Source: Streptomyces fradiae (GTDB taxonomy: Bacteria > Actinomycetota > Actinomycetes > Streptomycetales > Streptomycetaceae). Taken from it: a DNA stretch of 64,000 nt. Below, piece by piece: positions 1 through 64,000 of this stretch. The position numbers and the translations under genes are program-made. Every line of letters starts with the position of its first letter. The first letter of the stretch is position 1. Location of the stretch: the NCBI RefSeq assembly GCF_041270065.1, contig NZ_CP065958.1, positions 1,922,001-1,986,000 on the forward strand, given 5' to 3'. Under the pieces are notes generated by a model. It was not told the DNA's origin, ran no database searches, and saw only the letters and a program-made list of their open reading frames with translations.

Positions 1-1
1 C

Positions 2-454
2 GACTCGACCGTGCCGGACGCGGTCAAGGCGAAGTACCTGGCGGCGACCGTCAAGGACGTCACCGTCACGACCGCCGTCGACGGGCTGCCGCACCGGATG
101 CTGCGCACCGAGATGGTGGCGGAGCTCGAACGGGCGGGCCGGGTAAGGGGGTTGGCGCAGGCGGTGCGCCGGGCCGCCGGGTTCCGGCGGCTCAGCGGCC
201 TGTCCTGGGCGGCGATGGTCCGGGACGGGCTCGCGATGCGCCACGGCAAGGACCTGTCCTGGAGCCAGGTCCTGCTCGCCGCGAACACCCCGATGCTCCT
301 GAAGGCCTCCATGGTCGAGGGCCGCACCGACCTCGGCGTCATGGCCTCCGGACAGGTCGCGGGGGTGATCGAGGACCTGCCGAGCTGCGCGGAACTCGTC
401 GCCCGGATCATGTCCGAGGCCGCGCACGTGCTCCGTACCCTTCCATCCACGTAG
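2..454 (+). CDS. ipdC: IpdC-like nitronate monooxygenase-family flavoprotein, C-terminal part
   Basis: The frame is open from the left edge, so only about the last 150 residues are present. They match the C-terminal part of the nitronate monooxygenase (NPD) FMN-dependent family, with a VTTAVDGLPHRMLRT segment and a tail reading NTPMLLKASMVEG followed by ASGQVAG. In mycobacteria the family member IpdC (Rv3553) acts in degradation of steroid rings C and D. The genes that follow (thiolase, KstR2-like repressor, SDR, acyl-CoA dehydrogenases) belong to the same pathway, which favours IpdC over a generic nitronate monooxygenase. The FMN-binding N-terminal half is outside the window, so cofactor residues cannot be checked. 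The family call is firm; the exact role is inferred from context. Confidence 0.6.
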   Translation, partial: DSTVPDAVKAKYLAATVKDVTVTTAVDGLPHRMLRTEMVAELERAGRVRGLAQAVRRAAGFRRLSGLSWAAMVRDGLAMRHGKDLSWSQVLLAANTPMLLKASMVEGRTDLGVMASGQVAGVIEDLPSCAELVARIMSEAAHVLRTLPST

Positions 455-464
455 GGAGTCAGCC

Positions 465-1391
465 ATGTCTCTGCCGAGACGCGCACTGTCGAGACGCGCA
501 CTGCTGAGCACCGCCGGCGCCACCGCTCTCCTCGCGGTCGCCGCCCCACCCGTCCTGGCCTCGCCCCGGCCCCGACCACGGCCCCGTATCGCAACAAGCA
601 CCATCCGCCAGATCCCGCTCCAGGGCGCGGTCAACGTCCGTGACCTGGGCGGTTACGGCACCTACGACGGCGAGCGGGTCCGGTACGGGCTCGTCTACCG
701 CGGCGACCACCTCGGCAAGCTGACCGACGCCGACGTGGCGACCCTCGGCGGGCTCGGGCTCGGCCGGGTGGTCGACTTCCGGATCCCGCTGGAGGTGCAG
801 TACGACGGGGCCGACCGGCTGCCGGCCGGGGTCACCGCCGTCTCCCGGTCCGTCACCGACAACGGTCTGTACGGGCGGCTGCTCGCCGCGATCGGCTCGC
901 GCGACCCGGTCCGGCAGGAGGAGATGCTCGGCGGCGGCCGGGCCGCGGCCTTCATGACGGAGGTGTACCGCACCTTCGTCACCGACGCCGACAACCGCGC
1001 GCGGTTCGGGGCGACCCTGCGCGAGCTCGCCGCCCCGGGCGCCGCGCCCCAGCTCTACCACTGCACCTCGGGCAAGGACCGTACGGGCTGGGCGAGTTGG
1101 CTGCTGCTCATGCTCGTCGGCGTGCCGGAGCGGGCGGCCACCGAGGACTATCTGGCCTCCAACACCTTCCGCGCGGCCTACGACGCCCGGGTCCGGGAGG
1201 GCCTGAAGCAGGGCGGCCTCATGCAGAACCCCGACCTGATCATCCCGCTCCAGGAGGTCCGCCAGGAGTACCTGGACGCGGCCCTCGCCGAGGTCCAGGC
1301 CGGCTACGGCACCCTGTTCCGGTACGTGACGGAGGGCCTGGGCCTGGACCTGCGCACCCTGGTGGGGCTGCGGGAACGCCTGGTCGGCTGA
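465..1391 (+). CDS. Tat-exported tyrosine/serine protein phosphatase
   Basis: A 308-residue protein with an N-terminal twin-arginine signal (SRRALLS, then an Ala/Leu/Val-rich stretch to about residue 32 ending PVLA), so it is probably secreted or anchored outside the membrane. The body carries the phosphatase loop HCTSGKDRTGW, with Cys200 as nucleophile and Arg206 completing the CX5R motif. An upstream NVRDLGGY segment is typical of the Y_phosphatase3 family. Members dephosphorylate phosphotyrosine or phosphoserine and sometimes phosphoinositides. The start is supported by GGAG about 7 nt upstream. It begins 10 bp after the IpdC-like gene and may be co-transcribed, but no steroid role is known for the family. 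A strong hairpin follows the stop. Confidence 0.85.
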   Translation: MSLPRRALSRRALLSTAGATALLAVAAPPVLASPRPRPRPRIATSTIRQIPLQGAVNVRDLGGYGTYDGERVRYGLVYRGDHLGKLTDADVATLGGLGLGRVVDFRIPLEVQYDGADRLPAGVTAVSRSVTDNGLYGRLLAAIGSRDPVRQEEMLGGGRAAAFMTEVYRTFVTDADNRARFGATLRELAAPGAAPQLYHCTSGKDRTGWASWLLLMLVGVPERAATEDYLASNTFRAAYDARVREGLKQGGLMQNPDLIIPLQEVRQEYLDAALAEVQAGYGTLFRYVTEGLGLDLRTLVGLRERLVG

Positions 1392-1397
1392 CGACAG

Positions 1398-1429
1398 CGT
1401 GAGCGCGGTCCGTGCGGGCCGCGCTCACG
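1398..1429. terminator. Bidirectional hairpin terminator between convergent genes
   Basis: Perfect 11-bp stem (CGTGAGCGCGG and its complement) with a 10-nt loop, lying in the 44-bp gap between the convergent phosphatase and thiolase genes. No U-tract is visible, as is usual in Streptomyces. Confidence 0.7.
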
Positions 1430-1435
1430 TACGTA

Positions 1436-2593
1436 CTACAGTCGCTCGATGATCGTCACGTTCGCCTGCCCGCCGCCCTCGCACATCGTCAGCAGTCCGT
1501 AGCGCCCGCCCGTGCGCTCCAGTTCGTGCAGCAGGGTCGTCATCAGCTTCACGCCGGTGGCGCCGAGCGGGTGGCCGAGGGCGATGGCGCCGCCGTTGAC
1601 GTTGACCCGCTCCGGGTCGGCGCCGGTCTCCTTGAGCCAGGCGAGGACGACCGGGGCGAAGGCCTCGTTGATCTCGACGAGGTCGATGTCGTCGATGGTC
1701 ATGCCGGTCTTCTTCAGGGCGTACGCGGTGGCCGGTATCGGCGCGGACAGCATCCGGATCGGGTCCTCGCCGCGCACCGACAGGTGGTGGATCCGGGCCC
1801 GCGGCGTGAGTCCGTGCTCGCGCACCGCGCGCTCGCTCGCGAGCAGCATCGCGGCCGCGCCGTCCGAGACCTGGGAGGAGCAGGCGGCGGTGATGGTGCC
1901 GCCCTCGACGACCGGCTTCAGTCCGGCCATCTTCTCCAGGCTGGTGTCGCGGCGCGGGCCCTCGTCGACGGTCACGGCCCCGTACGGCACGGTCTCCCGC
2001 TCGAAGCGGCCCTCGTCGATGGCGCGCAGCGCCCGCCGGTGCGAGCGGAGGGCGAACTCCTCCTGGTCGCGGCGGGCGATGCCCCACTTGGCGGCGATGA
2101 GCTCGGCGCCGTGGAACTGGTTGACCGGCGCGTCGCCGTAGCGGGCCCGCCAGCCCTCGGAGCCGGCGTACGGGCCCTCGGTGAGGCCGAGGGGTTCGGC
2201 GGCCTGCCGGGAGGCAAAGGCGATCGGGATCATCGTCATGTTCTGGGTGCCACCGGCGACGACCAGGTCCTGGGTGCCGGAGAGCACACCCTGGGCGGCG
2301 AAGTGGACGGCCTGCTGCGAGGAGCCGCACTGGCGGTCGATGGTGACGCCGGGGACCTCCTCGGGGAGCCCGGCGGCGAGCCAGCAGGTGCGGGCGATGT
2401 CGCCGGCCTGCGGGCCGACGGTGTCGAGGCAGCCGAAGACCACGTCCTCGACGGCGGCCGGGTCGATGCCGGTGCGCGCGACGAGCGCCTTCAGGACGTG
2501 GGCGCCGAGGTCCGCCGGATGGACGGCGCCGAGTCCGCCCTTGCGGCGGCCCACCGGGGTGCGGACCGCGTCGACGATGTAGGCCTCGGCCAT
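1436..2593 (-). CDS. fadA6: Acetyl-CoA acyltransferase (thiolase), FadA6-like
   Basis: A 385-residue thiolase with the three catalytic elements visible: Cys89 in RQCGSSQQ (acyl-enzyme nucleophile), His341 in GHPLG and Cys371 in CEGGG near the C terminus. It should cleave a beta-ketoacyl-CoA with free CoA. The neighbourhood (KstR2-like repressor, IpdF-like SDR, FadE30-like dehydrogenase) matches the Mycobacterium tuberculosis fadA6-kstR2-ipdF-fadE30 order, where FadA6 acts late in steroid C/D-ring breakdown. The start has an AGGAGGA ribosome site 28 bp after the repressor gene, consistent with one polycistronic unit. Thiolase identity is certain; the steroid assignment rests on gene order. Confidence 0.85.
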   Translation of the reverse strand: MAEAYIVDAVRTPVGRRKGGLGAVHPADLGAHVLKALVARTGIDPAAVEDVVFGCLDTVGPQAGDIARTCWLAAGLPEEVPGVTIDRQCGSSQQAVHFAAQGVLSGTQDLVVAGGTQNMTMIPIAFASRQAAEPLGLTEGPYAGSEGWRARYGDAPVNQFHGAELIAAKWGIARRDQEEFALRSHRRALRAIDEGRFERETVPYGAVTVDEGPRRDTSLEKMAGLKPVVEGGTITAACSSQVSDGAAAMLLASERAVREHGLTPRARIHHLSVRGEDPIRMLSAPIPATAYALKKTGMTIDDIDLVEINEAFAPVVLAWLKETGADPERVNVNGGAIALGHPLGATGVKLMTTLLHELERTGGRYGLLTMCEGGGQANVTIIERL

Positions 2594-2621
2594 GGCTGTT
2601 CCTCCTGGTGTGTCCGTATGT

Positions 2622-3251
2622 CTAGGGGGTGCGTACGGCGATTCCGTCGAGCACCATCGACAGGTACTGGCGGGCGATCTCGTCCGGGCTGTGCTGCCCG
2701 CCCGGGCGGTACCAGCTCGCGGCGACCCACACGGTGTCGCGCACGAAGCGGTAGGTGAGCCGGATGTCGAGGTCGGCGCGGAAGACGCCGGACCCGACGC
2801 CGCGCTCCAGGGTGCCGAGCCAGGCCTTCTCGAACTTGACCTGGGAGTCGGCGAGGTAGCGGAAGCGGGGCTGGTCGGAGAGGTGTCGGGCCTCCTTCTG
2901 GTAGATGGCGACGGCGGCGCGGTGCCGGTCGATCTCCCGGAAGGACTCGGTGACCAGGGCCTCGATGGTCTCCCTGGGGCCGTGCCCGGCGGCGAGCACG
3001 GTGTCGTAGCCGTCCCAGAGCTCGTTCAGGAAGGTGGAGAGGATCTCGTCGAGCATCGATTCCTTGGAATCGAAGTGGTAGTAGAGGCTGCCGGCGAGCA
3101 TGCCCGCCTCGTCGGCGATCTTGCGGACGGTGGTGGCGTTGTAGCCCTGGGCGGCGAAGACCTCGGCGGCGGTGTCGAGCAGCTCGCGGCGCCGCTCGGG
3201 CGAGGCGGTCACCTGGGTCTTCTTCTTCGGGGAAGGCTTGGTCGTTGGCAC
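2622..3251 (-). CDS. kstR2: TetR-family repressor, KstR2-like
   Basis: A 209-residue TetR regulator with an N-terminal helix-turn-helix (residues about 15-65, including AAEVFAAQGYNATTVRKIAD) and a ligand-binding C-terminal domain. From memory, the segments GSLYYHFDSKESMLDEIL, YQKEARHLSDQPRF and RFVRDTVWVAASWYRPGG resemble mycobacterial KstR2 closely, well beyond the shared DNA-binding helix. KstR2 represses the HIP (steroid C/D ring) genes and is released by HIP-CoA. The neighbours are the expected targets and a matching 14-bp box lies in the divergent promoter at 5280-5293. The GTG start has no clear ribosome site. It starts 15 bp after the SDR gene, so it is probably co-transcribed and autoregulated. 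Residues 1-15 are a Lys/Pro-rich extension. Confidence 0.8.
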   Translation of the reverse strand: MPTTKPSPKKKTQVTASPERRRELLDTAAEVFAAQGYNATTVRKIADEAGMLAGSLYYHFDSKESMLDEILSTFLNELWDGYDTVLAAGHGPRETIEALVTESFREIDRHRAAVAIYQKEARHLSDQPRFRYLADSQVKFEKAWLGTLERGVGSGVFRADLDIRLTYRFVRDTVWVAASWYRPGGQHSPDEIARQYLSMVLDGIAVRTP

Positions 3252-3266
3252 ACGTCCATTGTTGTC

Positions 3267-4061
3267 CTACGGGTGCCGGCTGCTGACCGAGACCGTCTCG
3301 CCGGTCATGTACGAGGAGTAGTCGCCGGCCAGGAAGACGATGACGTTGGCGACCTCCCAGGGCTCGGCGTACCGCCCGAAGGCCTCGCGGGCGGTCAGCT
3401 CGTCGAGCAGCTCGGCCGAGGTGACCTTGACCAGGTGGGGGTGCATGGCGAGGGAGGGGGCGACGGCGTTGACGCGGACGCCGTACGCGGCGGCCTCGAC
3501 GGCGGCGCAGCGGGTGAGGGCCATGACGCCGGCCTTGGCTGCGGCGTAGTGGGCCTGGCCGGCCTGGGCGCGCCAGCCGACGACGGAGGCGTTGTTGACG
3601 ATGACGCCTGCCCGGCCGGTCTCCCGGAAGTGACGGAGGGCGGCGCGGGTGCAGCGCATGGTGCCGGTGAGGGTGACGTCGAGGACCCGGTTCCACTGCT
3701 CGTCGGTCATGTCGACGAGCGGGGCGGTGCCGCCGAGGCCGGCGTTGTTGACCAGGACGTCGAGGCCGCCGTGGAGCCGTATCGCGGTGTCGTACAGCGC
3801 CTGGACCTGGGTCTCGTCGGTGACGTCACAGGTCTGGGCGGCGACCTGGTCGGCGCCGAACTCGGCGGCGAGGGCGGTCTCGGTCTCCTTGAGGCGGCGG
3901 GCGTGGGCGTCGCTGATCAGTACGCGGGCGCCCTCCTCCAGGAGGCGGCGGGCGGTGGCGCCGCCGATGCCGGCGCCGGCGGCGGCGGTGACGACGGCGG
4001 TGCGGCCGGCGAGCAGGCCGTGGCCCTCGACATAGGGCGGCGGAGGTGTGCGAGGGCTCAT
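3267..4061 (-). CDS. ipdF: Short-chain dehydrogenase/reductase, IpdF-like
   Basis: A 264-residue classical SDR. The nucleotide-binding loop TAAAGAGIG lies at residues 25-33, NNAG follows at about 105, and the catalytic Ser159, Tyr172 and Lys176 are all present (NNAS and YAAAK). Its ATG overlaps the stop of the upstream acyl-CoA dehydrogenase by 4 bp (ATGA), so the two are translationally coupled. In mycobacteria the gene in this position, ipdF, oxidises the 5-hydroxyl of the HIP-derived CoA thioester with NAD+. The order dehydrogenase-SDR-repressor-thiolase supports the same job here. A generic beta-ketoacyl reductase cannot be excluded from sequence alone. Confidence 0.75.
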   Translation of the reverse strand: MSPRTPPPPYVEGHGLLAGRTAVVTAAAGAGIGGATARRLLEEGARVLISDAHARRLKETETALAAEFGADQVAAQTCDVTDETQVQALYDTAIRLHGGLDVLVNNAGLGGTAPLVDMTDEQWNRVLDVTLTGTMRCTRAALRHFRETGRAGVIVNNASVVGWRAQAGQAHYAAAKAGVMALTRCAAVEAAAYGVRVNAVAPSLAMHPHLVKVTSAELLDELTAREAFGRYAEPWEVANVIVFLAGDYSSYMTGETVSVSSRHP

Positions 4062-5263
4062 GCGCGCGGCTCCTTCGGGAGGCCGAGCACCCGCTCGGCG
4101 ATGATGTTCCGCTGGATCTCGCTCGACCCGGCGTAGATGGTGTCGGCGCGGGAGAACAGGAACAGGCGCTGCCAGGCGTCGAGTTCGTACGGTTCGCCGG
4201 CGGCGAGGGTGGCGGCGGCGCCGCGCACGTCCATGGCGAGCTCGCCGAGGTCCCGGTGCCAGTGGGACCAGGAGAGCTTGGCCAGGGAGGGTTCGGTGCC
4301 GGTGCGGGCGTGGGCGCGCAGGGTGCGCAGTCCGGTCCAGGCGCGGACGAGCCGGTCGCGGATCAGCGGGTCGGCGGCGGCGCCGTTGGCGCGGGCGAGG
4401 ACTATCAGGGCTTCGAGTTCGCGGCGGAAGCCGACCTGCTGGCCGAGGGTGGAGACGCCGCGCTCGTAGCCGAGGGTGGCCATGGCGATCCGCCAGCCGT
4501 CGCCGGGCGCGCCGACCACGTGCGTGGCCGCTGTGCGGGCGCCGTCGAAGAAGACCTCGTTGAACTCGCTGGTGCCGGTGAGCTGCACGATCGGCCGGAT
4601 GTCGACGCCGGGCTGGTCGAGCGGGACGAGGAGGTAGGAGAGCCCGGCGTGCGGGCGGGAGCCGGGGGTACGGGACTCCGCGCGGGGTTCGGTGCGTGGC
4701 TCGGCGCGCGGCTCCGTCCGGGCGAGGACGAAGCACCACTGGGACTCGTGGGCGAGCGAGGTCCAGATCTTCTGGCCGTGCACGACCCACTCGTCGCCGT
4801 CGCGGACCGCGCGGGTGCGGACGGCGGCGAGGTCGGAGCCGGCGTCGGGCTCGCTGTAGCCCTGGCACCACAGCTCCTCGACGGCCCGGATCGGGGGCAG
4901 GAAGCGGGCCTTCTGCTCCTCGGTGCCGTGGTCGATGAGGGCGGGGCCGAGGAGCTGTTCGCCGATGTGGTTGACCCGGGCGGGGGCGTCGGCGAGGGCG
5001 TACTCCTCGTGGAAGGCGAGCTGCTCCTCGATGCTCGCGCCGCGCCCGCCGTACTCCTTCGGCCAGCCGACGCAGGTCCAGCCGTGGGCGGCCATGTGCC
5101 GTTCCCAGGCGAGCCGTTCGGCGAACGCCTCGTGCTCCCGACCCGGTCCGCCGAGTCCCTTCAACGCGGCGAATTCGCCGGTGAGTTGAGACCGGAGCCA
5201 GTCGCGTATCGCGGTGCGGAACTCCTCGACGCTGCTCATGGCGCTACTCATGGCGCTGCTCAT
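4058..5263 (-). CDS. fadE30: Acyl-CoA dehydrogenase, FadE30-like
   Basis: A 401-residue FAD-dependent acyl-CoA dehydrogenase with the usual N-terminal helical, middle beta (YSEPDAGSDLAAV, then HGQKIWTS) and C-terminal helical domains, ending in the AGSSEIQRNIIAERVLGLP flavin-contact segment. FadE30 catalyses an early dehydrogenation of HIP-CoA in mycobacteria. Two oddities stand out. The N terminus reads MSSAMSSAMSSV, giving three in-frame ATGs 12 bp apart (5263, 5251, 5239), none with a good ribosome site, so the start is uncertain. The beta domain also contains a tandem RTEPRAEPRTEPRAE insert (about 4677-4728) that looks like expansion of a 12-nt unit. It opens the minus-strand steroid operon. 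Confidence 0.8.
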   Translation of the reverse strand: MSSAMSSAMSSVEEFRTAIRDWLRSQLTGEFAALKGLGGPGREHEAFAERLAWERHMAAHGWTCVGWPKEYGGRGASIEEQLAFHEEYALADAPARVNHIGEQLLGPALIDHGTEEQKARFLPPIRAVEELWCQGYSEPDAGSDLAAVRTRAVRDGDEWVVHGQKIWTSLAHESQWCFVLARTEPRAEPRTEPRAESRTPGSRPHAGLSYLLVPLDQPGVDIRPIVQLTGTSEFNEVFFDGARTAATHVVGAPGDGWRIAMATLGYERGVSTLGQQVGFRRELEALIVLARANGAAADPLIRDRLVRAWTGLRTLRAHARTGTEPSLAKLSWSHWHRDLGELAMDVRGAAATLAAGEPYELDAWQRLFLFSRADTIYAGSSEIQRNIIAERVLGLPKEPRA

Positions 5264-5279
5264 GGAGGCACGCTAACCT

Positions 5280-5293
5280 ACCAAACACTTGTT
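5280..5293. promoter_or_regulatory. Candidate KstR2 operator in the divergent fadE30/fadE31 promoter
   Basis: The 14 bases ACCAAACACTTGTT match the KstR2 consensus AnCAAGnnCTTGnT (recalled from mycobacterial work) at 9 of 10 fixed positions. The site lies in the 38-bp gap between two divergent acyl-CoA dehydrogenase operons, next to a kstR2-like gene. CTAAC (5273-5277) and GTTAG (5291-5295) form a further outer dyad. A repressor here would block both operons. Confidence 0.6.
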
Positions 5294-5307
5294 AGGGAAG
5301 GATGCCG

Positions 5308-6462
5308 ATGGACCTGACCAGCTCACCCGGGGACGACGCCTTCCGGGCGGAGGCCCGCGCCTGGCTGCGCGCCCACGTCCCGGCCAGGCCGCTGCCGTCC
5401 CTGGAGACCGCGGAGGGCTTCGCGGCCCACCGCGCCTGGGAGGCCGAACTCGCCGCCGGCCGCTGGTCGGTGGTCTCCTGGCCGGAGCGGTACGGCGGCC
5501 GCGACGCCGACATCTTCCGCTGGCTGGCCTTCGAGGAGGAGTACTACGCGGCGGGCGCGCCCGGCCGGGTCTCGCAGAACGGCATCAGCCTGCTCGCCCC
5601 CACCCTCTTCGAGCACGCCACCGAGGAGCAGCGGGCCCGGGTCCTGCCGTCCATGGCGAGGGGCGGGACGATCTGGGCGCAGGCCTGGTCCGAGCCAGAG
5701 GCCGGCTCCGACCTGGCGTCGCTGACCTCGCGGGCGGTGCGGACGGACGGCGGCTGGCTGCTCTCCGGGCAGAAGACCTGGTCCTCGCGGGCCGCGTTCG
5801 CCGACCGGGCCTTCGGGATCTTCCGCACCGACCCGGCGCCGGCGGCCGAGGGCCGGCCGCACCGGGGCCTCACCTATCTGATGTTCGACCTCCGCGCGCC
5901 GGGCGTGACCGTGCGGCCGATCGGGCGGCTCGACGGCAGGCCGGCCTTCGCCGAGCTGTTCCTGGACGAGGTGTTCGTGCCGGACGAGGACGTCATCGGC
6001 GAGCCCGGGCAGGGCTGGCGGATCGCCATGTCCACCACCGGCAACGAGCGCGGCCTCACCCTCCGCTCCCCCGGCCGCTTCCTGGCCGCGGCCGACCGGC
6101 TCGTACGGCTGTGGCGGGAGACGGCGGACCCGGCGGACACCGCGCTGCGCGACCGGGTCGCGGACGCGGTGATCGGGGCGCGGGCCTATCAGCTGTTCAC
6201 GGCCGCCGGGGCGTCCCGTTTCGCGGCGGGCGGGGAGATCGGGGCCGAGTCGAGCCTCAACAAGGTGTTCTGGTCGACGTACGACCTCGCCCTGCACGAG
6301 ACCGCGCTCGATCTGCTGGGCGCGGACGGGGAGCTGGCGGACACCGAGTGGGCCGAGGGGCATGTCTTCTCGCTCGCCGGGCCGATCTACGCGGGCACCA
6401 ACGAGATCCAGCGCGACATCATCGCCGAGCGGCTGCTCGGCCTCCCGAAGGGCCGTCGCTGA
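5308..6462 (+). CDS. fadE31: Acyl-CoA dehydrogenase, FadE31-like large subunit
   Basis: A full-length acyl-CoA dehydrogenase (384 residues) with WSEPEAGSDLASL and SGQKTWSS in the FAD/acyl domain and the C-terminal AGTNEIQRDIIAERLLGLP segment. I chose the ATG at 5308 because GGGAAGG (5295-5301) is 6 nt upstream; an ATG at 5302 in the same frame directly abuts that ribosome site. The next gene overlaps by 1 bp (TGATG) and encodes a short, divergent paralogue. In mycobacterial steroid pathways such full/short pairs form alpha2beta2 heterotetramers (FadE31 with FadE32 or FadE33), and the same partnership is likely here. Transcription probably starts at the KstR2-box promoter. Confidence 0.7.
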   Translation: MDLTSSPGDDAFRAEARAWLRAHVPARPLPSLETAEGFAAHRAWEAELAAGRWSVVSWPERYGGRDADIFRWLAFEEEYYAAGAPGRVSQNGISLLAPTLFEHATEEQRARVLPSMARGGTIWAQAWSEPEAGSDLASLTSRAVRTDGGWLLSGQKTWSSRAAFADRAFGIFRTDPAPAAEGRPHRGLTYLMFDLRAPGVTVRPIGRLDGRPAFAELFLDEVFVPDEDVIGEPGQGWRIAMSTTGNERGLTLRSPGRFLAAADRLVRLWRETADPADTALRDRVADAVIGARAYQLFTAAGASRFAAGGEIGAESSLNKVFWSTYDLALHETALDLLGADGELADTEWAEGHVFSLAGPIYAGTNEIQRDIIAERLLGLPKGRR

Positions 6463-7448
6463 TGCGCTTTCTGCCGACCGACGAACAGCGCGACTTCGCC
6501 GCTTCGCTCGACGCGATGCTGACCGCCGCCGGCACTCCGGCGGTGCTCCGGGCGTGGGCCGCGGGCGATCCCGGGCCCGGGCGCGCCCTGTGGGGGCGGC
6601 TCGGCGGGGCGGGGGTGTTCGCGCTCGCCGTGCCCGAGGCGTACGAGGGGATGGGACCGCTGCCGGTGGAACTCGCCCACGCCTTCGTGGAGGTGGGCCG
6701 GCATGCCGTGCCCGGGCCGCTGGTGGAGACGGTCGCGGCGGGCGCGCTGCTCGCCGCGCTCGCCGGGCGGGGCGAGACCGGCCCGGCCAAGCGCTTCCTG
6801 CCGGGGATCGCGGAGGGCACGACGGTGGCGACCCTGGCGGTGGACGAGGTGTCGCCGTACGCGCTCGACCCGGACGCCGCCGACCTGGTGTTCGTCGTAC
6901 GGGGCGCGGAGCTGCGGCTCGCGCCCGGTCACGAGGAGCTGCGGATCTCGGCCGACCCGGTGCGCCGGCTCGCCCGGCCGGTGGCGGGCGGCGAACTCCT
7001 CGCGGCCGGTCCCGCCGTCACCGCCGCGGCCCGCCAGGCCCGCGAGTGGGCGCTGCTCGCGACGGCCGCGCAGGCGCTGGGCGTGGGCCGGGGGCTCCTG
7101 GACCGCACCGTGGCGTACGCGAAGCAGCGCACCCAGTTCGGCGCCCCGATCGGCTCCTTCCAGGCGGTCAAGCACCGGCTCGCGGACACCCTGCTCGCCC
7201 TGGAGTTCGCCCGGCCGCTGCTCTTCGGAGCGGCGCTCACCTTCGCGAGCGGTGATCTCGCGGCGGCGAAGGTCACGGCCGGCGAGGCCGCCCGTACGGC
7301 CGCCGCCACCGCCCTCCAGGTCCACGGCGCCATCGGCTACACGGAGGAGCTCGACCTCTCCCTCTGGCTGCGCAAGGCCCGGCCGCTGCGGGACGCCTGG
7401 GGCACGCCGTCGTGGTGCCGTTCCCAGGTGCTGGCGACGCGCCGCTAG
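6462..7448 (+). CDS. Short acyl-CoA dehydrogenase subunit, FadE32/FadE33-like
   Basis: At 328 residues this is shorter than a normal acyl-CoA dehydrogenase. It keeps the family N terminus (FLPTDEQRDFAASLDAML) and the C-terminal helical bundle (YAKQRTQFGAPIGSFQAVKHRLAD, then QVHGAIGYTEE), but the middle beta domain is compact and poorly conserved. This is the pattern of the small subunit in steroid-pathway heterotetramers. Mycobacteria have two such genes (fadE32, fadE33) after fadE31, whereas only one is present here. Its start overlaps the large-subunit stop (TGATG), giving tight coupling. Its stop overlaps the convergent PPOX gene by 4 bp, with no terminator between them. Confidence 0.7.
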   Translation: MRFLPTDEQRDFAASLDAMLTAAGTPAVLRAWAAGDPGPGRALWGRLGGAGVFALAVPEAYEGMGPLPVELAHAFVEVGRHAVPGPLVETVAAGALLAALAGRGETGPAKRFLPGIAEGTTVATLAVDEVSPYALDPDAADLVFVVRGAELRLAPGHEELRISADPVRRLARPVAGGELLAAGPAVTAAARQAREWALLATAAQALGVGRGLLDRTVAYAKQRTQFGAPIGSFQAVKHRLADTLLALEFARPLLFGAALTFASGDLAAAKVTAGEAARTAAATALQVHGAIGYTEELDLSLWLRKARPLRDAWGTPSWCRSQVLATRR

Positions 7449-7987
7449 CGCGGGTCCTCGCGGGGCGGGCTCTCGTCGTTGCCGCGCCGGAGCGTCCGCA
7501 CGCCGTGCCCCGGGGACCAGGTGCGCAGGACGATCTCCTCGCCGTCGACGTACGTCCGGACGACCTCCGTGAGCTCGACCCGGAAGACATGGAACGGCAT
7601 CGGCATGCCGACCTCGGTCGCGTACCAGTCCAGCTTCGCCGGGTCGCTGATCTCGACCGCCCGTCCGGAGAGCCGGACGTCGCCGCCGCCCATGCTCGTC
7701 CCCTCCCCGGGGTTGGCGAGCAGCGCGAAGCGGGGGTCGCGGCGCAGGTCGAGGGCCTTGCGCGAGTTCGGCATCATGCCGAGGTACAGCTCACCGGCCC
7801 GGAAGTCGGCCTCGATGCCGCTGAGCCGCGGCGAGCCGTCCTTGCGGAGGGTGGCGAGGGCGTGATGGGTGTACTGGCCGAAGCGCTCGCGGACGATGGT
7901 GGCGAGCTCGGGCTCGGCGGCCTCGAAGGCCGCCCAGGTGGTCGGGGCGGTGCTGGTTCCGGTGTCTCCCATTCCTCCAGGAGACAC
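7445..7987 (-). CDS. Pyridoxamine 5'-phosphate oxidase-fold protein
   Basis: About 175-180 residues with the split-barrel flavin/F420-binding pattern of the PPOX superfamily: ALATLRKDGSPRLSGIEADF (strands 1-2), LYLGMMPNSRKALDLRRDPR (strand plus helix) and ALLANPG. Actinobacterial members use FMN, F420 or haem, and substrates are usually unknown. The start is unusual. A GTG at 7987 and an ATG at 7972 are both in frame, and GGAGGA abuts the ATG. This whole start region lies in a perfect inverted repeat (7957-7992). It is convergent with the steroid dehydrogenase operon and may not belong to it functionally. Confidence 0.75.
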   Translation of the reverse strand: MSPGGMGDTGTSTAPTTWAAFEAAEPELATIVRERFGQYTHHALATLRKDGSPRLSGIEADFRAGELYLGMMPNSRKALDLRRDPRFALLANPGEGTSMGGGDVRLSGRAVEISDPAKLDWYATEVGMPMPFHVFRVELTEVVRTYVDGEEIVLRTWSPGHGVRTLRRGNDESPPREDPR

Positions 7988-7992
7988 CGGAA
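7957..7992. promoter_or_regulatory. Perfect 13-bp inverted repeat around the PPOX start codon
   Basis: TTCCGGTGTCTCC (7957-7969) and its exact complement (7980-7992) are separated by 10 nt. On the minus strand the loop carries TGGAGGAATG, which is the ribosome-site-like sequence plus the internal ATG. It could be an mRNA hairpin controlling translation or a DNA operator. Confidence 0.6.
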
Positions 7993-8033
7993 TCCCGACA
8001 TCTTCCGTCCGGATTACTCCGGATACCGTTTCT

Positions 8034-8411
8034 CTACTGCGCCGCGCGCTCGGACTTGCTGCGTTCGACGCAGAATTCGTTGCCCTCGGGGTCGGCCATG
8101 ACGACCCAGCCGGTGCCGTCCGGGCGCCGCTGGTCGTCGACGACGCTCGCGCCGAGCTCGACCACCCGCTCGACCTCCTCGTCGCGGGTCCGGTCCTGCG
8201 GCTGGAGGTCCAGGTGGATCCGGTTCTTCACGGACTTCTTCTCGGGTACCCGGATGAAGAGCAGGGCGGCACCCGGCGTCTCCAGGAGGGCCTCGGGGTC
8301 GCCGGGGTTGTCCTCGTCGGAGAGCTTGGCGTCGAGGACCCGGGCCCAGAAGGACCCCAGGGCGTAGGCGTCGGAACAGTCGATCGTGACGTGGCGCACA
8401 AGAGAACTCAT
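8034..8411 (-). CDS. VOC (glyoxalase/bleomycin-resistance fold) protein
   Basis: A 125-residue single-domain vicinal-oxygen-chelate protein. VRHVTIDCSDAYALGSFWARVL at the start is the first beta-alpha-beta module, and HLDLQPQDR followed by VVMADPEGNEFCVE is the typical second module with its C-terminal glutamate. Family members are metal-dependent lyases, dioxygenases or antibiotic-binding proteins; nothing here points to one. I chose the ATG at 8411 because homology starts there; the frame extends further upstream without recognisable sequence. It stands alone between the PPOX and VWA genes. Confidence 0.75.
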   Translation of the reverse strand: MSSLVRHVTIDCSDAYALGSFWARVLDAKLSDEDNPGDPEALLETPGAALLFIRVPEKKSVKNRIHLDLQPQDRTRDEEVERVVELGASVVDDQRRPDGTGWVVMADPEGNEFCVERSKSERAAQ

Positions 8412-8485
8412 GCGGTCACTATCGCCCGGCCCGGAACCGGCCGACCACCGGTTTACCGGTTCGTACAACCGGGCTTCCCAGCACC

Positions 8486-9205
8486 TCAGGACCGGACGAT
8501 GCCCTGGGCGCGGGCGGCGGCGAGCCAGCCGGGGAACTCGGCGACGAGCCGGTCGTACAGCTCGGCGTCCGGGACCTTGCGCGGGTCCTTCCCGGCGTGG
8601 AAGAAGCCGGCGTTGTCGACGGCCCGCTTCGCCGGCACCGCGAGCTCGTCGAGCTTGCGGAGGAAGTCGAACTGCCGGCTGCCGGGATCGCCGAAGCCGA
8701 CGAACTGCCAGAACAGCGGCAGCCGGGCCGCCTTGCAGACGTACCGCTCGGCGGCGGGCCGGTTGATCGGCCCGCCGTCGGTCTGGAAGACGACGAGCGC
8801 GGGCGCGTCCGTGCCGCTGTCGAGGTAGTGGTCGATGACCGCGTCCATGGCCAGGTGGTAGCTGGTCTTTCCCATGTGCCCGAGACCGGCGACGATCCGG
8901 TCGATCCGCCCCTCGTGGTCGGCGAGCTCGATCTCGGTCTCGGCGTCGATGTCGGTGGAGAAGAAGACCACCGGCACCCGTCCGTCGTCGTCGAGCTGCG
9001 CGGAGAGCCCGAGCACCCGGTCGGCGAGGGCCTGCACGGTGCCGTCGGCGTAATACGGCTTCATGGAGCCGGAGTAGTCGACGACCAGGTAGACGGCGGC
9101 CCGCTGCCCCTCCATACCGTGCCGCCGGAGCGAGTCCCCCGCCTTCTTGTAGAGGCTGACCAGCGCGGGAGCGCTCTCCTCGACCTTGCGCAGACTCATT
9201 GCCAT
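8486..9205 (-). CDS. VWA-domain protein
   Basis: A 239-residue protein that is almost entirely one von Willebrand A domain. The metal-ion site DYSGSM (DxSxS) is at about residues 43-48, with further MIDAS elements in GKTSYHLAMDAV and VVFQTDGGP. The opening (SLRKVEESAPALVSLYKKAG) is characteristic of actinobacterial VWA proteins annotated near tellurium/stress (Ter) proteins. There is no signal peptide, so it is probably cytoplasmic and binds partner proteins. GGAGGGGG about 11 nt upstream supports the start; a second ATG lies two codons downstream. It begins 2 bp after the PadR gene and is likely co-transcribed with it. Confidence 0.8.
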   Translation of the reverse strand: MAMSLRKVEESAPALVSLYKKAGDSLRRHGMEGQRAAVYLVVDYSGSMKPYYADGTVQALADRVLGLSAQLDDDGRVPVVFFSTDIDAETEIELADHEGRIDRIVAGLGHMGKTSYHLAMDAVIDHYLDSGTDAPALVVFQTDGGPINRPAAERYVCKAARLPLFWQFVGFGDPGSRQFDFLRKLDELAVPAKRAVDNAGFFHAGKDPRKVPDAELYDRLVAEFPGWLAAARAQGIVRS

Positions 9206-9207
9206 GC

Positions 9208-9783
9208 CTACTTGTCCCCCTCCAGCTTCTCGATGTCCGCGAGCATGGCGTCGGCCAGGTCGCGTTCGGCCGCGTAGTAGCGCTCGGCCCACGCCAGGGT
9301 GAGCCGGGGGTACGCCCACGCCTCGTCCGCCCCCGCGTCGGCCACGTCCGCCTCGGCCCGCCGTCGCATGCCCTCGGCGTACTCCCGGTGCGCGGCCAGG
9401 ATCTCCCGCATCCGCTCGGGTTCGAGGAGGTGCCCGAGCCAGAGCCGCAGCATCGGCCCGTGCTTGAGGACCGGCGGGTCGAGCGGGGCGGTACGGGCCC
9501 AGGTGCGGACGGCGGCGAGGCCCTCGCCGGTGATGCGGTAGACGCGCTTGTCGCGGCTGCCGGTCTCGGGGGCGACGAGCCGCGAGGTGGCGTAGCCGCT
9601 GCTCTCCAGGCGTTTGAGCTCGCTGTAGACCTGGCTGAAGGAGGGGCTCCAGTAGAACAGCCCGAGCGAGCGGTCGGCCCACTTCTTGACGTCGTAGCCG
9701 GACAACTCCCGTCCGTGGGACAGCAGTCCGAGCACTGCCCAGCCGGTCGCGGGAAGCCCTGGCACGGTCTCTTGGTCCACCAC
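9208..9783 (-). CDS. PadR-family transcriptional regulator
   Basis: About 191 residues: an N-terminal winged helix (WAVLGLLSHGRELSGYDVKKW, then SFSQVYSELKRLESSGYA and the wing KRVYRITGEGLAAV) and a C-terminal helical dimerisation domain (Vir_C-like) rich in Glu, Arg and Ala. PadR proteins repress neighbouring genes and are released by small phenolic or hydrophobic ligands. I chose the GTG at 9783, although the adjacent GTG at 9780 is equally possible and neither has a close ribosome site. It is divergent from the oxidoreductase-SDR-esterase operon, and a long dyad in the shared promoter is the probable operator. Confidence 0.8.
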   Translation of the reverse strand: MVDQETVPGLPATGWAVLGLLSHGRELSGYDVKKWADRSLGLFYWSPSFSQVYSELKRLESSGYATSRLVAPETGSRDKRVYRITGEGLAAVRTWARTAPLDPPVLKHGPMLRLWLGHLLEPERMREILAAHREYAEGMRRRAEADVADAGADEAWAYPRLTLAWAERYYAAERDLADAMLADIEKLEGDK

Positions 9784-9816
9784 GGACGGCAGTCTACGGC
9801 CCTTCCTTCCTCTCCC

Positions 9817-9848
9817 TATGCCTGCTAGAAGTATTTCAATTAGGCATA
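9817..9848. promoter_or_regulatory. Candidate PadR operator (32-bp interrupted palindrome)
   Basis: TATGCCT (9817-9823) and AGGCATA (9842-9848) are exact inverted arms with an 18-nt spacer. GAA/TTC (9828-9830 and 9835-9837) form an inner dyad on the same centre. The site is in the 86-bp divergent gap between padR and the oxidoreductase operon and is notably AT-rich for this genome. Confidence 0.55.
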
Positions 9849-9869
9849 ACCGCCTGGGGAGGAGCTCCC

Positions 9870-10997
9870 GTGAAGTTCTCCATGATCTTCGAAGCACAGC
9901 TCGTCGACCCGACCCCCGACCGCGAACACCAGCTCATCCACGACTGCGTCGAACAGGCCGTCCTCGCCGAGGAGATGGGCTTCGACCGGATCTGGGCGGT
10001 GGAGCACCACTCCCTCACCCAGTACGCCCACATGAGCGCGTCCGAGATCTTCCTGACCTGGGTGGCCGCCCGGACCGAGCGGATCCGCATCGGTCACGGC
10101 GTGGTCACCATGCCCTTCGGCTACCAGCACCCGGTCCGGGTCGCCGAGCGCGCCGCCATGCTGGACGTGCTGTCCGGCGGGCGGGTCGACGTCGGCGCCG
10201 GGCGCGGCGCGACCCGGCAGGAGATGCGGATGTTCGGGGTCCGGCCCGAGCACACCCAGCCGCAGGTGGAGGAGGCGCTGCGGATCTTCGCCGCCGCCTG
10301 GCGGAAGCCGGAGTTCGAGTGGCACGGCTCGCTCGACATCGGCCCCGGCGCGGTCCTCCCCCGCCCCGTGCAGCACCCCCATCCGCCGCTCTTCATGGCC
10401 TGCTCCAAGCACGAGACCCTCAGGCTGGCCGCCGAACTCGGCATCGGTGCCCTGGTGATGGGCTTCGCGGGCGCCGACGACGTGCGCGCGATGCGCACGG
10501 TGTACGACGAGGCCGTCGCCGTACGGGACGGCTCGAAGTTCGTCTCCACCGAGGTCAACGACTACTTCTCGGCGCTCTGCCCGACGATCGTGCTCGACGA
10601 CGCGGCGCGCGCCCTGCGGCTCGGCACCCGTGGCCAGCGCTTCTTCGCCGAGTCCATCGCCCACTGGTACGGCGGCGGCCCCGCGCCCACCGGCCACGCC
10701 GAGGACGAGGACCACACCGCCGCCCTCGCCCGCGAGAGGGACGAGTTGGTGGCCCGGCTCCACGAGGCGCACATCCCGGCCCGGCCGGTCGACACCGGCA
10801 CGTACAACACCGACCACGCCTACGGGGACGCCGACACGGCCATCGCCCATGTCGAGCGGCTGCGGCGGATCGGTGTCGACGAGGTGATGTGCCTGATCCA
10901 GATGGGCACGGTGCCGCAGGAGGTCTGTCTGGAGACCGTCCGCCAGTGGGGCGAGAAGGTCATCCCGCACTTCCGCGCGCTGGAGACGGCCGCGTGA
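9870..10997 (+). CDS. LLM-class (luciferase-like) flavin-dependent oxidoreductase
   Basis: A 375-residue TIM-barrel flavin oxidoreductase of the bacterial luciferase-like family. Diagnostic segments are the N-terminal MKFSMIFEAQL strand, WAVEHHS, RIRIGHGVVTMPF, HPVRVAERAAMLDVLSGGR and GAGRGATRQEM. Such enzymes are FMN- or F420-dependent monooxygenases or reductases. The GTG start is supported by GGGGAGGAG (9856-9864). It is first in a three-gene operon and its stop overlaps the SDR start (GTGA). A hydroxysteroid-type SDR and an HSL esterase follow, so a hydrophobic ester or ketone substrate is plausible. PadR probably controls the operon. Confidence 0.8.
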   Translation: MKFSMIFEAQLVDPTPDREHQLIHDCVEQAVLAEEMGFDRIWAVEHHSLTQYAHMSASEIFLTWVAARTERIRIGHGVVTMPFGYQHPVRVAERAAMLDVLSGGRVDVGAGRGATRQEMRMFGVRPEHTQPQVEEALRIFAAAWRKPEFEWHGSLDIGPGAVLPRPVQHPHPPLFMACSKHETLRLAAELGIGALVMGFAGADDVRAMRTVYDEAVAVRDGSKFVSTEVNDYFSALCPTIVLDDAARALRLGTRGQRFFAESIAHWYGGGPAPTGHAEDEDHTAALARERDELVARLHEAHIPARPVDTGTYNTDHAYGDADTAIAHVERLRRIGVDEVMCLIQMGTVPQEVCLETVRQWGEKVIPHFRALETAA

Positions 10998-11728
10998 CCG
11001 GGCCCAAGGGTCTGCGGGACAGAGCCGTGATCGTCACCGGCGCGGCCCGGGGCCAGGGCGCCGCCGAGGCCCGGCTGCTCGCGGAGGCCGGCGCGCGGGT
11101 GGTCCTCACCGACGTACGGGAGGAGGAGGGCCGGGCGGTCGCGGCCGAACTCGGGCCGGACCGGGGCGTGTTCGTACGGCACGACGTGACGTCGGCGGAG
11201 GACTGGGCGGCGGTCGCGGCCACGGCGCTCGGCTCGTACGGCCGGCTCGACGGCCTGGTCAACAACGCGGCTCTGTGGCGCACCGCGCCGCTGGAGGACG
11301 AGACGTACGACAACTTCGAGCTGCTCCTGCGGGTCGATCTGCTGGGCCCGTTCCTCGGCATGCGGGCGGTGCTTCCGGCGCTGCGCGAGGCGGGCGGCGG
11401 CTCGATCGTGAACGTGTCGTCGACGGCCGGCCTGGTCGGCGTCCCGGGCCACGCGGCGTACGGCGCGGGCAAGTTCGGGCTGCGCGGCCTCAGCCGCTCG
11501 GCGGCGCGTGATCTCGCCCCGTACGGCATCCGGGTCAACACGGTCCATCCCGGCGCCGTCGACACCCCGATGACGGCGGCGGTCGCCGACCGCGACTGGT
11601 CGCACGTGCCGCTCGGGCGGATGGGCCGGCCGCGCGAGGTCGGGGAGCTGGTCGCGTTCTTGTTGTCGGACGCGGCCTCGTACGTGACGGGCGCCGAGTT
11701 CACCGTGGACGGAGGGCTCACCGCATGA
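10994..11728 (+). CDS. SDR, 3-alpha/20-beta-hydroxysteroid dehydrogenase-like
   Basis: A 244-residue classical SDR with TGAARGQG at residues 15-22, NNAA at about 90, catalytic Ser143, Tyr156 and Lys160 (YGAGK), and the C-terminal YVTGAEFTVDGG segment. Local wording such as GGGSIVNVSSTAGL and IRVNTVHPGAVDTPMTA resembles the 3-alpha,20-beta-hydroxysteroid dehydrogenase of Streptomyces, which interconverts steroid ketones and alcohols with NAD(H). The GTG start overlaps the preceding stop (GTGA), and the stop overlaps the following ATG (ATGA). The steroid link is suggestive because a C/D-ring cluster lies 3.5 kb away, but SDR specificity cannot be read reliably from sequence. Confidence 0.75.
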   Translation: MTGPKGLRDRAVIVTGAARGQGAAEARLLAEAGARVVLTDVREEEGRAVAAELGPDRGVFVRHDVTSAEDWAAVAATALGSYGRLDGLVNNAALWRTAPLEDETYDNFELLLRVDLLGPFLGMRAVLPALREAGGGSIVNVSSTAGLVGVPGHAAYGAGKFGLRGLSRSAARDLAPYGIRVNTVHPGAVDTPMTAAVADRDWSHVPLGRMGRPREVGELVAFLLSDAASYVTGAEFTVDGGLTA

Positions 11729-12609
11729 CGCCGGACCCCTTGACCCCGGCCGCCCGCGCCCTGTGCGACGCGATGTCGGCGGGCTTCCCGCGCCCCGAGG
11801 ACGGCGCGGCGGCACTGCGGGCGGCGGCGCGGGCCCACCTGGGCGAGCTCCCGCCGGGCGCCGGCGCCGTCGACACGTACGCGAAGGACGTCCCCGTCCG
11901 CGTGTACGAGGGCGAGGCCGACCTGGTCGTCGTCTTCGCGCACGGCGGCGGCTGGGTGCTGTGCGACCTGGACACCCACGACCGGCTGTGCCGCGCCCTC
12001 GCCGCCCGCAGCGGCGCGACGGTCGTCTCCGTCGACTACCGCCGCGCCCCCGAGCACCGCTTCCCGGCCGCCGAGGACGACGTGTACGCGGCCCTGGAAT
12101 GGGCCGCCGCCCGGCACCCCGGCCGCCCCCTCGTCCTGGCCGGCGACTCCAGCGGCGGCAACCTCGCAGCGGCCTGCGCCCCGCGCGCCCGTGACCGCGG
12201 CGGCCCCGCGCTCGCCGGTCAGCTGCTGCTCTACCCGGTCCTGGACCACCGGCTGGACGGCGGGTCGGCGGCCACCTACGCGGAGGGCTTCTTCCACACC
12301 ACCGCCCATATGCGCTGGTACTGGCAGCAGTATCTGGGCCCCGACGGAGACCCCGGCGCCGCCTCCCCCGGCCTGGCGACCGACGTCTCCGGCCTCCCGC
12401 CGACCCTGATCGTCCTCGCCGACTGCGACCCCCTCCGCGACGAGGGCCTCGCCTACGCCCGCCGTCTCTCGTCATCCGGCGTCCCGACCCACGTCCAGCT
12501 CCACACGGGCATGTTCCACGGCTTCCTGGGCGGCCTGGGAGTGCTCCCGGAGGCGGACCGGGCTCTGGACGCAGCGGCGGCCTGGCTCAGGTCCCTCGTC
12601 TGCCCGTAG
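11725..12609 (+). CDS. Alpha/beta-hydrolase, hormone-sensitive-lipase type esterase
   Basis: A 294-residue HSL-family (class IV) carboxylesterase. The oxyanion motif HGGGW is at residues 73-77 and the nucleophile elbow GDSSGG at 140-145 (Ser142). Asp235 in the CDPLRDEG motif and His265 in MFHGF complete the triad. There is no signal peptide, so it is intracellular. HSL esterases hydrolyse short acyl esters, and actinobacterial relatives act on lipids or steroid esters. It is coupled to the SDR by ATGA and closes the operon. The downstream gap to gltD is 128 bp with only weak hairpins. Confidence 0.82.
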   Translation: MTPDPLTPAARALCDAMSAGFPRPEDGAAALRAAARAHLGELPPGAGAVDTYAKDVPVRVYEGEADLVVVFAHGGGWVLCDLDTHDRLCRALAARSGATVVSVDYRRAPEHRFPAAEDDVYAALEWAAARHPGRPLVLAGDSSGGNLAAACAPRARDRGGPALAGQLLLYPVLDHRLDGGSAATYAEGFFHTTAHMRWYWQQYLGPDGDPGAASPGLATDVSGLPPTLIVLADCDPLRDEGLAYARRLSSSGVPTHVQLHTGMFHGFLGGLGVLPEADRALDAAAAWLRSLVCP

Positions 12610-12737
12610 GAACGCGTCCGCGTGGATTCGAACGCGCCGCGGCGCCCTACCCAGTCGTCCGGTCGGGGACATTCGGGGGGCGCCGCGCTCAGTTCCGTAC
12701 GTCGTTGTACGGGACGTCAGAGGGGTGATCCGGCGGA

Positions 12738-14190
12738 TCAGACCATCAGGGAACGGTCCGTCGGGCGGATCGGGGCCGGCAGGGAGCTGGCACCCGTCAG
12801 GTGGCGGTCGACGCCGCGGGCGGCCGAGCGGCCCTCCGCGATGGCCCACACGATCAGGGACTGACCGCGGCCGGCGTCACCGGCGACGAAGACGCCATCG
12901 ACATTGGTGGCGAAGTCCGCGTCACGGGCGATGTTACCCCGCTCGTCGAGGTCCAGACCAAACTGCGCGACCAGGCCGTTCTCGACGTCGGTGCCGGTGA
13001 AGCCCATCGCGAGCGTGACCAGCTGGGCGGGGATCCTGCGCTCCGTGCCCGGCTTCTGGGTCAGCTTGCCGTCGACGAACTCGACCTCGACGAGGTGCAG
13101 GAACTGGACGTTGCCGTCCTCGTCGCCCTCGAAGTGGGTGGTGGAGACGGAGTAGACCCGCTCGCCGCCCTCCTCGTGGGCCGAGGTGACCTTGTAGAGC
13201 ATGGGGAAGGTCGGCCAGGGCTGGCCGGCGTTCCGCTCCTCGCCCGGCTTGGGCATGATCTCCAGCTGGGTGACCGAGGCCGCGCCCTGGCGGTGCGCCG
13301 TGCCGACGCAGTCCGCGCCGGTGTCGCCGCCGCCGATGACGACCACGTGCTTGCCCTCGGCGGTGATCGGCGGGGCGACGAAGTCGCCCTCCTGCACCTT
13401 GTTGGCGAGCGGCAGGTACTCCATCGCCTGGTACACGCCCTTGAGCTCCCGGCCCGGGACGGGCAGGTCGCGGGCGGTGGTGGCGCCGGCCGCGACGACG
13501 ACCGCGTCGAAGCGCTTACGCAGGTCGGTCGCGGTGATGTCGCGGCCCACCTCGACGCCGGTGCGGAACTTGGTGCCCTCCGCGCGCATCTGCTCGATGC
13601 GGCGGTTGATGTGCCGCTTCTCCATCTTGAACTCGGGGATGCCGTAGCGCAGCAGACCGCCGATGCGGTCGGCCCGCTCGTACACCACCACGGTGTGGCC
13701 GGCCCGGGTCAGCTGCTGGGCGGCGGCGAGACCCGCCGGGCCCGAGCCGATCACGGCGACGGTCTTGCCGGAGAGGCGCTCGGGCGCCTGCGGCTTCACG
13801 TCGTTCGCGTCCCACGCCTTGTCGATGATCGAGACTTCGACGTTCTTGATGGTGACGGCCGGCTGGTTGATGCCGAGCACGCACGCCGACTCGCACGGAG
13901 CCGGGCACAGGCGGCCGGTGAACTCCGGGAAGTTGTTGGTGGCGTGCAGCCGCTCCGACGCCGCCGACCAGTCCTCGCGGTAGGCGTAGTCGTTCCACTC
14001 GGGGATCAGGTTCCCGAGCGGGCAGCCGTTGTGGCAGAACGGGATGCCGCAGTCCATGCAGCGGCCGGCCTGCTTGCTGATGATCGGCAGCAGGGAGCCG
14101 GGGACGTAGACCTCGTTCCAGTCCTTGACGCGCTCGGCGACGGGCCGGGTCCTGGCGACCTCGCGGCCGGTGGTGAGAAAGCCCTTCGGG

Positions 14191-14198
<8 letters not shown>
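12738..14198 (-). CDS. gltD: Glutamate synthase (NADPH) small subunit
   Basis: A 486-residue GltD. The N-terminal cysteine clusters for 4Fe-4S centres are intact (Cys47, 50, 55 and 59 in [16 protein letters not shown]; Cys98, 102 and 106 in [10 protein letters not shown]). The FAD-binding GSGPAG is at 151-156 and a second Rossmann motif GGGDTGADC near 290 binds NADPH. It passes electrons from NADPH to GltB, which converts glutamine and 2-oxoglutarate to two glutamates. The ATG lies 8 bp inside the end of gltB, so translation is coupled. The stop codon falls in a short palindrome (12726-12740). Confidence 0.97.
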
Positions 14199-18771
<4,573 letters not shown>

Positions 18772-18834
18772 CGGCTCTCCCGTCGTCGTCGTGGCATATG
18801 CAGCAGCCGAGGGACGACGTTGGCCCTCCGCGAA

Positions 18835-18850
18835 ATTTCGTGCAGGTTAC
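18835..18850 (-). promoter_or_regulatory. GlnR-like site upstream of gltB
   Basis: On the minus strand the sequence reads GTAAC-N6-GAAAT, one mismatch from the a/b half of the Streptomyces GlnR box (GTnAC-N6-GAAAC). It is 65-80 bp upstream of the gltB start. Only one a/b pair is visible, so it is a weak candidate for nitrogen control. Confidence 0.35.
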
Positions 18851-19195
18851 ATGATGGCTGGCTTCTCGGAAAGTGGATAGCTCATTCCAGCATGCGGACA
18901 CCGCCGATACGGGCGGTGGCGGGTGGTTCAGCTGTGGGGTACGGGAATCGCGGTGCGACGAAGGCGTTTCCCGTGGGGGACGGACCCGGGCCCTTGGGTG
19001 CGGGTGGACCGTCACAGAGCGGGCGTCATTGCCCGCGGCGCTTGTGCCTCATGCCCGCCGAACGGAACTTCGAAACCGCCCGGTAACCGGCTAGATATGT
19101 GGCGCTGTGCATAGTGTCTCACCGGAACGGCGGATCCGCCCAGGGAGATACGTCACAGAGACAGCATGCGCCGGTTGGCCTTACGGGCAAGCGGA

Positions 19196-19219
19196 AGGCC
19201 CCCGCGGGTGCGGGGGCCT
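19196..19219. terminator. Hairpin downstream of the VIT gene
   Basis: 10-bp perfect stem (AGGCCCCCGC and complement) with a GGGT loop, about 100 bp past the VIT stop. A second imperfect hairpin built from CGTACGG repeats (19273-19298) lies closer to the stop. Confidence 0.5.
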
Positions 19220-19316
19220 GGGGGCGCGGCGCGGACGGGGGCCCGGGGCGTGGGCGGGGCGCACGGCCCTTTCGTACGGCTGGAGCGCAGCCCGTACGAG
19301 CAGGCAGCCCGTACGG

Positions 19317-20045
19317 CTAGAGCGCGGCCCCGAAGAGCATGCCGAGCCCGTACGTCACGGCCGCGGCGGCACCGCCGAGGACGAGCTGGCGCAGTCCGCT
19401 GAACCACCAGCTGCGGGCGGTCACCCGGGCGACCAGGGCGCCGCAGGCGAAGAGCCCGAGGAGCGCGAGCAGCACGGCCGGCCAGAGCGCGGTCGCGCCG
19501 AGCAGATACGGCAGGACGGGCAGCAGGGCGCCGAGCGCGAAGGAGCCGAAGGACGACACCGCGGCGACCATCGGCGACGGCAGGTCGTCGGGGTCGATGC
19601 CCAGCTCCTCGCGGGCGTGGATCTCCAGCGCCTGCTCCGGGTCCCGGGACAGCTGCATCGCGACCTCGCGGGCGAGCGCGGGCTCGACGCCGCGGGAGAC
19701 GTAGAGCGCGGCCAGCTCCTCCATCTCGTCGACCGGGTGCTTGCGCAACTGAAGCCGCTCGACGTCCAGTTCGGCCTGGACCAGCTCGCGCTGGGAGGCG
19801 ACCGAGGTGTATTCGCCGGCGGCCATCGAGAAGGCGCCGGCGGCGAGTCCGGCGAGACCGGTGATGACGACGGTCTGCGAGGAGACCGCGCCGCCGGCGA
19901 CACCGGTCATGAGCGCCAGGTTGGAGACGAGTCCGTCCATCGCGCCGAAGACCGCGGGGCGCAGCCAGCCGCCGTTGACGTCACGGTGGGTGTGGTTGTC
20001 GCGGTGGGCTTCGTGGAGCGGCGCGACGGCTTCGATGATGGACAT
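19317..20045 (-). CDS. VIT1/CCC1-family iron/manganese transporter
   Basis: A 242-residue membrane protein. After a His/Asp-rich N terminus (EAHRDNHTHRD) comes the family signature WLRPAVFGAMDGLVSNLALM and the second helix GLAGLAAGAFSMAAGEYTSV. A charged cytoplasmic segment of about 80 residues (E-rich, includes DPEQALEIHAREELG) precedes three C-terminal helices. VIT/CCC1 proteins move Fe2+ or Mn2+ out of the cytoplasm in exchange for protons; the acidic middle segment is the metal-binding domain. GGGGAGA supports the ATG. It is divergent from the ARH operon, and a weak iron-box-like sequence lies about 110 bp upstream. Confidence 0.88.
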   Translation of the reverse strand: MSIIEAVAPLHEAHRDNHTHRDVNGGWLRPAVFGAMDGLVSNLALMTGVAGGAVSSQTVVITGLAGLAAGAFSMAAGEYTSVASQRELVQAELDVERLQLRKHPVDEMEELAALYVSRGVEPALAREVAMQLSRDPEQALEIHAREELGIDPDDLPSPMVAAVSSFGSFALGALLPVLPYLLGATALWPAVLLALLGLFACGALVARVTARSWWFSGLRQLVLGGAAAAVTYGLGMLFGAAL

Positions 20046-20146
20046 GCTTCTCCCCTGTGTTCGCTGCGGGTTCGGCAGCCCCGCCCCCTTCGACATCCTC
20101 GAAAATACGCCCGATGTAAGGGGCTCGCCAGCAAGGCAGGCCGTAC

Positions 20147-20165
20147 TTACTAAGGCTGACCTTGC
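20147..20165. promoter_or_regulatory. Weak iron-box-like sequence upstream of the VIT gene
   Basis: TTACTAAGGCTGACCTTGC agrees with the Streptomyces DmdR1/IdeR iron box at about 11 of 19 positions; the right half (GGCTnACCT) is good and the left half poor. It is reported because the adjacent gene is a predicted iron/manganese transporter. Confidence 0.25.
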
Positions 20166-20210
20166 CGTTCGCGCGGGGGTCGGACGGGGGTCGGAGGGAA
20201 CTGACACACC

Positions 20211-20224
20211 GTCACCCGGGTGAC
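20211..20224. promoter_or_regulatory. 14-bp perfect palindrome upstream of the ARH operon
   Basis: GTCACCCGGGTGAC is self-complementary over 14 bp. It sits one base before the GAAACGTTTC palindrome, 71-84 bp upstream of the first ARH start. It is a probable binding site for an unidentified dimeric regulator. Confidence 0.45.
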
Positions 20225-20225
20225 A

Positions 20226-20235
20226 GAAACGTTTC
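20226..20235. promoter_or_regulatory. LacI/RbsR-like operator upstream of the ARH operon
   Basis: GAAACGTTTC is a perfect 10-bp palindrome with the central CG typical of LacI-family operators. It matches the core of the enterobacterial RbsR operator (GCGAAACGTTTCGC). The operon it precedes encodes a ribokinase-type kinase. No lacI-type gene is in the window. Confidence 0.5.
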
Positions 20236-20294
20236 CGTGAAGGGTGTGGGCCCCCGCGTGGCAGAGATGGGGGAGAGCACGGAAGGGGTACGGC

Positions 20295-21299
20295 ATGACG
20301 GGCGAGGCGACGGTCACGGCGGGCGAGGTGCGGGAACGGGCGCGGGGGGCGTTGCTCGGCCTCGCGGTGGGCGACGCGCTCGGCGCGCCCGCGGAGAACC
20401 TGCGGCCCTCGGAGATCCGCCGTCGCTGGGGCCGGATCGAGGGCTTCGTGGCGGACCGCCCGGCCGGCACCGACGACACCGAGTACGCCATCTTCTCGGG
20501 CCTGTTGCTCGCCCGGCACGGCTCCGCCCTGACCGTGGCCCATGTCGAACGGGCCTGGCACCACTGGATCGCCGACCTCGACGAGGGCCCGTTCCGGGGC
20601 GCTGGCTTCTCGGAGCGCGGCACCCTGGAGAACCTGCGCCGGGGCCTCGCCGCGCCCATCTCGGCCCAGCACCGGCACGCCTGGAGCGACGGTCTCGCGA
20701 TGCGGGCGGCGCCCTTCGGGGTGTTCGCGGCGGGCCGCCCGGCGGAGGCGGCGCGGCTCGTCTCCATCGACGGCAGCGTCAGCCACGAGGGCGAGGGCAT
20801 CTACGGCGGCCAGGCGGTGGCGGCGGGCGTCGCGGCGGCGATGGACGGTGCGAGCGTCACCTCCGTCATCGCGGCCGCCCTCTCCGTGGTCCCGATGGAC
20901 TCCTGGACCGCCCGCTCGATGCGCCGGGCGGTGGTGGCGGCCCAGCGCGTCGAGCCGGACCCGCTGACCCGGGAGCGCGCGGTCCGCTCCGCCGTCGTCA
21001 TCGGCGGCTACCCCTGGACCGACCTCGCCCCCGAGGCCGTCGCCCTCGCCTTCGGCGCCTTCGCCGCGGCCCGCGGCGACTTCCGCACCTCGGTCCTCAC
21101 CGCCGTCAACATGGGCCGCGACGCCGACACCACCGCCGCCGTCGCCGGCGCCCTCGCCGGCGCCCTGGGCGGCGCCACCGTGATCCCGCCCGAGTGGGCC
21201 TCCGCCATCCCCCCGGTCGCCGGCTCCTGCCTCCCCTCCATGCGCGGCTACCACGTCCTCGACATCGCCGACCTGCTCACCCCGGAGGGAGAGTCCTGA
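20295..21299 (+). CDS. ADP-ribosylglycohydrolase-family protein 1 (catalytic residues intact)
   Basis: A 334-residue single-domain ARH (DraG-like) protein. The N-terminal GLAVGDALGAPAE, the metal-binding TDDTE (Asp60, Asp61, Thr62) and the C-terminal MGRDADT (Asp276, Asp278, Thr279) followed by AAVAGALAGALGG are all present, so the two-Mg2+ site that cleaves an N- or O-glycosidic bond to ribose looks complete. The ATG at 20295 has GGAAGGGG 6 nt upstream; an earlier in-frame ATG at 20244 lacks one. It opens a seven-gene coupled operon with three more ARH proteins, a sugar kinase, a CoA-transferase and a lyase. The substrate is unknown; ADP-ribosyl-protein or a nucleoside are both possible. Confidence 0.85.
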   Translation: MTGEATVTAGEVRERARGALLGLAVGDALGAPAENLRPSEIRRRWGRIEGFVADRPAGTDDTEYAIFSGLLLARHGSALTVAHVERAWHHWIADLDEGPFRGAGFSERGTLENLRRGLAAPISAQHRHAWSDGLAMRAAPFGVFAAGRPAEAARLVSIDGSVSHEGEGIYGGQAVAAGVAAAMDGASVTSVIAAALSVVPMDSWTARSMRRAVVAAQRVEPDPLTRERAVRSAVVIGGYPWTDLAPEAVALAFGAFAAARGDFRTSVLTAVNMGRDADTTAAVAGALAGALGGATVIPPEWASAIPPVAGSCLPSMRGYHVLDIADLLTPEGES

Positions 21300-23338
21300 T
21301 GAGCGCAGACCTGACGACCACTGCGACGCCGAACCGAGGCGGCGAGGAATGGTCTTCGACGAGTTCGGAGGACGGCGCGGAGGGGTCCGCCCGCCCGGGC
21401 CCCGAGCGGGACGGCGGGGCGCCGGAGGAACCGGGCGCCCGGCCGGACGGGCAGGCGGACGGCCGGCCCGACGGGCGAACGGACGGGCAGGTGCGCGGCC
21501 GGCGTTCCGACGCGCGGGCTTCCGGCCCCGGGGTCGGCACCGTCGGCGAAGCCGCGGAGCGGGAGGCGCGTGCCGGGCGCCCCGGCGAAGCCGGGCGGTG
21601 GGACCGGGCGGCCGGACCGGTGGCCCGCGGGCTCCGCCCCGCGGGCGACGCCGGGCGGCAAGCCCCGGACACCGGGCGCCCCGGCCGAGCCTGCGGCTGG
21701 AGCGAGGGCGGCGGCGAAGCCGCCACCAACGGGAGCTGGGCCCACGGCGGAGCCGGTGGGCAGGGTGCGCAGGCAAGCCTCAGCCCTCCGACCGACTTGC
21801 CCCGGGGAGGCGCGAACCCCGGCGAAGCCAGGGGCTGGAACGGAGCGGTCGGCGAAGCCGGGCCGCAAAACAGGGGAGCCGGACCGATGGCCCGCGGGTT
21901 CAGCCCTGTGGGCGACGCTGTCGGTGAACCTGGGAGGCGGAACCAGGTGGCCGGCGAAGCCGCCACCAACGGGGGCTGGGCCCACGGCGGAGCCGGTGGG
22001 CAGGGTGCGCAGGCACACCTCGGCGCGCCGACCGCCCCGGCGGCGGCAGGCGCGAAGCCTGGCGAAGCCGGGCCGCAGGGTCGCGCCGCCCGCCGAACCG
22101 GCGAAGCCGCCACCGCCAACAGGGCCAGGCTCACCGGGCGCCGGGCGCCGGTGCTCGGGGTGCGCAGGCGGGGGCGGCGGGAGGGGCGGCGGGAAGGGAT
22201 CGAGGGGGTGTTGCTCGGGATGGCGGCCGGGGACGCGGCCGGGTGGCCGGCGGCGCGGCATCGGGCGGCGCGGATGCCGGAGTGGACGCGGCGGCTCACC
22301 CGGGAGCTTGACACGTTCGCCGAGGAGAACGCGACGACGACGCTGCCCGTACCGATCGCGCTGAACCAGCCGCCCGAGCCCCTCCGCCTCGGTCCCTCGG
22401 ACGACGCCGAGTGGGCGGTGTTCACGGCTGAGGCGCTGCTCGCGGCGGCGGGGCCGCTGTTCCGGACGCTCGCGCCCGAGCGGCGGCTGCGGGCCGCCGT
22501 CGACCAGGCGTGGAACGCGCTCGCGAGCCAGGTCGCCGCCGCGGCCGCCCGCGCGCCCGAGGTCGAGTCCGCCGTGCTCCCGCTGCGGGCGCGGATCTCG
22601 GTGCGGGCCGGGCTCGGGAACCTGGCGACCGGGCTGCGGCCGCCCGCGACCGGCCACGACAACCCGCACTACTTCGACGACGCCGCCTGCGTCCGCGCCG
22701 CCGTGCTCGCCCTCGTCCATCCCGGGGACCCCCAGGCGGCTGCCGCGCTCGCCGAGTTCGACGCGCGCTACACGCAGGACGGCGACGGCGTGCACGGCGC
22801 CCGGGCCATGGCCGCGGCGGTCGCGGCGGCGCTCGGCGGCGCGTCGGCCGAGGACGCGGTGGAGGCGGCGCTCGCCCAGCTGCCGCCCGCGACGGAGATC
22901 GGCCGCAACGCCCGCCACGCCGTCCAGCTGGCCCGCACCGCCACCACCGCCTTCGAGCTGGTCCCGCTCCTGGAGCACCAGATCGTCGACCACGTCTACA
23001 GCTACGGCATCGCCGCGGCCGAGACCGTCCCGGTCGCCCTCGCCCTCGCGCTCGCCGCGCGCGGCGACATGACCGCCGCCGTGCCGGCCGCCGTCTGTCT
23101 GTCCCGGGTCGCCGACTCCGCCCCGGCGCTCGCGGGCGCGCTCACCGGCGCGCTGGGCGGCGGCGGTTCGGTGCCGGCGACCTGGCGGGCCGCCTGCCGC
23201 ACCCTCGCGGGCTGCGCCCTCCCCCGCCTCGCGGGCACCGACCTGGTCGAACTCGCCGGTCTCCTCGCAGCCACGGAACCGACCACCCCGGGTGGACAAT
23301 TCCGGCATGACCCCTCAAACTCACCCCACGCTGGATGA
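21299..23338 (+). CDS. ADP-ribosylglycohydrolase-family protein 2, degenerate metal site, repeat-rich N terminus
   Basis: 679 residues; ATG overlaps the previous stop (TGATG). Residues 1 to about 290 are low-complexity Gly/Ala/Pro/Arg sequence with internal repeats. The ARH domain starts near GIEGVLLGMAAGDAAGW. Its metal motifs are altered: DDA (368-370) replaces DDT, and SRVADS (602-607) replaces GRDADT, so Val604 stands where the first C-terminal Asp should be. It may be catalytically dead or bind only one metal, and could act as a partner of the intact paralogues. The N-terminal codons have lower GC at the third position than the domain, so the true start could be downstream, for example a GTG near 22150. 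Confidence 0.7.
   Translation: MSADLTTTATPNRGGEEWSSTSSEDGAEGSARPGPERDGGAPEEPGARPDGQADGRPDGRTDGQVRGRRSDARASGPGVGTVGEAAEREARAGRPGEAGRWDRAAGPVARGLRPAGDAGRQAPDTGRPGRACGWSEGGGEAATNGSWAHGGAGGQGAQASLSPPTDLPRGGANPGEARGWNGAVGEAGPQNRGAGPMARGFSPVGDAVGEPGRRNQVAGEAATNGGWAHGGAGGQGAQAHLGAPTAPAAAGAKPGEAGPQGRAARRTGEAATANRARLTGRRAPVLGVRRRGRREGRREGIEGVLLGMAAGDAAGWPAARHRAARMPEWTRRLTRELDTFAEENATTTLPVPIALNQPPEPLRLGPSDDAEWAVFTAEALLAAAGPLFRTLAPERRLRAAVDQAWNALASQVAAAAARAPEVESAVLPLRARISVRAGLGNLATGLRPPATGHDNPHYFDDAACVRAAVLALVHPGDPQAAAALAEFDARYTQDGDGVHGARAMAAAVAAALGGASAEDAVEAALAQLPPATEIGRNARHAVQLARTATTAFELVPLLEHQIVDHVYSYGIAAAETVPVALALALAARGDMTAAVPAAVCLSRVADSAPALAGALTGALGGGGSVPATWRAACRTLAGCALPRLAGTDLVELAGLLAATEPTTPGGQFRHDPSNSPHAG
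21713..22015 (+). repeat. 63-nt direct repeat, copies 240 bp apart, inside the ARH2 N-terminal region
   Basis: Positions 21713-21775 and 21953-22015 differ at one base and are exactly 240 bp (80 codons) apart. The surrounding 21540-22110 segment contains eight copies of GGCGAAGCC, which can fold as GGC-GAA-GCC mini-hairpins. A second pair (from 21614 and 21881, 267 bp apart) is more diverged. All offsets are multiples of three. Confidence 0.85.
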
Positions 23339-24470
23339 CCGCATCACCGGCAGCCTCCTCGGGGCCGCCGTGGGCGACGCCCTCGGCGGCCCCGTCGAGG
23401 GCTACACCCCCGAGCAGATCGTGGAACGCCACGGCGGCCGCGTCACCGGCATCGTCGGCCCCTGGAACGGCGCGGACTGGCGCACCGCCCGCCCCATCGC
23501 GCCGTACCACAAGGGCGACGGGCACGTCACCGACGACACCCTGATGACCCACGCCCTGATCAGGGTGTACGAGAAGGTCCGCGACCACCTCGACGCGTAC
23601 GCGGTCGCCGAGCACCTGGTCCCCGAACTCATCGGCCGCCCGGTCTGGATCCCGGAACTGGAGGCGGAGGCGCTGCCCCTCCAGCGGGTCTTCCTGGCCG
23701 AGAAGTGGATCGTCGCCCGGCTCCACTACGGGCACGCCGACCCGCGCGAGGCCGGCACCGGAAACATCGTCAACTGCGGCGCCGCGATGTACATGGCCCC
23801 GGTCGGCCTGGTCAACGCCGCGCACCCGGCCGCCGCGTACGCCGAGGCCGTCGACATCGCGGGCGCCCACCAGTCCTCGTACGGACGCGAGGCCGCCGGC
23901 GTCTTCGCCGCCGCCGTCGCCGCGGCCTGCACGCCCGGGGCGACCCCGCGCTCGGTCGTCGACACGGCGCTCGCCCTCGCCAAGGACGGCACCCGCGCGG
24001 CGATCGAGGCGATCGCCGAAGTCGGCGACGCGCACCAGGACTTCGAGACCGCGCTCGCCCCGCTGCGCCGGGCCGTCGCCCCCTTCGACTCCGTCGGCCC
24101 CGACTACCGCGCCCCCTCCCTGGACGCCCGCCGCCCCTCCCGGACCCACGCCATCGAGGAACTGCCCGTCGCCCTCGGCATGCTCCTCGTCGGCGACGGC
24201 GACTACCGCCGTACGGTCCTCGGCGCCGTCAACTACGGCCGCGACTGCGACTCCATCGCCACCATGGCCGGCGCGCTCGCCGGCGCCCTGCACGGCGAGT
24301 CCGCCGTCCCCGCCGAGTGGGCCAAACAGATCGCCGAGGCCAGCCGCCTCGACCTGCACGCCCCGGCCGCCGCCCTGACCGCCGTGACCCACGAGGTCTT
24401 CGCCCGCGACAGGGCCCGCCGCCGGTCCCACGAGTCGGCGTACGCGACCCTGACGGGCGCGGCCCGATGA
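23307..24470 (+). CDS. ADP-ribosylglycohydrolase-family protein 3 (catalytic residues intact)
   Basis: A 387-residue ARH protein. GAAVGDALGGPVEG, TDDT (Asp76, Asp77, Thr78) and NYGRDCDS (Asp313, Asp315, Ser316) followed by IATMAGALAGALHG indicate an intact di-metal site. It differs from protein 1 by insertions (WNGADWRTARPIAPYHKGDGH before TDDT) that probably shape a different pocket. I chose the ATG at 23307, which lies 32 bp inside the end of the preceding gene; a GTG at 23292 is an alternative. Its stop overlaps the next ATG (ATGA). Confidence 0.85.
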   Translation: MTPQTHPTLDDRITGSLLGAAVGDALGGPVEGYTPEQIVERHGGRVTGIVGPWNGADWRTARPIAPYHKGDGHVTDDTLMTHALIRVYEKVRDHLDAYAVAEHLVPELIGRPVWIPELEAEALPLQRVFLAEKWIVARLHYGHADPREAGTGNIVNCGAAMYMAPVGLVNAAHPAAAYAEAVDIAGAHQSSYGREAAGVFAAAVAAACTPGATPRSVVDTALALAKDGTRAAIEAIAEVGDAHQDFETALAPLRRAVAPFDSVGPDYRAPSLDARRPSRTHAIEELPVALGMLLVGDGDYRRTVLGAVNYGRDCDSIATMAGALAGALHGESAVPAEWAKQIAEASRLDLHAPAAALTAVTHEVFARDRARRRSHESAYATLTGAAR

Positions 24471-26014
24471 CGAGCCCTCCGGCCGGCGCCCAGGGCCATG
24501 CCCCCGAGGAGGCCCCGGAGGACCACCGCGCCGCCCGGCCCCTCACGACCCCCGTCCGCCTCACCTGGGTGCAGCCCGAGGACCTGGTGGGTCACGAACT
24601 GCGCCAAGCGGCGGAGGACGGCCGCGACGCCCGCGCCCTCGCCGCCCGCTGGTCCGCCGCCGGCGGCCCACCCGCACCCCCATCCGCCGGCGCCTCCCCC
24701 ACCCCCCGCCCGGACCTCCGCCCCCTGGCCGAGACCCTCCTCGACGCCCTGTCCGAACTCCCCTCCCCCCTCACCCCCCTGGAACCCACCCCCCTCACCG
24801 CGATCATCGCCGCCTGCCCCAACTGGCCGCCGAGCGCGACGCGCGAGGCGCCGCGGGACCAGGGGGACGGGGGCGGAGCCCCCGGTCTCGTCAGAGTTTC
24901 GGGGTGGGGGCACCACCCGGGCGAAGCTCTGGGGGAGGGCGGGGTGGGGGAAGTCGACGCCCTGTACAACCGGCTGCACGCCGCCTGGCTCGGCCGCGCC
25001 GCCGGCTGTCTCCTCGGCAAGCCCGTGGAGAAGCTGCCCCTCCCCGCCATCCGCGCCCTCGCCCGCGCCACCGGCAACTGGCCGCTCAGCGACTGGTTCA
25101 CGGCCCGCGGCGTCCCCGCGGAGCTCCTCGCCGCGCACCCGTGGAACCGCCGCTCCGCCACCACCTCGCTCGCCGAGAACATCGACGGGATGCCCGAGGA
25201 CGACGACCTCAACTACCCCCTCCTCAATCTGCTCCTCCTCCGTCGCCACGGCCGCGGCTTCGGCACCGCCGACGTCGCCCGGCTCTGGCTGGACGAACTG
25301 CCCGCCGGACGCACCTTCACCGCCGAGCGGATCGCCTACCGCAACCTCCTCGACGGTGTCGAACCCCCGCACACCGCCTCCCGCCGCAACCCCTTCCGCG
25401 AGTGGATCGGCGCGCAGATCCGCGCCGACGTGCACGGCTGGACCCACCCCGGCGACCCGGCCGGCGCCGCCCGCCAGGCCCACCGGGACGCCGTGCTCAG
25501 CCACACCGGCAACGGCGTGTACGGCGCGATGTTCGTCGCCGCGACGATCGCCGCCGCCGCGAGCGGGACCGCCGACGTGCACGCCTGCCTCGCCGCCGGG
25601 CTCGCCGTCGTGCCGCCCGGGTCACGGCTGGCCCGCGCCGTACGGTTCGGCATCGGGGCCGCCCGTACGCACCCGGACTTCGACACCGTGGTGGACCGGC
25701 TCCACGCCGAACTCGGCGGGTATCACTGGGTCCATGCCGTGCCCAACGCCGCCCTGCTCGCCGCCGCGCTCACCCACGCCGACGGCGACTTCACCCGCTC
25801 CATCGGCGCGGCCGTGTCCGGCGGCTGGGACACCGACTCCAACGGAGCCACCGCCGGCTCGGTCGCCGGACTGCTCGCCGGGCACCCGGACCGGCTGCCC
25901 GAATCCTGGACCTCCCCTCTCAAGAACCGGCTCTCGACCTCGGTGCCGTCCTTCGACGGCATCGGCTTCGACGCCCTGGCCGCACTGACGCACTCGGAGG
26001 CAGTACGCCCATGA
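24467..26014 (+). CDS. ADP-ribosylglycohydrolase-family protein 4, with N-terminal extension
   Basis: 515 residues. An N-terminal segment of about 110 residues (RLTWVQPEDLVGHELRQAAE and a Pro-rich linker) precedes a stretch made of repeat-derived sequence. The ARH domain then starts at YNRLHAAWLGRAAGCLLGKPVE. The N-terminal motif is PEDDDLN (Asp245-247) instead of TDDT, and the C-terminal motif GWDTDSN (Asp455, Asp457, Ser458) is intact. This variant pattern suggests a distinct ARH subfamily, not a dead enzyme. Couplings on both sides (ATGA) place it in the same operon. Its function is unknown. Confidence 0.8.
   Translation: MTSPPAGAQGHAPEEAPEDHRAARPLTTPVRLTWVQPEDLVGHELRQAAEDGRDARALAARWSAAGGPPAPPSAGASPTPRPDLRPLAETLLDALSELPSPLTPLEPTPLTAIIAACPNWPPSATREAPRDQGDGGGAPGLVRVSGWGHHPGEALGEGGVGEVDALYNRLHAAWLGRAAGCLLGKPVEKLPLPAIRALARATGNWPLSDWFTARGVPAELLAAHPWNRRSATTSLAENIDGMPEDDDLNYPLLNLLLLRRHGRGFGTADVARLWLDELPAGRTFTAERIAYRNLLDGVEPPHTASRRNPFREWIGAQIRADVHGWTHPGDPAGAARQAHRDAVLSHTGNGVYGAMFVAATIAAAASGTADVHACLAAGLAVVPPGSRLARAVRFGIGAARTHPDFDTVVDRLHAELGGYHWVHAVPNAALLAAALTHADGDFTRSIGAAVSGGWDTDSNGATAGSVAGLLAGHPDRLPESWTSPLKNRLSTSVPSFDGIGFDALAALTHSEAVRP
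24869..24939 (+). repeat. Repeat-derived insert inside ARH protein 4
   Basis: Contains a GGGGGC-GGA-GCCCCC hairpin (24869-24883) and GGGCGAAGCTCTGGGGGAGG (from 24919), which closely matches the non-coding element at 33260-33281 in the trpM-trpB gap. It reads in frame as a Gly-rich linker just before the ARH domain. Confidence 0.65.
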
Positions 26015-26904
26015 CCAGCAGCATCGTCGTGCTCGGCAGCACGAACATGGACCTCGTGGCCTACGTGGCCAAGGCGCCCGCCCGCGGCGAGACCGTCACC
26101 GGCCGCGAGTTCCGCACCGTGCCAGGCGGCAAGGGCGCCAACCAGGCCGTCGCCGCCGCCCGGGCCGGCGCCGAGGTGTCGATGATCGGCGCGGTCGGCG
26201 CCGACGACTTCGGCGTACGGATGCGGGCCGCGCTCGAGCACAGCGGCGTCGACACCGATCTGCTCCGCACCGTCGAGGGCGCCTCCGGCACCGCCCATAT
26301 CGTCGTCGACGACGAGGGCGGCAACGCGATCGTCGTCGTCCCCGGCGCCAACGGCACCGTCACCTCCCTCGACCACGGCGACGAGGCCCTGATCGGCACC
26401 GCCGACGCCCTGCTCCTCCAGCTCGAACTCCCCCTCTCCGTGGTCGTCGAGGGCGCGCGGGCCGCCCGCGAGCGCGGCGTCCGCACCATCCTCACCCCCT
26501 CCCCCGTCCAGCCCCTGCCGCCGGAACTCCTCGCCGCCACCGACCTGTTGGTGCCGAACGAGCACGAGGCAACCGCCCTCACCGGCGAGACCGACCCGGC
26601 CGCCGCCGCCAAGGCGCTCCTGCAGCAGGTGCCCGAGGTGGTCGTCACCCTCGGCGCGGCCGGCTGCCTGCACGCCGTACGCGGCGCCGAACCACGGACC
26701 GTGCCCGCGCCCCGCGTCCGGGCCGTGGACACCACCGCCGCCGGCGACACCTTCGCCGGGGTCCTGGCCGTGGCCCTCACCGAGGGCCGCCCCATGCCGG
26801 AGGCCCTCGCCTGGGCGTCGGCGGCCGCCGCGCTCTCGGTGCAGCACGAGGGCGCGTCCACCTCGATGCCGTACCGCGCCGCGATCGAGGCGGCCCTCGC
26901 ATGA
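26011..26904 (+). CDS. rbsK: Ribokinase-type carbohydrate kinase (PfkB family)
   Basis: A 297-residue PfkB-family kinase. The N-terminal substrate motif GSTNMDL and GGKGANQA (39-46) are those of ribokinases, and the C-terminal TTAAGDTFAG carries the catalytic base Asp246 and the anion hole. It would phosphorylate ribose, or a ribose-containing nucleoside, with ATP. ATGA overlaps on both sides tie it to the ARH genes upstream and the CoA-transferase downstream. Placement directly after four glycohydrolases suggests that it takes the sugar they release. A RbsR-like operator precedes the operon. Ribokinase is the best call; a nucleoside or pseudouridine-type kinase is the main alternative. Confidence 0.85.
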   Translation: MTSSIVVLGSTNMDLVAYVAKAPARGETVTGREFRTVPGGKGANQAVAAARAGAEVSMIGAVGADDFGVRMRAALEHSGVDTDLLRTVEGASGTAHIVVDDEGGNAIVVVPGANGTVTSLDHGDEALIGTADALLLQLELPLSVVVEGARAARERGVRTILTPSPVQPLPPELLAATDLLVPNEHEATALTGETDPAAAAKALLQQVPEVVVTLGAAGCLHAVRGAEPRTVPAPRVRAVDTTAAGDTFAGVLAVALTEGRPMPEALAWASAAAALSVQHEGASTSMPYRAAIEAALA

Positions 26905-28124
26905 CCGCCGCCATGAGCCCCGCCGCCGGCACCGCCCCGCAGCCGCCGCTGCACGGACTGCGCGTCCTCGACCTCGCCACCCTCTTCGCGGGCCCGCTCG
27001 CCGCGATGATGCTCGGCGACTTCGGGGCCGACGTGATCAAGATCGAGCACCCCCGCAAGCCCGACCCGTCCCGCGGCCACGGCCCCGCCAAGGACGGCGT
27101 CGGCCTGTGGTGGAAGGTCCTCGGCCGCAACAAGCGGACCATGACCCTCGACCTGTCCACGCCCGGCGGCCGCGACACCCTGCTGCGGCTCGCCGCCGAG
27201 GCCGACGTGATCGTGGAGAACTTCCGCCCCGGCACCCTGGAACGCTGGGGCCTCGGCTGGGAGGAACTGTCCACGGTCAACCCGCGCCTGGTGCTCGCCC
27301 GGGTCACCGGCTTCGGCCAGTTCGGCCCGTACGCCCACCGGCCCGGCTTCGGCACCCTCGCCGAGGCCATGAGCGGCTTCGCCGCCATCACCGGCGAGCC
27401 GGACGGACCGCCGACCCTGCCGCCCTTCGGCCTCGCCGACTCGATCGCCGCCCTCGCCACCGCGTACGCCGTGATGACCGCGCTCACCGCCAGGCACACC
27501 ACCGGCCACGGCCAGGTCGTCGACATGGCCATCATCGAACCGATGCTCTCCGTCATCGGACCCCACCCCCTCTGGTACGACCAGCTCGGCTACGTCCAGC
27601 CGCGCACCGGCAACCGCTCCCGCAACAACGCCCCGCGCAACACCTACAAGACCTCCGACGGTTCCTGGGTCGCCGTCTCCACCTCCGCCCAGTCGATCGC
27701 CGAACGCGTGCTGCGCCTGGTCGGCCGGCCGGAGCTGATCGACGAACCCTGGTTCGCCACCGGCACCGGACGGGCCGCGCACGCGGACGTCCTCGACGAG
27801 GCGGTCGGCTCCTGGATCTCGCGCCACACCCGCGACGAGGCCATGGCCGCCTTCGAGAAGGCGGAGGCCGCCATCGCCCCCGTCTACGACGTCCGCGACG
27901 TCCTCGACGACCCCCAGTTCCAGGCCCTCGGCACCGTCACCGAGGTCCCGGACCCCGAGCTCGGCCCGATCCGGATGCAGAACGTGCTCTTCCGGCTCTC
28001 CGACACCCCCGGCGCGATCCGCTGGACCGGCCGCCCGCACGGCGCCGACACCCACACCCTCCTCTCCGAGCTCGGTCTCACCCCAGGCGAGATCGCCACC
28101 CTGCGCGCCGAAGGAGCCGTATGA
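26901..28124 (+). CDS. Class III CoA-transferase (CaiB/BaiF family)
   Basis: A 407-residue family III CoA-transferase. LHGLRVLDLATLFAGPLAAMMLGDFGADVIKIE is the family N terminus (split here by normal variation), ENFRPGTLERWGLG and ARVTGFGQFGPY follow, and the catalytic Asp208 is in GQVVDMAI. These enzymes transfer CoA between carboxylic acids through an aspartyl-CoA thioester. ATGA couplings on both sides link it to the kinase and to a CitE-type lyase. A CoA-transferase followed by a CitE-like lyase is the arrangement used to activate and cleave citramalate or malate-type acids, so such a substrate is a reasonable guess. Confidence 0.88.
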   Translation: MTAAMSPAAGTAPQPPLHGLRVLDLATLFAGPLAAMMLGDFGADVIKIEHPRKPDPSRGHGPAKDGVGLWWKVLGRNKRTMTLDLSTPGGRDTLLRLAAEADVIVENFRPGTLERWGLGWEELSTVNPRLVLARVTGFGQFGPYAHRPGFGTLAEAMSGFAAITGEPDGPPTLPPFGLADSIAALATAYAVMTALTARHTTGHGQVVDMAIIEPMLSVIGPHPLWYDQLGYVQPRTGNRSRNNAPRNTYKTSDGSWVAVSTSAQSIAERVLRLVGRPELIDEPWFATGTGRAAHADVLDEAVGSWISRHTRDEAMAAFEKAEAAIAPVYDVRDVLDDPQFQALGTVTEVPDPELGPIRMQNVLFRLSDTPGAIRWTGRPHGADTHTLLSELGLTPGEIATLRAEGAV

Positions 28125-28966
28125 CCCCCACCCGGCCCGTCACCCGCCCTGTCACCCGACCCGTCACCCGGCCCGTCCCCCTCACCTGGCTCTACGCCCC
28201 CGGCGACCGCCCCGACGTGGTCGGCAAGGCCCTGGCCTCCGGCGCCGACGTCGTCATCGTCGACCTGGAGGACGCGGTGGCCCCGGACCGCCGGGCCTAC
28301 GCCCTCGCGGCCACCCGCGAACTGCTCGCCGACCCCCAGCCCGTACCGGTCCATGTCCGCGTGCACGCACCCCGCGACATTCCATCCCTGGTCTCCCTCC
28401 CCGGACTCGTCGCTCTCCGTGTTCCCAAGGTGACACACCCCACTGACATCGCCCGGATCGCCGAGATCGCCGCGGGCCTCCCGCTCTACCCGCTCCTGGA
28501 GAACGCGCTCGCCGTCGAGCACGCCCACGCCATCGCCGCCGCCCACCCCTCGGTCCACGGCATCGCACTCGGCGAGGCCGATCTCGCCGCCGACCTGGGC
28601 GTACGGGAGGACCGCGGGCTCGACTGGCCGCGCAGCCGGGTCGTGGTCGCCGCCCGCGCCGCCGCCCTGCCGCCGCCGGTCCAGTCCGTCCACCCCGACG
28701 TCCGCGACCTCGACGCCCTCGCCGCGAGCTGCGCCCGGGGCCGCGCGCTCGGCTTCCTGGGGCGCACCGCGATCCACCCCCGCCAGCTCCCGGTGATCGA
28801 GCGGGCCTACCTCCCCGCCCCCGACGAGATCGCCGCGGCCGAGGAGGTGGTCAAGGCGGCCGAGGCCCAGGAGGGCGCCCTCGCGCTGCCGGACGGCCGG
28901 TTCGTCGACGCGGCCGTGGTCGCCCGGGCCCGCCGTGTCCTGACCCTCGCCGCCCGCAGGGCCTGA
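28121..28966 (+). CDS. CitE/HpcH-type acyl-CoA lyase
   Basis: A 281-residue HpcH/HpaI aldolase/citrate lyase-family protein. LTWLYAPGDRPDVVGKALAS, DVVIVDLEDAV (metal/carboxylate-binding segment), HVRVHAP, PKVTHP and LENALAVEHA are the standard CitE-like blocks, and GRTAIHPRQL near the end is also characteristic. Members cleave or form malyl-CoA, methylmalyl-CoA or citramalyl-CoA using Mg2+. With the CoA-transferase just upstream it could turn a 2-hydroxy-diacid into acetyl- or propionyl-CoA plus a keto acid. The N terminus repeats RPVT three to four times, encoded by a 12-nt tandem unit. It is last in the operon and is followed by a strong terminator. Confidence 0.85.
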   Translation: MTPTRPVTRPVTRPVTRPVPLTWLYAPGDRPDVVGKALASGADVVIVDLEDAVAPDRRAYALAATRELLADPQPVPVHVRVHAPRDIPSLVSLPGLVALRVPKVTHPTDIARIAEIAAGLPLYPLLENALAVEHAHAIAAAHPSVHGIALGEADLAADLGVREDRGLDWPRSRVVVAARAAALPPPVQSVHPDVRDLDALAASCARGRALGFLGRTAIHPRQLPVIERAYLPAPDEIAAAEEVVKAAEAQEGALALPDGRFVDAAVVARARRVLTLAARRA

Positions 28967-28984
28967 CGACCCGGCGTGCACAAC

Positions 28985-29028
28985 GGCGGAGGGCCGCCGG
29001 AACCCTTCGGTCCCGGCGGCCCTCCGCC
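28985..29028. terminator. Strong bidirectional terminator between the ARH operon and lgt
   Basis: Perfect 16-bp stem (GGCGGAGGGCCGCCGG and complement) with a 12-nt loop, centred in the 97-bp gap between convergent genes. Confidence 0.85.
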
Positions 29029-29063
29029 ATGTCCTGTGCCGCGAGCGGCCTGTGCCGTGCGGG

Positions 29064-30062
29064 TCAGCGCCCGCCGGTCCCTGCCCCGTTCCCGGCGCCG
29101 TCCTTGTGCTTCTCCTCGACGTCGGCCTCGACGTCGACCTCGGTCTCGGTCTCGGCCTTGTCCGAGGGCTCGGCATCCTTGGCCTCGGCGTCCTCGACGG
29201 CCTTCTCCTCGGCGTCGCCGTCCGCGGCGGGCTTCTCCGCCGTGTCGTCCTTCTTCTGCTCCACGATCTCCTCGCGGCCCGGGCGCACCTTCGCCGAGAT
29301 CACGATGTAGAGGACGGCGAGCAGGAAGACGAGGATCGCGGTCCACACGTTCAGCCGCAGGCCGAGGATGTGGTGCGCCTCGTCGACGCGCATGTACTCG
29401 ATCCAGCCGCGGCCGGCGCAGTAGGCGGCGACGTACAGCGCGAAGGCCCGGCCGTGGCCCAGCTTGAAGCGGCGGTCGGCCCAGATGACCAGGAGCGCGA
29501 CGCCGATGCACCACAGCGACTCGTAGAGGAAGGTCGGGTGGTAGAGGCCGGCCTCGCGGTTGGGGCCGGCGGTGATCTTCAGCGCCCAGGGCAGGTCGGT
29601 CGGCTTGCCGTAGAGCTCCTGGTTGAACCAGTTGCCCCAGCGGCCGACGGCCTGGGCGAGGGCGATGCCGGGCGCGATGGCGTCCGCGTACGCCGGGAGC
29701 GGGATGCCGCGGCGGCGGCAGCCGATCCAGGCGCCGACGGCACCGAGCGCGATGGCGCCCCAGATGCCGAGGCCGCCCTCCCAGATCTTGAAGGCGTCGA
29801 CCCAGTTCTCACCCTCGCTGAAGTACAGCTGGTAGTCGGTGATCACGTGATAGAGGCGGCCGCCGACGAGGCCGAAGGGCACCGCCCAGACGGCGATGTC
29901 GGCCACCGTACCGGCGGTGCCGCCCCGGGCGATCCAGCGCTTGTTGCCGAGCCAGACGGCGACGAAGACACCGATGATGATGCAGAAGGCATAGCCGCGC
30001 AGCGGGATCGGTCCGAGGTGGATCACGCCGGTCGACGGGCTGGGAATGTAGGCAAGGTCCAT
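29064..30062 (-). CDS. lgt: Prolipoprotein diacylglyceryl transferase
   Basis: A 332-residue integral membrane enzyme with seven predicted helices. The Lgt signature GRWGNWFNQELYG is near the middle, with IPLRGYAFCIIIG at the start and the YMRVDEAHHILGLRLN segment near helix 7. It transfers diacylglycerol from phosphatidylglycerol to the lipobox cysteine of lipoproteins. The last 60 or so residues are an acidic Glu/Asp/Ala/Lys tail typical of actinobacterial Lgt and probably disordered in the cytoplasm. It is separated from the DsbA-like gene by 69 bp on the same strand. Confidence 0.95.
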   Translation of the reverse strand: MDLAYIPSPSTGVIHLGPIPLRGYAFCIIIGVFVAVWLGNKRWIARGGTAGTVADIAVWAVPFGLVGGRLYHVITDYQLYFSEGENWVDAFKIWEGGLGIWGAIALGAVGAWIGCRRRGIPLPAYADAIAPGIALAQAVGRWGNWFNQELYGKPTDLPWALKITAGPNREAGLYHPTFLYESLWCIGVALLVIWADRRFKLGHGRAFALYVAAYCAGRGWIEYMRVDEAHHILGLRLNVWTAILVFLLAVLYIVISAKVRPGREEIVEQKKDDTAEKPAADGDAEEKAVEDAEAKDAEPSDKAETETEVDVEADVEEKHKDGAGNGAGTGGR

Positions 30063-30131
30063 GGCAGGTCCGACGCTACCCTGCCGGGCGGGCCGTGCGG
30101 CAGCCAGCCCGGCAACTTCTCCGTAACGCCG

Positions 30132-30968
30132 TCAGCGGGTGGGTGAGCCGGCGGCGGGGGACGCGGTGCCCGGCTTCTTGCCCTTGTTGGCCTCGGCGAC
30201 CCACTTCTTGAGGTTGTCCGGGGAGATCTGCTCGCTGCCCTTCTGCGGGAAGATCGATTCTCCGTTGAGCAGCACGGACGGGGTGCCGTTGAATTCGCTC
30301 TTCTTGAAGGCGTCGTTCGACTTCTTCACCCAGCCGTCGTGCGTGCCGTCCTCGACGCAGCTGCGGAAGGCGGGCGTGTCGAGCCCGGGGACCTTCCCGG
30401 CGAGCTCGATCAGCTTGTCGTTCTTCGCGTAGGCGTCGTCGGTCTCCGGCGGCTGGTTGGTGTACAGCACGTCGTGGTACGCCGTGAACTTCCCGGCGTC
30501 CTGGGCGCAGGCCGCCGCGTTCGCGGCGCGCAGCGAGCCGCTGCCGCCGAGGTTGCCGTCGATGAGGGTGGCGAGGTGGTACTCGGCCTTGAGCGCGCCC
30601 GCCGCCTCCAGCGCGTGGATCGTGTCCCGGAAGGCGCCCTCGAACTGCTGGCAGGCGGGGCAGCGAAAGTCCTCCCAGATCTGCAGGGTGGAGGGGGCGT
30701 CCGGCCGGCCCGTCGGGATGGCGGGCCGGTCGCCGGCGATCGCCCCGGCCGGGTCGACGACCGGGCCGGCCTTGTCGGAGCTGTCCTCGCCCCCGCTGTT
30801 GGCGGCGATCACGCCGACGACCGCGGCCAGGCCGAGGACGCCGACCACCGCCGCCGACACGATGAGGACGCGCCGCTGCTTCTCCCGGGCCTTTTCGCGC
30901 TCGCGCTGCTGCTGAAGGCGCTCCCGCGCGCTCCGATTACCGTCACGGTTCTTCTCGCTCACGCCCAC
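30132..30968 (-). CDS. Membrane-anchored DsbA-family thiol oxidoreductase
   Basis: 278 residues: a basic, Gln/Arg-rich cytoplasmic N terminus (residues 1-32), one membrane helix (about 33-56) and an external thioredoxin-fold domain with the active-site CPAC (Cys103-Cys106). The cis-Pro loop is NGTPSVLLNG. DsbA-like proteins oxidise or isomerise cysteines of exported proteins. A paralogue with CPVC lies at 61909-62724. The start is a GTG, with a second GTG two codons on. A terminator separates it from trpA, so it is probably transcribed on its own or with lgt. Confidence 0.88.
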   Translation of the reverse strand: MGVSEKNRDGNRSARERLQQQREREKAREKQRRVLIVSAAVVGVLGLAAVVGVIAANSGGEDSSDKAGPVVDPAGAIAGDRPAIPTGRPDAPSTLQIWEDFRCPACQQFEGAFRDTIHALEAAGALKAEYHLATLIDGNLGGSGSLRAANAAACAQDAGKFTAYHDVLYTNQPPETDDAYAKNDKLIELAGKVPGLDTPAFRSCVEDGTHDGWVKKSNDAFKKSEFNGTPSVLLNGESIFPQKGSEQISPDNLKKWVAEANKGKKPGTASPAAGSPTR

Positions 30969-30976
30969 GAGAACGA

Positions 30977-31006
30977 ACCGGGGAGGCGCGGGCGCGCCTC
31001 CCCGGT
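30977..31006 (-). terminator. Terminator after trpA
   Basis: Near-perfect palindrome: 14-base arms ACCGGGGAGGCGCG and complement, loop of a few G/C bases, 20 bp past the trpA stop. Confidence 0.8.
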
Positions 31007-31026
31007 CGCAAATCCACCCGTATGGG

Positions 31027-31845
31027 TTACGAGGTGCGGCGCACGCCCTGGGCGAGTTCGGCCGCCAGTTCCCTTACGGCGCCGAGCGCGGCGGCCTCGT
31101 CGCCGTCCGCGTCGAGGATCCGCTTGACGAAGGCGGAGCCGACGATGACGCCGTCGGCGAAGCCGGCGACCTCCTCGGCCTGCTTGGCGTTGGAGACGCC
31201 GAGGCCGACGCAGACCGGCAGGTCGGACGTGGCCCGGGTACGGCGGACCAGCTCGGCGGCCTGCTCGCCGACCGACTCGCGGGTGCCGGTGACGCCCATG
31301 AGCGAGGCGGCGTAGACGAAGCCGGAGCCGGCCGCGGTGATGGTGGCGAGGCGCTCGTCCTTGCTGCTGGGGGCGACGACGAAGACGGTGGCGAGACCGT
31401 GCTTGCCGGCGTGCTCCCTCCAGAGGGCGGACTCCTGGACCGGCAGGTCGGGCAGGATGCAGCCCGCGCCGCCGGCGGCGGCGAGCTCCGCGGTGAAGCG
31501 CTCGACGCCGTAGCGGTCGATCGGGTTCCAGTAGGTCATCACGAGGACCGGCTTGCCGGTGGCCTCGTAGGTCTCCTTGACCGTGCGCATCACGTCGGCG
31601 ATCTTCAGGCCGCCGCGCAGTGCGATGTCGTCGGCGGTCTGGATGACCGGGCCGTCGAGCACCGGGTCGCTGTGCGGCAGGCCGACCTCGACGACGTCGG
31701 CGCCGCCGTCGAAGGCCGCCTTGATGGCGGCGATGCCGCCGTCGACGGTCGGGAAGCCGGCCGGGAGGTACGCGATGAGCGCGGCCCGGTTCTCGGCCTT
31801 CGCCTTGGCGAGGGTGTCGCTCAGGAGCTGGATGTTGCCGGTCAC
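31027..31845 (-). CDS. trpA: Tryptophan synthase alpha chain
   Basis: A 272-residue TIM barrel. [28 protein letters not shown] (with the conserved Asp), [16 protein letters not shown] and [10 protein letters not shown] are standard TrpA blocks. It cleaves indole-3-glycerol phosphate to indole, which channels to TrpB. The GTG start overlaps the trpB stop (GTGA), so the two subunits are translationally coupled. Note [12 protein letters not shown] where many bacteria have GVPFSDPxADGP; the DPVLDGP form is common in actinobacteria. Confidence 0.96.
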
Positions 31846-33125
31846 TTCGCGTCCCCCTCGATCTCGGCGGTGTCGGCGGCGTTCGCGGCCACCTCGGCGT
31901 CGGTGTCGTACAGCCCGAAATAGCGAGCGGCGGTATCCATGTCCTTGTCGCCGCGGCCGGAGAGGTTGACGACGATCAGCCCCTCGGGTCCGAGCTCCTT
32001 GCCGACCTCCAGGGCGCCGGCGAGGGCGTGCGCCGACTCGATGGCCGGAATGATGCCCTCCGTACGGGACAGCAGACGCAGTGCCTGCATGGCGGCGTCG
32101 TCGGTGACGGCCCGGTACTCGCCGCGGCCGCTGTCCTTGAGGAAGGCGTGCTCGGGGCCGATGCCGGGGTAGTCGAGGCCGGCCGAGATCGAGTACGGCT
32201 CGGTGATCTGGCCCTCCTCGTCCTGGAGGACGTAACTCCTGGACCCGTGGAGGATGCCGGGCTCGCCGGCGGTGAGGGTCGCGGCGTGCTCGCCGGTCTC
32301 GACGCCGTGGCCGGCCGGCTCGCAGCCGACGAGGCGGACGGAGGCGTCGGGGATGAACGCGTGGAAGAGGCCGATGGCGTTCGAGCCGCCGCCGACGCAG
32401 GCGACGGCCGCGTCGGGGAGGCGTCCGGCGCGCTCCAGGATCTGGCGGCGGGCCTCGACGCCGATGACCCGGTGGAAGTCGCGGACCATGGCGGGGAAGG
32501 GGTGCGGGCCGGCGACCGTGCCGAAGAGGTAGTGGGTGCGGTCGACGTTGGCGACCCAGTCGCGGAACGCCTCGTTGATGGCGTCCTTGAGGGTGCGGCT
32601 GCCGGACTTCACGGCCACGACCTCGGCGCCGAGCATGCGCATCCGGGCCACGTTGAGGGCCTGGCGCTGGGTGTCGACCTCGCCCATGTAGATGGTGCAG
32701 TCGAGCCCGAACAGCGCGCACGCGGTGGCGGTGGCGACGCCGTGCTGGCCGGCGCCGGTCTCCGCGATGACGCGGGTCTTGCCCATGCGCTTGGTGAGCA
32801 GCGCCTGGCCCAGCACGTTGTTGATCTTGTGCGAGCCGGTGTGGTTGAGGTCCTCGCGCTTCAGGAACACGCGGGCGCCGCCGGCGTGCTCGGCGAACCG
32901 CGGGACCTCCGTGAGGGAGCTGGGGCGGCCCGTGTAGTGGACCATCAGCTCGTTGAGCTCGCGGGCGAACTCGGGGTCGTGCTTGGCCTTCTCGTACTCG
33001 ACGGCGACCTCGTCGACGGCGGCGACGAGGGCCTCGGGGATGAACTTGCCGCCGTAGGCACCGAAGTAGCCCTCGGGGGACGGGACCTGACCCTCCGGGT
33101 CGGGAATGAAGAACTCGCTGGACAT
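31842..33125 (-). CDS. trpB: Tryptophan synthase beta chain
   Basis: A 427-residue PLP enzyme. [14 protein letters not shown] is the family start, and HTGSHKINN contains the PLP-binding Lys100. GAGQHG and GGGSNAIG (phosphate-binding) follow. It condenses indole with serine. The ATG has GAGGAG 6 nt upstream. About 730 bp of repeat-rich DNA separates it from trpM, unusually long inside a trp operon, so trpBA may have its own promoter. A short acidic C-terminal tail ends the protein. Confidence 0.97.
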
Positions 33126-33856
33126 GCGGTTGCTCCTCGCGGGGCGGGTGCCCCGGGATCACGTGTGGTTGGTGGTCACGGTATGCGCGTGTCGTGTCGC
33201 GGTGTGCCTCGCCGCACCCGTTGTGGGCATACGTTCCGCAGGGGCTGGGGGTCCCCCCAGGGCGAAGCCCTAGGGGGAGGGTGGGCACAACGGACGGCGC
33301 CCCTTGCCGGGCCTAGGCTTCCGCGCCTGAACGGTCACCCGCAGGGCACCGCACTCGTGGTGCGGGTCCAGGCGCAGGTGCGGAACGCGCCCGCATGGGC
33401 GCCGTCCCGTGTGCCCACCCGTCCCGCCCCAGCGGGACGAATGCCCACAACGGGAAGCGGCGAGGCGCCGCCCGTGCGGGTGGGACCCGCCCTGCGGGAC
33501 GAATGCCCACAACGGGATGGCGGAGGCCCGCCACACCCGTGCCGCTGGGAACCCGCCCAGCGGGACGGACACCCACAACGGGGAACGGCGAAGGCCCACA
33601 CCCGCCAGTGCGGGTGGGTACCCGCCCAGCAGCGCGGCGGAGGCCCGCCTCACCCACACGGGGTGGGCGCGCCCGTCCCAGCGGGGGCGGATGACCACGC
33701 CGGGAACGGCGAGGCACCGACCTCGCGGGCGCAGGCCCATGACGGGAACGGCACGGCACAGCCCGTACGCGGGGGCATCGCTCGGGCGAGCGAAGCCCGC
33801 GGCGGGCGCGGGACAGCGGCGCGGGCGCAGCCCGCGGCAAAGGGGCTACGACGGCG
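33126..33856. repeat. Repeat-rich gap between trpM and trpB
   Basis: No convincing gene. From 33413 to about 33760 a unit of roughly 60-70 bp is repeated five or six times with decay. Its core, GCGGGACGAATGCCCACAACGG, is clearest at 33432, 33494 and 33560. Each unit contains CCCGCCCAGCGGG hairpins. At 33254-33277 a GGGC-GAA-GCCC hairpin flanked by C5/G5 arms occurs, and GTTGTGGGCA (33220-33230) and GTGGGCACAACGG (33281-33293) flank it. The segment 33300-33410 shows nothing specific. Confidence 0.75.
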
Positions 33857-34099
33857 TCAGGAGACGCGCGCTGGGCGCGGGCGCCATCGCATGCCGTTGA
33901 CCTGGCCCGGCTCGTCGCCGATGACGTAGCGGACCCGGCGGCCGTGGACGCGGCGGGCGGGGGCGCGGCAGCCGCGGGGGCGGCAGCCGCGGGCGAGCGG
34001 GGCGTGGCGGCGGTCGCTTCCGTCCGCGTGCACGTCGACGGCGCCCCGGGCGATGCGGCCCGGGACGTGCGGCGTGTCGTGGCGGAAGCGGACGGTCAT
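33857..34099 (-). CDS. trpM: TrpM-like small basic protein
   Basis: An 80-residue, very Arg-rich protein starting 6 bp after the trpC stop. The C-terminal part (RRVRYVIGDEPGQVNGMRWRPR) looks structured; the middle is a Gly/Arg/Cys-rich stretch (ARGCRPRGCRAPARR). Position between trpC and trpB matches the Streptomyces gene trpM, a small protein reported to modulate tryptophan synthesis and differentiation. I recognise it mainly from position, and this copy is longer than the roughly 63 residues I recall. No enzyme motif is present. Confidence 0.55.
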   Translation of the reverse strand: MTVRFRHDTPHVPGRIARGAVDVHADGSDRRHAPLARGCRPRGCRAPARRVHGRRVRYVIGDEPGQVNGMRWRPRPARVS

Positions 34100-34105
34100 G
34101 CCGGG

Positions 34106-34915
34106 TCAGCCCCGCCCGTGGCGCAGCGCCGGGTGGGCGCCGGCGGCGACCAGGTCGGCGACGGCGGACTTCGGGTCGCGGCCGGTGACCAGGGACTCGC
34201 CGACCAGGACCGCGTCGGCGCCGGCGTTGGCGTACGCGATCAGGTCGTGCGGGCCGCGGACGCCGGACTCGGCGACCTTGACGATGCCGGCCGGGATCTC
34301 GGGCGCGACGCGCTCGAAGGTGGACCGGTCGACCTTGAGGGTCTTGAGGTTGCGCGCGTTGACGCCGATGATGCGGGCGCCGGCGTCGACGGCCCGCTCG
34401 ACCTCCTCCTCGTCGTGGACCTCGACCAGCGGCGTGAGGCCGATGGACTCGGCGCGCTCGATGAGGGAGACCAGGGCCTCCTGCTCGAGGGCGGCGACGA
34501 TGAGCAGCGCGAGGTCCGCGCCGTAGGCCCGGGCCTCCCAGAGCTGGTACGCGGTGACGATGAAGTCCTTGCGCAGGACCGGGATGTCGACGCGGGCGCG
34601 CACGGCCTCCAGGTCGGCCAGCGAGCCGCCGAAGCGGCGCTGTTCGGTGAGGACGGAGATGACGGCGGCGCCGCCCGCCTCGTAGTCGGCGGCGAGGCCG
34701 GCCGGGTCGGCGATGGCGGCGAGCGCGCCCTTGGACGGGCTGGAGCGCTTGACCTCGCAGATCACCTTGACGCCGTCACCGCGCAGTGCGGCGACGCCGT
34801 CCTTGGCCTGCGGCGCCTTGGCGGCGCGCTCCTTGAGCTCGTCGAGGGAGACCCGCGCCTGCCGCTCTGCGAGGTCGGCGCGGACGCCGTCGATGATCTC
34901 GTCGAGCACACTCAC
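34106..34915 (-). CDS. trpC: Indole-3-glycerol phosphate synthase
   Basis: A 269-residue TIM barrel. [11 protein letters not shown] contains the catalytic Lys55, and [30 protein letters not shown] and AESGV complete the IGPS signature. It decarboxylates and closes CdRP to indole-3-glycerol phosphate. The GTG at 34915 is preferred (AGGGGG about 9 nt upstream); the frame continues upstream to 35005 without similarity. The phosphoribosylanthranilate isomerase that supplies its substrate is expected to be PriA at 42526-43269. Confidence 0.95.
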
Positions 34916-35059
34916 GCGAGAGGCCCCCTTCCGGGACTCGATGAACTTCGATGAACAACGTTCAGCCACGTCGATGGTATCCGCAGGTGGGCCGCTGACC
35001 CGCATCGGTTGACGACGCGTCCCATCTGCTGGGACTTCGCAGGGGTTCCGACCAGGTCC

Positions 35060-35614
35060 TCAGGGCGCGAGCGCGGCCCCGAACGGCAGGTTCCGGACCA
35101 CCGTGAACAGGGTGAGCACGGCTCCGATCCCCCACCACCAGGCCGGGGAGATCGCGAGCCGCATGGGGAGGCCGCGGACGGCGCGAACCAGCCACAGGAC
35201 CATCACCACGGCGAAGATCCCGTAGCCGACGACGGCGAGCGCGTTGGCGCCGAGGGCGGTGCCGAGGTCGCCGTGGATGAAGGCGTGGGCGCTGCGCAGT
35301 CCGCCGCAGCCGGGGCAGTAGAGGCCGGCGAAGCGGAGCAGGGGGCAGACGGGGTAGTGCCCGGGTTCGTTGGGGTCGACGCTCCCGACGTACGCGAAGG
35401 CCGCGGCGACCCCGGCGAGGGCGCCCAGCGGGGCAAGGAGACGCCGGGCGAGCGGCCGGGGCGGCGGAGGCGGTACGGGCGGCCCGTACGCGCCGTACGG
35501 CCCCCAGGGCCCGTACGCATGGCCGGAGGCGTCGGAGTACGGCTCGCTCACGGCTGCCGCCGTCGAGGCCGGAATCGGTGCCGGAATCGGGGCCGGGCTC
35601 GGGTTCGGATCCAC
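35060..35614 (-). CDS. DUF2752 membrane protein
   Basis: 184 residues. A Pro/Ala/Gly/Tyr-rich cytoplasmic N terminus (to about residue 50) is followed by three membrane segments. The DUF2752 core CPLLRFAGLYCPGCGGLRSAHAFIHGD, split over about residues 90-116, carries three cysteines that could bind a metal. The function of the family is unknown. It lies between trpC and the HGxxPAAW gene in an actinobacterial trp neighbourhood. The GTG start has no strong ribosome site. A hairpin upstream (35639-35675) may isolate it. Confidence 0.8.
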   Translation of the reverse strand: MDPNPSPAPIPAPIPASTAAAVSEPYSDASGHAYGPWGPYGAYGPPVPPPPPRPLARRLLAPLGALAGVAAAFAYVGSVDPNEPGHYPVCPLLRFAGLYCPGCGGLRSAHAFIHGDLGTALGANALAVVGYGIFAVVMVLWLVRAVRGLPMRLAISPAWWWGIGAVLTLFTVVRNLPFGAALAP

Positions 35615-35638
35615 CCGGTGATTCTCACCCGTACGGCG

Positions 35639-35675
35639 CGAAGGCGCAGCACCGCGTCGCGGGACTGCGCCTTCG
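35639..35675 (-). terminator. Hairpin between the HGxxPAAW and DUF2752 genes
   Basis: Perfect 11-bp stem (CGAAGGCGCAG and complement) with a 15-nt loop, 25 bp after the HGxxPAAW stop. It may terminate or attenuate the trpE transcript. Confidence 0.65.
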
Positions 35676-35700
35676 GGGTGAACCGGGGTGCGGCGGCCGG

Positions 35701-35955
35701 TCAGGCCTTGCCGAGGGCGGTCCGGGTGGCGGCCTCGCGGGCGGCCACGACGTCCGCCGACTCCTTCGGCATGCCCATGCCGGCGATCTTCATCGCGCCG
35801 CCGACGACGCCGCCGAGGAGGATGACACCGATACCGGCCCAGAAACCGGCCACGTTGGCGGCCACCATGAAGACTCCGGCGATGCAGAAGCCGATGAAGG
35901 AGATGATGACACCGGTCCAGGCGGCCGGGGTGTGTCCGTGGGCGCTGCCCGCCAT
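35701..35955 (-). CDS. HGxxPAAW-family small membrane protein
   Basis: 84 residues, starting MAGSAHGHTPAAW, the motif that names the family, followed by two membrane helices (about 15-35 and 40-62) and a short charged tail. GAGGAG 6 nt before the ATG sets the start; the frame continues upstream but without similarity. The family is actinobacterial and found next to the TIGR02234 gene and trp genes. Its role is unknown; the fixed position suggests a membrane partner of tryptophan metabolism or uptake. Confidence 0.85.
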   Translation of the reverse strand: MAGSAHGHTPAAWTGVIISFIGFCIAGVFMVAANVAGFWAGIGVILLGGVVGGAMKIAGMGMPKESADVVAAREAATRTALGKA

Positions 35956-36079
35956 GAGTTGCTCCTCGTCGATGTTGCTCGGTGGTGACGCCTCATTCTT
36001 CCGCACATGGGCGCGCGACGATGAATCGGGGTGCCCGAACGATCACGCGTCGCGCCCGGCGTGCCGGATCGGCGCCGGA

Positions 36080-36736
36080 TCAGGCGCCGTGGGTCGGGTC
36101 CTCGCCGCGGTCGAGGGCCTTCCAGAGGTCCTCGGGGCGGTCCGGGTCGACGGTGGCCGGGCGGCGGGCGGCGCGGGGCGCGCCGGAGCGCTCGTAGCGG
36201 CCGCCCATGGCGGGCCAGGCCTTGCCGAAGCGCAGCGCGAAGAGCCCGGCGGCCAGGATGAGGACGGCGCCGGCGGCGGTGACGTACGGCCAGACCGTGT
36301 GGCTGAGGCCGCCGACCGCGGCGGCGGTGTTGCCGGTGATCCGGGCGGCCTCGGCGTCCAGGGCGGCGCTGTCGGAGGCGCCGAGGACGGCGGCGAGGGC
36401 CGCGCCGGCGCCGCTCAGGGCGAGCAGCGCGGCGACCATGGTGCGGCCGGTGCGGCGGACCGCGAAGACGGCGACGAGGGCGGCGAGGCCGACGATCGCG
36501 AGCGCGGTCGGGACGCCGGTGACGGTGCCGCCGTCGGCCTCGACGGGGACGGTTCCGCCGCCGACGGCCGCGGTGCCCTCGGCCCAGATCTGGCCGGCGG
36601 AGAGCAGTACGACGGTGGCTCCGAGGGCGCCGAGCAGCAGGGCCGCGGCCAGGCTGCGGCGGGCGCCGGAGGAGGCGGCGCCGCCCGTTCGGGCGGCTCG
36701 GGGCTGGGGTACGGGTACAGCACTCACATACCCCAC
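36080..36736 (-). CDS. TIGR02234 Trp-operon-associated membrane protein
   Basis: 218 residues with four membrane helices (about 28-48, 78-95, 100-118 and 150-168) and a hydrophilic Arg/Asp-rich tail. This is the actinobacterial family named for its position in the trp operon. No biochemical function is established. The start is a GTG at 36736, with another in-frame GTG at 36727. It follows trpE by 128 bp, which include an 11-nt tandem repeat. Confidence 0.82.
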   Translation of the reverse strand: MGYVSAVPVPQPRAARTGGAASSGARRSLAAALLLGALGATVVLLSAGQIWAEGTAAVGGGTVPVEADGGTVTGVPTALAIVGLAALVAVFAVRRTGRTMVAALLALSGAGAALAAVLGASDSAALDAEAARITGNTAAAVGGLSHTVWPYVTAAGAVLILAAGLFALRFGKAWPAMGGRYERSGAPRAARRPATVDPDRPEDLWKALDRGEDPTHGA

Positions 36737-36810
36737 TATCCCCTACCGGCCCGCCGTTCGTTCATCCGGTCGTGTGAACCTGCCCACCTGGCGATCACCG
36801 GAGGAAGCCC

Positions 36811-36854
36811 CCGGAAGGTCACCGGAAGGACGCCGGAAGGACGCCGGAAGAAGG
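36811..36854. repeat. 11-nt tandem repeat after trpE
   Basis: Four contiguous 11-nt units (CCGGAAGGTCA, CCGGAAGGACG, CCGGAAGGACG, CCGGAAGAAGG) in the gap between trpE and the TIGR02234 gene. Confidence 0.9.
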
Positions 36855-36864
36855 TCACGGGCCG

Positions 36865-38355
36865 TCAGCCCGCCGTCATCCGGTTGGCCGTGTGGACCGC
36901 GCGCAGGACGGCGGCCGCCTTGTTGCGGCACTCGTTGTCCTCGGCGGCCGGGTCGGAGTCGGCGACGACACCGGCTCCGGCCTGCACGTACGCCGTGCCG
37001 TCCCGCAGCAGCGCGGTGCGGATGGCGATGGCGGTGTCGGAGTCGCCGGCGAAGTCGAGGTAGCCGACGCAGCCGCCGTACAGGCCGCGCCGGGACGGCT
37101 CCAGCTCCTCGATGATCTGCATGGCGCGCGGCTTGGGCGCCCCGGAGAGGGTGCCGGCCGGGAAGCATGCGGTGAGGACGTCGAAGGCCGTCTTCCCCTC
37201 GGCGACCTCGCCGGTGACGGTGGAGACGATGTGCATGACGTGCGAGTAGCGCTCGACCGACATGAAGTCGACGACCTCGACGGAGCCCGGCCGGCAGACC
37301 CGGCCGAGGTCGTTGCGCCCGAGGTCGACGAGCATCAGGTGCTCGGCGCGCTCCTTGGGGTCGGCGAGCAGCTCCTCGGCGAGGTCGTGGTCCTCCTGCG
37401 GGGTGGCGCCGCGGTGCCGGGTGCCGGCGATGGGGTGGACCATCGCGCGCCCGTCCTCGACCTTGACCAGGGCCTCGGGCGAGGAGCCGACGACGTCGAA
37501 GCCGTTCTCGAAGCGGAAGAGGTACATGTACGGGGACGGGTTGGTGGCCCGAAGCACCCGGTAGACGTCGAGCGCGGAGGCGGTGCAGGGGGTCTCGAAG
37601 CGCTGCGAGGGGACGACCTGGAAGGCCTCGCCGGCCCGGATGCGCTCCTTGATGTCCTCGACGGCGTCCTGGTAGGCGGGGCCGCCCCACAGGGCCGTGT
37701 ACTCGGGAAGCGCGGACTCCGGCAGCGCGGCCGGGGTGGACGCGACGGGGCGGGCCAGGTCGGCCTCCATCGCGTCGAGCCGGGCGACGGCCCCCGCGTA
37801 CGCCTCGTCGACGCCGGTCTCCAGGTCGTTGTGGTTGATCGCGTTGGCGATCAGGAGCACGCTGCCGTCCCAGTGGTCGAGGACGGCGAGGTCGCTGGTG
37901 AGCAGCATGGTGAGCTCGGGCAGCTTGAGGTCGTCGCGGCCGTGCTCGCCGATCCGCTCCAGGCGGCGCACGATGTCGTAACCGAGGTAGCCGACCATGC
38001 CGCCGGTGAACGGTGGCATGCCGCTCGCCAGATCGCGGGGCGTGTGGAGGGTCTCGACGGTGGCGCGCAGGGCGGCGAGCGGGTCGCCGTCGACGGGGAC
38101 GCCGACCGGCGGGGTGCCGAGCCAGTGCGCCTGCCCGTCCTTCACCGTCAGGGTGGCGTCGCTGCGGACGCCGATGAAGGAGTAGCGGGACCAGGACCGG
38201 CCGTTCTCGGCGGATTCGAGGAGGAAGGTGCCGGGGCGTTCGGCGGCGAGCTTGCGGTAGAGCCCGACCGGAGTGTCCCCGTCCGCGAGGAGCCGGCGGC
38301 TGACGGGGATGACGCGGCGGTCGGCCGCCAGCTTGCGGAAGGTCTCGAGATCCAT
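36865..38355 (-). CDS. trpE: Anthranilate synthase component I
   Basis: 496 residues. The N-terminal domain has the LLESAE tryptophan-binding segment (about 45-50), consistent with feedback inhibition. The chorismate-binding domain carries the [33 protein letters not shown] and [12 protein letters not shown] blocks. It makes anthranilate from chorismate using ammonia from a TrpG subunit, which is not in the window. The ATG is 11 bp after the hisI stop, so hisI and trpE are co-transcribed, and no Trp-rich leader peptide precedes it. Confidence 0.96.
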
Positions 38356-38366
38356 GGCGCCAGACC

Positions 38367-38735
38367 CTACTCGGCCGCGAGGAGCACGTCGGTGTCGAAG
38401 CAGGTGCGGGTGCCGGTGTGGCAGGCGGCGCCGACCTGGTCGACCTTCACGAGGATGGTGTCGGCGTCGCAGTCGAGGGCGACGCCCTTGACGTGCTGGA
38501 CGTGCCCGGAGGTATCGCCCTTGACCCAGTACTCCTGGCGGCTGCGGGACCAGTAGGTGGCGCGGCCGGTGGTGAGGGTACGGTGCAGCGCCTCGTCGTC
38601 CATCCAGCCGAGCATCAGCACCTCGCCGGTGTCGTGCTGCTGGGCGATGGCGGGCACGAGCCCGTCGGCGCTGCGCTTGAGGCGGGCGGCGATGGCGGGG
38701 TCGAGGTCGCTGGGGGTCCGGGGCGTGCTGGTCAT
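38367..38735 (-). CDS. hisI: Phosphoribosyl-AMP cyclohydrolase
   Basis: 122 residues, with [31 protein letters not shown] and the metal-binding [26 protein letters not shown] (Asp/Cys ligands, shown here in part). It opens the adenine ring of PR-AMP in histidine synthesis. In this organism the pyrophosphohydrolase HisE is not fused to it. It heads the hisI-trpE unit, physically apart from the hisD-hisF cluster, and is divergent from the TIGR03085 gene. Confidence 0.95.
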
Positions 38736-38877
38736 GCCGCCATTGTGCCGTGACCGGGGGTGATGACCGGGATACGTCCACTGGGCGGAACGACGGGTCC
38801 GGTCGGTGGTCGGGTGGTGGGCCGGTCGGCGGGCATCCATTGGGCGGAGCCGTGGCCGCGGCCGTACGCTGGCGCCC

Positions 38878-39513
38878 ATGTCGACCCATGCCAAGCGTGA
38901 ACGTCTTCTGCTCGCCGACCTGTTGGAGGCGGCCGGCCCCGACGCCGCGACGCTCTGCGAGGGCTGGCGGACCCGGGACCTGGCGGCGCACGTGGTGGTG
39001 CGCGAGCGCCGGCCGGACGCCGCGGCGGGCACGCTCGTACCGCTGCTCAAGGACCGGCTGGAGCGGGTGCAGGCGGAGTTCGCCGAGAAGCCGTACGAGG
39101 AGCTGATCCAGCTCATCCGTACGGGTCCGCCGCGGATGTCGCCGTTCACGATCAAGCAGGTGGACGAGGGCGCGAACGTCGTGGAGTTCTACGTGCACGC
39201 CGAGGACGTGCGCCGGGCGCAGCCGGACTGGTCGCCGCGCGAGCTCGACCCGGTGTTCGCGGACGCGCTGTGGTCGCGCCTGGAGAAGTCGGCCCGGCTG
39301 CTCGGCCGGAAGGCGCCGGTGGGTCTGGTGCTCCGCCGCCCGAACGGGCAGACGGTGGTGGCGCACCGCGGCACCCCGGTGGTGACGGTGTCCGGGGAGC
39401 CGGGCGAGCTGACCATGTACCTGTTCGGGCGGCAGGACGCGGCGAAGGTGGAGCTGGACGGCGAGCAGGCGGCGGTGGAGCGGCTGCACGAGACGAAGCA
39501 GCTGGGGATCTAG
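38878..39513 (+). CDS. TIGR03085-family protein (DinB/mycothiol-type fold)
   Basis: 211 residues. The N-terminal [38 protein letters not shown] (split by me from a longer helix pair) is a four-helix MDMPI/DinB domain with a conserved His for divalent metal. The C-terminal part has [14 protein letters not shown] and a small alpha/beta domain. Relatives include mycothiol-dependent maleylpyruvate isomerase, but the reaction of this subgroup is unknown. The stop codon lies in a palindrome shared with the convergent MFS gene. Confidence 0.82.
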
Positions 39514-39529
39514 CTCTCCGGGGAGCTAG
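39510..39529. terminator. Palindrome holding both convergent stop codons
   Basis: CTAGCTC (39510-39516) and GAGCTAG (39523-39529) form a 7-bp stem around TCCGGG. The TAG of the plus-strand gene (39511-39513) and the TAG of the minus-strand MFS gene (39526-39528) sit at symmetric positions in the two arms. It is short but is the only hairpin between the genes. Confidence 0.6.
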
Positions 39530-40767
39530 GACCTGGGCAGTTCGGCGCGGCGCAGGGCGGGCACCAGCAGGGCGTACGCACCGCTCAGGGCGCAGACGGC
39601 CGCGCTGACGGCGAAGACCGGGCCGGGGCCCCAGAGGCCGATCGCGGCGCCGGTAAGCGGGAAGCTCAGCGGGGCGAGACCGAGCGAGCAGAGGCTGGAC
39701 ACGGCGGAGACCCGGCCGAGGTACGCGGGGTCGCACTCGGTCTGGACGAGGGCGTTGCACAGCGCCCCGGAGAGTCCGGCGAGCAGGCCGATGGCGAGGG
39801 CGACGCCGACGGCCACGGGCAGCAGGGGTACGGAGGCGAGGGCGCCGATCGCGACCGCGCCGAGCACCATGGTGAAGCCGCTGACGGCGCCGGCGCGCGG
39901 GACGCGCCCCCACACGGTCAGGAGCAGCGAGGCGGCGCCCGCGCCCGTACCGAAGCCGAAGAGCACCCAGCCGATGCCGGAGGCGCCCCAGCCGCGCTGT
40001 TCGGCGAGGAGCGCGAGGCCGACGTTGAGCGGGCCGACGAAGCCGAGGTCGCTGAGGAGTACGACGATCATCATGGGCCCGAGGACGCGGTGGCCGCGCA
40101 GGTAGCGGAGCCCGTCGGCGAGGTCGCGCAGGGCGGTGCCGCCGCCCTCGCCGCTCCCCTCTTCGGGGAGGGACCGCAGCTTCAGGGTGCACAGCAGCGG
40201 CAGCGAGAGCGCGAAGAGCACGCCGGCGACGGTGAAGGCGGTCGCGGAGCCGCCGAGGGCGACGGCCAGGCCGCCGAGCGGGGCGCCGAGCACGGCGCCC
40301 GCACGGTAGCCGATGCCGCGCATCCCCTGGACCCGGGCGAGCTGGTCGCGCTCGGCGATCCGGGGCGGCAGGGCGCCCACGGCGGGCAGGAAAAGCGCGT
40401 CGACGGTGCCGAAGACGAGGGCGATCGCGGCGAGCGCCCACAGGCCGGGCGCGGCGACGAAGAGGCTCGCGGCGAGGAGCAGGGTGGACAGGCAGCGGAC
40501 GGCGTCGGACGCGATGACGACCCGGCGCGGGCCGAGCCGGTCGGCGACCACTCCCCCGACGAGCATGAGCAGGGCGCGGGGGACGGCGGAGACCGTCATG
40601 ACGAGCCCGGCCTGGGCGGGGGTGCCGCTGCTGACGGCGGCCCAGGAGAGGGCCAGGTAGTAGACGCTGTCGCCGAGCGTGGAGGCGGTGTACGCGCCGA
40701 GCCAGCGCAGCACCTGGGGGTTGCGGTGGGCGGGGCGCGAGGGGGCGACGAGGGTGGCGGTCGTCAT
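39526..40767 (-). CDS. MFS transporter
   Basis: 413 residues with about 12 membrane helices and the MFS loop 2-3 motif variant GVVADRLGPRRVV. It starts YLGAYTASTLGDSVYYLALSW-like (WLGAYTASTLGDSVYYLAL), typical of the drug/macrolide-efflux MFS group common in actinobacteria. The substrate is unknown. It starts 5 bp after an ArsR-like regulator on the same strand, so the regulator probably controls its own efflux partner. Confidence 0.85.
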   Translation of the reverse strand: MTTATLVAPSRPAHRNPQVLRWLGAYTASTLGDSVYYLALSWAAVSSGTPAQAGLVMTVSAVPRALLMLVGGVVADRLGPRRVVIASDAVRCLSTLLLAASLFVAAPGLWALAAIALVFGTVDALFLPAVGALPPRIAERDQLARVQGMRGIGYRAGAVLGAPLGGLAVALGGSATAFTVAGVLFALSLPLLCTLKLRSLPEEGSGEGGGTALRDLADGLRYLRGHRVLGPMMIVVLLSDLGFVGPLNVGLALLAEQRGWGASGIGWVLFGFGTGAGAASLLLTVWGRVPRAGAVSGFTMVLGAVAIGALASVPLLPVAVGVALAIGLLAGLSGALCNALVQTECDPAYLGRVSAVSSLCSLGLAPLSFPLTGAAIGLWGPGPVFAVSAAVCALSGAYALLVPALRRAELPRS

Positions 40768-40772
40768 CGGGC

Positions 40773-41267
40773 TCAGCCCCGGTAGGGGAAGCCGTGGAGG
40801 TGGACGGCGACGTTCTCGCGGCCCTCGGTGTCACCGGCGGCCTCGGCGGCGCGGGCGGCCTGGTCGTACTTCCGCAGGACGGCGTCCAGTTCCTTTCCCA
40901 GCGCGGCGAGTTCGGCGGCGGTGAGCCGGGGCAGCCACTCGGAGGCGATCGAGGCGGAGCGCCACTCCGCGGACCAGGTGTCCTTCTCGCCGAGGTACCG
41001 GGCGTACATCTCGCTGCGCTGCTCGGTAACGGTACGGCCGAAGGCAGCGCTGGCGGCGGCGAGTTCGGGCGCGTCCTTCAGGTCCTCCTCGTGGATGCTG
41101 AAGCCGTACGAACTGGGCTGCCACCAGCGCTCGCGCCCGTCGGAGGACTGGTTCTCGGCCTCCTCGATGAGGCCGCCGTCGGCGAGCTTGCGCAGGTGGT
41201 AGCTGACGAGCGAGACGGCCTCGTCGACCTGCTCGGCGAGCTGGGACGCGGTGGCGGTGCGGGCCAC
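40773..41267 (-). CDS. ArsR-like helix-turn-helix regulator, short N terminus
   Basis: About 164 residues. TASQLAEQVDEAVSLVSYHLRKLADGGLIEEAE is the recognition half of an ArsR-like winged helix (shown over two elements: SQLAEQV and SLVSYHLRKL), followed by the wing (DGRERWWQPS) and a helical C-terminal domain (DTWSAEWRSASI and on). The usual first helices (a RALAHPLRL-type segment of about 25 residues) are missing: immediately upstream is the hisF terminator. A GTG at 41267 with GGAGGGGG just before gives a protein beginning ARTATASQL. It may be a 5'-truncated gene that found a new start, or a natural short form. Confidence 0.65.
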   Translation of the reverse strand: MARTATASQLAEQVDEAVSLVSYHLRKLADGGLIEEAENQSSDGRERWWQPSSYGFSIHEEDLKDAPELAAASAAFGRTVTEQRSEMYARYLGEKDTWSAEWRSASIASEWLPRLTAAELAALGKELDAVLRKYDQAARAAEAAGDTEGRENVAVHLHGFPYRG

Positions 41268-41306
41268 CACTCCCCCTCCCCCTCGGCCCTGACGGGCCAG
41301 GAACGC

Positions 41307-41353
41307 ACGGCGGTGGGGGTGGGGCCCGTCCCGGGTCCCACCCCCACCGCCGT
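41307..41353 (-). terminator. Strong terminator after hisF
   Basis: Perfect 17-bp stem (ACGGCGGTGGGGGTGGG and complement) with a 13-nt loop, 26 bp past the hisF stop. Confidence 0.85.
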
Positions 41354-41378
41354 ACAACGGGCCGGGGCCCGCCCTTGG

Positions 41379-42134
41379 TCAGCGAACCTCGTGGCCCGCT
41401 TCCCTCAGCGTCTGCTTGACCTCCGAGATCCGCAGGTCACCGAAGTGGAACACCGACGCGGCCAGCACCGCGTCCGCGCCCGCGTCGATCGCCGGCGGGA
41501 AGTGGGACAGCTTGCCGGCGCCGCCGGAGGCGATCACCGGGACCGTGACGTGCTTGCGCACGGCCGCGATCATCTCGGTGTCGTAGCCGTCCTTGGTGCC
41601 GTCGGCGTCCATCGAGTTGAGCAGGATCTCCCCCGCGCCGAGCTCGGCGGCCCGGTGCGCCCACTCGACGGCGTCGATGCCGGTGCCCTTGCGGCCGCCG
41701 TGCGTCGTCACCTCGAAGGAGCCGGTGGGGGTACGGCGGGCGTCGACCGACAGGACGAGGACCTGGCGGCCGAAGCGCTCGGCGATCTCCTGGATCAGCT
41801 CGGGGCGGGCGATGGCGGCGGTGTTGACGCCCACCTTGTCGGCCCCGGCGCGCAGCAGCTTGTCGACGTCCTCCGCCGAGCGCACGCCGCCGCCCACGGT
41901 GAGCGGGATGAAAACCTGCTCGGCGGTGCGGCGCACCACGTCGTAGGTGGTCTCGCGGTTGCCGGAGGAGGCGGTGATGTCGAGGAAGGTCAGCTCGTCG
42001 GCGCCCTCGGCGTCGTACAGCTTGGCCATCTCGACGGGGTCGCCCGCATCCCGCAGGTTCTGGAAGTTGACGCCCTTGACGACCCGGCCGTTGTCCACGT
42101 CCAGGCAGGGGATCACACGTACGGCGAGGCTCAT
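41379..42134 (-). CDS. hisF: Imidazole glycerol phosphate synthase, cyclase subunit
   Basis: A 251-residue beta-alpha barrel. [16 protein letters not shown] has the first catalytic Asp, LTFLDITAS and [10 protein letters not shown] bind phosphate, and [12 protein letters not shown] carries the second Asp. With HisH it converts PRFAR to IGP and AICAR. ATGA overlap with ridA couples it to the upstream genes; it ends the his operon. Confidence 0.97.
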
Positions 42135-42529
42135 GCCGCATCACTCCTGTAGGCCTCGACCTCGACCTCGACGACCAGGCGCGGGTCGACGAAGCCGGAG
42201 ACGATGATCATCGACGCGGCGGGGCGGACGGTGTCGAACAGCTCCTTGTGGGCGCGGCCGACCTCCTCCACGTCCCGGGCGTGGGTGATGTACATCCGGG
42301 TGCGCACCACGTGCTCGGCGCCCAGGCCCAGCTGCTTCAGGGCCGCGAAGGCCACGTTGAAGGAGTTGACGGTCTGCTCGTACGGGCCGCCGTCGGCGAT
42401 GGCGCCGTCGACGACCGAGGTGCAGCCGGCCACCAGGACGGTGCCGTTGGGCAGCTCGACCGCGCGCGAGTAACCGAACTGCTCCTCCCAGGGAGCGCCG
42501 GTCACGACCTTCCTCACCGCGTCGCTCAT
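42131..42529 (-). CDS. RidA-family protein
   Basis: 132 residues of the YjgF/YER057c/UK114 trimeric family: [20 protein letters not shown], then [37 protein letters not shown] and the C-terminal [10 protein letters not shown]. RidA proteins hydrolyse reactive enamines/imines released by PLP enzymes. The canonical active-site Arg equivalent is present in VRTRMYIT. It overlaps priA and hisF by 4 bp on either side, a conserved placement in Streptomyces his operons, perhaps to protect HisC or related PLP enzymes. Confidence 0.9.
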
Positions 42530-43269
42530 ACGGCGGCCACCGCCTCCAGGGCCTCTTCGAGGGTGAACGCCTTGGCGTACAGCGCCTTGCCGACGATCGC
42601 GCCCTCGACGCCCAGCGGGACGAGGCCGGCCAGGGCCCGCAGGTCGTCCAGGGAGGAGACGCCGCCGGAGGCGACGACGGGCTTGTCGGTGGCGGCGCAG
42701 ACGTTCTTCAGGAGCTCCAGGTTGGGGCCCTGCAGAGTGCCGTCCTTGGCGATGTCGGTGACGACGTAGCGGGCGCAGCCCTCGGCGTCGAGACGGGCGA
42801 GCGTCTCGTAGAGGTCGCCGCCGTCGCGGGTCCAGCCGCGGCCCTTGAGGGTGGTGCCGCGCACGTCGAGGCCGACGGCGATCTTGTCGCCGTGCTCGGC
42901 GATGACCTTGGCGACCCACTCGGGGGTCTCCAGGGCCGCGGTGCCGAGGTTGACCCGGGTGCAGCCGGTGGCGAGGGCGGCGGCGAGCGAGGCGTCGTCG
43001 CGGATGCCGCCGGAGAGCTCGACCTTGATGTCCATGGCCTCGGTCACCTGGCGGACCAGGTCCCGGTTGTCGCCGGTGCCGAAGGCGGCGTCCAGGTCGA
43101 CCAGGTGGAGCCACTCGGCGCCGGAGCGCTGCCAGGCGAGGGCGGCCTCCAGCGGGGAGCCGTAGGAGGTCTCGGTGCCGGACTCGCCGTGGACGAGGCG
43201 GACCGCCTGGCCGTCGCGGACGTCGACGGCGGGGAGGAGTTCGAGCACGCTTGCGGACGACACGGTCAC
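42526..43269 (-). CDS. priA: Bifunctional HisA/TrpF isomerase
   Basis: 247 residues. [21 protein letters not shown] gives the first catalytic Asp (PAVDV) and [10 protein letters not shown] the second; GGIRDD and ASGGVSS bind the two phosphates. In actinobacteria lacking trpF this barrel isomerises both ProFAR (histidine) and PRA (tryptophan). The absence of trpF next to trpC fits that. GTG overlaps the hisH stop (GTGA), and the stop overlaps ridA (ATGA). Confidence 0.95.
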
Positions 43270-43940
43270 AGGGTTCCGATCCAGTTGGTGAGGAGCTGGG
43301 CGCCGGCGTCGCCGGACTTCTCGGGGTGGAACTGGGTGGCCCACAGTGCCCCGTTCTCGACGGCGGCGACGAACGGCTCGCCGTGGGTGGCCCAGGTGAC
43401 CTTGGGGGCGCGCATGTTGGGGTTGCCGACCTCCAGGGTCCAGTCGCGCACCGCGTAGGAGTGCACGAAGTAGAACCGGGCGTCGGCGTCCAGGCCGGCG
43501 AACAGCTCGGTGCCGGCGGGCGCGTCCACGGTGTTCCAGCCCATGTGGGGCACGACGGGGGCGTTCAGCGGCTCGACCGTGCCGGGCCACTCGTCGAGGC
43601 CCTCGGTCTCGACGCCGTGCTCGATGCCGCGGGCGAAGAGGATCTGCATGCCGACACAGATGCCCATGACGGGGCGTCCGCCGGCGAGCCGGCGGCCGAC
43701 GATCCAGTCGCCGCGGGCCTCCTTGAGGCCCTGCATGCAGGCGGAGAAGGCGCCGACGCCGGGGACGAGGAGTCCGTCGGCGTTCATCGCCCTGTCGTAG
43801 TCGCGGGTGATCTCGACGTCGGCTCCGACCCGGGCGAGCGCGCGCTCGGCGGAGCGCACGTTGCCGAAGCCGTAGTCGAAGACGACGACCTTCTTGGCGG
43901 CCCTGGCGGCCTTGGGGGTCTCGGGGCTGTTCACGCTCAT
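43266..43940 (-). CDS. hisH: Imidazole glycerol phosphate synthase, glutaminase subunit
   Basis: 224 residues, class I glutamine amidotransferase. [13 protein letters not shown] is the family start, the nucleophile Cys95 is in MGICVGMQ, and the His/Glu pair is in TQFHPEKSG. It feeds ammonia to HisF. The ATG at 43940 overlaps the stop of the small membrane protein gene (ATGA). A 14-residue extension before the barrel is Pro/Ala/Lys-rich. Confidence 0.96.
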
Positions 43941-44101
43941 GACCACACGTCCAGCCGCAGGACGCCGGCCGAGAGGCACATGACGGCACCGATGGAGAGC
44001 AGCACGATCAGGCCCTTGGGCATCTGCTGCTTGACGAAGGAGTAGATGCCGCCGAGCAGGAAGAGCCCGACGACGATGAGGACGGTGGAGAGGCCGTTCA
44101 C
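43937..44101 (-). CDS. 54-residue membrane protein in the his operon
   Basis: A very small protein with two hydrophobic segments (residues about 4-18 and 25-48) joined by [10 protein letters not shown], ending in LRLDVWS. GTG at 44101 lies 2 bp after the hisB stop, and its stop overlaps hisH, so it is translated from the his mRNA. I do not recognise a family with known function. The conserved slot between hisB and hisH suggests a real gene; the charge pattern suggests both termini on the same side of the membrane. Confidence 0.75.
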
Positions 44102-44103
44102 GG

Positions 44104-44697
44104 TTACAGGGCGCCCTTCGTCGACGGGAGAATGCCGGCGGCGCGCGGGTCGCGCTCGGAGGCGTAGCGCAGGGCGCGGGCGAGGGCCTTGAACTGGCAC
44201 TCGACGATGTGGTGCGCGTTGCGCCCGTACGGCACGTGCACGTGCAGCGCGATCTGGGCCTGGGCGACGAAGGACTCCAGGATGTGCCGGGTCATCGTGG
44301 TGTCGTAGGAGCCGATCATCGGCGCCATGTTCTCCGGCTCGGTGTGCACCAGGTAGGGGCGGCCGGAGAGGTCGACGGTGACCTGGGCGAGCGACTCGTC
44401 GAGCGGGACGGTGCAGTTGCCGAAGCGGTAGATGCCGACCTTGTCGCCGAGGGCCTGCTTGAAGGCGGCGCCGAGGGCGAGGGCGGTGTCCTCGATGGTG
44501 TGGTGCGAGTCGATGTGGAGGTCGCCGTCGGTCTTCACGGTCAGGTCGAACAGACCGTGCCGGCCGAGCTGGTCGAGCATGTGGTCGTAGAAGCCGACCC
44601 CGGTCGACACATCGACCTTTCCGGTTCCGTCGAGGTCGATCTCGACGACGACGGAGGTCTCCTTGGTGGTGCGCTCAACGCGGCCTACGCGGCTCAT
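44104..44697 (-). CDS. hisB: Imidazoleglycerol-phosphate dehydratase
   Basis: 197 residues; [14 protein letters not shown], then [30 protein letters not shown] and the mirrored [19 protein letters not shown]. The paired DHML and EDxA/HHxxE motifs bind the Mn2+ pair. It dehydrates IGP to imidazole acetol phosphate. It is the single-function form, without the HisB-N phosphatase. ATGA overlap with hisC. Confidence 0.96.
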
Positions 44698-45836
44698 GCG
44701 TCCTGCTCCTTCTTCAACTCACGAACCGCGTCGAGGAACGCGTCGTTCTCTTCGGGGGTGCCGGCGGTGACCCGCAGCCAGCCCGGTACGCCGTTGTCCC
44801 GGACCAGGACGCCCCGGTCGAGGATCTTCTGCCAGGCCTCGTGGGAGCCGGCGGCTCCGTCGAAGTGCCCGAACTGGACGAAGTTGGCGTCGGACTCGGT
44901 GACCTCGTAGCCGATGGCGCGCAGCTCGGCGACCAGGCGGTCGCGCTCGGTCTTGAGCTGTTCGACGTACCCGAGGAGGGTGTCGGTGTGCTCCAGGGCC
45001 GCGAGGGCGGTGGCCTGGGTGACGGCCGAGAGGTGGTACGGCAGTCTCACCAGCTGGACGGCGTCGACCACGGCGGGGTGGGCGGCGAGATAGCCCAGGC
45101 GCAGTCCGGCGGCGCCGAAGGCCTTGGACATGGTCCGGGAGATCACCAGGTTCGGGCGGCCCTCGATGAGGGGCAGCAGCGAGGCCCGGTGGCTGAACTC
45201 CACGTACGCCTCGTCCACGACCACCAGGGCGCCAGCGCCGGGCCTGGCGGCCTGGGCCGCGTCGTGGAGGGCGAGGACGGTCTCGGCCTCGACCGCCGTG
45301 CCGGTGGGGTTGTTGGGCGAGGTGACGAAGACGACGTCCGGCGCGTTCTCGGCGATGGCGCTGACGGCCGCCGCCACGTCTACGCGGAAGTCCTCGTCGC
45401 GCGGGCCGGAGATCCAGCCGGTGCCGGTGCCGCGGGCGATCAGGGCGTGCATCGAGTACGAGGGCTCGAAGCCGATCGCGGTACGGCCGGGGCCGCCGAA
45501 GGTCTGGAGCAGCTGCTGAAGCACCTCGTTGGAGCCGTTGGCGGCCCACACGTTGGCGAGGGCGACCTCGTGGCCGCCGGTACGGGTGAGGTAGCGGGCC
45601 AGCTCGGTGCGCAGCTCGACGGCGTCGCGGTCGGGGTAGCGGTTGAGGCCGCGGGCGGCCTCGGCGACCCGCTCCGCGATCCGGGCCACCAGGGGCTCGG
45701 GCAGCGGGTAGGGGTTCTCGTTGGTGTTCAGCTGGACGGGCACGTCGAGCTGGGGCGCGCCGTAGGGCGACTTGCCCTTCAGCTCGTCGCGGATCGGAAG
45801 ATCGTCGATCCCGATGGTGTGGTTCTTTTCGGTCAC
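44694..45836 (-). CDS. hisC: Histidinol-phosphate aminotransferase
   Basis: 380 residues, fold-type I aminotransferase. [11 protein letters not shown] is the family start, PNNPTG and VVDEAYVEF (PLP-binding Asp and Tyr) follow, and [17 protein letters not shown] carries the Schiff-base lysine. It transaminates imidazole acetol phosphate with glutamate. I chose the GTG at 45836, which overlaps the hisD stop (GTGA); the frame extends seven codons further upstream. Confidence 0.96.
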
Positions 45837-47176
45837 TTGCTCTCGGGCACCTTCCAACCGAACCGGGCCTTGATCGCGGCGCCGTGCGCGGGCAGGTCCT
45901 CCGCCTCGGCGAGGGTCACCACGTGGTGGGCGACCTCGGCGAGGGCGTCGCGGCTGTAGTCCACGATGTGGACGCCGCGGAGGAAGGACTGCACGGACAG
46001 GCCGGAGGAGTGGCAGGCGCAGCCGCCGGTGGGCAGCACATGGTTGGAGCCGGCGCAGTAGTCGCCGAGGGAGACCGGCGCCCAGGGGCCGACGAAGATC
46101 GCGCCCGCGTTGCGGACCCGGTCGGCGACGGCGGAGGCGTCGGCGGTCTGGATCTCCAGGTGCTCGGCGCCGTACGCGTCGACGACCTTGAGGCCGTCCT
46201 CCAAGCCGCTGACCAGGACGATCGCGGACTGCCGGCCGGCCAGGGCGGGCACGATCCGGTCGTCGACGTGCTTGGAGGCGGCGACCTGGGTCTTCAGCTC
46301 GGCCTCGGTGGCCTCGGCGAGCTCAGCGGAGTCGGTGACGAGGACGGAGGCGGCCATCGGGTCGTGCTCGGCCTGGCTGATCAGGTCGGCGGCGACGTGC
46401 ACCGGGTCGGCCGTGGAGTCCGCGAGGATCGCGATCTCGGTGGGGCCGGCCTCGGCGTCGATGCCGATGCGCCCCTTGAGGAGGCGCTTGGCGGCGGCCA
46501 CGTAGATGTTGCCGGGGCCGGTGACCAGGTTGACGGGGGCGCAGCCGGGCTCGTCGGCGGTGCCCTCCGTGCCGTACGCGAACATGGCGATCGCCTGGGC
46601 GCCGCCCGCCGCGTAGACCTCGTCGACGCCGAGCAGGGCGCAGGCGGCGAGGATCGTCGGGTGCGGCAGGCCGCCGTGCTCCTTCTGCGGCGGCGAGGAG
46701 ACGGCGACGCCTTCGACGCCGGCCTCCTGGGCCGGGACGACGTTCATCACGACGGAGGACGGGTAGACGGAGCGGCCGCCCGGCACGTACAGACCGACGC
46801 GTTCGACCGGGATCCACTTCTCGGTCACCGTGCCGCCGGGCACGACCTGGGTGGTGTGGGTGGTGCGGCGCTGCTCGCGGTGGACCATGCGGGCGCGCCG
46901 GATGGACTCCTCCAGGGCCGCGCGGACGGCCGGGTCGAGCTCGTCGAGGGCGCGGGCGATGGCCTCGGCGGGCACGCGGAGGCTCGGGACGCGGACGCCG
47001 TCGAATTTCTCCCCATAGTCGATCACCGCTGCGGCGCCATGATGCCGGACGTCCTCGCAGATCGGCCGCACCTTCTCCAGGGCGGCTTCCACGTCGAACT
47101 CGGCACGGGGCAGCAGGTCGCGCAGGGCGGAACCCTCGGGGAGGGTCTCACCGCGCAGATCGATTCGAGAGATCAC
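45833..47176 (-). CDS. hisD: Histidinol dehydrogenase
   Basis: 447 residues. [10 protein letters not shown], the zinc-site segment [10 protein letters not shown], and the C-terminal [10 protein letters not shown] are diagnostic. It oxidises histidinol to histidine in two NAD+-dependent steps. It is the first gene of the hisD-C-B-orf-H-priA-ridA-F operon. The GTG start is preceded by a 193-bp divergent region that carries repeated TGATACG heptamers. Confidence 0.97.
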
Positions 47177-47214
47177 GGGTCAATTCTCTCAGACGGCCCA
47201 CAGGGCCGGTCTTC

Positions 47215-47255
47215 CGTATCACTGGCTGATACGAACCCCTCTGCCGTCTGATACG
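47215..47255. promoter_or_regulatory. Repeated TGATACG operator-like motif upstream of hisD
   Basis: CGTATCA (47215-47221) and TGATACG (47227-47233) form a perfect 7-bp inverted repeat with a 5-bp spacer. A third TGATACG is at 47249-47255, 22 bp (two helical turns) from the second. The motif is AT-richer than its surroundings and sits 39-79 bp upstream of hisD. The regulator is unknown. Confidence 0.5.
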
Positions 47256-47369
47256 CACCACTGGCGTCTTGTCGCCACTCCTGACCGTTAGCGTTCAGTC
47301 CGTCACTCAGCGGGAAGAACGGCTGTACGAATCCGGGAAAGCGGAATCGTGGGAAGCGAGGGGGCGGCA

Positions 47370-48971
47370 GTGACCGAGCCGCGCGAGGACGACGGGATGC
47401 CGGAGGGCCTGACCCGGCCCGAGCGGGTCATGTGGAGGGCGTTCCGGGTGGGCGCGATGTGCGATCTGAGGGAGGGGGTCGCCGGGCGGGACGATCCGTT
47501 CGCGGCGCGGACGGTGTGGGGCGCGCAGCGCAGTGTGCGGGCGGAGATCGTGCAGTTGCTGCTGCTCGACGGGCCGCCGGCGGTGTCCGGGCGGGTCGCG
47601 GCGCTGAAGCTGCGCGGGGCGCGGATCACCGGGGTGCTCAATCTGGCCGGCGGCACGATAGGGCCGTACGTGGAGCTGACCGGCTGCCGGTTCGACGGCG
47701 AGGTGGTGCTGCCGGAGGCGCACGTCGGGACGCTGCGGATGGTGGAGTGCGCGATACCCCGTCTGGAGGCGGCGCGGCTGCACACGGCGGGCGATCTGCA
47801 TCTGCCGCGCTGCCGGGTGGAGCGGGGCATCCGGCTGACGGACGCCCAGATCGGCACGGATCTGCTGATCAACCAGATCCGGGTGTGGCCGGACCGGCGC
47901 GGCCGGGCGATCACGGCGGACGGCATGGTGGTGGCCCAGGACCTCCAGGCCGAGCTGATCGAGACGCACGGGGAGGTGAGTCTGCGCGGCGCGAAGGTCG
48001 GCGTGTCGCTGAGCCTGCGGGGCAGTGTGCTGCGCGGGGCGCAGCAGCGCCGCGCGCTGAACGCGCCGCAGCTGACGGTGGAGCGCACGCTCTATCTGAA
48101 CGCGGCGTGGGTCTACGAATCCTCGGGGAACGCGACGGCGACCCCGCCCTACGGGGTGACGCCGGCTCAGGGCGCCCGGCGCAAACCGCTCGAGTGCCAC
48201 GGCGGGGTGCGGCTCGACGACGGGCGCTTCGGCGACTCGCTCGATCTGCACTACGCCCGCTTCGTGCTCGACGGCTCGCGCCGCGAGGAGCTGTCGCTGC
48301 GCCGGATCGTCACCCCGGAGCTGCGGTTCAACGGGGAGCGGCCCGAGGAGGGCCGGGTGGTGCTCAACGGGGCGAAGGTGGTGACGCTGATCGATCTGTC
48401 CAGCAGCTGGCCGGGCCCGGGCGGCCTCGCGATGGGCGGTTTCGTCTACGAGAACCTGGTGCCGTACGGGCACTTCCCGCTGGCCCGGCGCCTGGAGTGG
48501 GTCGCGGCGGCCACCCCGGAGTACGCGCCGGAGCCGTACGAGCGCCTGGCGACCGTGCTGCGCAACAGCGGGGAGGACGCGGACGCGCGCGAGGTGCTGC
48601 TCGCCAAGCAGCGGCGGCGCCGGGAGACGCTGCCGGTGGCCGGGAAGCTGTGGGGCTGGGTGCAGGACCTGACCGTGGCCTACGGATACCGGCCGGGGCG
48701 GGCGGCGCTGTGGATGGCGGTGCTGTGGGCGGCGGGCGCTTTCGTGTTCTCGCGGCACGAGCCCGTACCGCTGAAGCCGGGCGAGGCGCCGCACTGGAAC
48801 GCCTCGCTGTACGCCCTGGATCTGCTGCTTCCGGTGATCGACCTGGGTCAGGTGGGGTACTGGCGCCTGGCGGGCTTCTGGCAGTGGGCGTCGACCGCGC
48901 TGATCCTGCTCGGCTGGGTGCTTGCGACGACGGTCGCGGCGGGGGCCTCCCGGCTGTTGCGCCGGGGCTGA
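47370..48971 (+). CDS. Beta-helix (pentapeptide-like) membrane protein
   Basis: 533 residues. Residues about 60-370 are quasi-repeats such as LKLRGARITGVLNLAGG, VELTGCRFDGEV and LSLRGSVLRGA, the pattern of a right-handed beta-helix like pentapeptide-repeat proteins. The C-terminal 110 residues contain two or three membrane helices (WMAVLWAAGAFVF, then WASTALILLGWVLATTV), and a short helical linker (PYERLATVLRNSGEDADAREVLLAKQRRR) precedes them. Similar Streptomyces proteins are often annotated as membrane-associated oxidoreductases, but I see no nucleotide- or flavin-binding motif. The GTG at 47370 has GAGGGGG upstream; the alternative GTG at 47349 lacks one. It is divergent from hisD. Confidence 0.75.
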   Translation: MTEPREDDGMPEGLTRPERVMWRAFRVGAMCDLREGVAGRDDPFAARTVWGAQRSVRAEIVQLLLLDGPPAVSGRVAALKLRGARITGVLNLAGGTIGPYVELTGCRFDGEVVLPEAHVGTLRMVECAIPRLEAARLHTAGDLHLPRCRVERGIRLTDAQIGTDLLINQIRVWPDRRGRAITADGMVVAQDLQAELIETHGEVSLRGAKVGVSLSLRGSVLRGAQQRRALNAPQLTVERTLYLNAAWVYESSGNATATPPYGVTPAQGARRKPLECHGGVRLDDGRFGDSLDLHYARFVLDGSRREELSLRRIVTPELRFNGERPEEGRVVLNGAKVVTLIDLSSSWPGPGGLAMGGFVYENLVPYGHFPLARRLEWVAAATPEYAPEPYERLATVLRNSGEDADAREVLLAKQRRRRETLPVAGKLWGWVQDLTVAYGYRPGRAALWMAVLWAAGAFVFSRHEPVPLKPGEAPHWNASLYALDLLLPVIDLGQVGYWRLAGFWQWASTALILLGWVLATTVAAGASRLLRRG

Positions 48972-48996
48972 GGCGGGGCTGAGGCGGGGCTGAGGC
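48964..48996 (+). repeat. Three 11-nt tandem repeats at a gene end
   Basis: Three exact units of GGGGCTGAGGC; the first contains the TGA stop of the beta-helix gene. The rest of the gap to 49188 is G-rich with a 12-nt doublet (GCGGGAGGGGTT-type near 49047) and no gene. Confidence 0.9.
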
Positions 48997-49188
48997 GGCG
49001 CGGCGCGGGGCCGGGGCAGCCGGTCGGGCGGCGCCGGAAAGAGGTCGCGGGAGGGGTTGCGGGAGGGGTCGCGCGAGCACCCTTCCACCCCTTTCTTTAC
49101 GCTGTCTTGACCCAGGCCCATACAACCTTCCCGCCGCTACCAAAGCTTCACAGTCCGCTACTGGCGCGTCTCTCACCTGCGGTTTTCA

Positions 49189-50265
49189 ATGTTTCGCACG
49201 ATGTCACTGCTCCGCGCCCTGATCGGCACCTCCCGTCTGGTCCGGCACACCCCGCGGCTCCAAGCCGCGCTCCCGCCGGACGACGACGTGCTGCTCGACC
49301 CGCCGGACGGACGCCTGGCGCCGGCCCTCGTGGCCGCCGCCCTCGACGACCCGGAACCGGCCGCCAAACTGCTCGCCACCACCCGCGACGCCGCCGAGTG
49401 GGAGGACCGGGACCGCTACACGACCCGGCTGAGCACCTTCGCGTACCGCAGGGACGGCTGGCTGGAGCACTGGCTCGCGGTCGCGCCGCACGACCCCGAC
49501 GCCCTGCTCGTGAAGGCCCAGCTGGCGGTCCGCCGGGCCTGGGAGTCGCCGGCCAGGGCCGAACGGCTGCGCGAGCTCGGCCCGCTGATCGAGGCGGCGG
49601 CAGAGGCCGCGCCGAACGACCCCGTGCCGTGGCGGCTCGCCCTGGACCACGCCCGCGGCACGCACGCCTCCCACACCGTCTTCGAGTCGCTGTGGGAGCA
49701 GGCGGTGCGTCGCGCCCCGCACCACTACGGCAGCCATGTCGCCGCGCTGAAGTACCTGTCGGCGCAGTGGTACGGCTCGCACCGCGAGTGCTTCGACTTC
49801 GCCGAGCAGGCCGCCGAGGACGCGCTGCCCGGCTCGCTGGTGCAGGCACTGCCGGTGCGGGCGGCCTTCGCGCAGCTGATCGCCGGGCCCGGCCCCGGGC
49901 ACCTGGTGCACGGCGACCGGATCGACGCGGCGGCCGACCGGGCCCTCGCGCTGTCCGCCGAGTACCCGGCGGGCGACCTGTGGCCGGGCGAGGTGCGCAA
50001 TCTGCTCGTGCACGTCCTGGCGGAACGCCGCCGCTGGACCGAGGCGCTGGCCGAGTTCGGCCGGATCGGGCCGCACGCCAGCACCTTCCCCTGGTCGCTG
50101 GTGGCCGAGGACCCGCTGCGCGGCTTCCTGGAGGCACGCTCCCGCACCGTCCGCGAGGTGGCCCGGCGCACCCCGCTGCGGGCCGCTCCGCCGGAGCCGT
50201 ACGGGGCCGGGCCGGGCGATGCGGACCGGGGCGGCCGGAGCGGTCCCGGCGGCCATTACGCTTGA
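49189..50265 (+). CDS. Hypothetical helical-repeat (TPR-like) protein
   Basis: 358 residues, cytoplasmic and mostly helical, with TPR-like spacing of Ala/Leu/Trp residues (WLEHWLAVAPHDPDALLVKAQLAVRRAW is one unit in two halves; DPVPWRLALDHARG and HYGSHVAALKYL are others). No enzyme motif is visible, and I do not recognise a named family. Two ATGs (49189, 49201) are possible and neither has a ribosome site. It ends 5 bp before the LON-domain gene and is probably co-transcribed with it. Confidence 0.7.
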   Translation: MFRTMSLLRALIGTSRLVRHTPRLQAALPPDDDVLLDPPDGRLAPALVAAALDDPEPAAKLLATTRDAAEWEDRDRYTTRLSTFAYRRDGWLEHWLAVAPHDPDALLVKAQLAVRRAWESPARAERLRELGPLIEAAAEAAPNDPVPWRLALDHARGTHASHTVFESLWEQAVRRAPHHYGSHVAALKYLSAQWYGSHRECFDFAEQAAEDALPGSLVQALPVRAAFAQLIAGPGPGHLVHGDRIDAAADRALALSAEYPAGDLWPGEVRNLLVHVLAERRRWTEALAEFGRIGPHASTFPWSLVAEDPLRGFLEARSRTVREVARRTPLRAAPPEPYGAGPGDADRGGRSGPGGHYA

Positions 50266-50270
50266 CCGCT

Positions 50271-51008
50271 GTGACCACCGCCCGCCTGCCCCTCTTCCCG
50301 CTGAACACGGTGCTGTTCCCGGGTCTCGTGCTGCCGCTGAACGTCTTCGAGGAGCGCTACCGCGCCCTGATGCGCGAGCTGCTCACCACGGACGAGTCCG
50401 AACCGCGGCGCTTCGCCGTCGTGGCGATCCGCGACGGCCGTGAGGTCGCGCCGACCGCGCCCGGTCTGCCGGACCAGACGGCGCTCCCGGAGAAGGGTCC
50501 CGCCGCCGGTTTCGGCCCGGACCCCATCCAGGCCTTCCACCGGGTCGGCTGTGTGGCCGACGCGGCGTCGATCCGGGAGCGCGCGGACGGCGGCTTCGAG
50601 GTGATGTGCACCGGCACCACCCGGGTGAAGCTGCTCTCGGTCGACGCGAGCGGTCCCTTCCTGACCGCCGAGACCGAGGAGATCCCGGAGGAGCGGGGCG
50701 AGGAGGCGGACGCGCTCGCCGAGGGCGTCCTCCGTGCCTTCCGCAGCTACCAGAAGCGGCTCGCCGGGGCCCGGGAGCGCTCGCTGACCACCAGTGAGCT
50801 GCCCGACGACCCGTCGGTCGTGTCGTACCTGGTCGCCGCGGCGGCCGTGCTCGACATCCCGGCCAAGCAGCGGCTGCTCCAGGCGCCGGACACCGCGACC
50901 CGGCTGCGCGAGGAACTGGCGCTGCTGCGCGCCGAGACGGCGGTGCTGCGCCATCTGCCCTCGCTGCCCGCGGTGGAGCTGACCCGCGCGCCGACCAGCC
51001 CCAATTAG
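50271..51008 (+). CDS. LON substrate-binding-domain protein
   Basis: 245 residues consisting of a Lon N-terminal (PUA-like) domain without the AAA+ or protease parts: LPLFPLNTVLFPGLVLPLNVFEERYRALM at the start (family hallmark), GCVADAASIRERADGGFEV in the middle and a helical C-terminal segment. Such stand-alone proteins probably bind substrates or partners; the function is unknown. The GTG start follows the previous stop by 5 bp, and the YbaK-type gene starts 22 bp after its end. Confidence 0.85.
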   Translation: MTTARLPLFPLNTVLFPGLVLPLNVFEERYRALMRELLTTDESEPRRFAVVAIRDGREVAPTAPGLPDQTALPEKGPAAGFGPDPIQAFHRVGCVADAASIRERADGGFEVMCTGTTRVKLLSVDASGPFLTAETEEIPEERGEEADALAEGVLRAFRSYQKRLAGARERSLTTSELPDDPSVVSYLVAAAAVLDIPAKQRLLQAPDTATRLREELALLRAETAVLRHLPSLPAVELTRAPTSPN

Positions 51009-51030
51009 ATTCTCGCGAGGAGAGCCCTCC

Positions 51031-51528
51031 GTGGCGAAGAAGCAGAAGAAGAACAGCGGCGGGACCCCGGCGACAGTGGCGCTCGCGGCGGCCGGCACGG
51101 CGTACACGCTGCACGCCTACGACCACGACCCGGCCGCGGCCAGCTACGGCGAGGAGGCCGCGGAGGCCCTCGGCGTCTCCCCCGACCGGGTGTTCAAGAC
51201 GCTGGTCGCGGACGTGGACGGGGAGCTGACGGTCGCGGTGGTACCGGTCGCCGGGCAGCTCGACCTGAAGGCCCTCGCGGCAGCCGTCGGCGGCAAGCGC
51301 GCGGCGATGGCGGACCCGGCGGCGGCCGAGCGCACCACCGGCTACGTCCGGGGCGGCATCTCGCCGCTCGGCCAGCGCAAGCGGCTGCGCACGGTCCTGG
51401 ACGACTCGGCCTCGGCGCACGAGACGATCTGCATCTCGGCCGGGCGGCGCGGTCTGGAGGTCGAGCTGTCCCCGCGGGACCTGGCCGCGCTGACCGCGGC
51501 GGTGCTCGCCCCGATCGGCCGCGGCTGA
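51031..51528 (+). CDS. ybaK: YbaK/EbsC-type Cys-tRNA(Pro) deacylase
   Basis: 165 residues with the YbaK/ProX fold. The N terminus is basic; YGEEAAEALGVSPDRVFKTLVADVDG contains the conserved Lys of the active site, and GGISPLGQRK followed by GRRGLEVELSPRDLA are diagnostic. It hydrolyses Cys-tRNA(Pro) misacylated by prolyl-tRNA synthetase. GCGAGGAGAG before the GTG supports the start. A perfect terminator follows. Confidence 0.9.
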   Translation: MAKKQKKNSGGTPATVALAAAGTAYTLHAYDHDPAAASYGEEAAEALGVSPDRVFKTLVADVDGELTVAVVPVAGQLDLKALAAAVGGKRAAMADPAAAERTTGYVRGGISPLGQRKRLRTVLDDSASAHETICISAGRRGLEVELSPRDLAALTAAVLAPIGRG

Positions 51529-51548
51529 GCCGTACCGCAGGAACACGA

Positions 51549-51578
51549 AAGGGCCCGATCCGCGCGGATCGGGCCCTT
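51549..51578. terminator. Perfect 30-bp palindromic terminator
   Basis: AAGGGCCCGATCCGC followed directly by its exact complement, ending in TT, between convergent ybaK and the DUF2567 gene. It functions in both directions. Confidence 0.9.
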
Positions 51579-51597
51579 CTCGCACACCTGCGCGTAC

Positions 51598-52233
51598 CTA
51601 CGAGGCGGTGGTCTTCGGGGCCGGCGGCCACGGGCCGTCCTCCGGCTCCGGGTCGCGCGGGCCGAACAGGGCGGTCAGCGCGAGGTGGACGATCATCGCG
51701 GCGATCGGCCAGGCCAGCATCGCCGCGGCCCACATGTTGAGTTCGAGCGGCGCGTCGAAGGGGACGTCCGGGCCGACCGCCTTGGCGTGTGCGACCACAT
51801 CGCGCTCGGGCCCGAGCCAGACGCCGACGCCCCAGCCGAGCAGCGAGCCGAGCACGCCGCCGAAGGCGAGACCGAGGACGAGGGCGACCCCGCCGTGCCG
51901 GTGGATCAGGAAGACGAGCAGCGCGGCGAGCGCGCCGAAGCCCAGGGCGATCAGGACAAACGTTCCGTCCGTGCCGATCGCCGCCTCCCCCTCGCTGTCC
52001 TTGAGGAAGACCGCCTTGCCGTCGGAGAACAGCGTGATCCGGGGCGCGAGCCACAGCCACAGCAGCCCGAGCACGGCTCCGGCCACCACGGACACGCCGG
52101 CCACCACGGCGGACTGCCGCAGCTCGGTGGCCGTGCCGGGGGCGCCGTCGGGCGCGGGCAGCGCCGGCAGCGGCTCGGGCCGGTGGTGGTCGTGCGGCGG
52201 CGGCTGGTGCGGCGGAGTCAGAGGTGCGGTCAC
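51598..52233 (-). CDS. DUF2567-family membrane protein
   Basis: 211 residues: a Pro/His-rich cytoplasmic N terminus, then about four membrane helices (SAVVAGVSVVAGAVLGLLWLWLAP, FVLIALGFGALAALLVFLI, VALVLGLAFGGVLGSLLG and a final MLAWPIAAMIVHLALTALF) with an external loop FSDGKAVFLKDSEGEAAIGTD, given here as ordered pieces. It matches the actinobacterial DUF2567 pattern; the function is unknown. The GTG at 52233 is preferred over the open frame to 52284. It follows the ABC-2 exporter on the same strand by 57 bp. Confidence 0.75.
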   Translation of the reverse strand: MTAPLTPPHQPPPHDHHRPEPLPALPAPDGAPGTATELRQSAVVAGVSVVAGAVLGLLWLWLAPRITLFSDGKAVFLKDSEGEAAIGTDGTFVLIALGFGALAALLVFLIHRHGGVALVLGLAFGGVLGSLLGWGVGVWLGPERDVVAHAKAVGPDVPFDAPLELNMWAAAMLAWPIAAMIVHLALTALFGPRDPEPEDGPWPPAPKTTAS

Positions 52234-52290
52234 CCCGCCATCGTGCCAGGTGTCCCTGTGCGCCGCCTCAGCGGACCGGTCCACGGAAGA

Positions 52291-53130
52291 TCAACGCACG
52301 GCGGCCCGGCGGTAGGCCCAGGTCGCCACCGCGAGGGAGACGACGCCGACCGCGCCGCACACCGCGAGGTCCAGGGCGACCGCGGTCCAGTCCGGGTGGG
52401 GGTCGAAGGTACGGGCCAGGGCCTCCACGCCGTACGTGGAGGGGAGCAGGTCGCGGGCCCAGCCGATCGGGCCGGGCAGCCGGTCGGCGGGCAGCACGCC
52501 GAGCAGCAGCGCGGCCGACATGCCGAGCTGCCCGAGCAGGGTGGCGAGCTCCTGCCGGGGCGCGAGCAGGCCGAGGGCGGCGCCGAGCCCGGACAGCGCG
52601 GCCCCGGAGAGCGGCACCACCGCCGCCAGGATCCACAGGTGGCCGAGCGGAAGCCCGAACAGCACCGAGCCGGTCACCGCGGTGACCACGGTGCCGGGCA
52701 CGGTGAAGGAGGCGTACGCGCCGGCCGCGCCGAGCACGACGGCGGCGGGCGGCACGGGCAGCGTGGCGTAGTGGTCGAGCCCGCCGCCGGCCCGGAGCTG
52801 TCCGAAGTACTGGGCGAGCAGGTTGAGCGCCACGAAGGCCACGACGAGCACGGCGGAGCCGGCCACCACGGCCCGGGCCTCCGAGCCGCCGTCCACCACT
52901 CCGCGCATCAGGACCATGATCCCGACCGACTGGAAGGTCGCCACGAAAAGCAGCGGGATCCGGGCCACCCGGGCCCGGCTGAGCTGCGCCCTGTAGACCG
53001 CGGCGAGCGCGGGCAGCAGCCGGGCGCGCGGCGCGAGCGGGGCCGCGGCGGGCTCCTCGTCGTGCGCCGGGGCGGCCGCGGACGGGGACGGGGCCGTGGC
53101 CGTCAGGGCCTCGGCGGGCAGGGTGCTCAA
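52291..53130 (-). CDS. ABC-2 type transporter permease
   Basis: 279 residues with six membrane helices after an Ala/Pro-rich N terminus. QLSRARVARIPLLFVATFQSVGIMVLMRGV begins helix 1 and LGVLPADRLPGPIGWARDLLPSTYGVEALARTF is the conserved ABC-2 loop near the C terminus (cited in parts). It pairs with the ATPase encoded just upstream to export an unknown substrate. The two genes are separated by 97 bp that include a 15-nt tandem repeat. Confidence 0.85.
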   Translation of the reverse strand: MSTLPAEALTATAPSPSAAAPAHDEEPAAAPLAPRARLLPALAAVYRAQLSRARVARIPLLFVATFQSVGIMVLMRGVVDGGSEARAVVAGSAVLVVAFVALNLLAQYFGQLRAGGGLDHYATLPVPPAAVVLGAAGAYASFTVPGTVVTAVTGSVLFGLPLGHLWILAAVVPLSGAALSGLGAALGLLAPRQELATLLGQLGMSAALLLGVLPADRLPGPIGWARDLLPSTYGVEALARTFDPHPDWTAVALDLAVCGAVGVVSLAVATWAYRRAAVR

Positions 53131-53176
53131 CTCGTCCAGCTCCTGACGTTGCGTGTCCCGCTCCTGGCGTCCGACA

Positions 53177-53227
53177 GGTGACTCGCGTCCCGGTGACTCG
53201 CGCTTCGGTGGCTCGCGCTTCGGTGAC

Positions 53228-53236
<9 letters not shown>
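53177..53236. repeat. 15-nt tandem repeat at the end of the ABC ATPase gene
   Basis: Four units starting at 53177, 53192, 53207 and 53222, consensus GGTGACTCGCGCTTC on the plus strand. The last unit contains the ATPase stop codon (53228-53230), so the array fills the ATPase-permease gap. Confidence 0.88.
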
Positions 53237-54208
<972 letters not shown>

Positions 54209-54219
54209 GAGGGATGAGC

Positions 54220-55503
54220 CTACGGGGTCCCCCGGCTCTCCTCGGGCGCGGGGGCGTGTTGCGCGGCGGCGTGGACGTCGATCTCGCGCCAGAATCCCGC
54301 CCGGATCGCATAGCGGTCGTGCTCGTCGATCTGGTCGTCCTTGTGGGCGAGCAGACCGAAGCGGGCGGCGTAGCGGAGGAGTTCGCCGTCGATGCGGTGC
54401 GGGATGCGCGGGTACATGGTGGCGAGCTTGGGGACGTGACCGGACTCGGGGAGCCGGTCGAGCCAGCGGCGGGCGAACACCTGGCCGACCTCGTAGGGGT
54501 CGCCGCCGACGGTGGTGATGTCCTCCTCGCGGTCGGCCCAGCGCTGCTCGGCGCTGGTGAGCTGGGCGAGGGTGGGCAGGGAGGCGGTCTCGGCGGGCTC
54601 GCCGAGGGGGGCGGCCGGGCGGTCGATCCAGCCGCGGTCGGAGGACCAGCGCAGGGTGGCGGAGGCCGGCGGCGGGGGCGGCAGGCTGGGGCCGCGGAGC
54701 GCGGCGAGGTCCTTGGGGGTGGGGACGGCGCGGGCGGCGGGCTGCGGGACGCCGCCGTTGACGGGTTGGCCGTCGCCGGGCGCCGGCCCGCGGTCCGGGG
54801 CGTCGGCGGGCGCGACGGGTGCGGCGGCGGCGTGGTGCGCGGCCGCGGCGGCCCGTTCGGCGGAGGCGGCGAGGCCGGACTCGGGCAGCGGCGCGGCGAG
54901 GATCGCGGCGATCTCGGGGCGCGGCGCGGGCGGCGGGGCGCAGAGTCCGCTGAGGTCCTTGGCGCGGACGGCGCGGGTGATCCAGGCGCGGTCGAGGACG
55001 CGCCGTTCGTCGGCCTCGGCGACCAGGTCCTCGGACTGGTTGTAGTCGCCGTCGGCGGCCTGGACGGCCCAGAGGTGGACGGCGACGCCGTGTTCCTTGG
55101 CGGACATGAGGCCGGGCAGCAGGTCGCCGTCGCCGGTGACGAGCACGATGTCGGAGCAGGCGCGGTTGCGGGAGAGCTCGGTGAGCTCGGTGTGCATGGC
55201 CGCGTCGACGCCCTTCTGGGCCCAGCGGCCGTCGCTGCGGGTCAGGGCGCCGAGCCGGACGGTGACCCGGGGCATCACGCGCAGCCTGCGGTGTTCGGGC
55301 TGGGGCACCCGGTCGGGCGCGCCGTCGAACCAGTAGATCCGCAGCAGCGGCAGCTGGGTCTCGGCCTCGGCGCGGTCGCGCAGCTGCTGGATGAGCGCGG
55401 CGTGGTCGACGGTGATCCGGGAGCGGGCCGGTTCGCCGGCGAGGAGGCTGGCGGCGGCGCCCAGCAGATAGCCGGCGTCGACCAGGACGACGCATCGGTC
55501 CAC
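54220..55503 (-). CDS. NYN-domain protein with C-terminal LOTUS/OST-HTH-like region
   Basis: 427 residues. The N-terminal NYN/PIN-like nuclease domain has CVVLVDAGYLLG (Asp9), RWAQKGVDAAMHTEL and IVLVTGDGDLLPG, a plausible set of metal-binding acidic residues. A long Ala/Pro linker (about 190-300) follows, then a C-terminal domain (YPRIPHRIDGELLRYAARFG) resembling OST-HTH/LOTUS modules. Such proteins are putative RNases. The GTG at 55503 has GGTGGA just upstream; a GTG at 55512 is an alternative. It ends 11 bp before the ABC ATPase gene. Confidence 0.8.
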   Translation of the reverse strand: MDRCVVLVDAGYLLGAAASLLAGEPARSRITVDHAALIQQLRDRAEAETQLPLLRIYWFDGAPDRVPQPEHRRLRVMPRVTVRLGALTRSDGRWAQKGVDAAMHTELTELSRNRACSDIVLVTGDGDLLPGLMSAKEHGVAVHLWAVQAADGDYNQSEDLVAEADERRVLDRAWITRAVRAKDLSGLCAPPPAPRPEIAAILAAPLPESGLAASAERAAAAAHHAAAAPVAPADAPDRGPAPGDGQPVNGGVPQPAARAVPTPKDLAALRGPSLPPPPPASATLRWSSDRGWIDRPAAPLGEPAETASLPTLAQLTSAEQRWADREEDITTVGGDPYEVGQVFARRWLDRLPESGHVPKLATMYPRIPHRIDGELLRYAARFGLLAHKDDQIDEHDRYAIRAGFWREIDVHAAAQHAPAPEESRGTP

Positions 55504-55751
55504 GTGTTCCACCCTCTTTCGCCGAACCTGCCGGAAACCTCGGGATCGGAAGCGCTCCGGGTTTCTTCGAGTCTGCCCGACCAGGGTGGACTTGACGTCC
55601 GGAACTGGATCATCGGCGTGGCGGATATCACTCCAGACCGCTCCCGACCGTCACTCACTGTCGGTAATGATCCAAAATGCGGGCTTTCCTCCCCCGTGTG
55701 AGGCTGACAGCGGCCCTGGCCCCCAGACCCCCTTGAGGAGGCATCATCACC

Positions 55752-55928
55752 ATGGCCAAGAATCGCAAGCAGGATCGCAGTCAGCAGCAGCGCGGCTCCC
55801 AGGCAGAGCGCGGCCAGCAGCAGGCCGAGCGCTCGTCGATGGAGGCGCAGACGGAGCAGCGGATGAGCCAGGTCACCCCCGGTGACATGGCCCGCAAGGG
55901 CCGGCAGAAGCGTTTCGGCCACAACTGA
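55752..55928 (+). CDS. 58-residue hydrophilic protein
   Basis: A short Gln/Arg/Ser-rich protein: MAKNRKQDRSQQQRGSQ at the start and MSQVTPGDMARKGRQKRFGHN (in two parts) at the end. No membrane segment or known domain; highly charged and probably disordered. GAGGAGG (55735-55741) lies 10 nt before the ATG, and a strong terminator follows, so it reads as a complete monocistronic gene. Function unknown. Confidence 0.7.
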   Translation: MAKNRKQDRSQQQRGSQAERGQQQAERSSMEAQTEQRMSQVTPGDMARKGRQKRFGHN

Positions 55929-55958
55929 GGCCACTGACGAGCCGTAGGCAGTACGGCG

Positions 55959-55992
55959 AAGGGGCGCGCCCGTGACGACGGGCGCGCCCCTT
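55959..55992. terminator. Bidirectional terminator between the 58-residue gene and dnaE
   Basis: Perfect 15-bp stem (AAGGGGCGCGCCCGT and complement) with a 4-nt loop, in a convergent 115-bp gap. Confidence 0.88.
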
Positions 55993-56043
55993 GGCGTGTG
56001 CGAGCGCTTACGGGTGGCGTACGCGAGTGGCGTACGAGGAAGG

Positions 56044-59000
56044 TCAGCCGGCCAGGCAGGACGGGCCGAGCAGCACCTTCAGGTCGCCGAAGAGCGCCGG
56101 GTCGGGCTGGACCCGGTGCCGGTCGAGCCGGAGCACGGTGGTCGAGCGGGGGCCCTGGAGCTTGATCCGCACCTCGGTGTTGCCCTTGTGGTGCCCGAGG
56201 ATCTCGCCGAGCCGGCTGATCATCGGCGGGGTCACCTTGACCGTCGGGATGGTGAGGATCACCGGGGCGTTGCTGCCCGCGTTCGACAGGTCGGGGACCA
56301 TCAGCTCCATGGCGACCAGGCGCGGCACGTCCTCGCGCTTGTCGAGCCGGCCCTTGACGAAGACGACCGCGTCCTCGACGAGCTGGGTGGAGACCAGCTG
56401 GTAGGTGGCCGGGAAGAACATGCACTCGATGGACCCGGCCAGGTCCTCGACGGTGGCGATGGCCCATGCGTTGCCCTGCTTGGTCATCTTCCGCTGGAGG
56501 CCGGAGATGATGCCGCCGATGGTGACGACCGCGCCGTCCGCGTGCTCGCCGCCGGTGAGCTGCGAGATGCCCGCGTCGGTCTTGTCGGACAGCACGTGCT
56601 CCAGACCGAAGAGCGGGTGGTCGGAGACGTAGAGGCCGAGCATCTCGCGCTCCTGCGCGAGCAGATAGGCCTTCTCCCACTCGACGTCGGAGAACTCGAC
56701 GTCCAGGCCGAAGCCGGGCTCGCTGCTGTCCTCCTCGCCCATGCCGCCGAAGAGGTCGAACTGACCCTCGGCCTCCTTGCGCTTGACCGCCACCACGGTG
56801 TCGATCATGGGTTCGTGCTGCGCGACCAGGCCCTTGCGGGTGTGGCCCATGGTGTCGAAGGCGCCGGCCTTGATCAGCGACTCGATGGTGCGCTTGTTGC
56901 AGACCACTGCCTCGACCTTGTCGAGGAAGTCGGGGAAGGAGCTGTACTTCCCCTTGCTCTTGCGGGTCTTGATGATCGACTCGACGACGTTGGAGCCGAC
57001 GTTGCGGACGGCGGTGAGGCCGAAGAGGATCACGTCGTCGCCCTGGGCGGCGAAGTTCGCCTCGGACTCGTTGACGTTCGGCGGGAGCACCTTGATGCCC
57101 ATGCGGCGGCACTCGTTCAGATAGACGGCGGACTTGTCCTTGTCGTCCTTGACCGAGGTGAGCAGGCCCGCCATGTACTCGGCGGGGTAGTTCGCCTTGA
57201 GGTAGGCGGTCCAGTAGGAGACCAGGCCGTACGCGGCGGAGTGCGCCTTGTTGAAGGCGTAGCCGGCGAAGGGGACCAGGACGTCCCAGAGGGCCTGGAT
57301 GGCCTCGTCGCTGTAGCCGTTCTTCTGGGCGCCGGCCTGGAAGATGGTGAAGTTCTTCGCCAGCTCGTCGGGCTTCTTCTTGCCCATGACGCGGCGGAGG
57401 ATGTCGGCCTCGCCGAGCGAGTAGCCGGCGATGATCTGCGCGGCCTTCTGCACCTGCTCCTGGTAGACGATCAGGCCGTAGGTGACCGCCAGGACCTCCT
57501 GGAGGGGCTCCTCCAGCTCCTTGTGGATCGGGGTGATCTCCTGCTGCCCGTTCTTGCGCAGCGCGTAGTTCGTGTGCGAGTTCATGCCCATCGGGCCCGG
57601 GCGGTAGAGCGCGGACACGGCGGAGATGTCTTCGAAGTTGTCGGGCTTCATCAGGCGCAGCAGGGACCGCATGGGGCCGCCGTCGAACTGGAAGACGCCG
57701 AGGGTGTCACCGCGCTGGAGCAGCTCGAAGGTCTTCGGGTCGTCCAGCGGCAGGGCGAGCAGGTCGAGGTCGATGCCCTTGTTGGCCTTCACCATCTTGA
57801 CGGCGTCGTCCATGATGGTCAGGTTGCGCAGGCCGAGGAAGTCCATCTTCAGCAGGCCGAGCGACTCGCACTGCGGGTAGTCCCACTGCGTGATGGTGAC
57901 GCCGTCGGTGTGCCGCACCCAGATCGGGGCGTGGTCGACGATCGGCTCGCTGGACATGATGACGCCGGCGGCGTGCACGCCCATCTGCCGGACCAGGCCC
58001 TCGACGCCCTTGGCGGTGTCGATGACCTTCTTGACGTCCGGCTCGTTCTCGTACATCCCCCGGATCTCGCCGGCCTCGCTGTAGCGCGGGTGGCTGGGGT
58101 TGGTGATGCCGTCGAGGTCGATGCCCTTGCCGAGGACGTCGGCGGGCATGGCCTTGGTGAGCCGGTCGCCCATCGCGTAGGGGTAGCCGAGGACGCGGGC
58201 GGAGTCCTTGATCGCGTTCTTGGCCTTGATCTTGCCGTAGGTGCCGATCATGGCGACCTTGTCGGCGCCGTACTTCTCGGTCACGTACCGGATCACCTCG
58301 ACGCGCCTGCGCTCGTCGAAGTCGATGTCGACATCGGGCATCGAGATGCGCTCGGGGTTGAGGAAGCGCTCGAAGATCAGACCGTGCGGGATGGGGTCGA
58401 GGTCGGTGATGCCCATGGCGTACGCGACGATCGAGCCGGCCGCGGAGCCTCGGCCGGGGCCCACGGCGATGCCCTGGCTCTTGGCCCACATGATGAAGTC
58501 GGCGACGACGAGGAAGTAGCCCGGGAAGCCCATCGAGATGATGGTGTCCATCTCGTACTCGACCTGCTTCATGCGGTCCTCGGGGATGCCGCCGGGGAAG
58601 CGCCGCTCCATGCCCCGCATGGTCTCCGCGCGGAACCAGGTGACCTCGGTGTAGCCCTCGGGGATGTCGAACTTCGGCATGAGGTTCTTGGCCTCGAACA
58701 TGCCGTCGGTGTTGACCTGCTCCGCGACGAGGAGGGTGTTGCGGCAGCCCTCCTGCCAGGCGTCGGAGGAGTCGACGGCGTACATCTCGTCCGTGGACTT
58801 CAGGTAGTAGCCGGTGCCGTCGAACTTGAAGCGGTCCGGGTCCGAGAGGTTCTTGCCGGTCTGGATGCACAGCAGGGCGTCGTGGGCGGTGGCCTCGTGC
58901 GCGTAGGTGTAGTGCGAGTCGTTGGTGACCAGCGGCGGGATGCCGAGCTTCTTGCCGATCTCCAGGAGTCCGTCGCGGACCCGGCGCTCGATCTCGATGC

Positions 59001-59583
59001 CGTGGTCCATCAGCTCCAGGAAGTAGCGGTCCTTGCCGAAGATGTCCTGGTACTCGGAGGCGGACTTCAGGGCCTCGTCGAACTGGCCGAGGCGCAGCCG
59101 GGTCTGCAGCTCGCCGGAGGGGCAGCCGGTGGAGGCGATCAGGCCCTCCGACCACTGGGAGATGGTCTCCTTGTCCATCCGGGGCCACTTCTGGAGCCAG
59201 CCCTCGGCGTACGCGTCGGAGGACAGCTTGAAGAGGTTGTGCAGGCCCGTCGCGTTGGCCGCCCAGATGGTCTTGTGGGTGTAACCGCCGGAACCGGAGA
59301 CGTCGTCCCGCTTCTGGTGCGGCTGGCCCCACTGGATCTTCCGCTTGTTGCGGCGGGACTCGGGCGCCACGTACGCCTCGATGCCGATGATCGGCGTCAC
59401 GCCCGCCTTCTTGGCACTGTGGAAGAAGTCGTACGCGCCGTGGAGGTTTCCGTGGTCGGACATGGCGATATGGGTCATGCCCATCTCGTTGCACGCGTTG
59501 AACATGTCCTTCAGCCGCGCGGCACCGTCCAGCAGGGAGTACTGGGTGTGGACGTGGAGGTGCGTGAAGGGCGGCTTGGTCAC
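56044..59583 (-). CDS. dnaE: DNA polymerase III alpha subunit
   Basis: 1179 residues, DnaE1 type. The PHP domain starts at once (HLHVHTQYSLLDGA, residues 8-21). The polymerase palm has GPGRGSAAGS and the catalytic PDVDIDFDERRR near residues 413-424. The little-finger/tandem-HhH region and a C-terminal OB domain (VVTIGGIISGLQRKMTKQGNAW, cited in parts) follow. It is the replicative polymerase; proofreading probably comes from the PHP domain as in mycobacterial DnaE1. The GTG at 59583 has GGAGG 8 nt upstream; the frame runs on to 59742 without similarity. Confidence 0.96.
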   Translation of the reverse strand: MTKPPFTHLHVHTQYSLLDGAARLKDMFNACNEMGMTHIAMSDHGNLHGAYDFFHSAKKAGVTPIIGIEAYVAPESRRNKRKIQWGQPHQKRDDVSGSGGYTHKTIWAANATGLHNLFKLSSDAYAEGWLQKWPRMDKETISQWSEGLIASTGCPSGELQTRLRLGQFDEALKSASEYQDIFGKDRYFLELMDHGIEIERRVRDGLLEIGKKLGIPPLVTNDSHYTYAHEATAHDALLCIQTGKNLSDPDRFKFDGTGYYLKSTDEMYAVDSSDAWQEGCRNTLLVAEQVNTDGMFEAKNLMPKFDIPEGYTEVTWFRAETMRGMERRFPGGIPEDRMKQVEYEMDTIISMGFPGYFLVVADFIMWAKSQGIAVGPGRGSAAGSIVAYAMGITDLDPIPHGLIFERFLNPERISMPDVDIDFDERRRVEVIRYVTEKYGADKVAMIGTYGKIKAKNAIKDSARVLGYPYAMGDRLTKAMPADVLGKGIDLDGITNPSHPRYSEAGEIRGMYENEPDVKKVIDTAKGVEGLVRQMGVHAAGVIMSSEPIVDHAPIWVRHTDGVTITQWDYPQCESLGLLKMDFLGLRNLTIMDDAVKMVKANKGIDLDLLALPLDDPKTFELLQRGDTLGVFQFDGGPMRSLLRLMKPDNFEDISAVSALYRPGPMGMNSHTNYALRKNGQQEITPIHKELEEPLQEVLAVTYGLIVYQEQVQKAAQIIAGYSLGEADILRRVMGKKKPDELAKNFTIFQAGAQKNGYSDEAIQALWDVLVPFAGYAFNKAHSAAYGLVSYWTAYLKANYPAEYMAGLLTSVKDDKDKSAVYLNECRRMGIKVLPPNVNESEANFAAQGDDVILFGLTAVRNVGSNVVESIIKTRKSKGKYSSFPDFLDKVEAVVCNKRTIESLIKAGAFDTMGHTRKGLVAQHEPMIDTVVAVKRKEAEGQFDLFGGMGEEDSSEPGFGLDVEFSDVEWEKAYLLAQEREMLGLYVSDHPLFGLEHVLSDKTDAGISQLTGGEHADGAVVTIGGIISGLQRKMTKQGNAWAIATVEDLAGSIECMFFPATYQLVSTQLVEDAVVFVKGRLDKREDVPRLVAMELMVPDLSNAGSNAPVILTIPTVKVTPPMISRLGEILGHHKGNTEVRIKLQGPRSTTVLRLDRHRVQPDPALFGDLKVLLGPSCLAG

Positions 59584-59778
59584 GGGGGATGCCTCCGATG
59601 CTGCGATTTTCTGGGGAGCGACCCCCAGACCCCCCGATGAACATCCGGGGGGACAGCGACGAAGTCTACGTCGCCCGACTGACAGCGGCCGGGCACTCGG
59701 GGGTACGGTCGCGCGTTGGGAGACAGGGAACACCCGTCCCATTTGTCATGCACAGTTTTCAGCCAGGAGGCACCTTCG

Positions 59779-61104
59779 ATGTCGGTCCCCCAGCCCACCG
59801 CCGCCGAGCGCGGTGAGCAGATCCTCGCCGTCTTCGACACCGCCTTCGGCGAGCTCCTCGCCGCCGACCCCGCCGCCTTCAAGGTCAAGTTCCGGAAGAT
59901 GGCCGGATCCGCCTTCGCCTTCTACCGGGGCACCGCCTGCCTGTTCTACAAGGATCTGGAGCGGGAGGCGCACGGCGGGCCGTACCTGGACGAGCGCACC
60001 GGCCGGGTGTGGATCCACGGCGACCTGCACGCGGAGAACTTCGGCACCTACATGGACGCCAACGGGCGGCTGATCTTCAACGTCAACGACTTCGACGAGG
60101 CCTATGTCGGCCCGTTCACCTGGGACCTCAAGCGGCTCGCCGCCTCCCTGGCCCTGATCGGGTACGCGAAGGCGCTGTCCGACGACCAGATCACCCACCT
60201 GGTGCGGGTCTTCGCGGCGGGCTACCGGGAGCGGATCCACGACCTGGCGACCGGCGCCAAGAGCGACGAGGTGCCCGGCTTCACCCTGGAGACCGCCGAC
60301 GGCGCCCTGCTCGGCGCGCTGCGCGAGGCCCGCTCGCTGACCCGCTTCGGGCTGCTCGACTCGATGACCGAGATCCGCGAGTACGAGCGCCGCTTCGCGG
60401 CCGGCGGCGGTGCGATCGAGCTGGACGCGGCCACCCGCTACAAGGTGCTCGCCGCCTTCGACGGCTATCTGGAGACGCTGCCGGAGTCGAGCCTGGCCCG
60501 CCCCGACTCGTACCGCGTGAAGGACGTCGTCGGCCGCCGCGGGATCGGCATCGGCTCGGCCGGCCTGCCCTCGTACAACATCCTCCTGGAGGGCAACAGC
60601 GACGCCCTGGAGAACGACGTCGTGATCTACATGAAGCAGGCGCAGACCCCGGCGGTCTCCCGGCACGTGACGGACGCGGCGGTACGGGGCTACTTCCACC
60701 ACGAGGGCCACCGCACCGTGATCTCGCAGCGGGCGCTGCAGGCGCACGCCGACCCGTGGCTGGGCTGGACCGAGCTGGACGGCACCGGCCAGCTGGTCGC
60801 CGAGGTCTCGCCGTACGCGGTGGACCTGGACTGGTCGGACATCGACGACCCGCAGGACATCGCGGCGACCGTCGCCGACCTGGGCCGGGCGACCGCGACC
60901 ATGCACGCGGCGGCGGACGACTCCAGCGGGCACTCCCTGGTGCCGTTCTCCACCGAGCGGGCCATCGACGCGGCCATCGCCGGCGACGAGGAGGGCTTCG
61001 CGGAGCTCCTGGTCGACTTCGCGCACGCGTACGGCGCACGCGCGCGTGCCGACCACCAGATCTTCGTGGACCTGTTCCGCAACGGCCGGATCCCCGGTCT
61101 GTAG
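59779..61104 (+). CDS. DUF2252-family protein
   Basis: 441 residues. FKVKFRKMAGSAFAFYRGTACLFYKDL is near the start, then VWIHGDLHAENFGTYMD and NVNDFDEAYVGPFTWDLKRLAAS, which resemble the catalytic HGDxHxxN and metal-binding Asp motifs of aminoglycoside-phosphotransferase-like kinases. The rest (KDVVGRRGIGIGSAGLPSY, MKQAQTPAVS) is conserved in DUF2252. Its substrate is unknown. CCAGGAGG 8 nt upstream sets the ATG. It is divergent from dnaE across 195 bp holding two short C/G-rich hairpins and no gene. Confidence 0.85.
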   Translation: MSVPQPTAAERGEQILAVFDTAFGELLAADPAAFKVKFRKMAGSAFAFYRGTACLFYKDLEREAHGGPYLDERTGRVWIHGDLHAENFGTYMDANGRLIFNVNDFDEAYVGPFTWDLKRLAASLALIGYAKALSDDQITHLVRVFAAGYRERIHDLATGAKSDEVPGFTLETADGALLGALREARSLTRFGLLDSMTEIREYERRFAAGGGAIELDAATRYKVLAAFDGYLETLPESSLARPDSYRVKDVVGRRGIGIGSAGLPSYNILLEGNSDALENDVVIYMKQAQTPAVSRHVTDAAVRGYFHHEGHRTVISQRALQAHADPWLGWTELDGTGQLVAEVSPYAVDLDWSDIDDPQDIAATVADLGRATATMHAAADDSSGHSLVPFSTERAIDAAIAGDEEGFAELLVDFAHAYGARARADHQIFVDLFRNGRIPGL

Positions 61105-61161
61105 CGGGCGCCTCACAGCCTGTGCTTAGGGACGCCTTATGTCCCTCCATGGCACACTTCG

Positions 61162-61854
61162 ATGGCGATGAACATGGCAGGAATCCAGTTGCGTGCCCTG
61201 AGGGCGGCGTTCTTCACGACTCTGGTCGTGGCGCTGTCCGTGGCCTCGCACGTCCTGCTGTCCGGGGTGCCGCTGCCGCTCGGCACGGTCGCCCCGGTCG
61301 CCGTCGCCGTGTTCGGCGTGGCCTTCGCGCTCGCCGGCCGCGAGCGCGGCTTCGGCCCCATCGCGGCACTCCTGGTCCCGCTGGAGCTGGCCGCCGACAC
61401 CCTCTTCACCAGCGGCCAGGTCGCCTGTTACGGCCCCGCCGGCGGCCCGGTCGCCGGGTCGCTGCGGGCCATCGGCTTCGACGTGGACGCGCTGTGCGGC
61501 GGCGCCGTGGGCACTCCGCTGCCCGGTGTGGCCGCCCCCGGCAGCGGCACCGCCGCGGCCCTCCTGAACTCCCCCGACCCGGCCGTGCCCTGGCTGCTGC
61601 TCGCCGCCCATGTGGTGGTCGGGCTCGCCGCGGCCTGCTGGCTGCGCGGCGGCGAGCGGGCGCTCGCCCGGCTGCTGCGGGCGGCCGTGGCCCTCGCCTT
61701 CCGGCCGCTGCTCGTGGCGGCCGCCTTCTTCCGCGCCGCCGTGGTTCCGCCGCGGCGCGCCGGGCGCCCCGAGGACCGGCCGCGCCGGTCCCGCACCCGG
61801 CTGTTCGCGCACTCCGTGGGACGGCGGGGACCGCCCGTGCTCGCGCTCGTCTGA
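61162..61854 (+). CDS. Hypothetical integral membrane protein
   Basis: 230 residues with four or five hydrophobic helices (from AAFFTTLVVALSVASHVLLS, then LGTVAPVAVAVFGVAFALAG, PIAALLVPLELAADTLF, and VPWLLLAAHVVVGLAAACWL) and an Arg/Pro-rich C-terminal tail. Two cysteines (CYGPAGG and DALCGG) lie in the external loop. I do not recognise the family. It precedes the membrane-anchored DsbA-like gene by 54 bp on the same strand, so a link to extracytoplasmic thiol or metal handling is possible. ATG at 61162 or 61174. Confidence 0.7.
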   Translation: MAMNMAGIQLRALRAAFFTTLVVALSVASHVLLSGVPLPLGTVAPVAVAVFGVAFALAGRERGFGPIAALLVPLELAADTLFTSGQVACYGPAGGPVAGSLRAIGFDVDALCGGAVGTPLPGVAAPGSGTAAALLNSPDPAVPWLLLAAHVVVGLAAACWLRGGERALARLLRAAVALAFRPLLVAAAFFRAAVVPPRRAGRPEDRPRRSRTRLFAHSVGRRGPPVLALV

Positions 61855-61908
61855 GCACCACGCGCATCCCCCCTTTTTTCCTCCTCCCCAGTCACGGAGT
61901 ACATCGGC

Positions 61909-62724
61909 ATGAGCAAGCGCAACAGCCAGTCCAACAAGGCAGCGGCCCGCGAGCGGCTGCGGATCGAGCGCGAGAAGCAGGCCAAGAAGGAGAAGGCCCG
62001 CCGCCAGGTGATCGTCGCGGCCTCGGCGCTCGGCATCCTCGCCGTCGCCGGCGGCATCGGCTTCGCCGTCGTCCAGGCCGGCAAGCCGTCCGCCTGGGAG
62101 GCCGCGGCGGACGCCAAGAGCATCTCGGCGCCGAAGAACACCGAGGGCACGGACGGCACCACCGTGATCGTCGGCAAGCCCGAGGCCAAGCAGACCCTGG
62201 AGATCTACGAGGACTCGCGCTGCCCGGTGTGCGCGACCTTCGAGCAGGGCGTGGGCTCCACGGTCGAGAAGGACGTCGCCGACGGCAAGTACAAGCTGAA
62301 GTACGTGGGCGCGACCTTCATCGACAACTCCGACCAGGGCGAGGGCTCCAAGAACGCCCTCTCCGCGCTCGGCGCGGCCCTGGACGTGAGCCCGGAGGCC
62401 TTCCTGAAGTACAAGGCGGCGCTGTACTCCACCGAGTTCCACCCGGACGAGCGCGACGACAAGTTCGCCAAGGACTCCTACCTGCTGAAGGTGGCGGACT
62501 CGGTCCCGGCCCTGAAGGGCAACGCCGAGTTCAAGAAGAACGTCGAGGGCGGCACCTTCGACGCCTGGGCGATGAAGATGTCGAAGACCTTCGACGACAG
62601 CGGGGTGCGCGGCACCCCGACCCTGAAGATGGACGGCAAGACGCTGACCGCCGAGGGCAGCGAGAACCCGCCGCTGACGGTGGAGCAGTTCAACGCGGCT
62701 CTGGGCAAGGTCCTGAAGGGCTGA
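61909..62724 (+). CDS. Membrane-anchored DsbA-family protein (CPVC)
   Basis: 271 residues, built like the protein at 30132-30968: a basic N terminus (KRNSQSNKAAARERLRIERE-type), one membrane helix (about 33-56) and an external thioredoxin-like domain with CPVC (Cys105-Cys108) and a cis-Pro loop RGTPTLKMDG. It probably acts in disulfide chemistry of exported proteins. ATG at 61909 follows a short A/C-rich leader. Shared architecture suggests an old duplication; the active-site dipeptide differs (PV against PA), which tunes redox potential. Confidence 0.88.
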   Translation: MSKRNSQSNKAAARERLRIEREKQAKKEKARRQVIVAASALGILAVAGGIGFAVVQAGKPSAWEAAADAKSISAPKNTEGTDGTTVIVGKPEAKQTLEIYEDSRCPVCATFEQGVGSTVEKDVADGKYKLKYVGATFIDNSDQGEGSKNALSALGAALDVSPEAFLKYKAALYSTEFHPDERDDKFAKDSYLLKVADSVPALKGNAEFKKNVEGGTFDAWAMKMSKTFDDSGVRGTPTLKMDGKTLTAEGSENPPLTVEQFNAALGKVLKG

Positions 62725-62843
62725 CCCCCGCGGGAGCGGCGGCGGGGGCGGGGCGCGGGCCCGGCGGAACGGCGGGAGAAGAGCCGGCGAACATTGTGCA
62801 GAGGCCTGCCCGTTCGTCCTACCAGTCGGTAATCTGACGGGCC

Positions 62844-64000
62844 GTGACCAGTCGTAACCACATATCCGCCCCCACCCGCCGTTCCGTGGTGAAGGCCGCC
62901 GCCGTGACCGCCGTCGCCGCGCCGGCGCTGGCGGCCGCCGCCTCTCCCGCGCTCGCGGCCGCCGGGGCACCCGTCTTCCTGCACGGTGTCGCCTCCGGCG
63001 ACCCGCTGCCCGACGGCGTCCTGCTCTGGACGCGCGTCACCCCCACCCCCGACGCCCTGCCCGGTTCCGGCCGGGGCCCCGATGTGACGGTCGGCTGGGA
63101 GCTGGCCGAGGACCGCGGCTTCGCCCGTACGGTCGCGAGCGGCAGCACCGTCGCCTCCGCGGGCGCCGACCACACGGTGAAGGTGGACGTACGGGGGCTG
63201 CGGCCGGCCACCCCGTACTGGTACCGGTTCACCGTGGACGGCACCGTCTCCCCCGCCGGCCGCACCCGGACCGCGCCCGCCGCCGACGCGAGCGGCCCCG
63301 GGGTGCGCTTCGGCGTGGTCTCCTGTGCCAACTGGGAGGCGGGCTGGTTCTCGGCGTACCGGCATCTGGCCGCCCGTACCGACCTGGACGCGGTCCTCCA
63401 TCTCGGCGACTACATCTACGAGTACGCCACCGGCGCCTACCCCGAGGCGAAGTACGGGGTCCGGCAGCACCAGCCGGCACACGAGATCACGACGCTCGCC
63501 GACTACCGGCTGCGGCACGCCACCTACAAGACGGACTCCGACCTGCAGGCGCTGCACGCGGCACACCCGGTCGTGGCGATCTGGGACGACCACGAGTTCG
63601 CCAACGACGCCTGGTCGGGCGGGGCCGAGAACCACACGCCGGGCACCGAGGGCGTGTGGGCGGACCGGGTCGCGGCGGCCAAGCGGGCCTACTTCGAGTG
63701 GATGCCGGTGCGCGCCTCCACGGAGGGCACGGTCTACCGGCGGCTGCGCTTCGGCAGGCTGGCCGATCTGCATCTGCTCGACCTGCGCTCGTTCCGCTCG
63801 CAGCAGGCGGGCGTGGGCAGCGGCGCGGTGGACGACCCGGAGCGTTCGATCACCGGGCGGGCGCAGCTTGACTGGCTGAAGTCGGGGCTCTCGGCCTCGG
63901 ACGCGGCCTGGCAGCTGGTGGGCACCTCGGTGATGATCTCGCCGGTGGCCTTCGGCGCGCTCCCGGCCGAGCTGCTCGCCCCGCTGGCGGAGCTGCTCGG
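62844..64000 (+). CDS. phoD: Alkaline phosphatase D, Tat-exported (3' end outside window)
   Basis: At least 385 residues, open at the right edge. The Tat signal [11 protein letters not shown] is followed by an Ala-rich stretch ending about residue 38. [21 protein letters not shown] is the PhoD N-terminal (Fn3-like) domain. [29 protein letters not shown] (metal-binding Asp) and [12 protein letters not shown] (Asp, His) are the catalytic blocks. It is a Ca2+/Fe3+ phosphodiesterase/phosphomonoesterase. The GTG at 62844 is chosen. In Streptomyces phoD is usually PhoP-controlled, but I see no clear PHO box here. Confidence 0.93.

Follow-up and report, generated by a model that had tools for sequence, protein, structure and literature searches.

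We propose that a seven-gene operon of a soil bacterium, encoding four proteins of the ARH fold, a sugar kinase, a CoA-transferase and a C-C lyase, probably serves the regulated breakdown of a sugar-acid conjugate that the cell imports, rather than the reversal of ADP-ribosylation. We favor sugar-acid digestion because relatives of this operon lie next to a sugar importer and its regulator. The seven open reading frames (A1 to A4, RK, CaiB and CitE) all lie on the forward strand and span positions 20295–28966 of the window, which is the whole 64-kb stretch of DNA analyzed. The operon sits on one 7.88-Mb chromosome, and the nearest loci are those of Streptomyces. The gene content, order and coupling, the importer and regulator linkage in relatives, and the motif residues can be read directly from the sequences.

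Table 1. Features of the operon and of its upstream region in the window.
Feature	Position	Strand	Basis
Candidate LacI-family operator, palindrome GAAACGTTTC	20226..20235	.	59 bp upstream of A1 start
A1, ARH-fold hydrolase, canonical metal motifs	20295..21299	+	PF03747 201.6 bits; DD and DxD in 107/107 rows
A2, ARH-fold protein, degenerate metal site, sister of A1	21299..23338	+	PF03747 132.9 bits
A3, ARH-fold hydrolase, canonical metal motifs	23292..24470	+	PF03747 181.2 bits
A4, ARH-fold hydrolase, extra N-terminal segment	24467..26014	+	PF03747 159.6 bits, residues 172-473
RK, ribokinase-type PfkB sugar kinase, optional member	26011..26904	+	over TIGR02152 cut-off
CaiB-type class III CoA-transferase	26901..28124	+	PF02515 421 bits
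CitE/RipC-type C-C lyase	28121..28966	+	PF03328 83.5 bits

A Pfam search found PF03747 in the first four genes, all four above the gathering score, followed by PfkB, CoA_transf_3 and HpcH_HpaI, in agreement with the family calls of the original prediction. The overlap at every junction, which it had also claimed, is present, with sizes of 1, 47 or 4 nt. The A1/A2 junction is TGATG, and A2 starts at the ATG at 21299 (position 21296 is a CTG). A3 starts with GTG and overlaps A2 by 47 nt, and the remaining four junctions (A3/A4, A4/RK, RK/CaiB and CaiB/CitE) are ATGA. A scan for sigma-70-type promoters returned none, and such scans mean little in Streptomyces.

We defined a junction as open when the downstream frame is open back across the upstream stop. 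In Streptomyces, the junctions of the ARH part are open in 90/90 (A1/A2), 87/88 (A2/A3) and 100/100 (A3/A4) loci, and those of the later part in 77/79 (A4/RK), 79/79 (RK/CaiB) and 100/101 (CaiB/CitE); where RK is missing, the A4/CaiB junction is open in 21 of 22 loci. Openness is looser in other families, with 14/18, 16/17, 14/18 and 14/15 for the successive junctions up to RK, then 5/7 for RK/CaiB and 11/16 for CaiB/CitE. An open frame alone is a weak sign, because GC-rich DNA often has long open frames, and a kept relative frame is the better sign of coupling. The relative frame of A1 and A2 is the same in 83 of 90 Streptomyces loci, even though the two matches lie anywhere from 33 to 1098 nt apart (n=108 loci); the linker of A2 is therefore probably translated. 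For A2/A3, one shared relative frame is found in only 67 of 88 loci. We predict that the seven proteins are made together.

ARH enzymes carry two metal-binding motifs, an N-terminal DD and a C-terminal DxD. Both are retained throughout the A1 alignment (Table 1), and the A3 alignment keeps DD in 118/120 rows (with one gap and one unusable row) and DxD in 119/120. The unusable row is that of locus L086, which comes from wrong coordinates, has 22 stops written as X, and is of no use in the motif alignment or the tree, nor as a query for the locus matches; the presence of A3 at L086 is based on the match there and on the list of open reading frames. In A4, the metal motifs are kept in 119/119 rows, with EDDD in place of TDDT and with DTDS kept. 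A2 retains DD in nearly all rows, and the first Asp of its C-terminal DxD has been replaced by V, L or N in all 113 lettered rows (the other four have gaps). The ARH profile covers residues 304–628 of the 680 scanned (about 22205–23179), and the first ~300 residues of A2 form a low-complexity N-terminal linker. In the tree, A2 groups with A1 (support 0.89), and together with the loss of the DxD Asp this indicates that A2 is a conserved A1 relative, probably without catalytic activity, and possibly the partner of A1. These motifs agree with the earlier assignment of the first, third and fourth ARH proteins, without the second, as the likely catalytic set. The nearest paralogue of A4 in its own genome (50% identity) lies at another locus (L246), among genes that by reading are Nudix, sirtuin-like, macrodomain-like, glycerate-kinase-like and BCCT-like and give no clear hint.

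In S. coelicolor, SCO2028–2031 are presumably A1 to A4, given that these ARH tags are four in a row and given the tag numbers of their flanking genes. None of the papers listed in a literature search on SCO2028–2033 had SCO2032 or SCO2033. In one study, SCO2028–2031 are catalogued as uncharacterized DraG/ARH homologues, among eight for S. coelicolor (PMC9411070), and another lists SCO2028–2030 likewise (PMC5087735). The S. coelicolor literature assumes that the four proteins reverse protein or nucleic-acid ADP-ribosylation; on such a reading, their neighbors would be incidental. This is in line with the presence of PF03747 in all four and with the alignment of A1 with DraG, but the proteins lie far under the equivalog cut-offs. 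For DraG (TIGR02662, 337 bits), A1 scores 76.9 and A3 60.1, and for Tri1 (NF041672, 490 bits) 52.2 and 53.3, while A2 and A4 match neither model at E 0.001. In addition, purified SCO2028 and SCO2030 had no detectable activity on U-alpha-ADPr (PMC13036486), although a single negative result, obtained with a single substrate, is hardly informative on the hydrolysis of ADP-ribosylated proteins. Together with the linkages described below, we consider ADP-ribosylation reversal very unlikely.

How firmly are the seven genes held together? We mapped 120 loci, 88 of which are bounded by the flanks of the window (VIT or gltB, and lgt); the flank names gltB, VIT, lgt and dsbA were given by reading and come from no family search. 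All 88 bounded Streptomyces loci have matches to A1–A4, CaiB and CitE, and 68 have RK. Since most loci were picked by an A3 or A4 match, the presence of these two genes is by construction. This does not apply to CaiB and CitE, and the constant linkage to them argues against ADP-ribosylation reversal with incidental neighbors. Genes are in pieces or short in three of the 88 loci (A3 and A4 in L088, A3 in L109, and A2 in L171). Of 41 Streptomyces genomes, 29 have both A3 and CitE (in 28 of them no more than about 5 kb apart), 4 have only one of the two, and 8 have neither. In genome G307, A2 and A3 are located 4.8 Mb from CaiB and CitE, the latter pair still lying beside lgt, and A1 and A4 were not found in the two stretches examined; given this separation, the operon is broken there. 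At locus L244 of genome G305, the operon has decayed. The gene grouping is not due to chance, as shown by the 88 bounded loci and by its recurrence under other flanks in five further families. The linkage of ARH, kinase, CaiB and CitE genes in related genomes, on which the original prediction had been staked in advance, was thus found, with one break (G307).

Beyond Streptomyces, an A3 match (E <= 1e-30) occurs in 48 of the 296 genomes of the class and in 10 of its 114 genera. The loci of all 26 non-Streptomyces genomes among these 48 were inspected. In 24 of the 26, the block of ARH genes also contains a LacI-type gene, two permease genes and a gene for a solute-binding protein (SBP). The two exceptions are L248 and L252, whose contigs start at A3 or within A2. 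Both CaiB and CitE are likewise found in 24/26, the kinase in 22/26 and a GH/FGE protein in 16/26. Recurrent neighbors of the ARH genes were confirmed by tblastn. The contig of L071 ends 0.4 kb past A3, with no CaiB or CitE, and L074 has no kinase or CaiB match in the 1.8 kb left after A4. The order of the genes is CaiB-CitE-LacI-importer-A3-A4-A1-A2 in L087. The leanest locus, L086 from a 1.8-Mb genome, consists of LacI, importer, A3, A4, GH/FGE protein, CaiB and CitE, with no A1, A2 or kinase matches.

Pfam searches on sample members (the L086 proteins and the L073 SBP) confirmed SBP_bac_1, BPD_transp_1 and LacI. The L086 regulator has a LacI HTH and a periplasmic-binding-like domain, and the L086/L073 importer consists of an SBP_bac_1 protein and two BPD_transp_1 permeases, which we take to be of the CUT1 type. 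The nearest models of the importer are sugar binders, all far below cut-off. That relatives have a LacI-type regulator and an importer of the sugar type in the block upholds the catabolic rather than signaling role originally suggested, and weighs further against ADP-ribosylation reversal.

The GH/FGE protein is found in 17 of the 296 class genomes, all of them A3-positive, and is linked to the ARH genes in 16; 15 of the 17 belong to one family. The L085 protein is 100% identical to one of Jiangella mangrovi, and its family (f19) is Jiangella-like. This partner contains a glycoside-hydrolase-type barrel, to which we assign no GH family because many GH structures, of the amylase type and others, scored alike (Z 16–19). 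The one unlinked copy (L249) adjoins a gene that by reading is GH3-like, and no sugar is indicated. At E <= 1e-20, no GH/FGE match was obtained in the 41 Streptomyces genomes, an empty answer that shows little.

The importer and the barrel also bear on the input compound, for which a nucleoside or an NAD product had been suggested. Salvage of a nucleoside, an NAD fragment or a modified-base riboside would fit the ARH-kinase-permease cassettes that occur near nucleoside or nucleobase transporters, as described for yegTUV (PMC10819704) and SCCmec (PMC3321955). The importer of the relatives is, however, of the SBP_bac_1/BPD_transp_1 kind with sugar-binder models nearest, if weakly, its neighborhood includes the GH-type barrel partner, and Pfam assigns a nucleobase-processing domain to none of the seven proteins. 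We see no support for the nucleoside or NAD-product input, and regard such salvage as very unlikely.

Within the window's own genus, L242 and L243 have the order LacI-importer-A1-A2-A3-A4-CaiB-CitE, with RK after A4 in L243 only, and their ARH proteins are 70–82% identical to those of the window. In L245, an importer lies between VIT/gltB and lgt/dsbA, which is the site of the window's ARH genes, and the L245 genome has no A3 or CitE match. Thus, the ARH half and the importer half both occur at the same flanked site. At the window's locus, the importer and the LacI-type regulator are absent. An importer homologue is encoded elsewhere in the genome of the window strain, with 53% identity of the SBP to that of L073 and 63 and 58% for the permeases. 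Among the 41 Streptomyces genomes, this separate SBP homologue shows no clear association with the operon (24/33 with, 4/8 without). None of the 19 LacI-type proteins of the window strain stands out as the orthologue, all having 33–40% identity.

A candidate operator lies upstream of A1 (Table 1), where the only perfect copy of GAAACGTTTC in the 64 kb is located. When one mismatch is allowed, there are two matches in the 64 kb, a number reached by 6 of 100 shuffles. The AAACGTTT core is present within about 160 bp upstream of lacI in 20 of the 22 loci scanned, a count that has no shuffle control, the two loci without it being L079 and L086. L242 and L243 also have it near lacI, and L245 has it ahead of the first permease gene. 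In the other Streptomyces loci, the AACGTT core is rare upstream of A1 (3 of 89), and one of the three (L111) is a near copy of the window. GGAAACGTTTCC, with up to three mismatches, matches 36 of 88 upstream regions (the window included) as compared to 43 of 440 mononucleotide shuffles. Such looser matches are only moderately enriched in Streptomyces, and the case for the operator is suggestive only.

RK exceeds the TIGR02152 ribokinase cut-off (307.1 versus 299.65 bits) and falls below that of a second ribokinase model, NF008353 (270.3 of 341); its motif residues GGKGAN and GD are kept in 95/95 rows. RK is missing from 20 of the 88 bounded Streptomyces loci, and also from L086 and L087. As the ribokinase is thus dispensable, the trapping of ribose, which the original prediction assigned to it, is not the core of the operon. 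In CaiB, the Asp of GQVVD is invariant (119/119 rows), and in CitE the motif residues Arg, Glu and Asp are each invariant (119/119 rows); we presume that these residues are catalytic. No named equivalog model is matched by CaiB above its cut-off, the best being a succinate-glutarate CoA-transferase (242.7 of 750 bits), and the nearest NCBIfam model of CitE, RipC_Ccl, is matched at 128.1 of 375 bits, so the attempt to name the substrate through such models failed. These nearest models, for glutarate in the transferase and itaconate degradation in the lyase, all well below cut-off, would be consistent with a hydroxy-dicarboxylic acid. No hydratase domain was detected by Pfam among the seven proteins.

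We also followed CaiB away from the ARH genes, to 18 loci of other families and classes with close CaiB homologues. All 18 lack an ARH match, and CitE directly adjoins CaiB in nine. The identity of these CaiB proteins to the best of three queries is 60–66% in 15 loci and 53–58% in three. Their recurrent neighbors are a PF04199 cyclase, MmgE/PrpD, an amidohydrolase and an IclR regulator, with an occasional Asp/Glu/hydantoin racemase; these were named by reading, with Pfam searches on ten members. As they form a different cluster, they were rejected as a guide to the substrate of the operon. The CaiB-CitE pair looks like a portable module, by which an acid supplied by different hydrolases is activated and split. 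The ARH and acid arms may therefore be separable, and the acid need not derive from a riboside: of the acid arm originally proposed, the association with the ARH genes stands, while the origin of the acid from the same riboside does not follow.

Such separability suggests that the transcript might carry two unrelated modules, an ARH-sugar kinase part and a CaiB-CitE acid part acting on different compounds. The ARH-less loci, the loss of RK independently of CaiB, and the separation of A3 from CaiB-CitE in G307 are all in its favor. It is nevertheless rather unlikely, given that CaiB and CitE accompany the ARH genes under other flanks in nearly all of the non-Streptomyces loci and persist in the reduced L086, from which A1, A2 and RK are missing. 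The neighbors of the ARH-less pairs (amidohydrolase, cyclase and MmgE/PrpD genes), as well as the departure of A4 from the canonical motif, would also suit ARH proteins that cut a lactone, amide or ester of an imported sugar-derived compound feeding CaiB and CitE. Characterized ARH enzymes cleave C1 ribosyl bonds, however, and a ribokinase is usually present, in Streptomyces and beyond; we see only a slight chance for such non-glycosidic cleavage.

We thus return to the catabolism of a sugar-acid conjugate, for which we infer each chemical step, the sugar and the acid, as well as the service of the regulator and importer to the ARH enzymes. The conjugate would be a glycoside in which the sugar is joined to a dicarboxylic acid or to a precursor of one. 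Where the locus includes the importer, the LacI-type repressor would control both the CUT1-type ABC importer and the enzymes. The sugar bond would be cut in the cytoplasm by the ARH-fold hydrolases, with A3 and A4 as the core, A1 as an accessory hydrolase and A2 as its probably non-catalytic partner. The kinase, where present, would phosphorylate the released pentose. The CaiB enzyme would load CoA onto the acid, and the CitE-type lyase would cleave the resulting thioester, supplying central metabolism with an acyl-CoA and a 2-oxoacid. We count against this scheme the ARH-less CaiB loci, L074, the break in G307, the decay of L244 and the often-missing kinase, in addition to an SBP that does not track the operon, the rarity of the operator core in Streptomyces and the weak model scores of the importer.

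A more specific version can be offered tentatively, as a possibility with less than even prospects. Here, the ARH fold would provide carbon catabolism in actinobacteria with a set of small-molecule glycosidases. An importer under LacI control would take up a pentoside of a hydroxy-dicarboxylic acid, A3 and A4 would cut it, and A1 would act in a complex with A2, its conserved dead paralogue. One operon would then burn both halves of the compound, the acid by CoA transfer and retro-Claisen cleavage. If this is true and SCO2028–2031 are A1 to A4, half of the S. coelicolor DraG/ARH homologues (four of eight) would be unrelated to ADP-ribosylation, and with these four in a sugar-acid operon, the ARH fold would gain a role in carbon catabolism. 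A2 would be an example of a pseudo-hydrolase that is conserved within a defined operon. The importer, the operator and the phenotype of a knock-out open a direct way to test the substrate, in harmless laboratory strains of Streptomyces.

How does this operon compare with known systems? Our search of titles and abstracts found no description of the seven-gene combination among the matches listed, and the variant with four ARH proteins, an acid arm, a LacI-type regulator and a CUT1-type importer was likewise not found described among them. In the Bacteroides rus locus, an ARH gene occurs with ribokinases; this locus did not appear among the matches listed. A1, A3 and A4 share PF03747 and the metal motifs with DraG, ARH1, ARH3 and Tri1, but differ from DraG and Tri1 in their low equivalog scores and in their catabolic operon context. 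The itaconate system RipABC, with its (S)-citramalyl-CoA lyase, similarly combines a CoA-transferase and a CitE-type lyase. RipA is a class I CoA-transferase, whereas the transferase here belongs to class III, the lyase lies under the RipC_Ccl cut-off, and no hydratase domain accompanies it. The ARH-less CaiB(-CitE) clusters share a close CaiB, and differ in the regulator, the transporter and the ring-opening-type enzymes. The operon is not new in kind, since ARH-kinase-transporter cassettes are known from yegTUV and SCCmec. In E. coli yegTUV, the ARH-like YegU, the putative PfkB sugar kinase YegV, a transporter and the dedicated repressor YegW/GgaR occur together as in the operon of the relatives, although yegTUV has one ARH protein, a transporter of the nucleoside-symporter family, a GntR-family regulator and no CaiB or CitE (PMC10819704). 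In the staphylococcal SCCmec trio, an ARH gene adjoins a ribokinase and a permease in the same manner, with one ARH protein, a permease of the cytosine/purine type and no CoA arm setting it apart from the operon described here (PMC3321955).

The N-terminal linker of A2 varies greatly in length among the Streptomyces loci, and the reading frame is nonetheless preserved in most of them. The divergent region between A1 and the flanking VIT gene contains strings common to most Streptomyces loci, one of which, CGCCAGCAAG, occurs in 77 of the 88. This region also includes an iron box-like sequence. The conserved strings and the iron box-like sequence likely serve the VIT gene.

Coordinates of the features discussed
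Feature	Location	Strand
A2 N-terminal linker, low-complexity and expandable	window 21299-22195	+
Divergent VIT/A1 intergenic region	window 20046-20294	
Further ARH of the window's genome, with neighbours	L224 9504-12992	
A4 paralogue in the window's genome	L246 9479-10600	
GH/FGE fusion protein	L085 5187-7112; L086 2408-4276	

Streptomyces genome G305 carries a decayed operon copy (L244), in which A2 and RK have no match, A4 is in two pieces, and the CitE match is short. In G307, the operon is split on one contig, with 4.8 Mb between A2-A3 at one site and CaiB-CitE, adjoining lgt and dsbA, at the other; A1 and A4 were found in neither stretch (L253, L254). This split looks like a rearrangement break.

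Elsewhere in the window's genome, the ARH gene of L224 adjoins Nudix, nicotinamide-nucleotide-adenylyltransferase-like and PnuC-like genes (named by reading), and is probably NAD-related. The A4 paralogue (50% over 303 residues) has a Nudix gene as its neighbour, and at most 7 kb away lie sirtuin-like and macrodomain-like genes (also named by reading).

In the GH/FGE protein of L085 and L086, a barrel of the glycoside-hydrolase type is fused to an FGE/EgtB-like domain. Scoring of 7996 candidates gave 1899 homologues at E <= 0.001.

Finally, a recurrent cluster without ARH genes (L225, L227, L228, L229, L231, L232, L234, L237, L238 and L239) combines CaiB, a PF04199 cyclase, MmgE/PrpD, an amidohydrolase, IclR and often CitE, sometimes with added racemase and branched-chain-type ABC genes. 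Its hosts belong to other actinobacterial families and classes. With genes named partly by reading, this cluster is an unnamed catabolic pathway.
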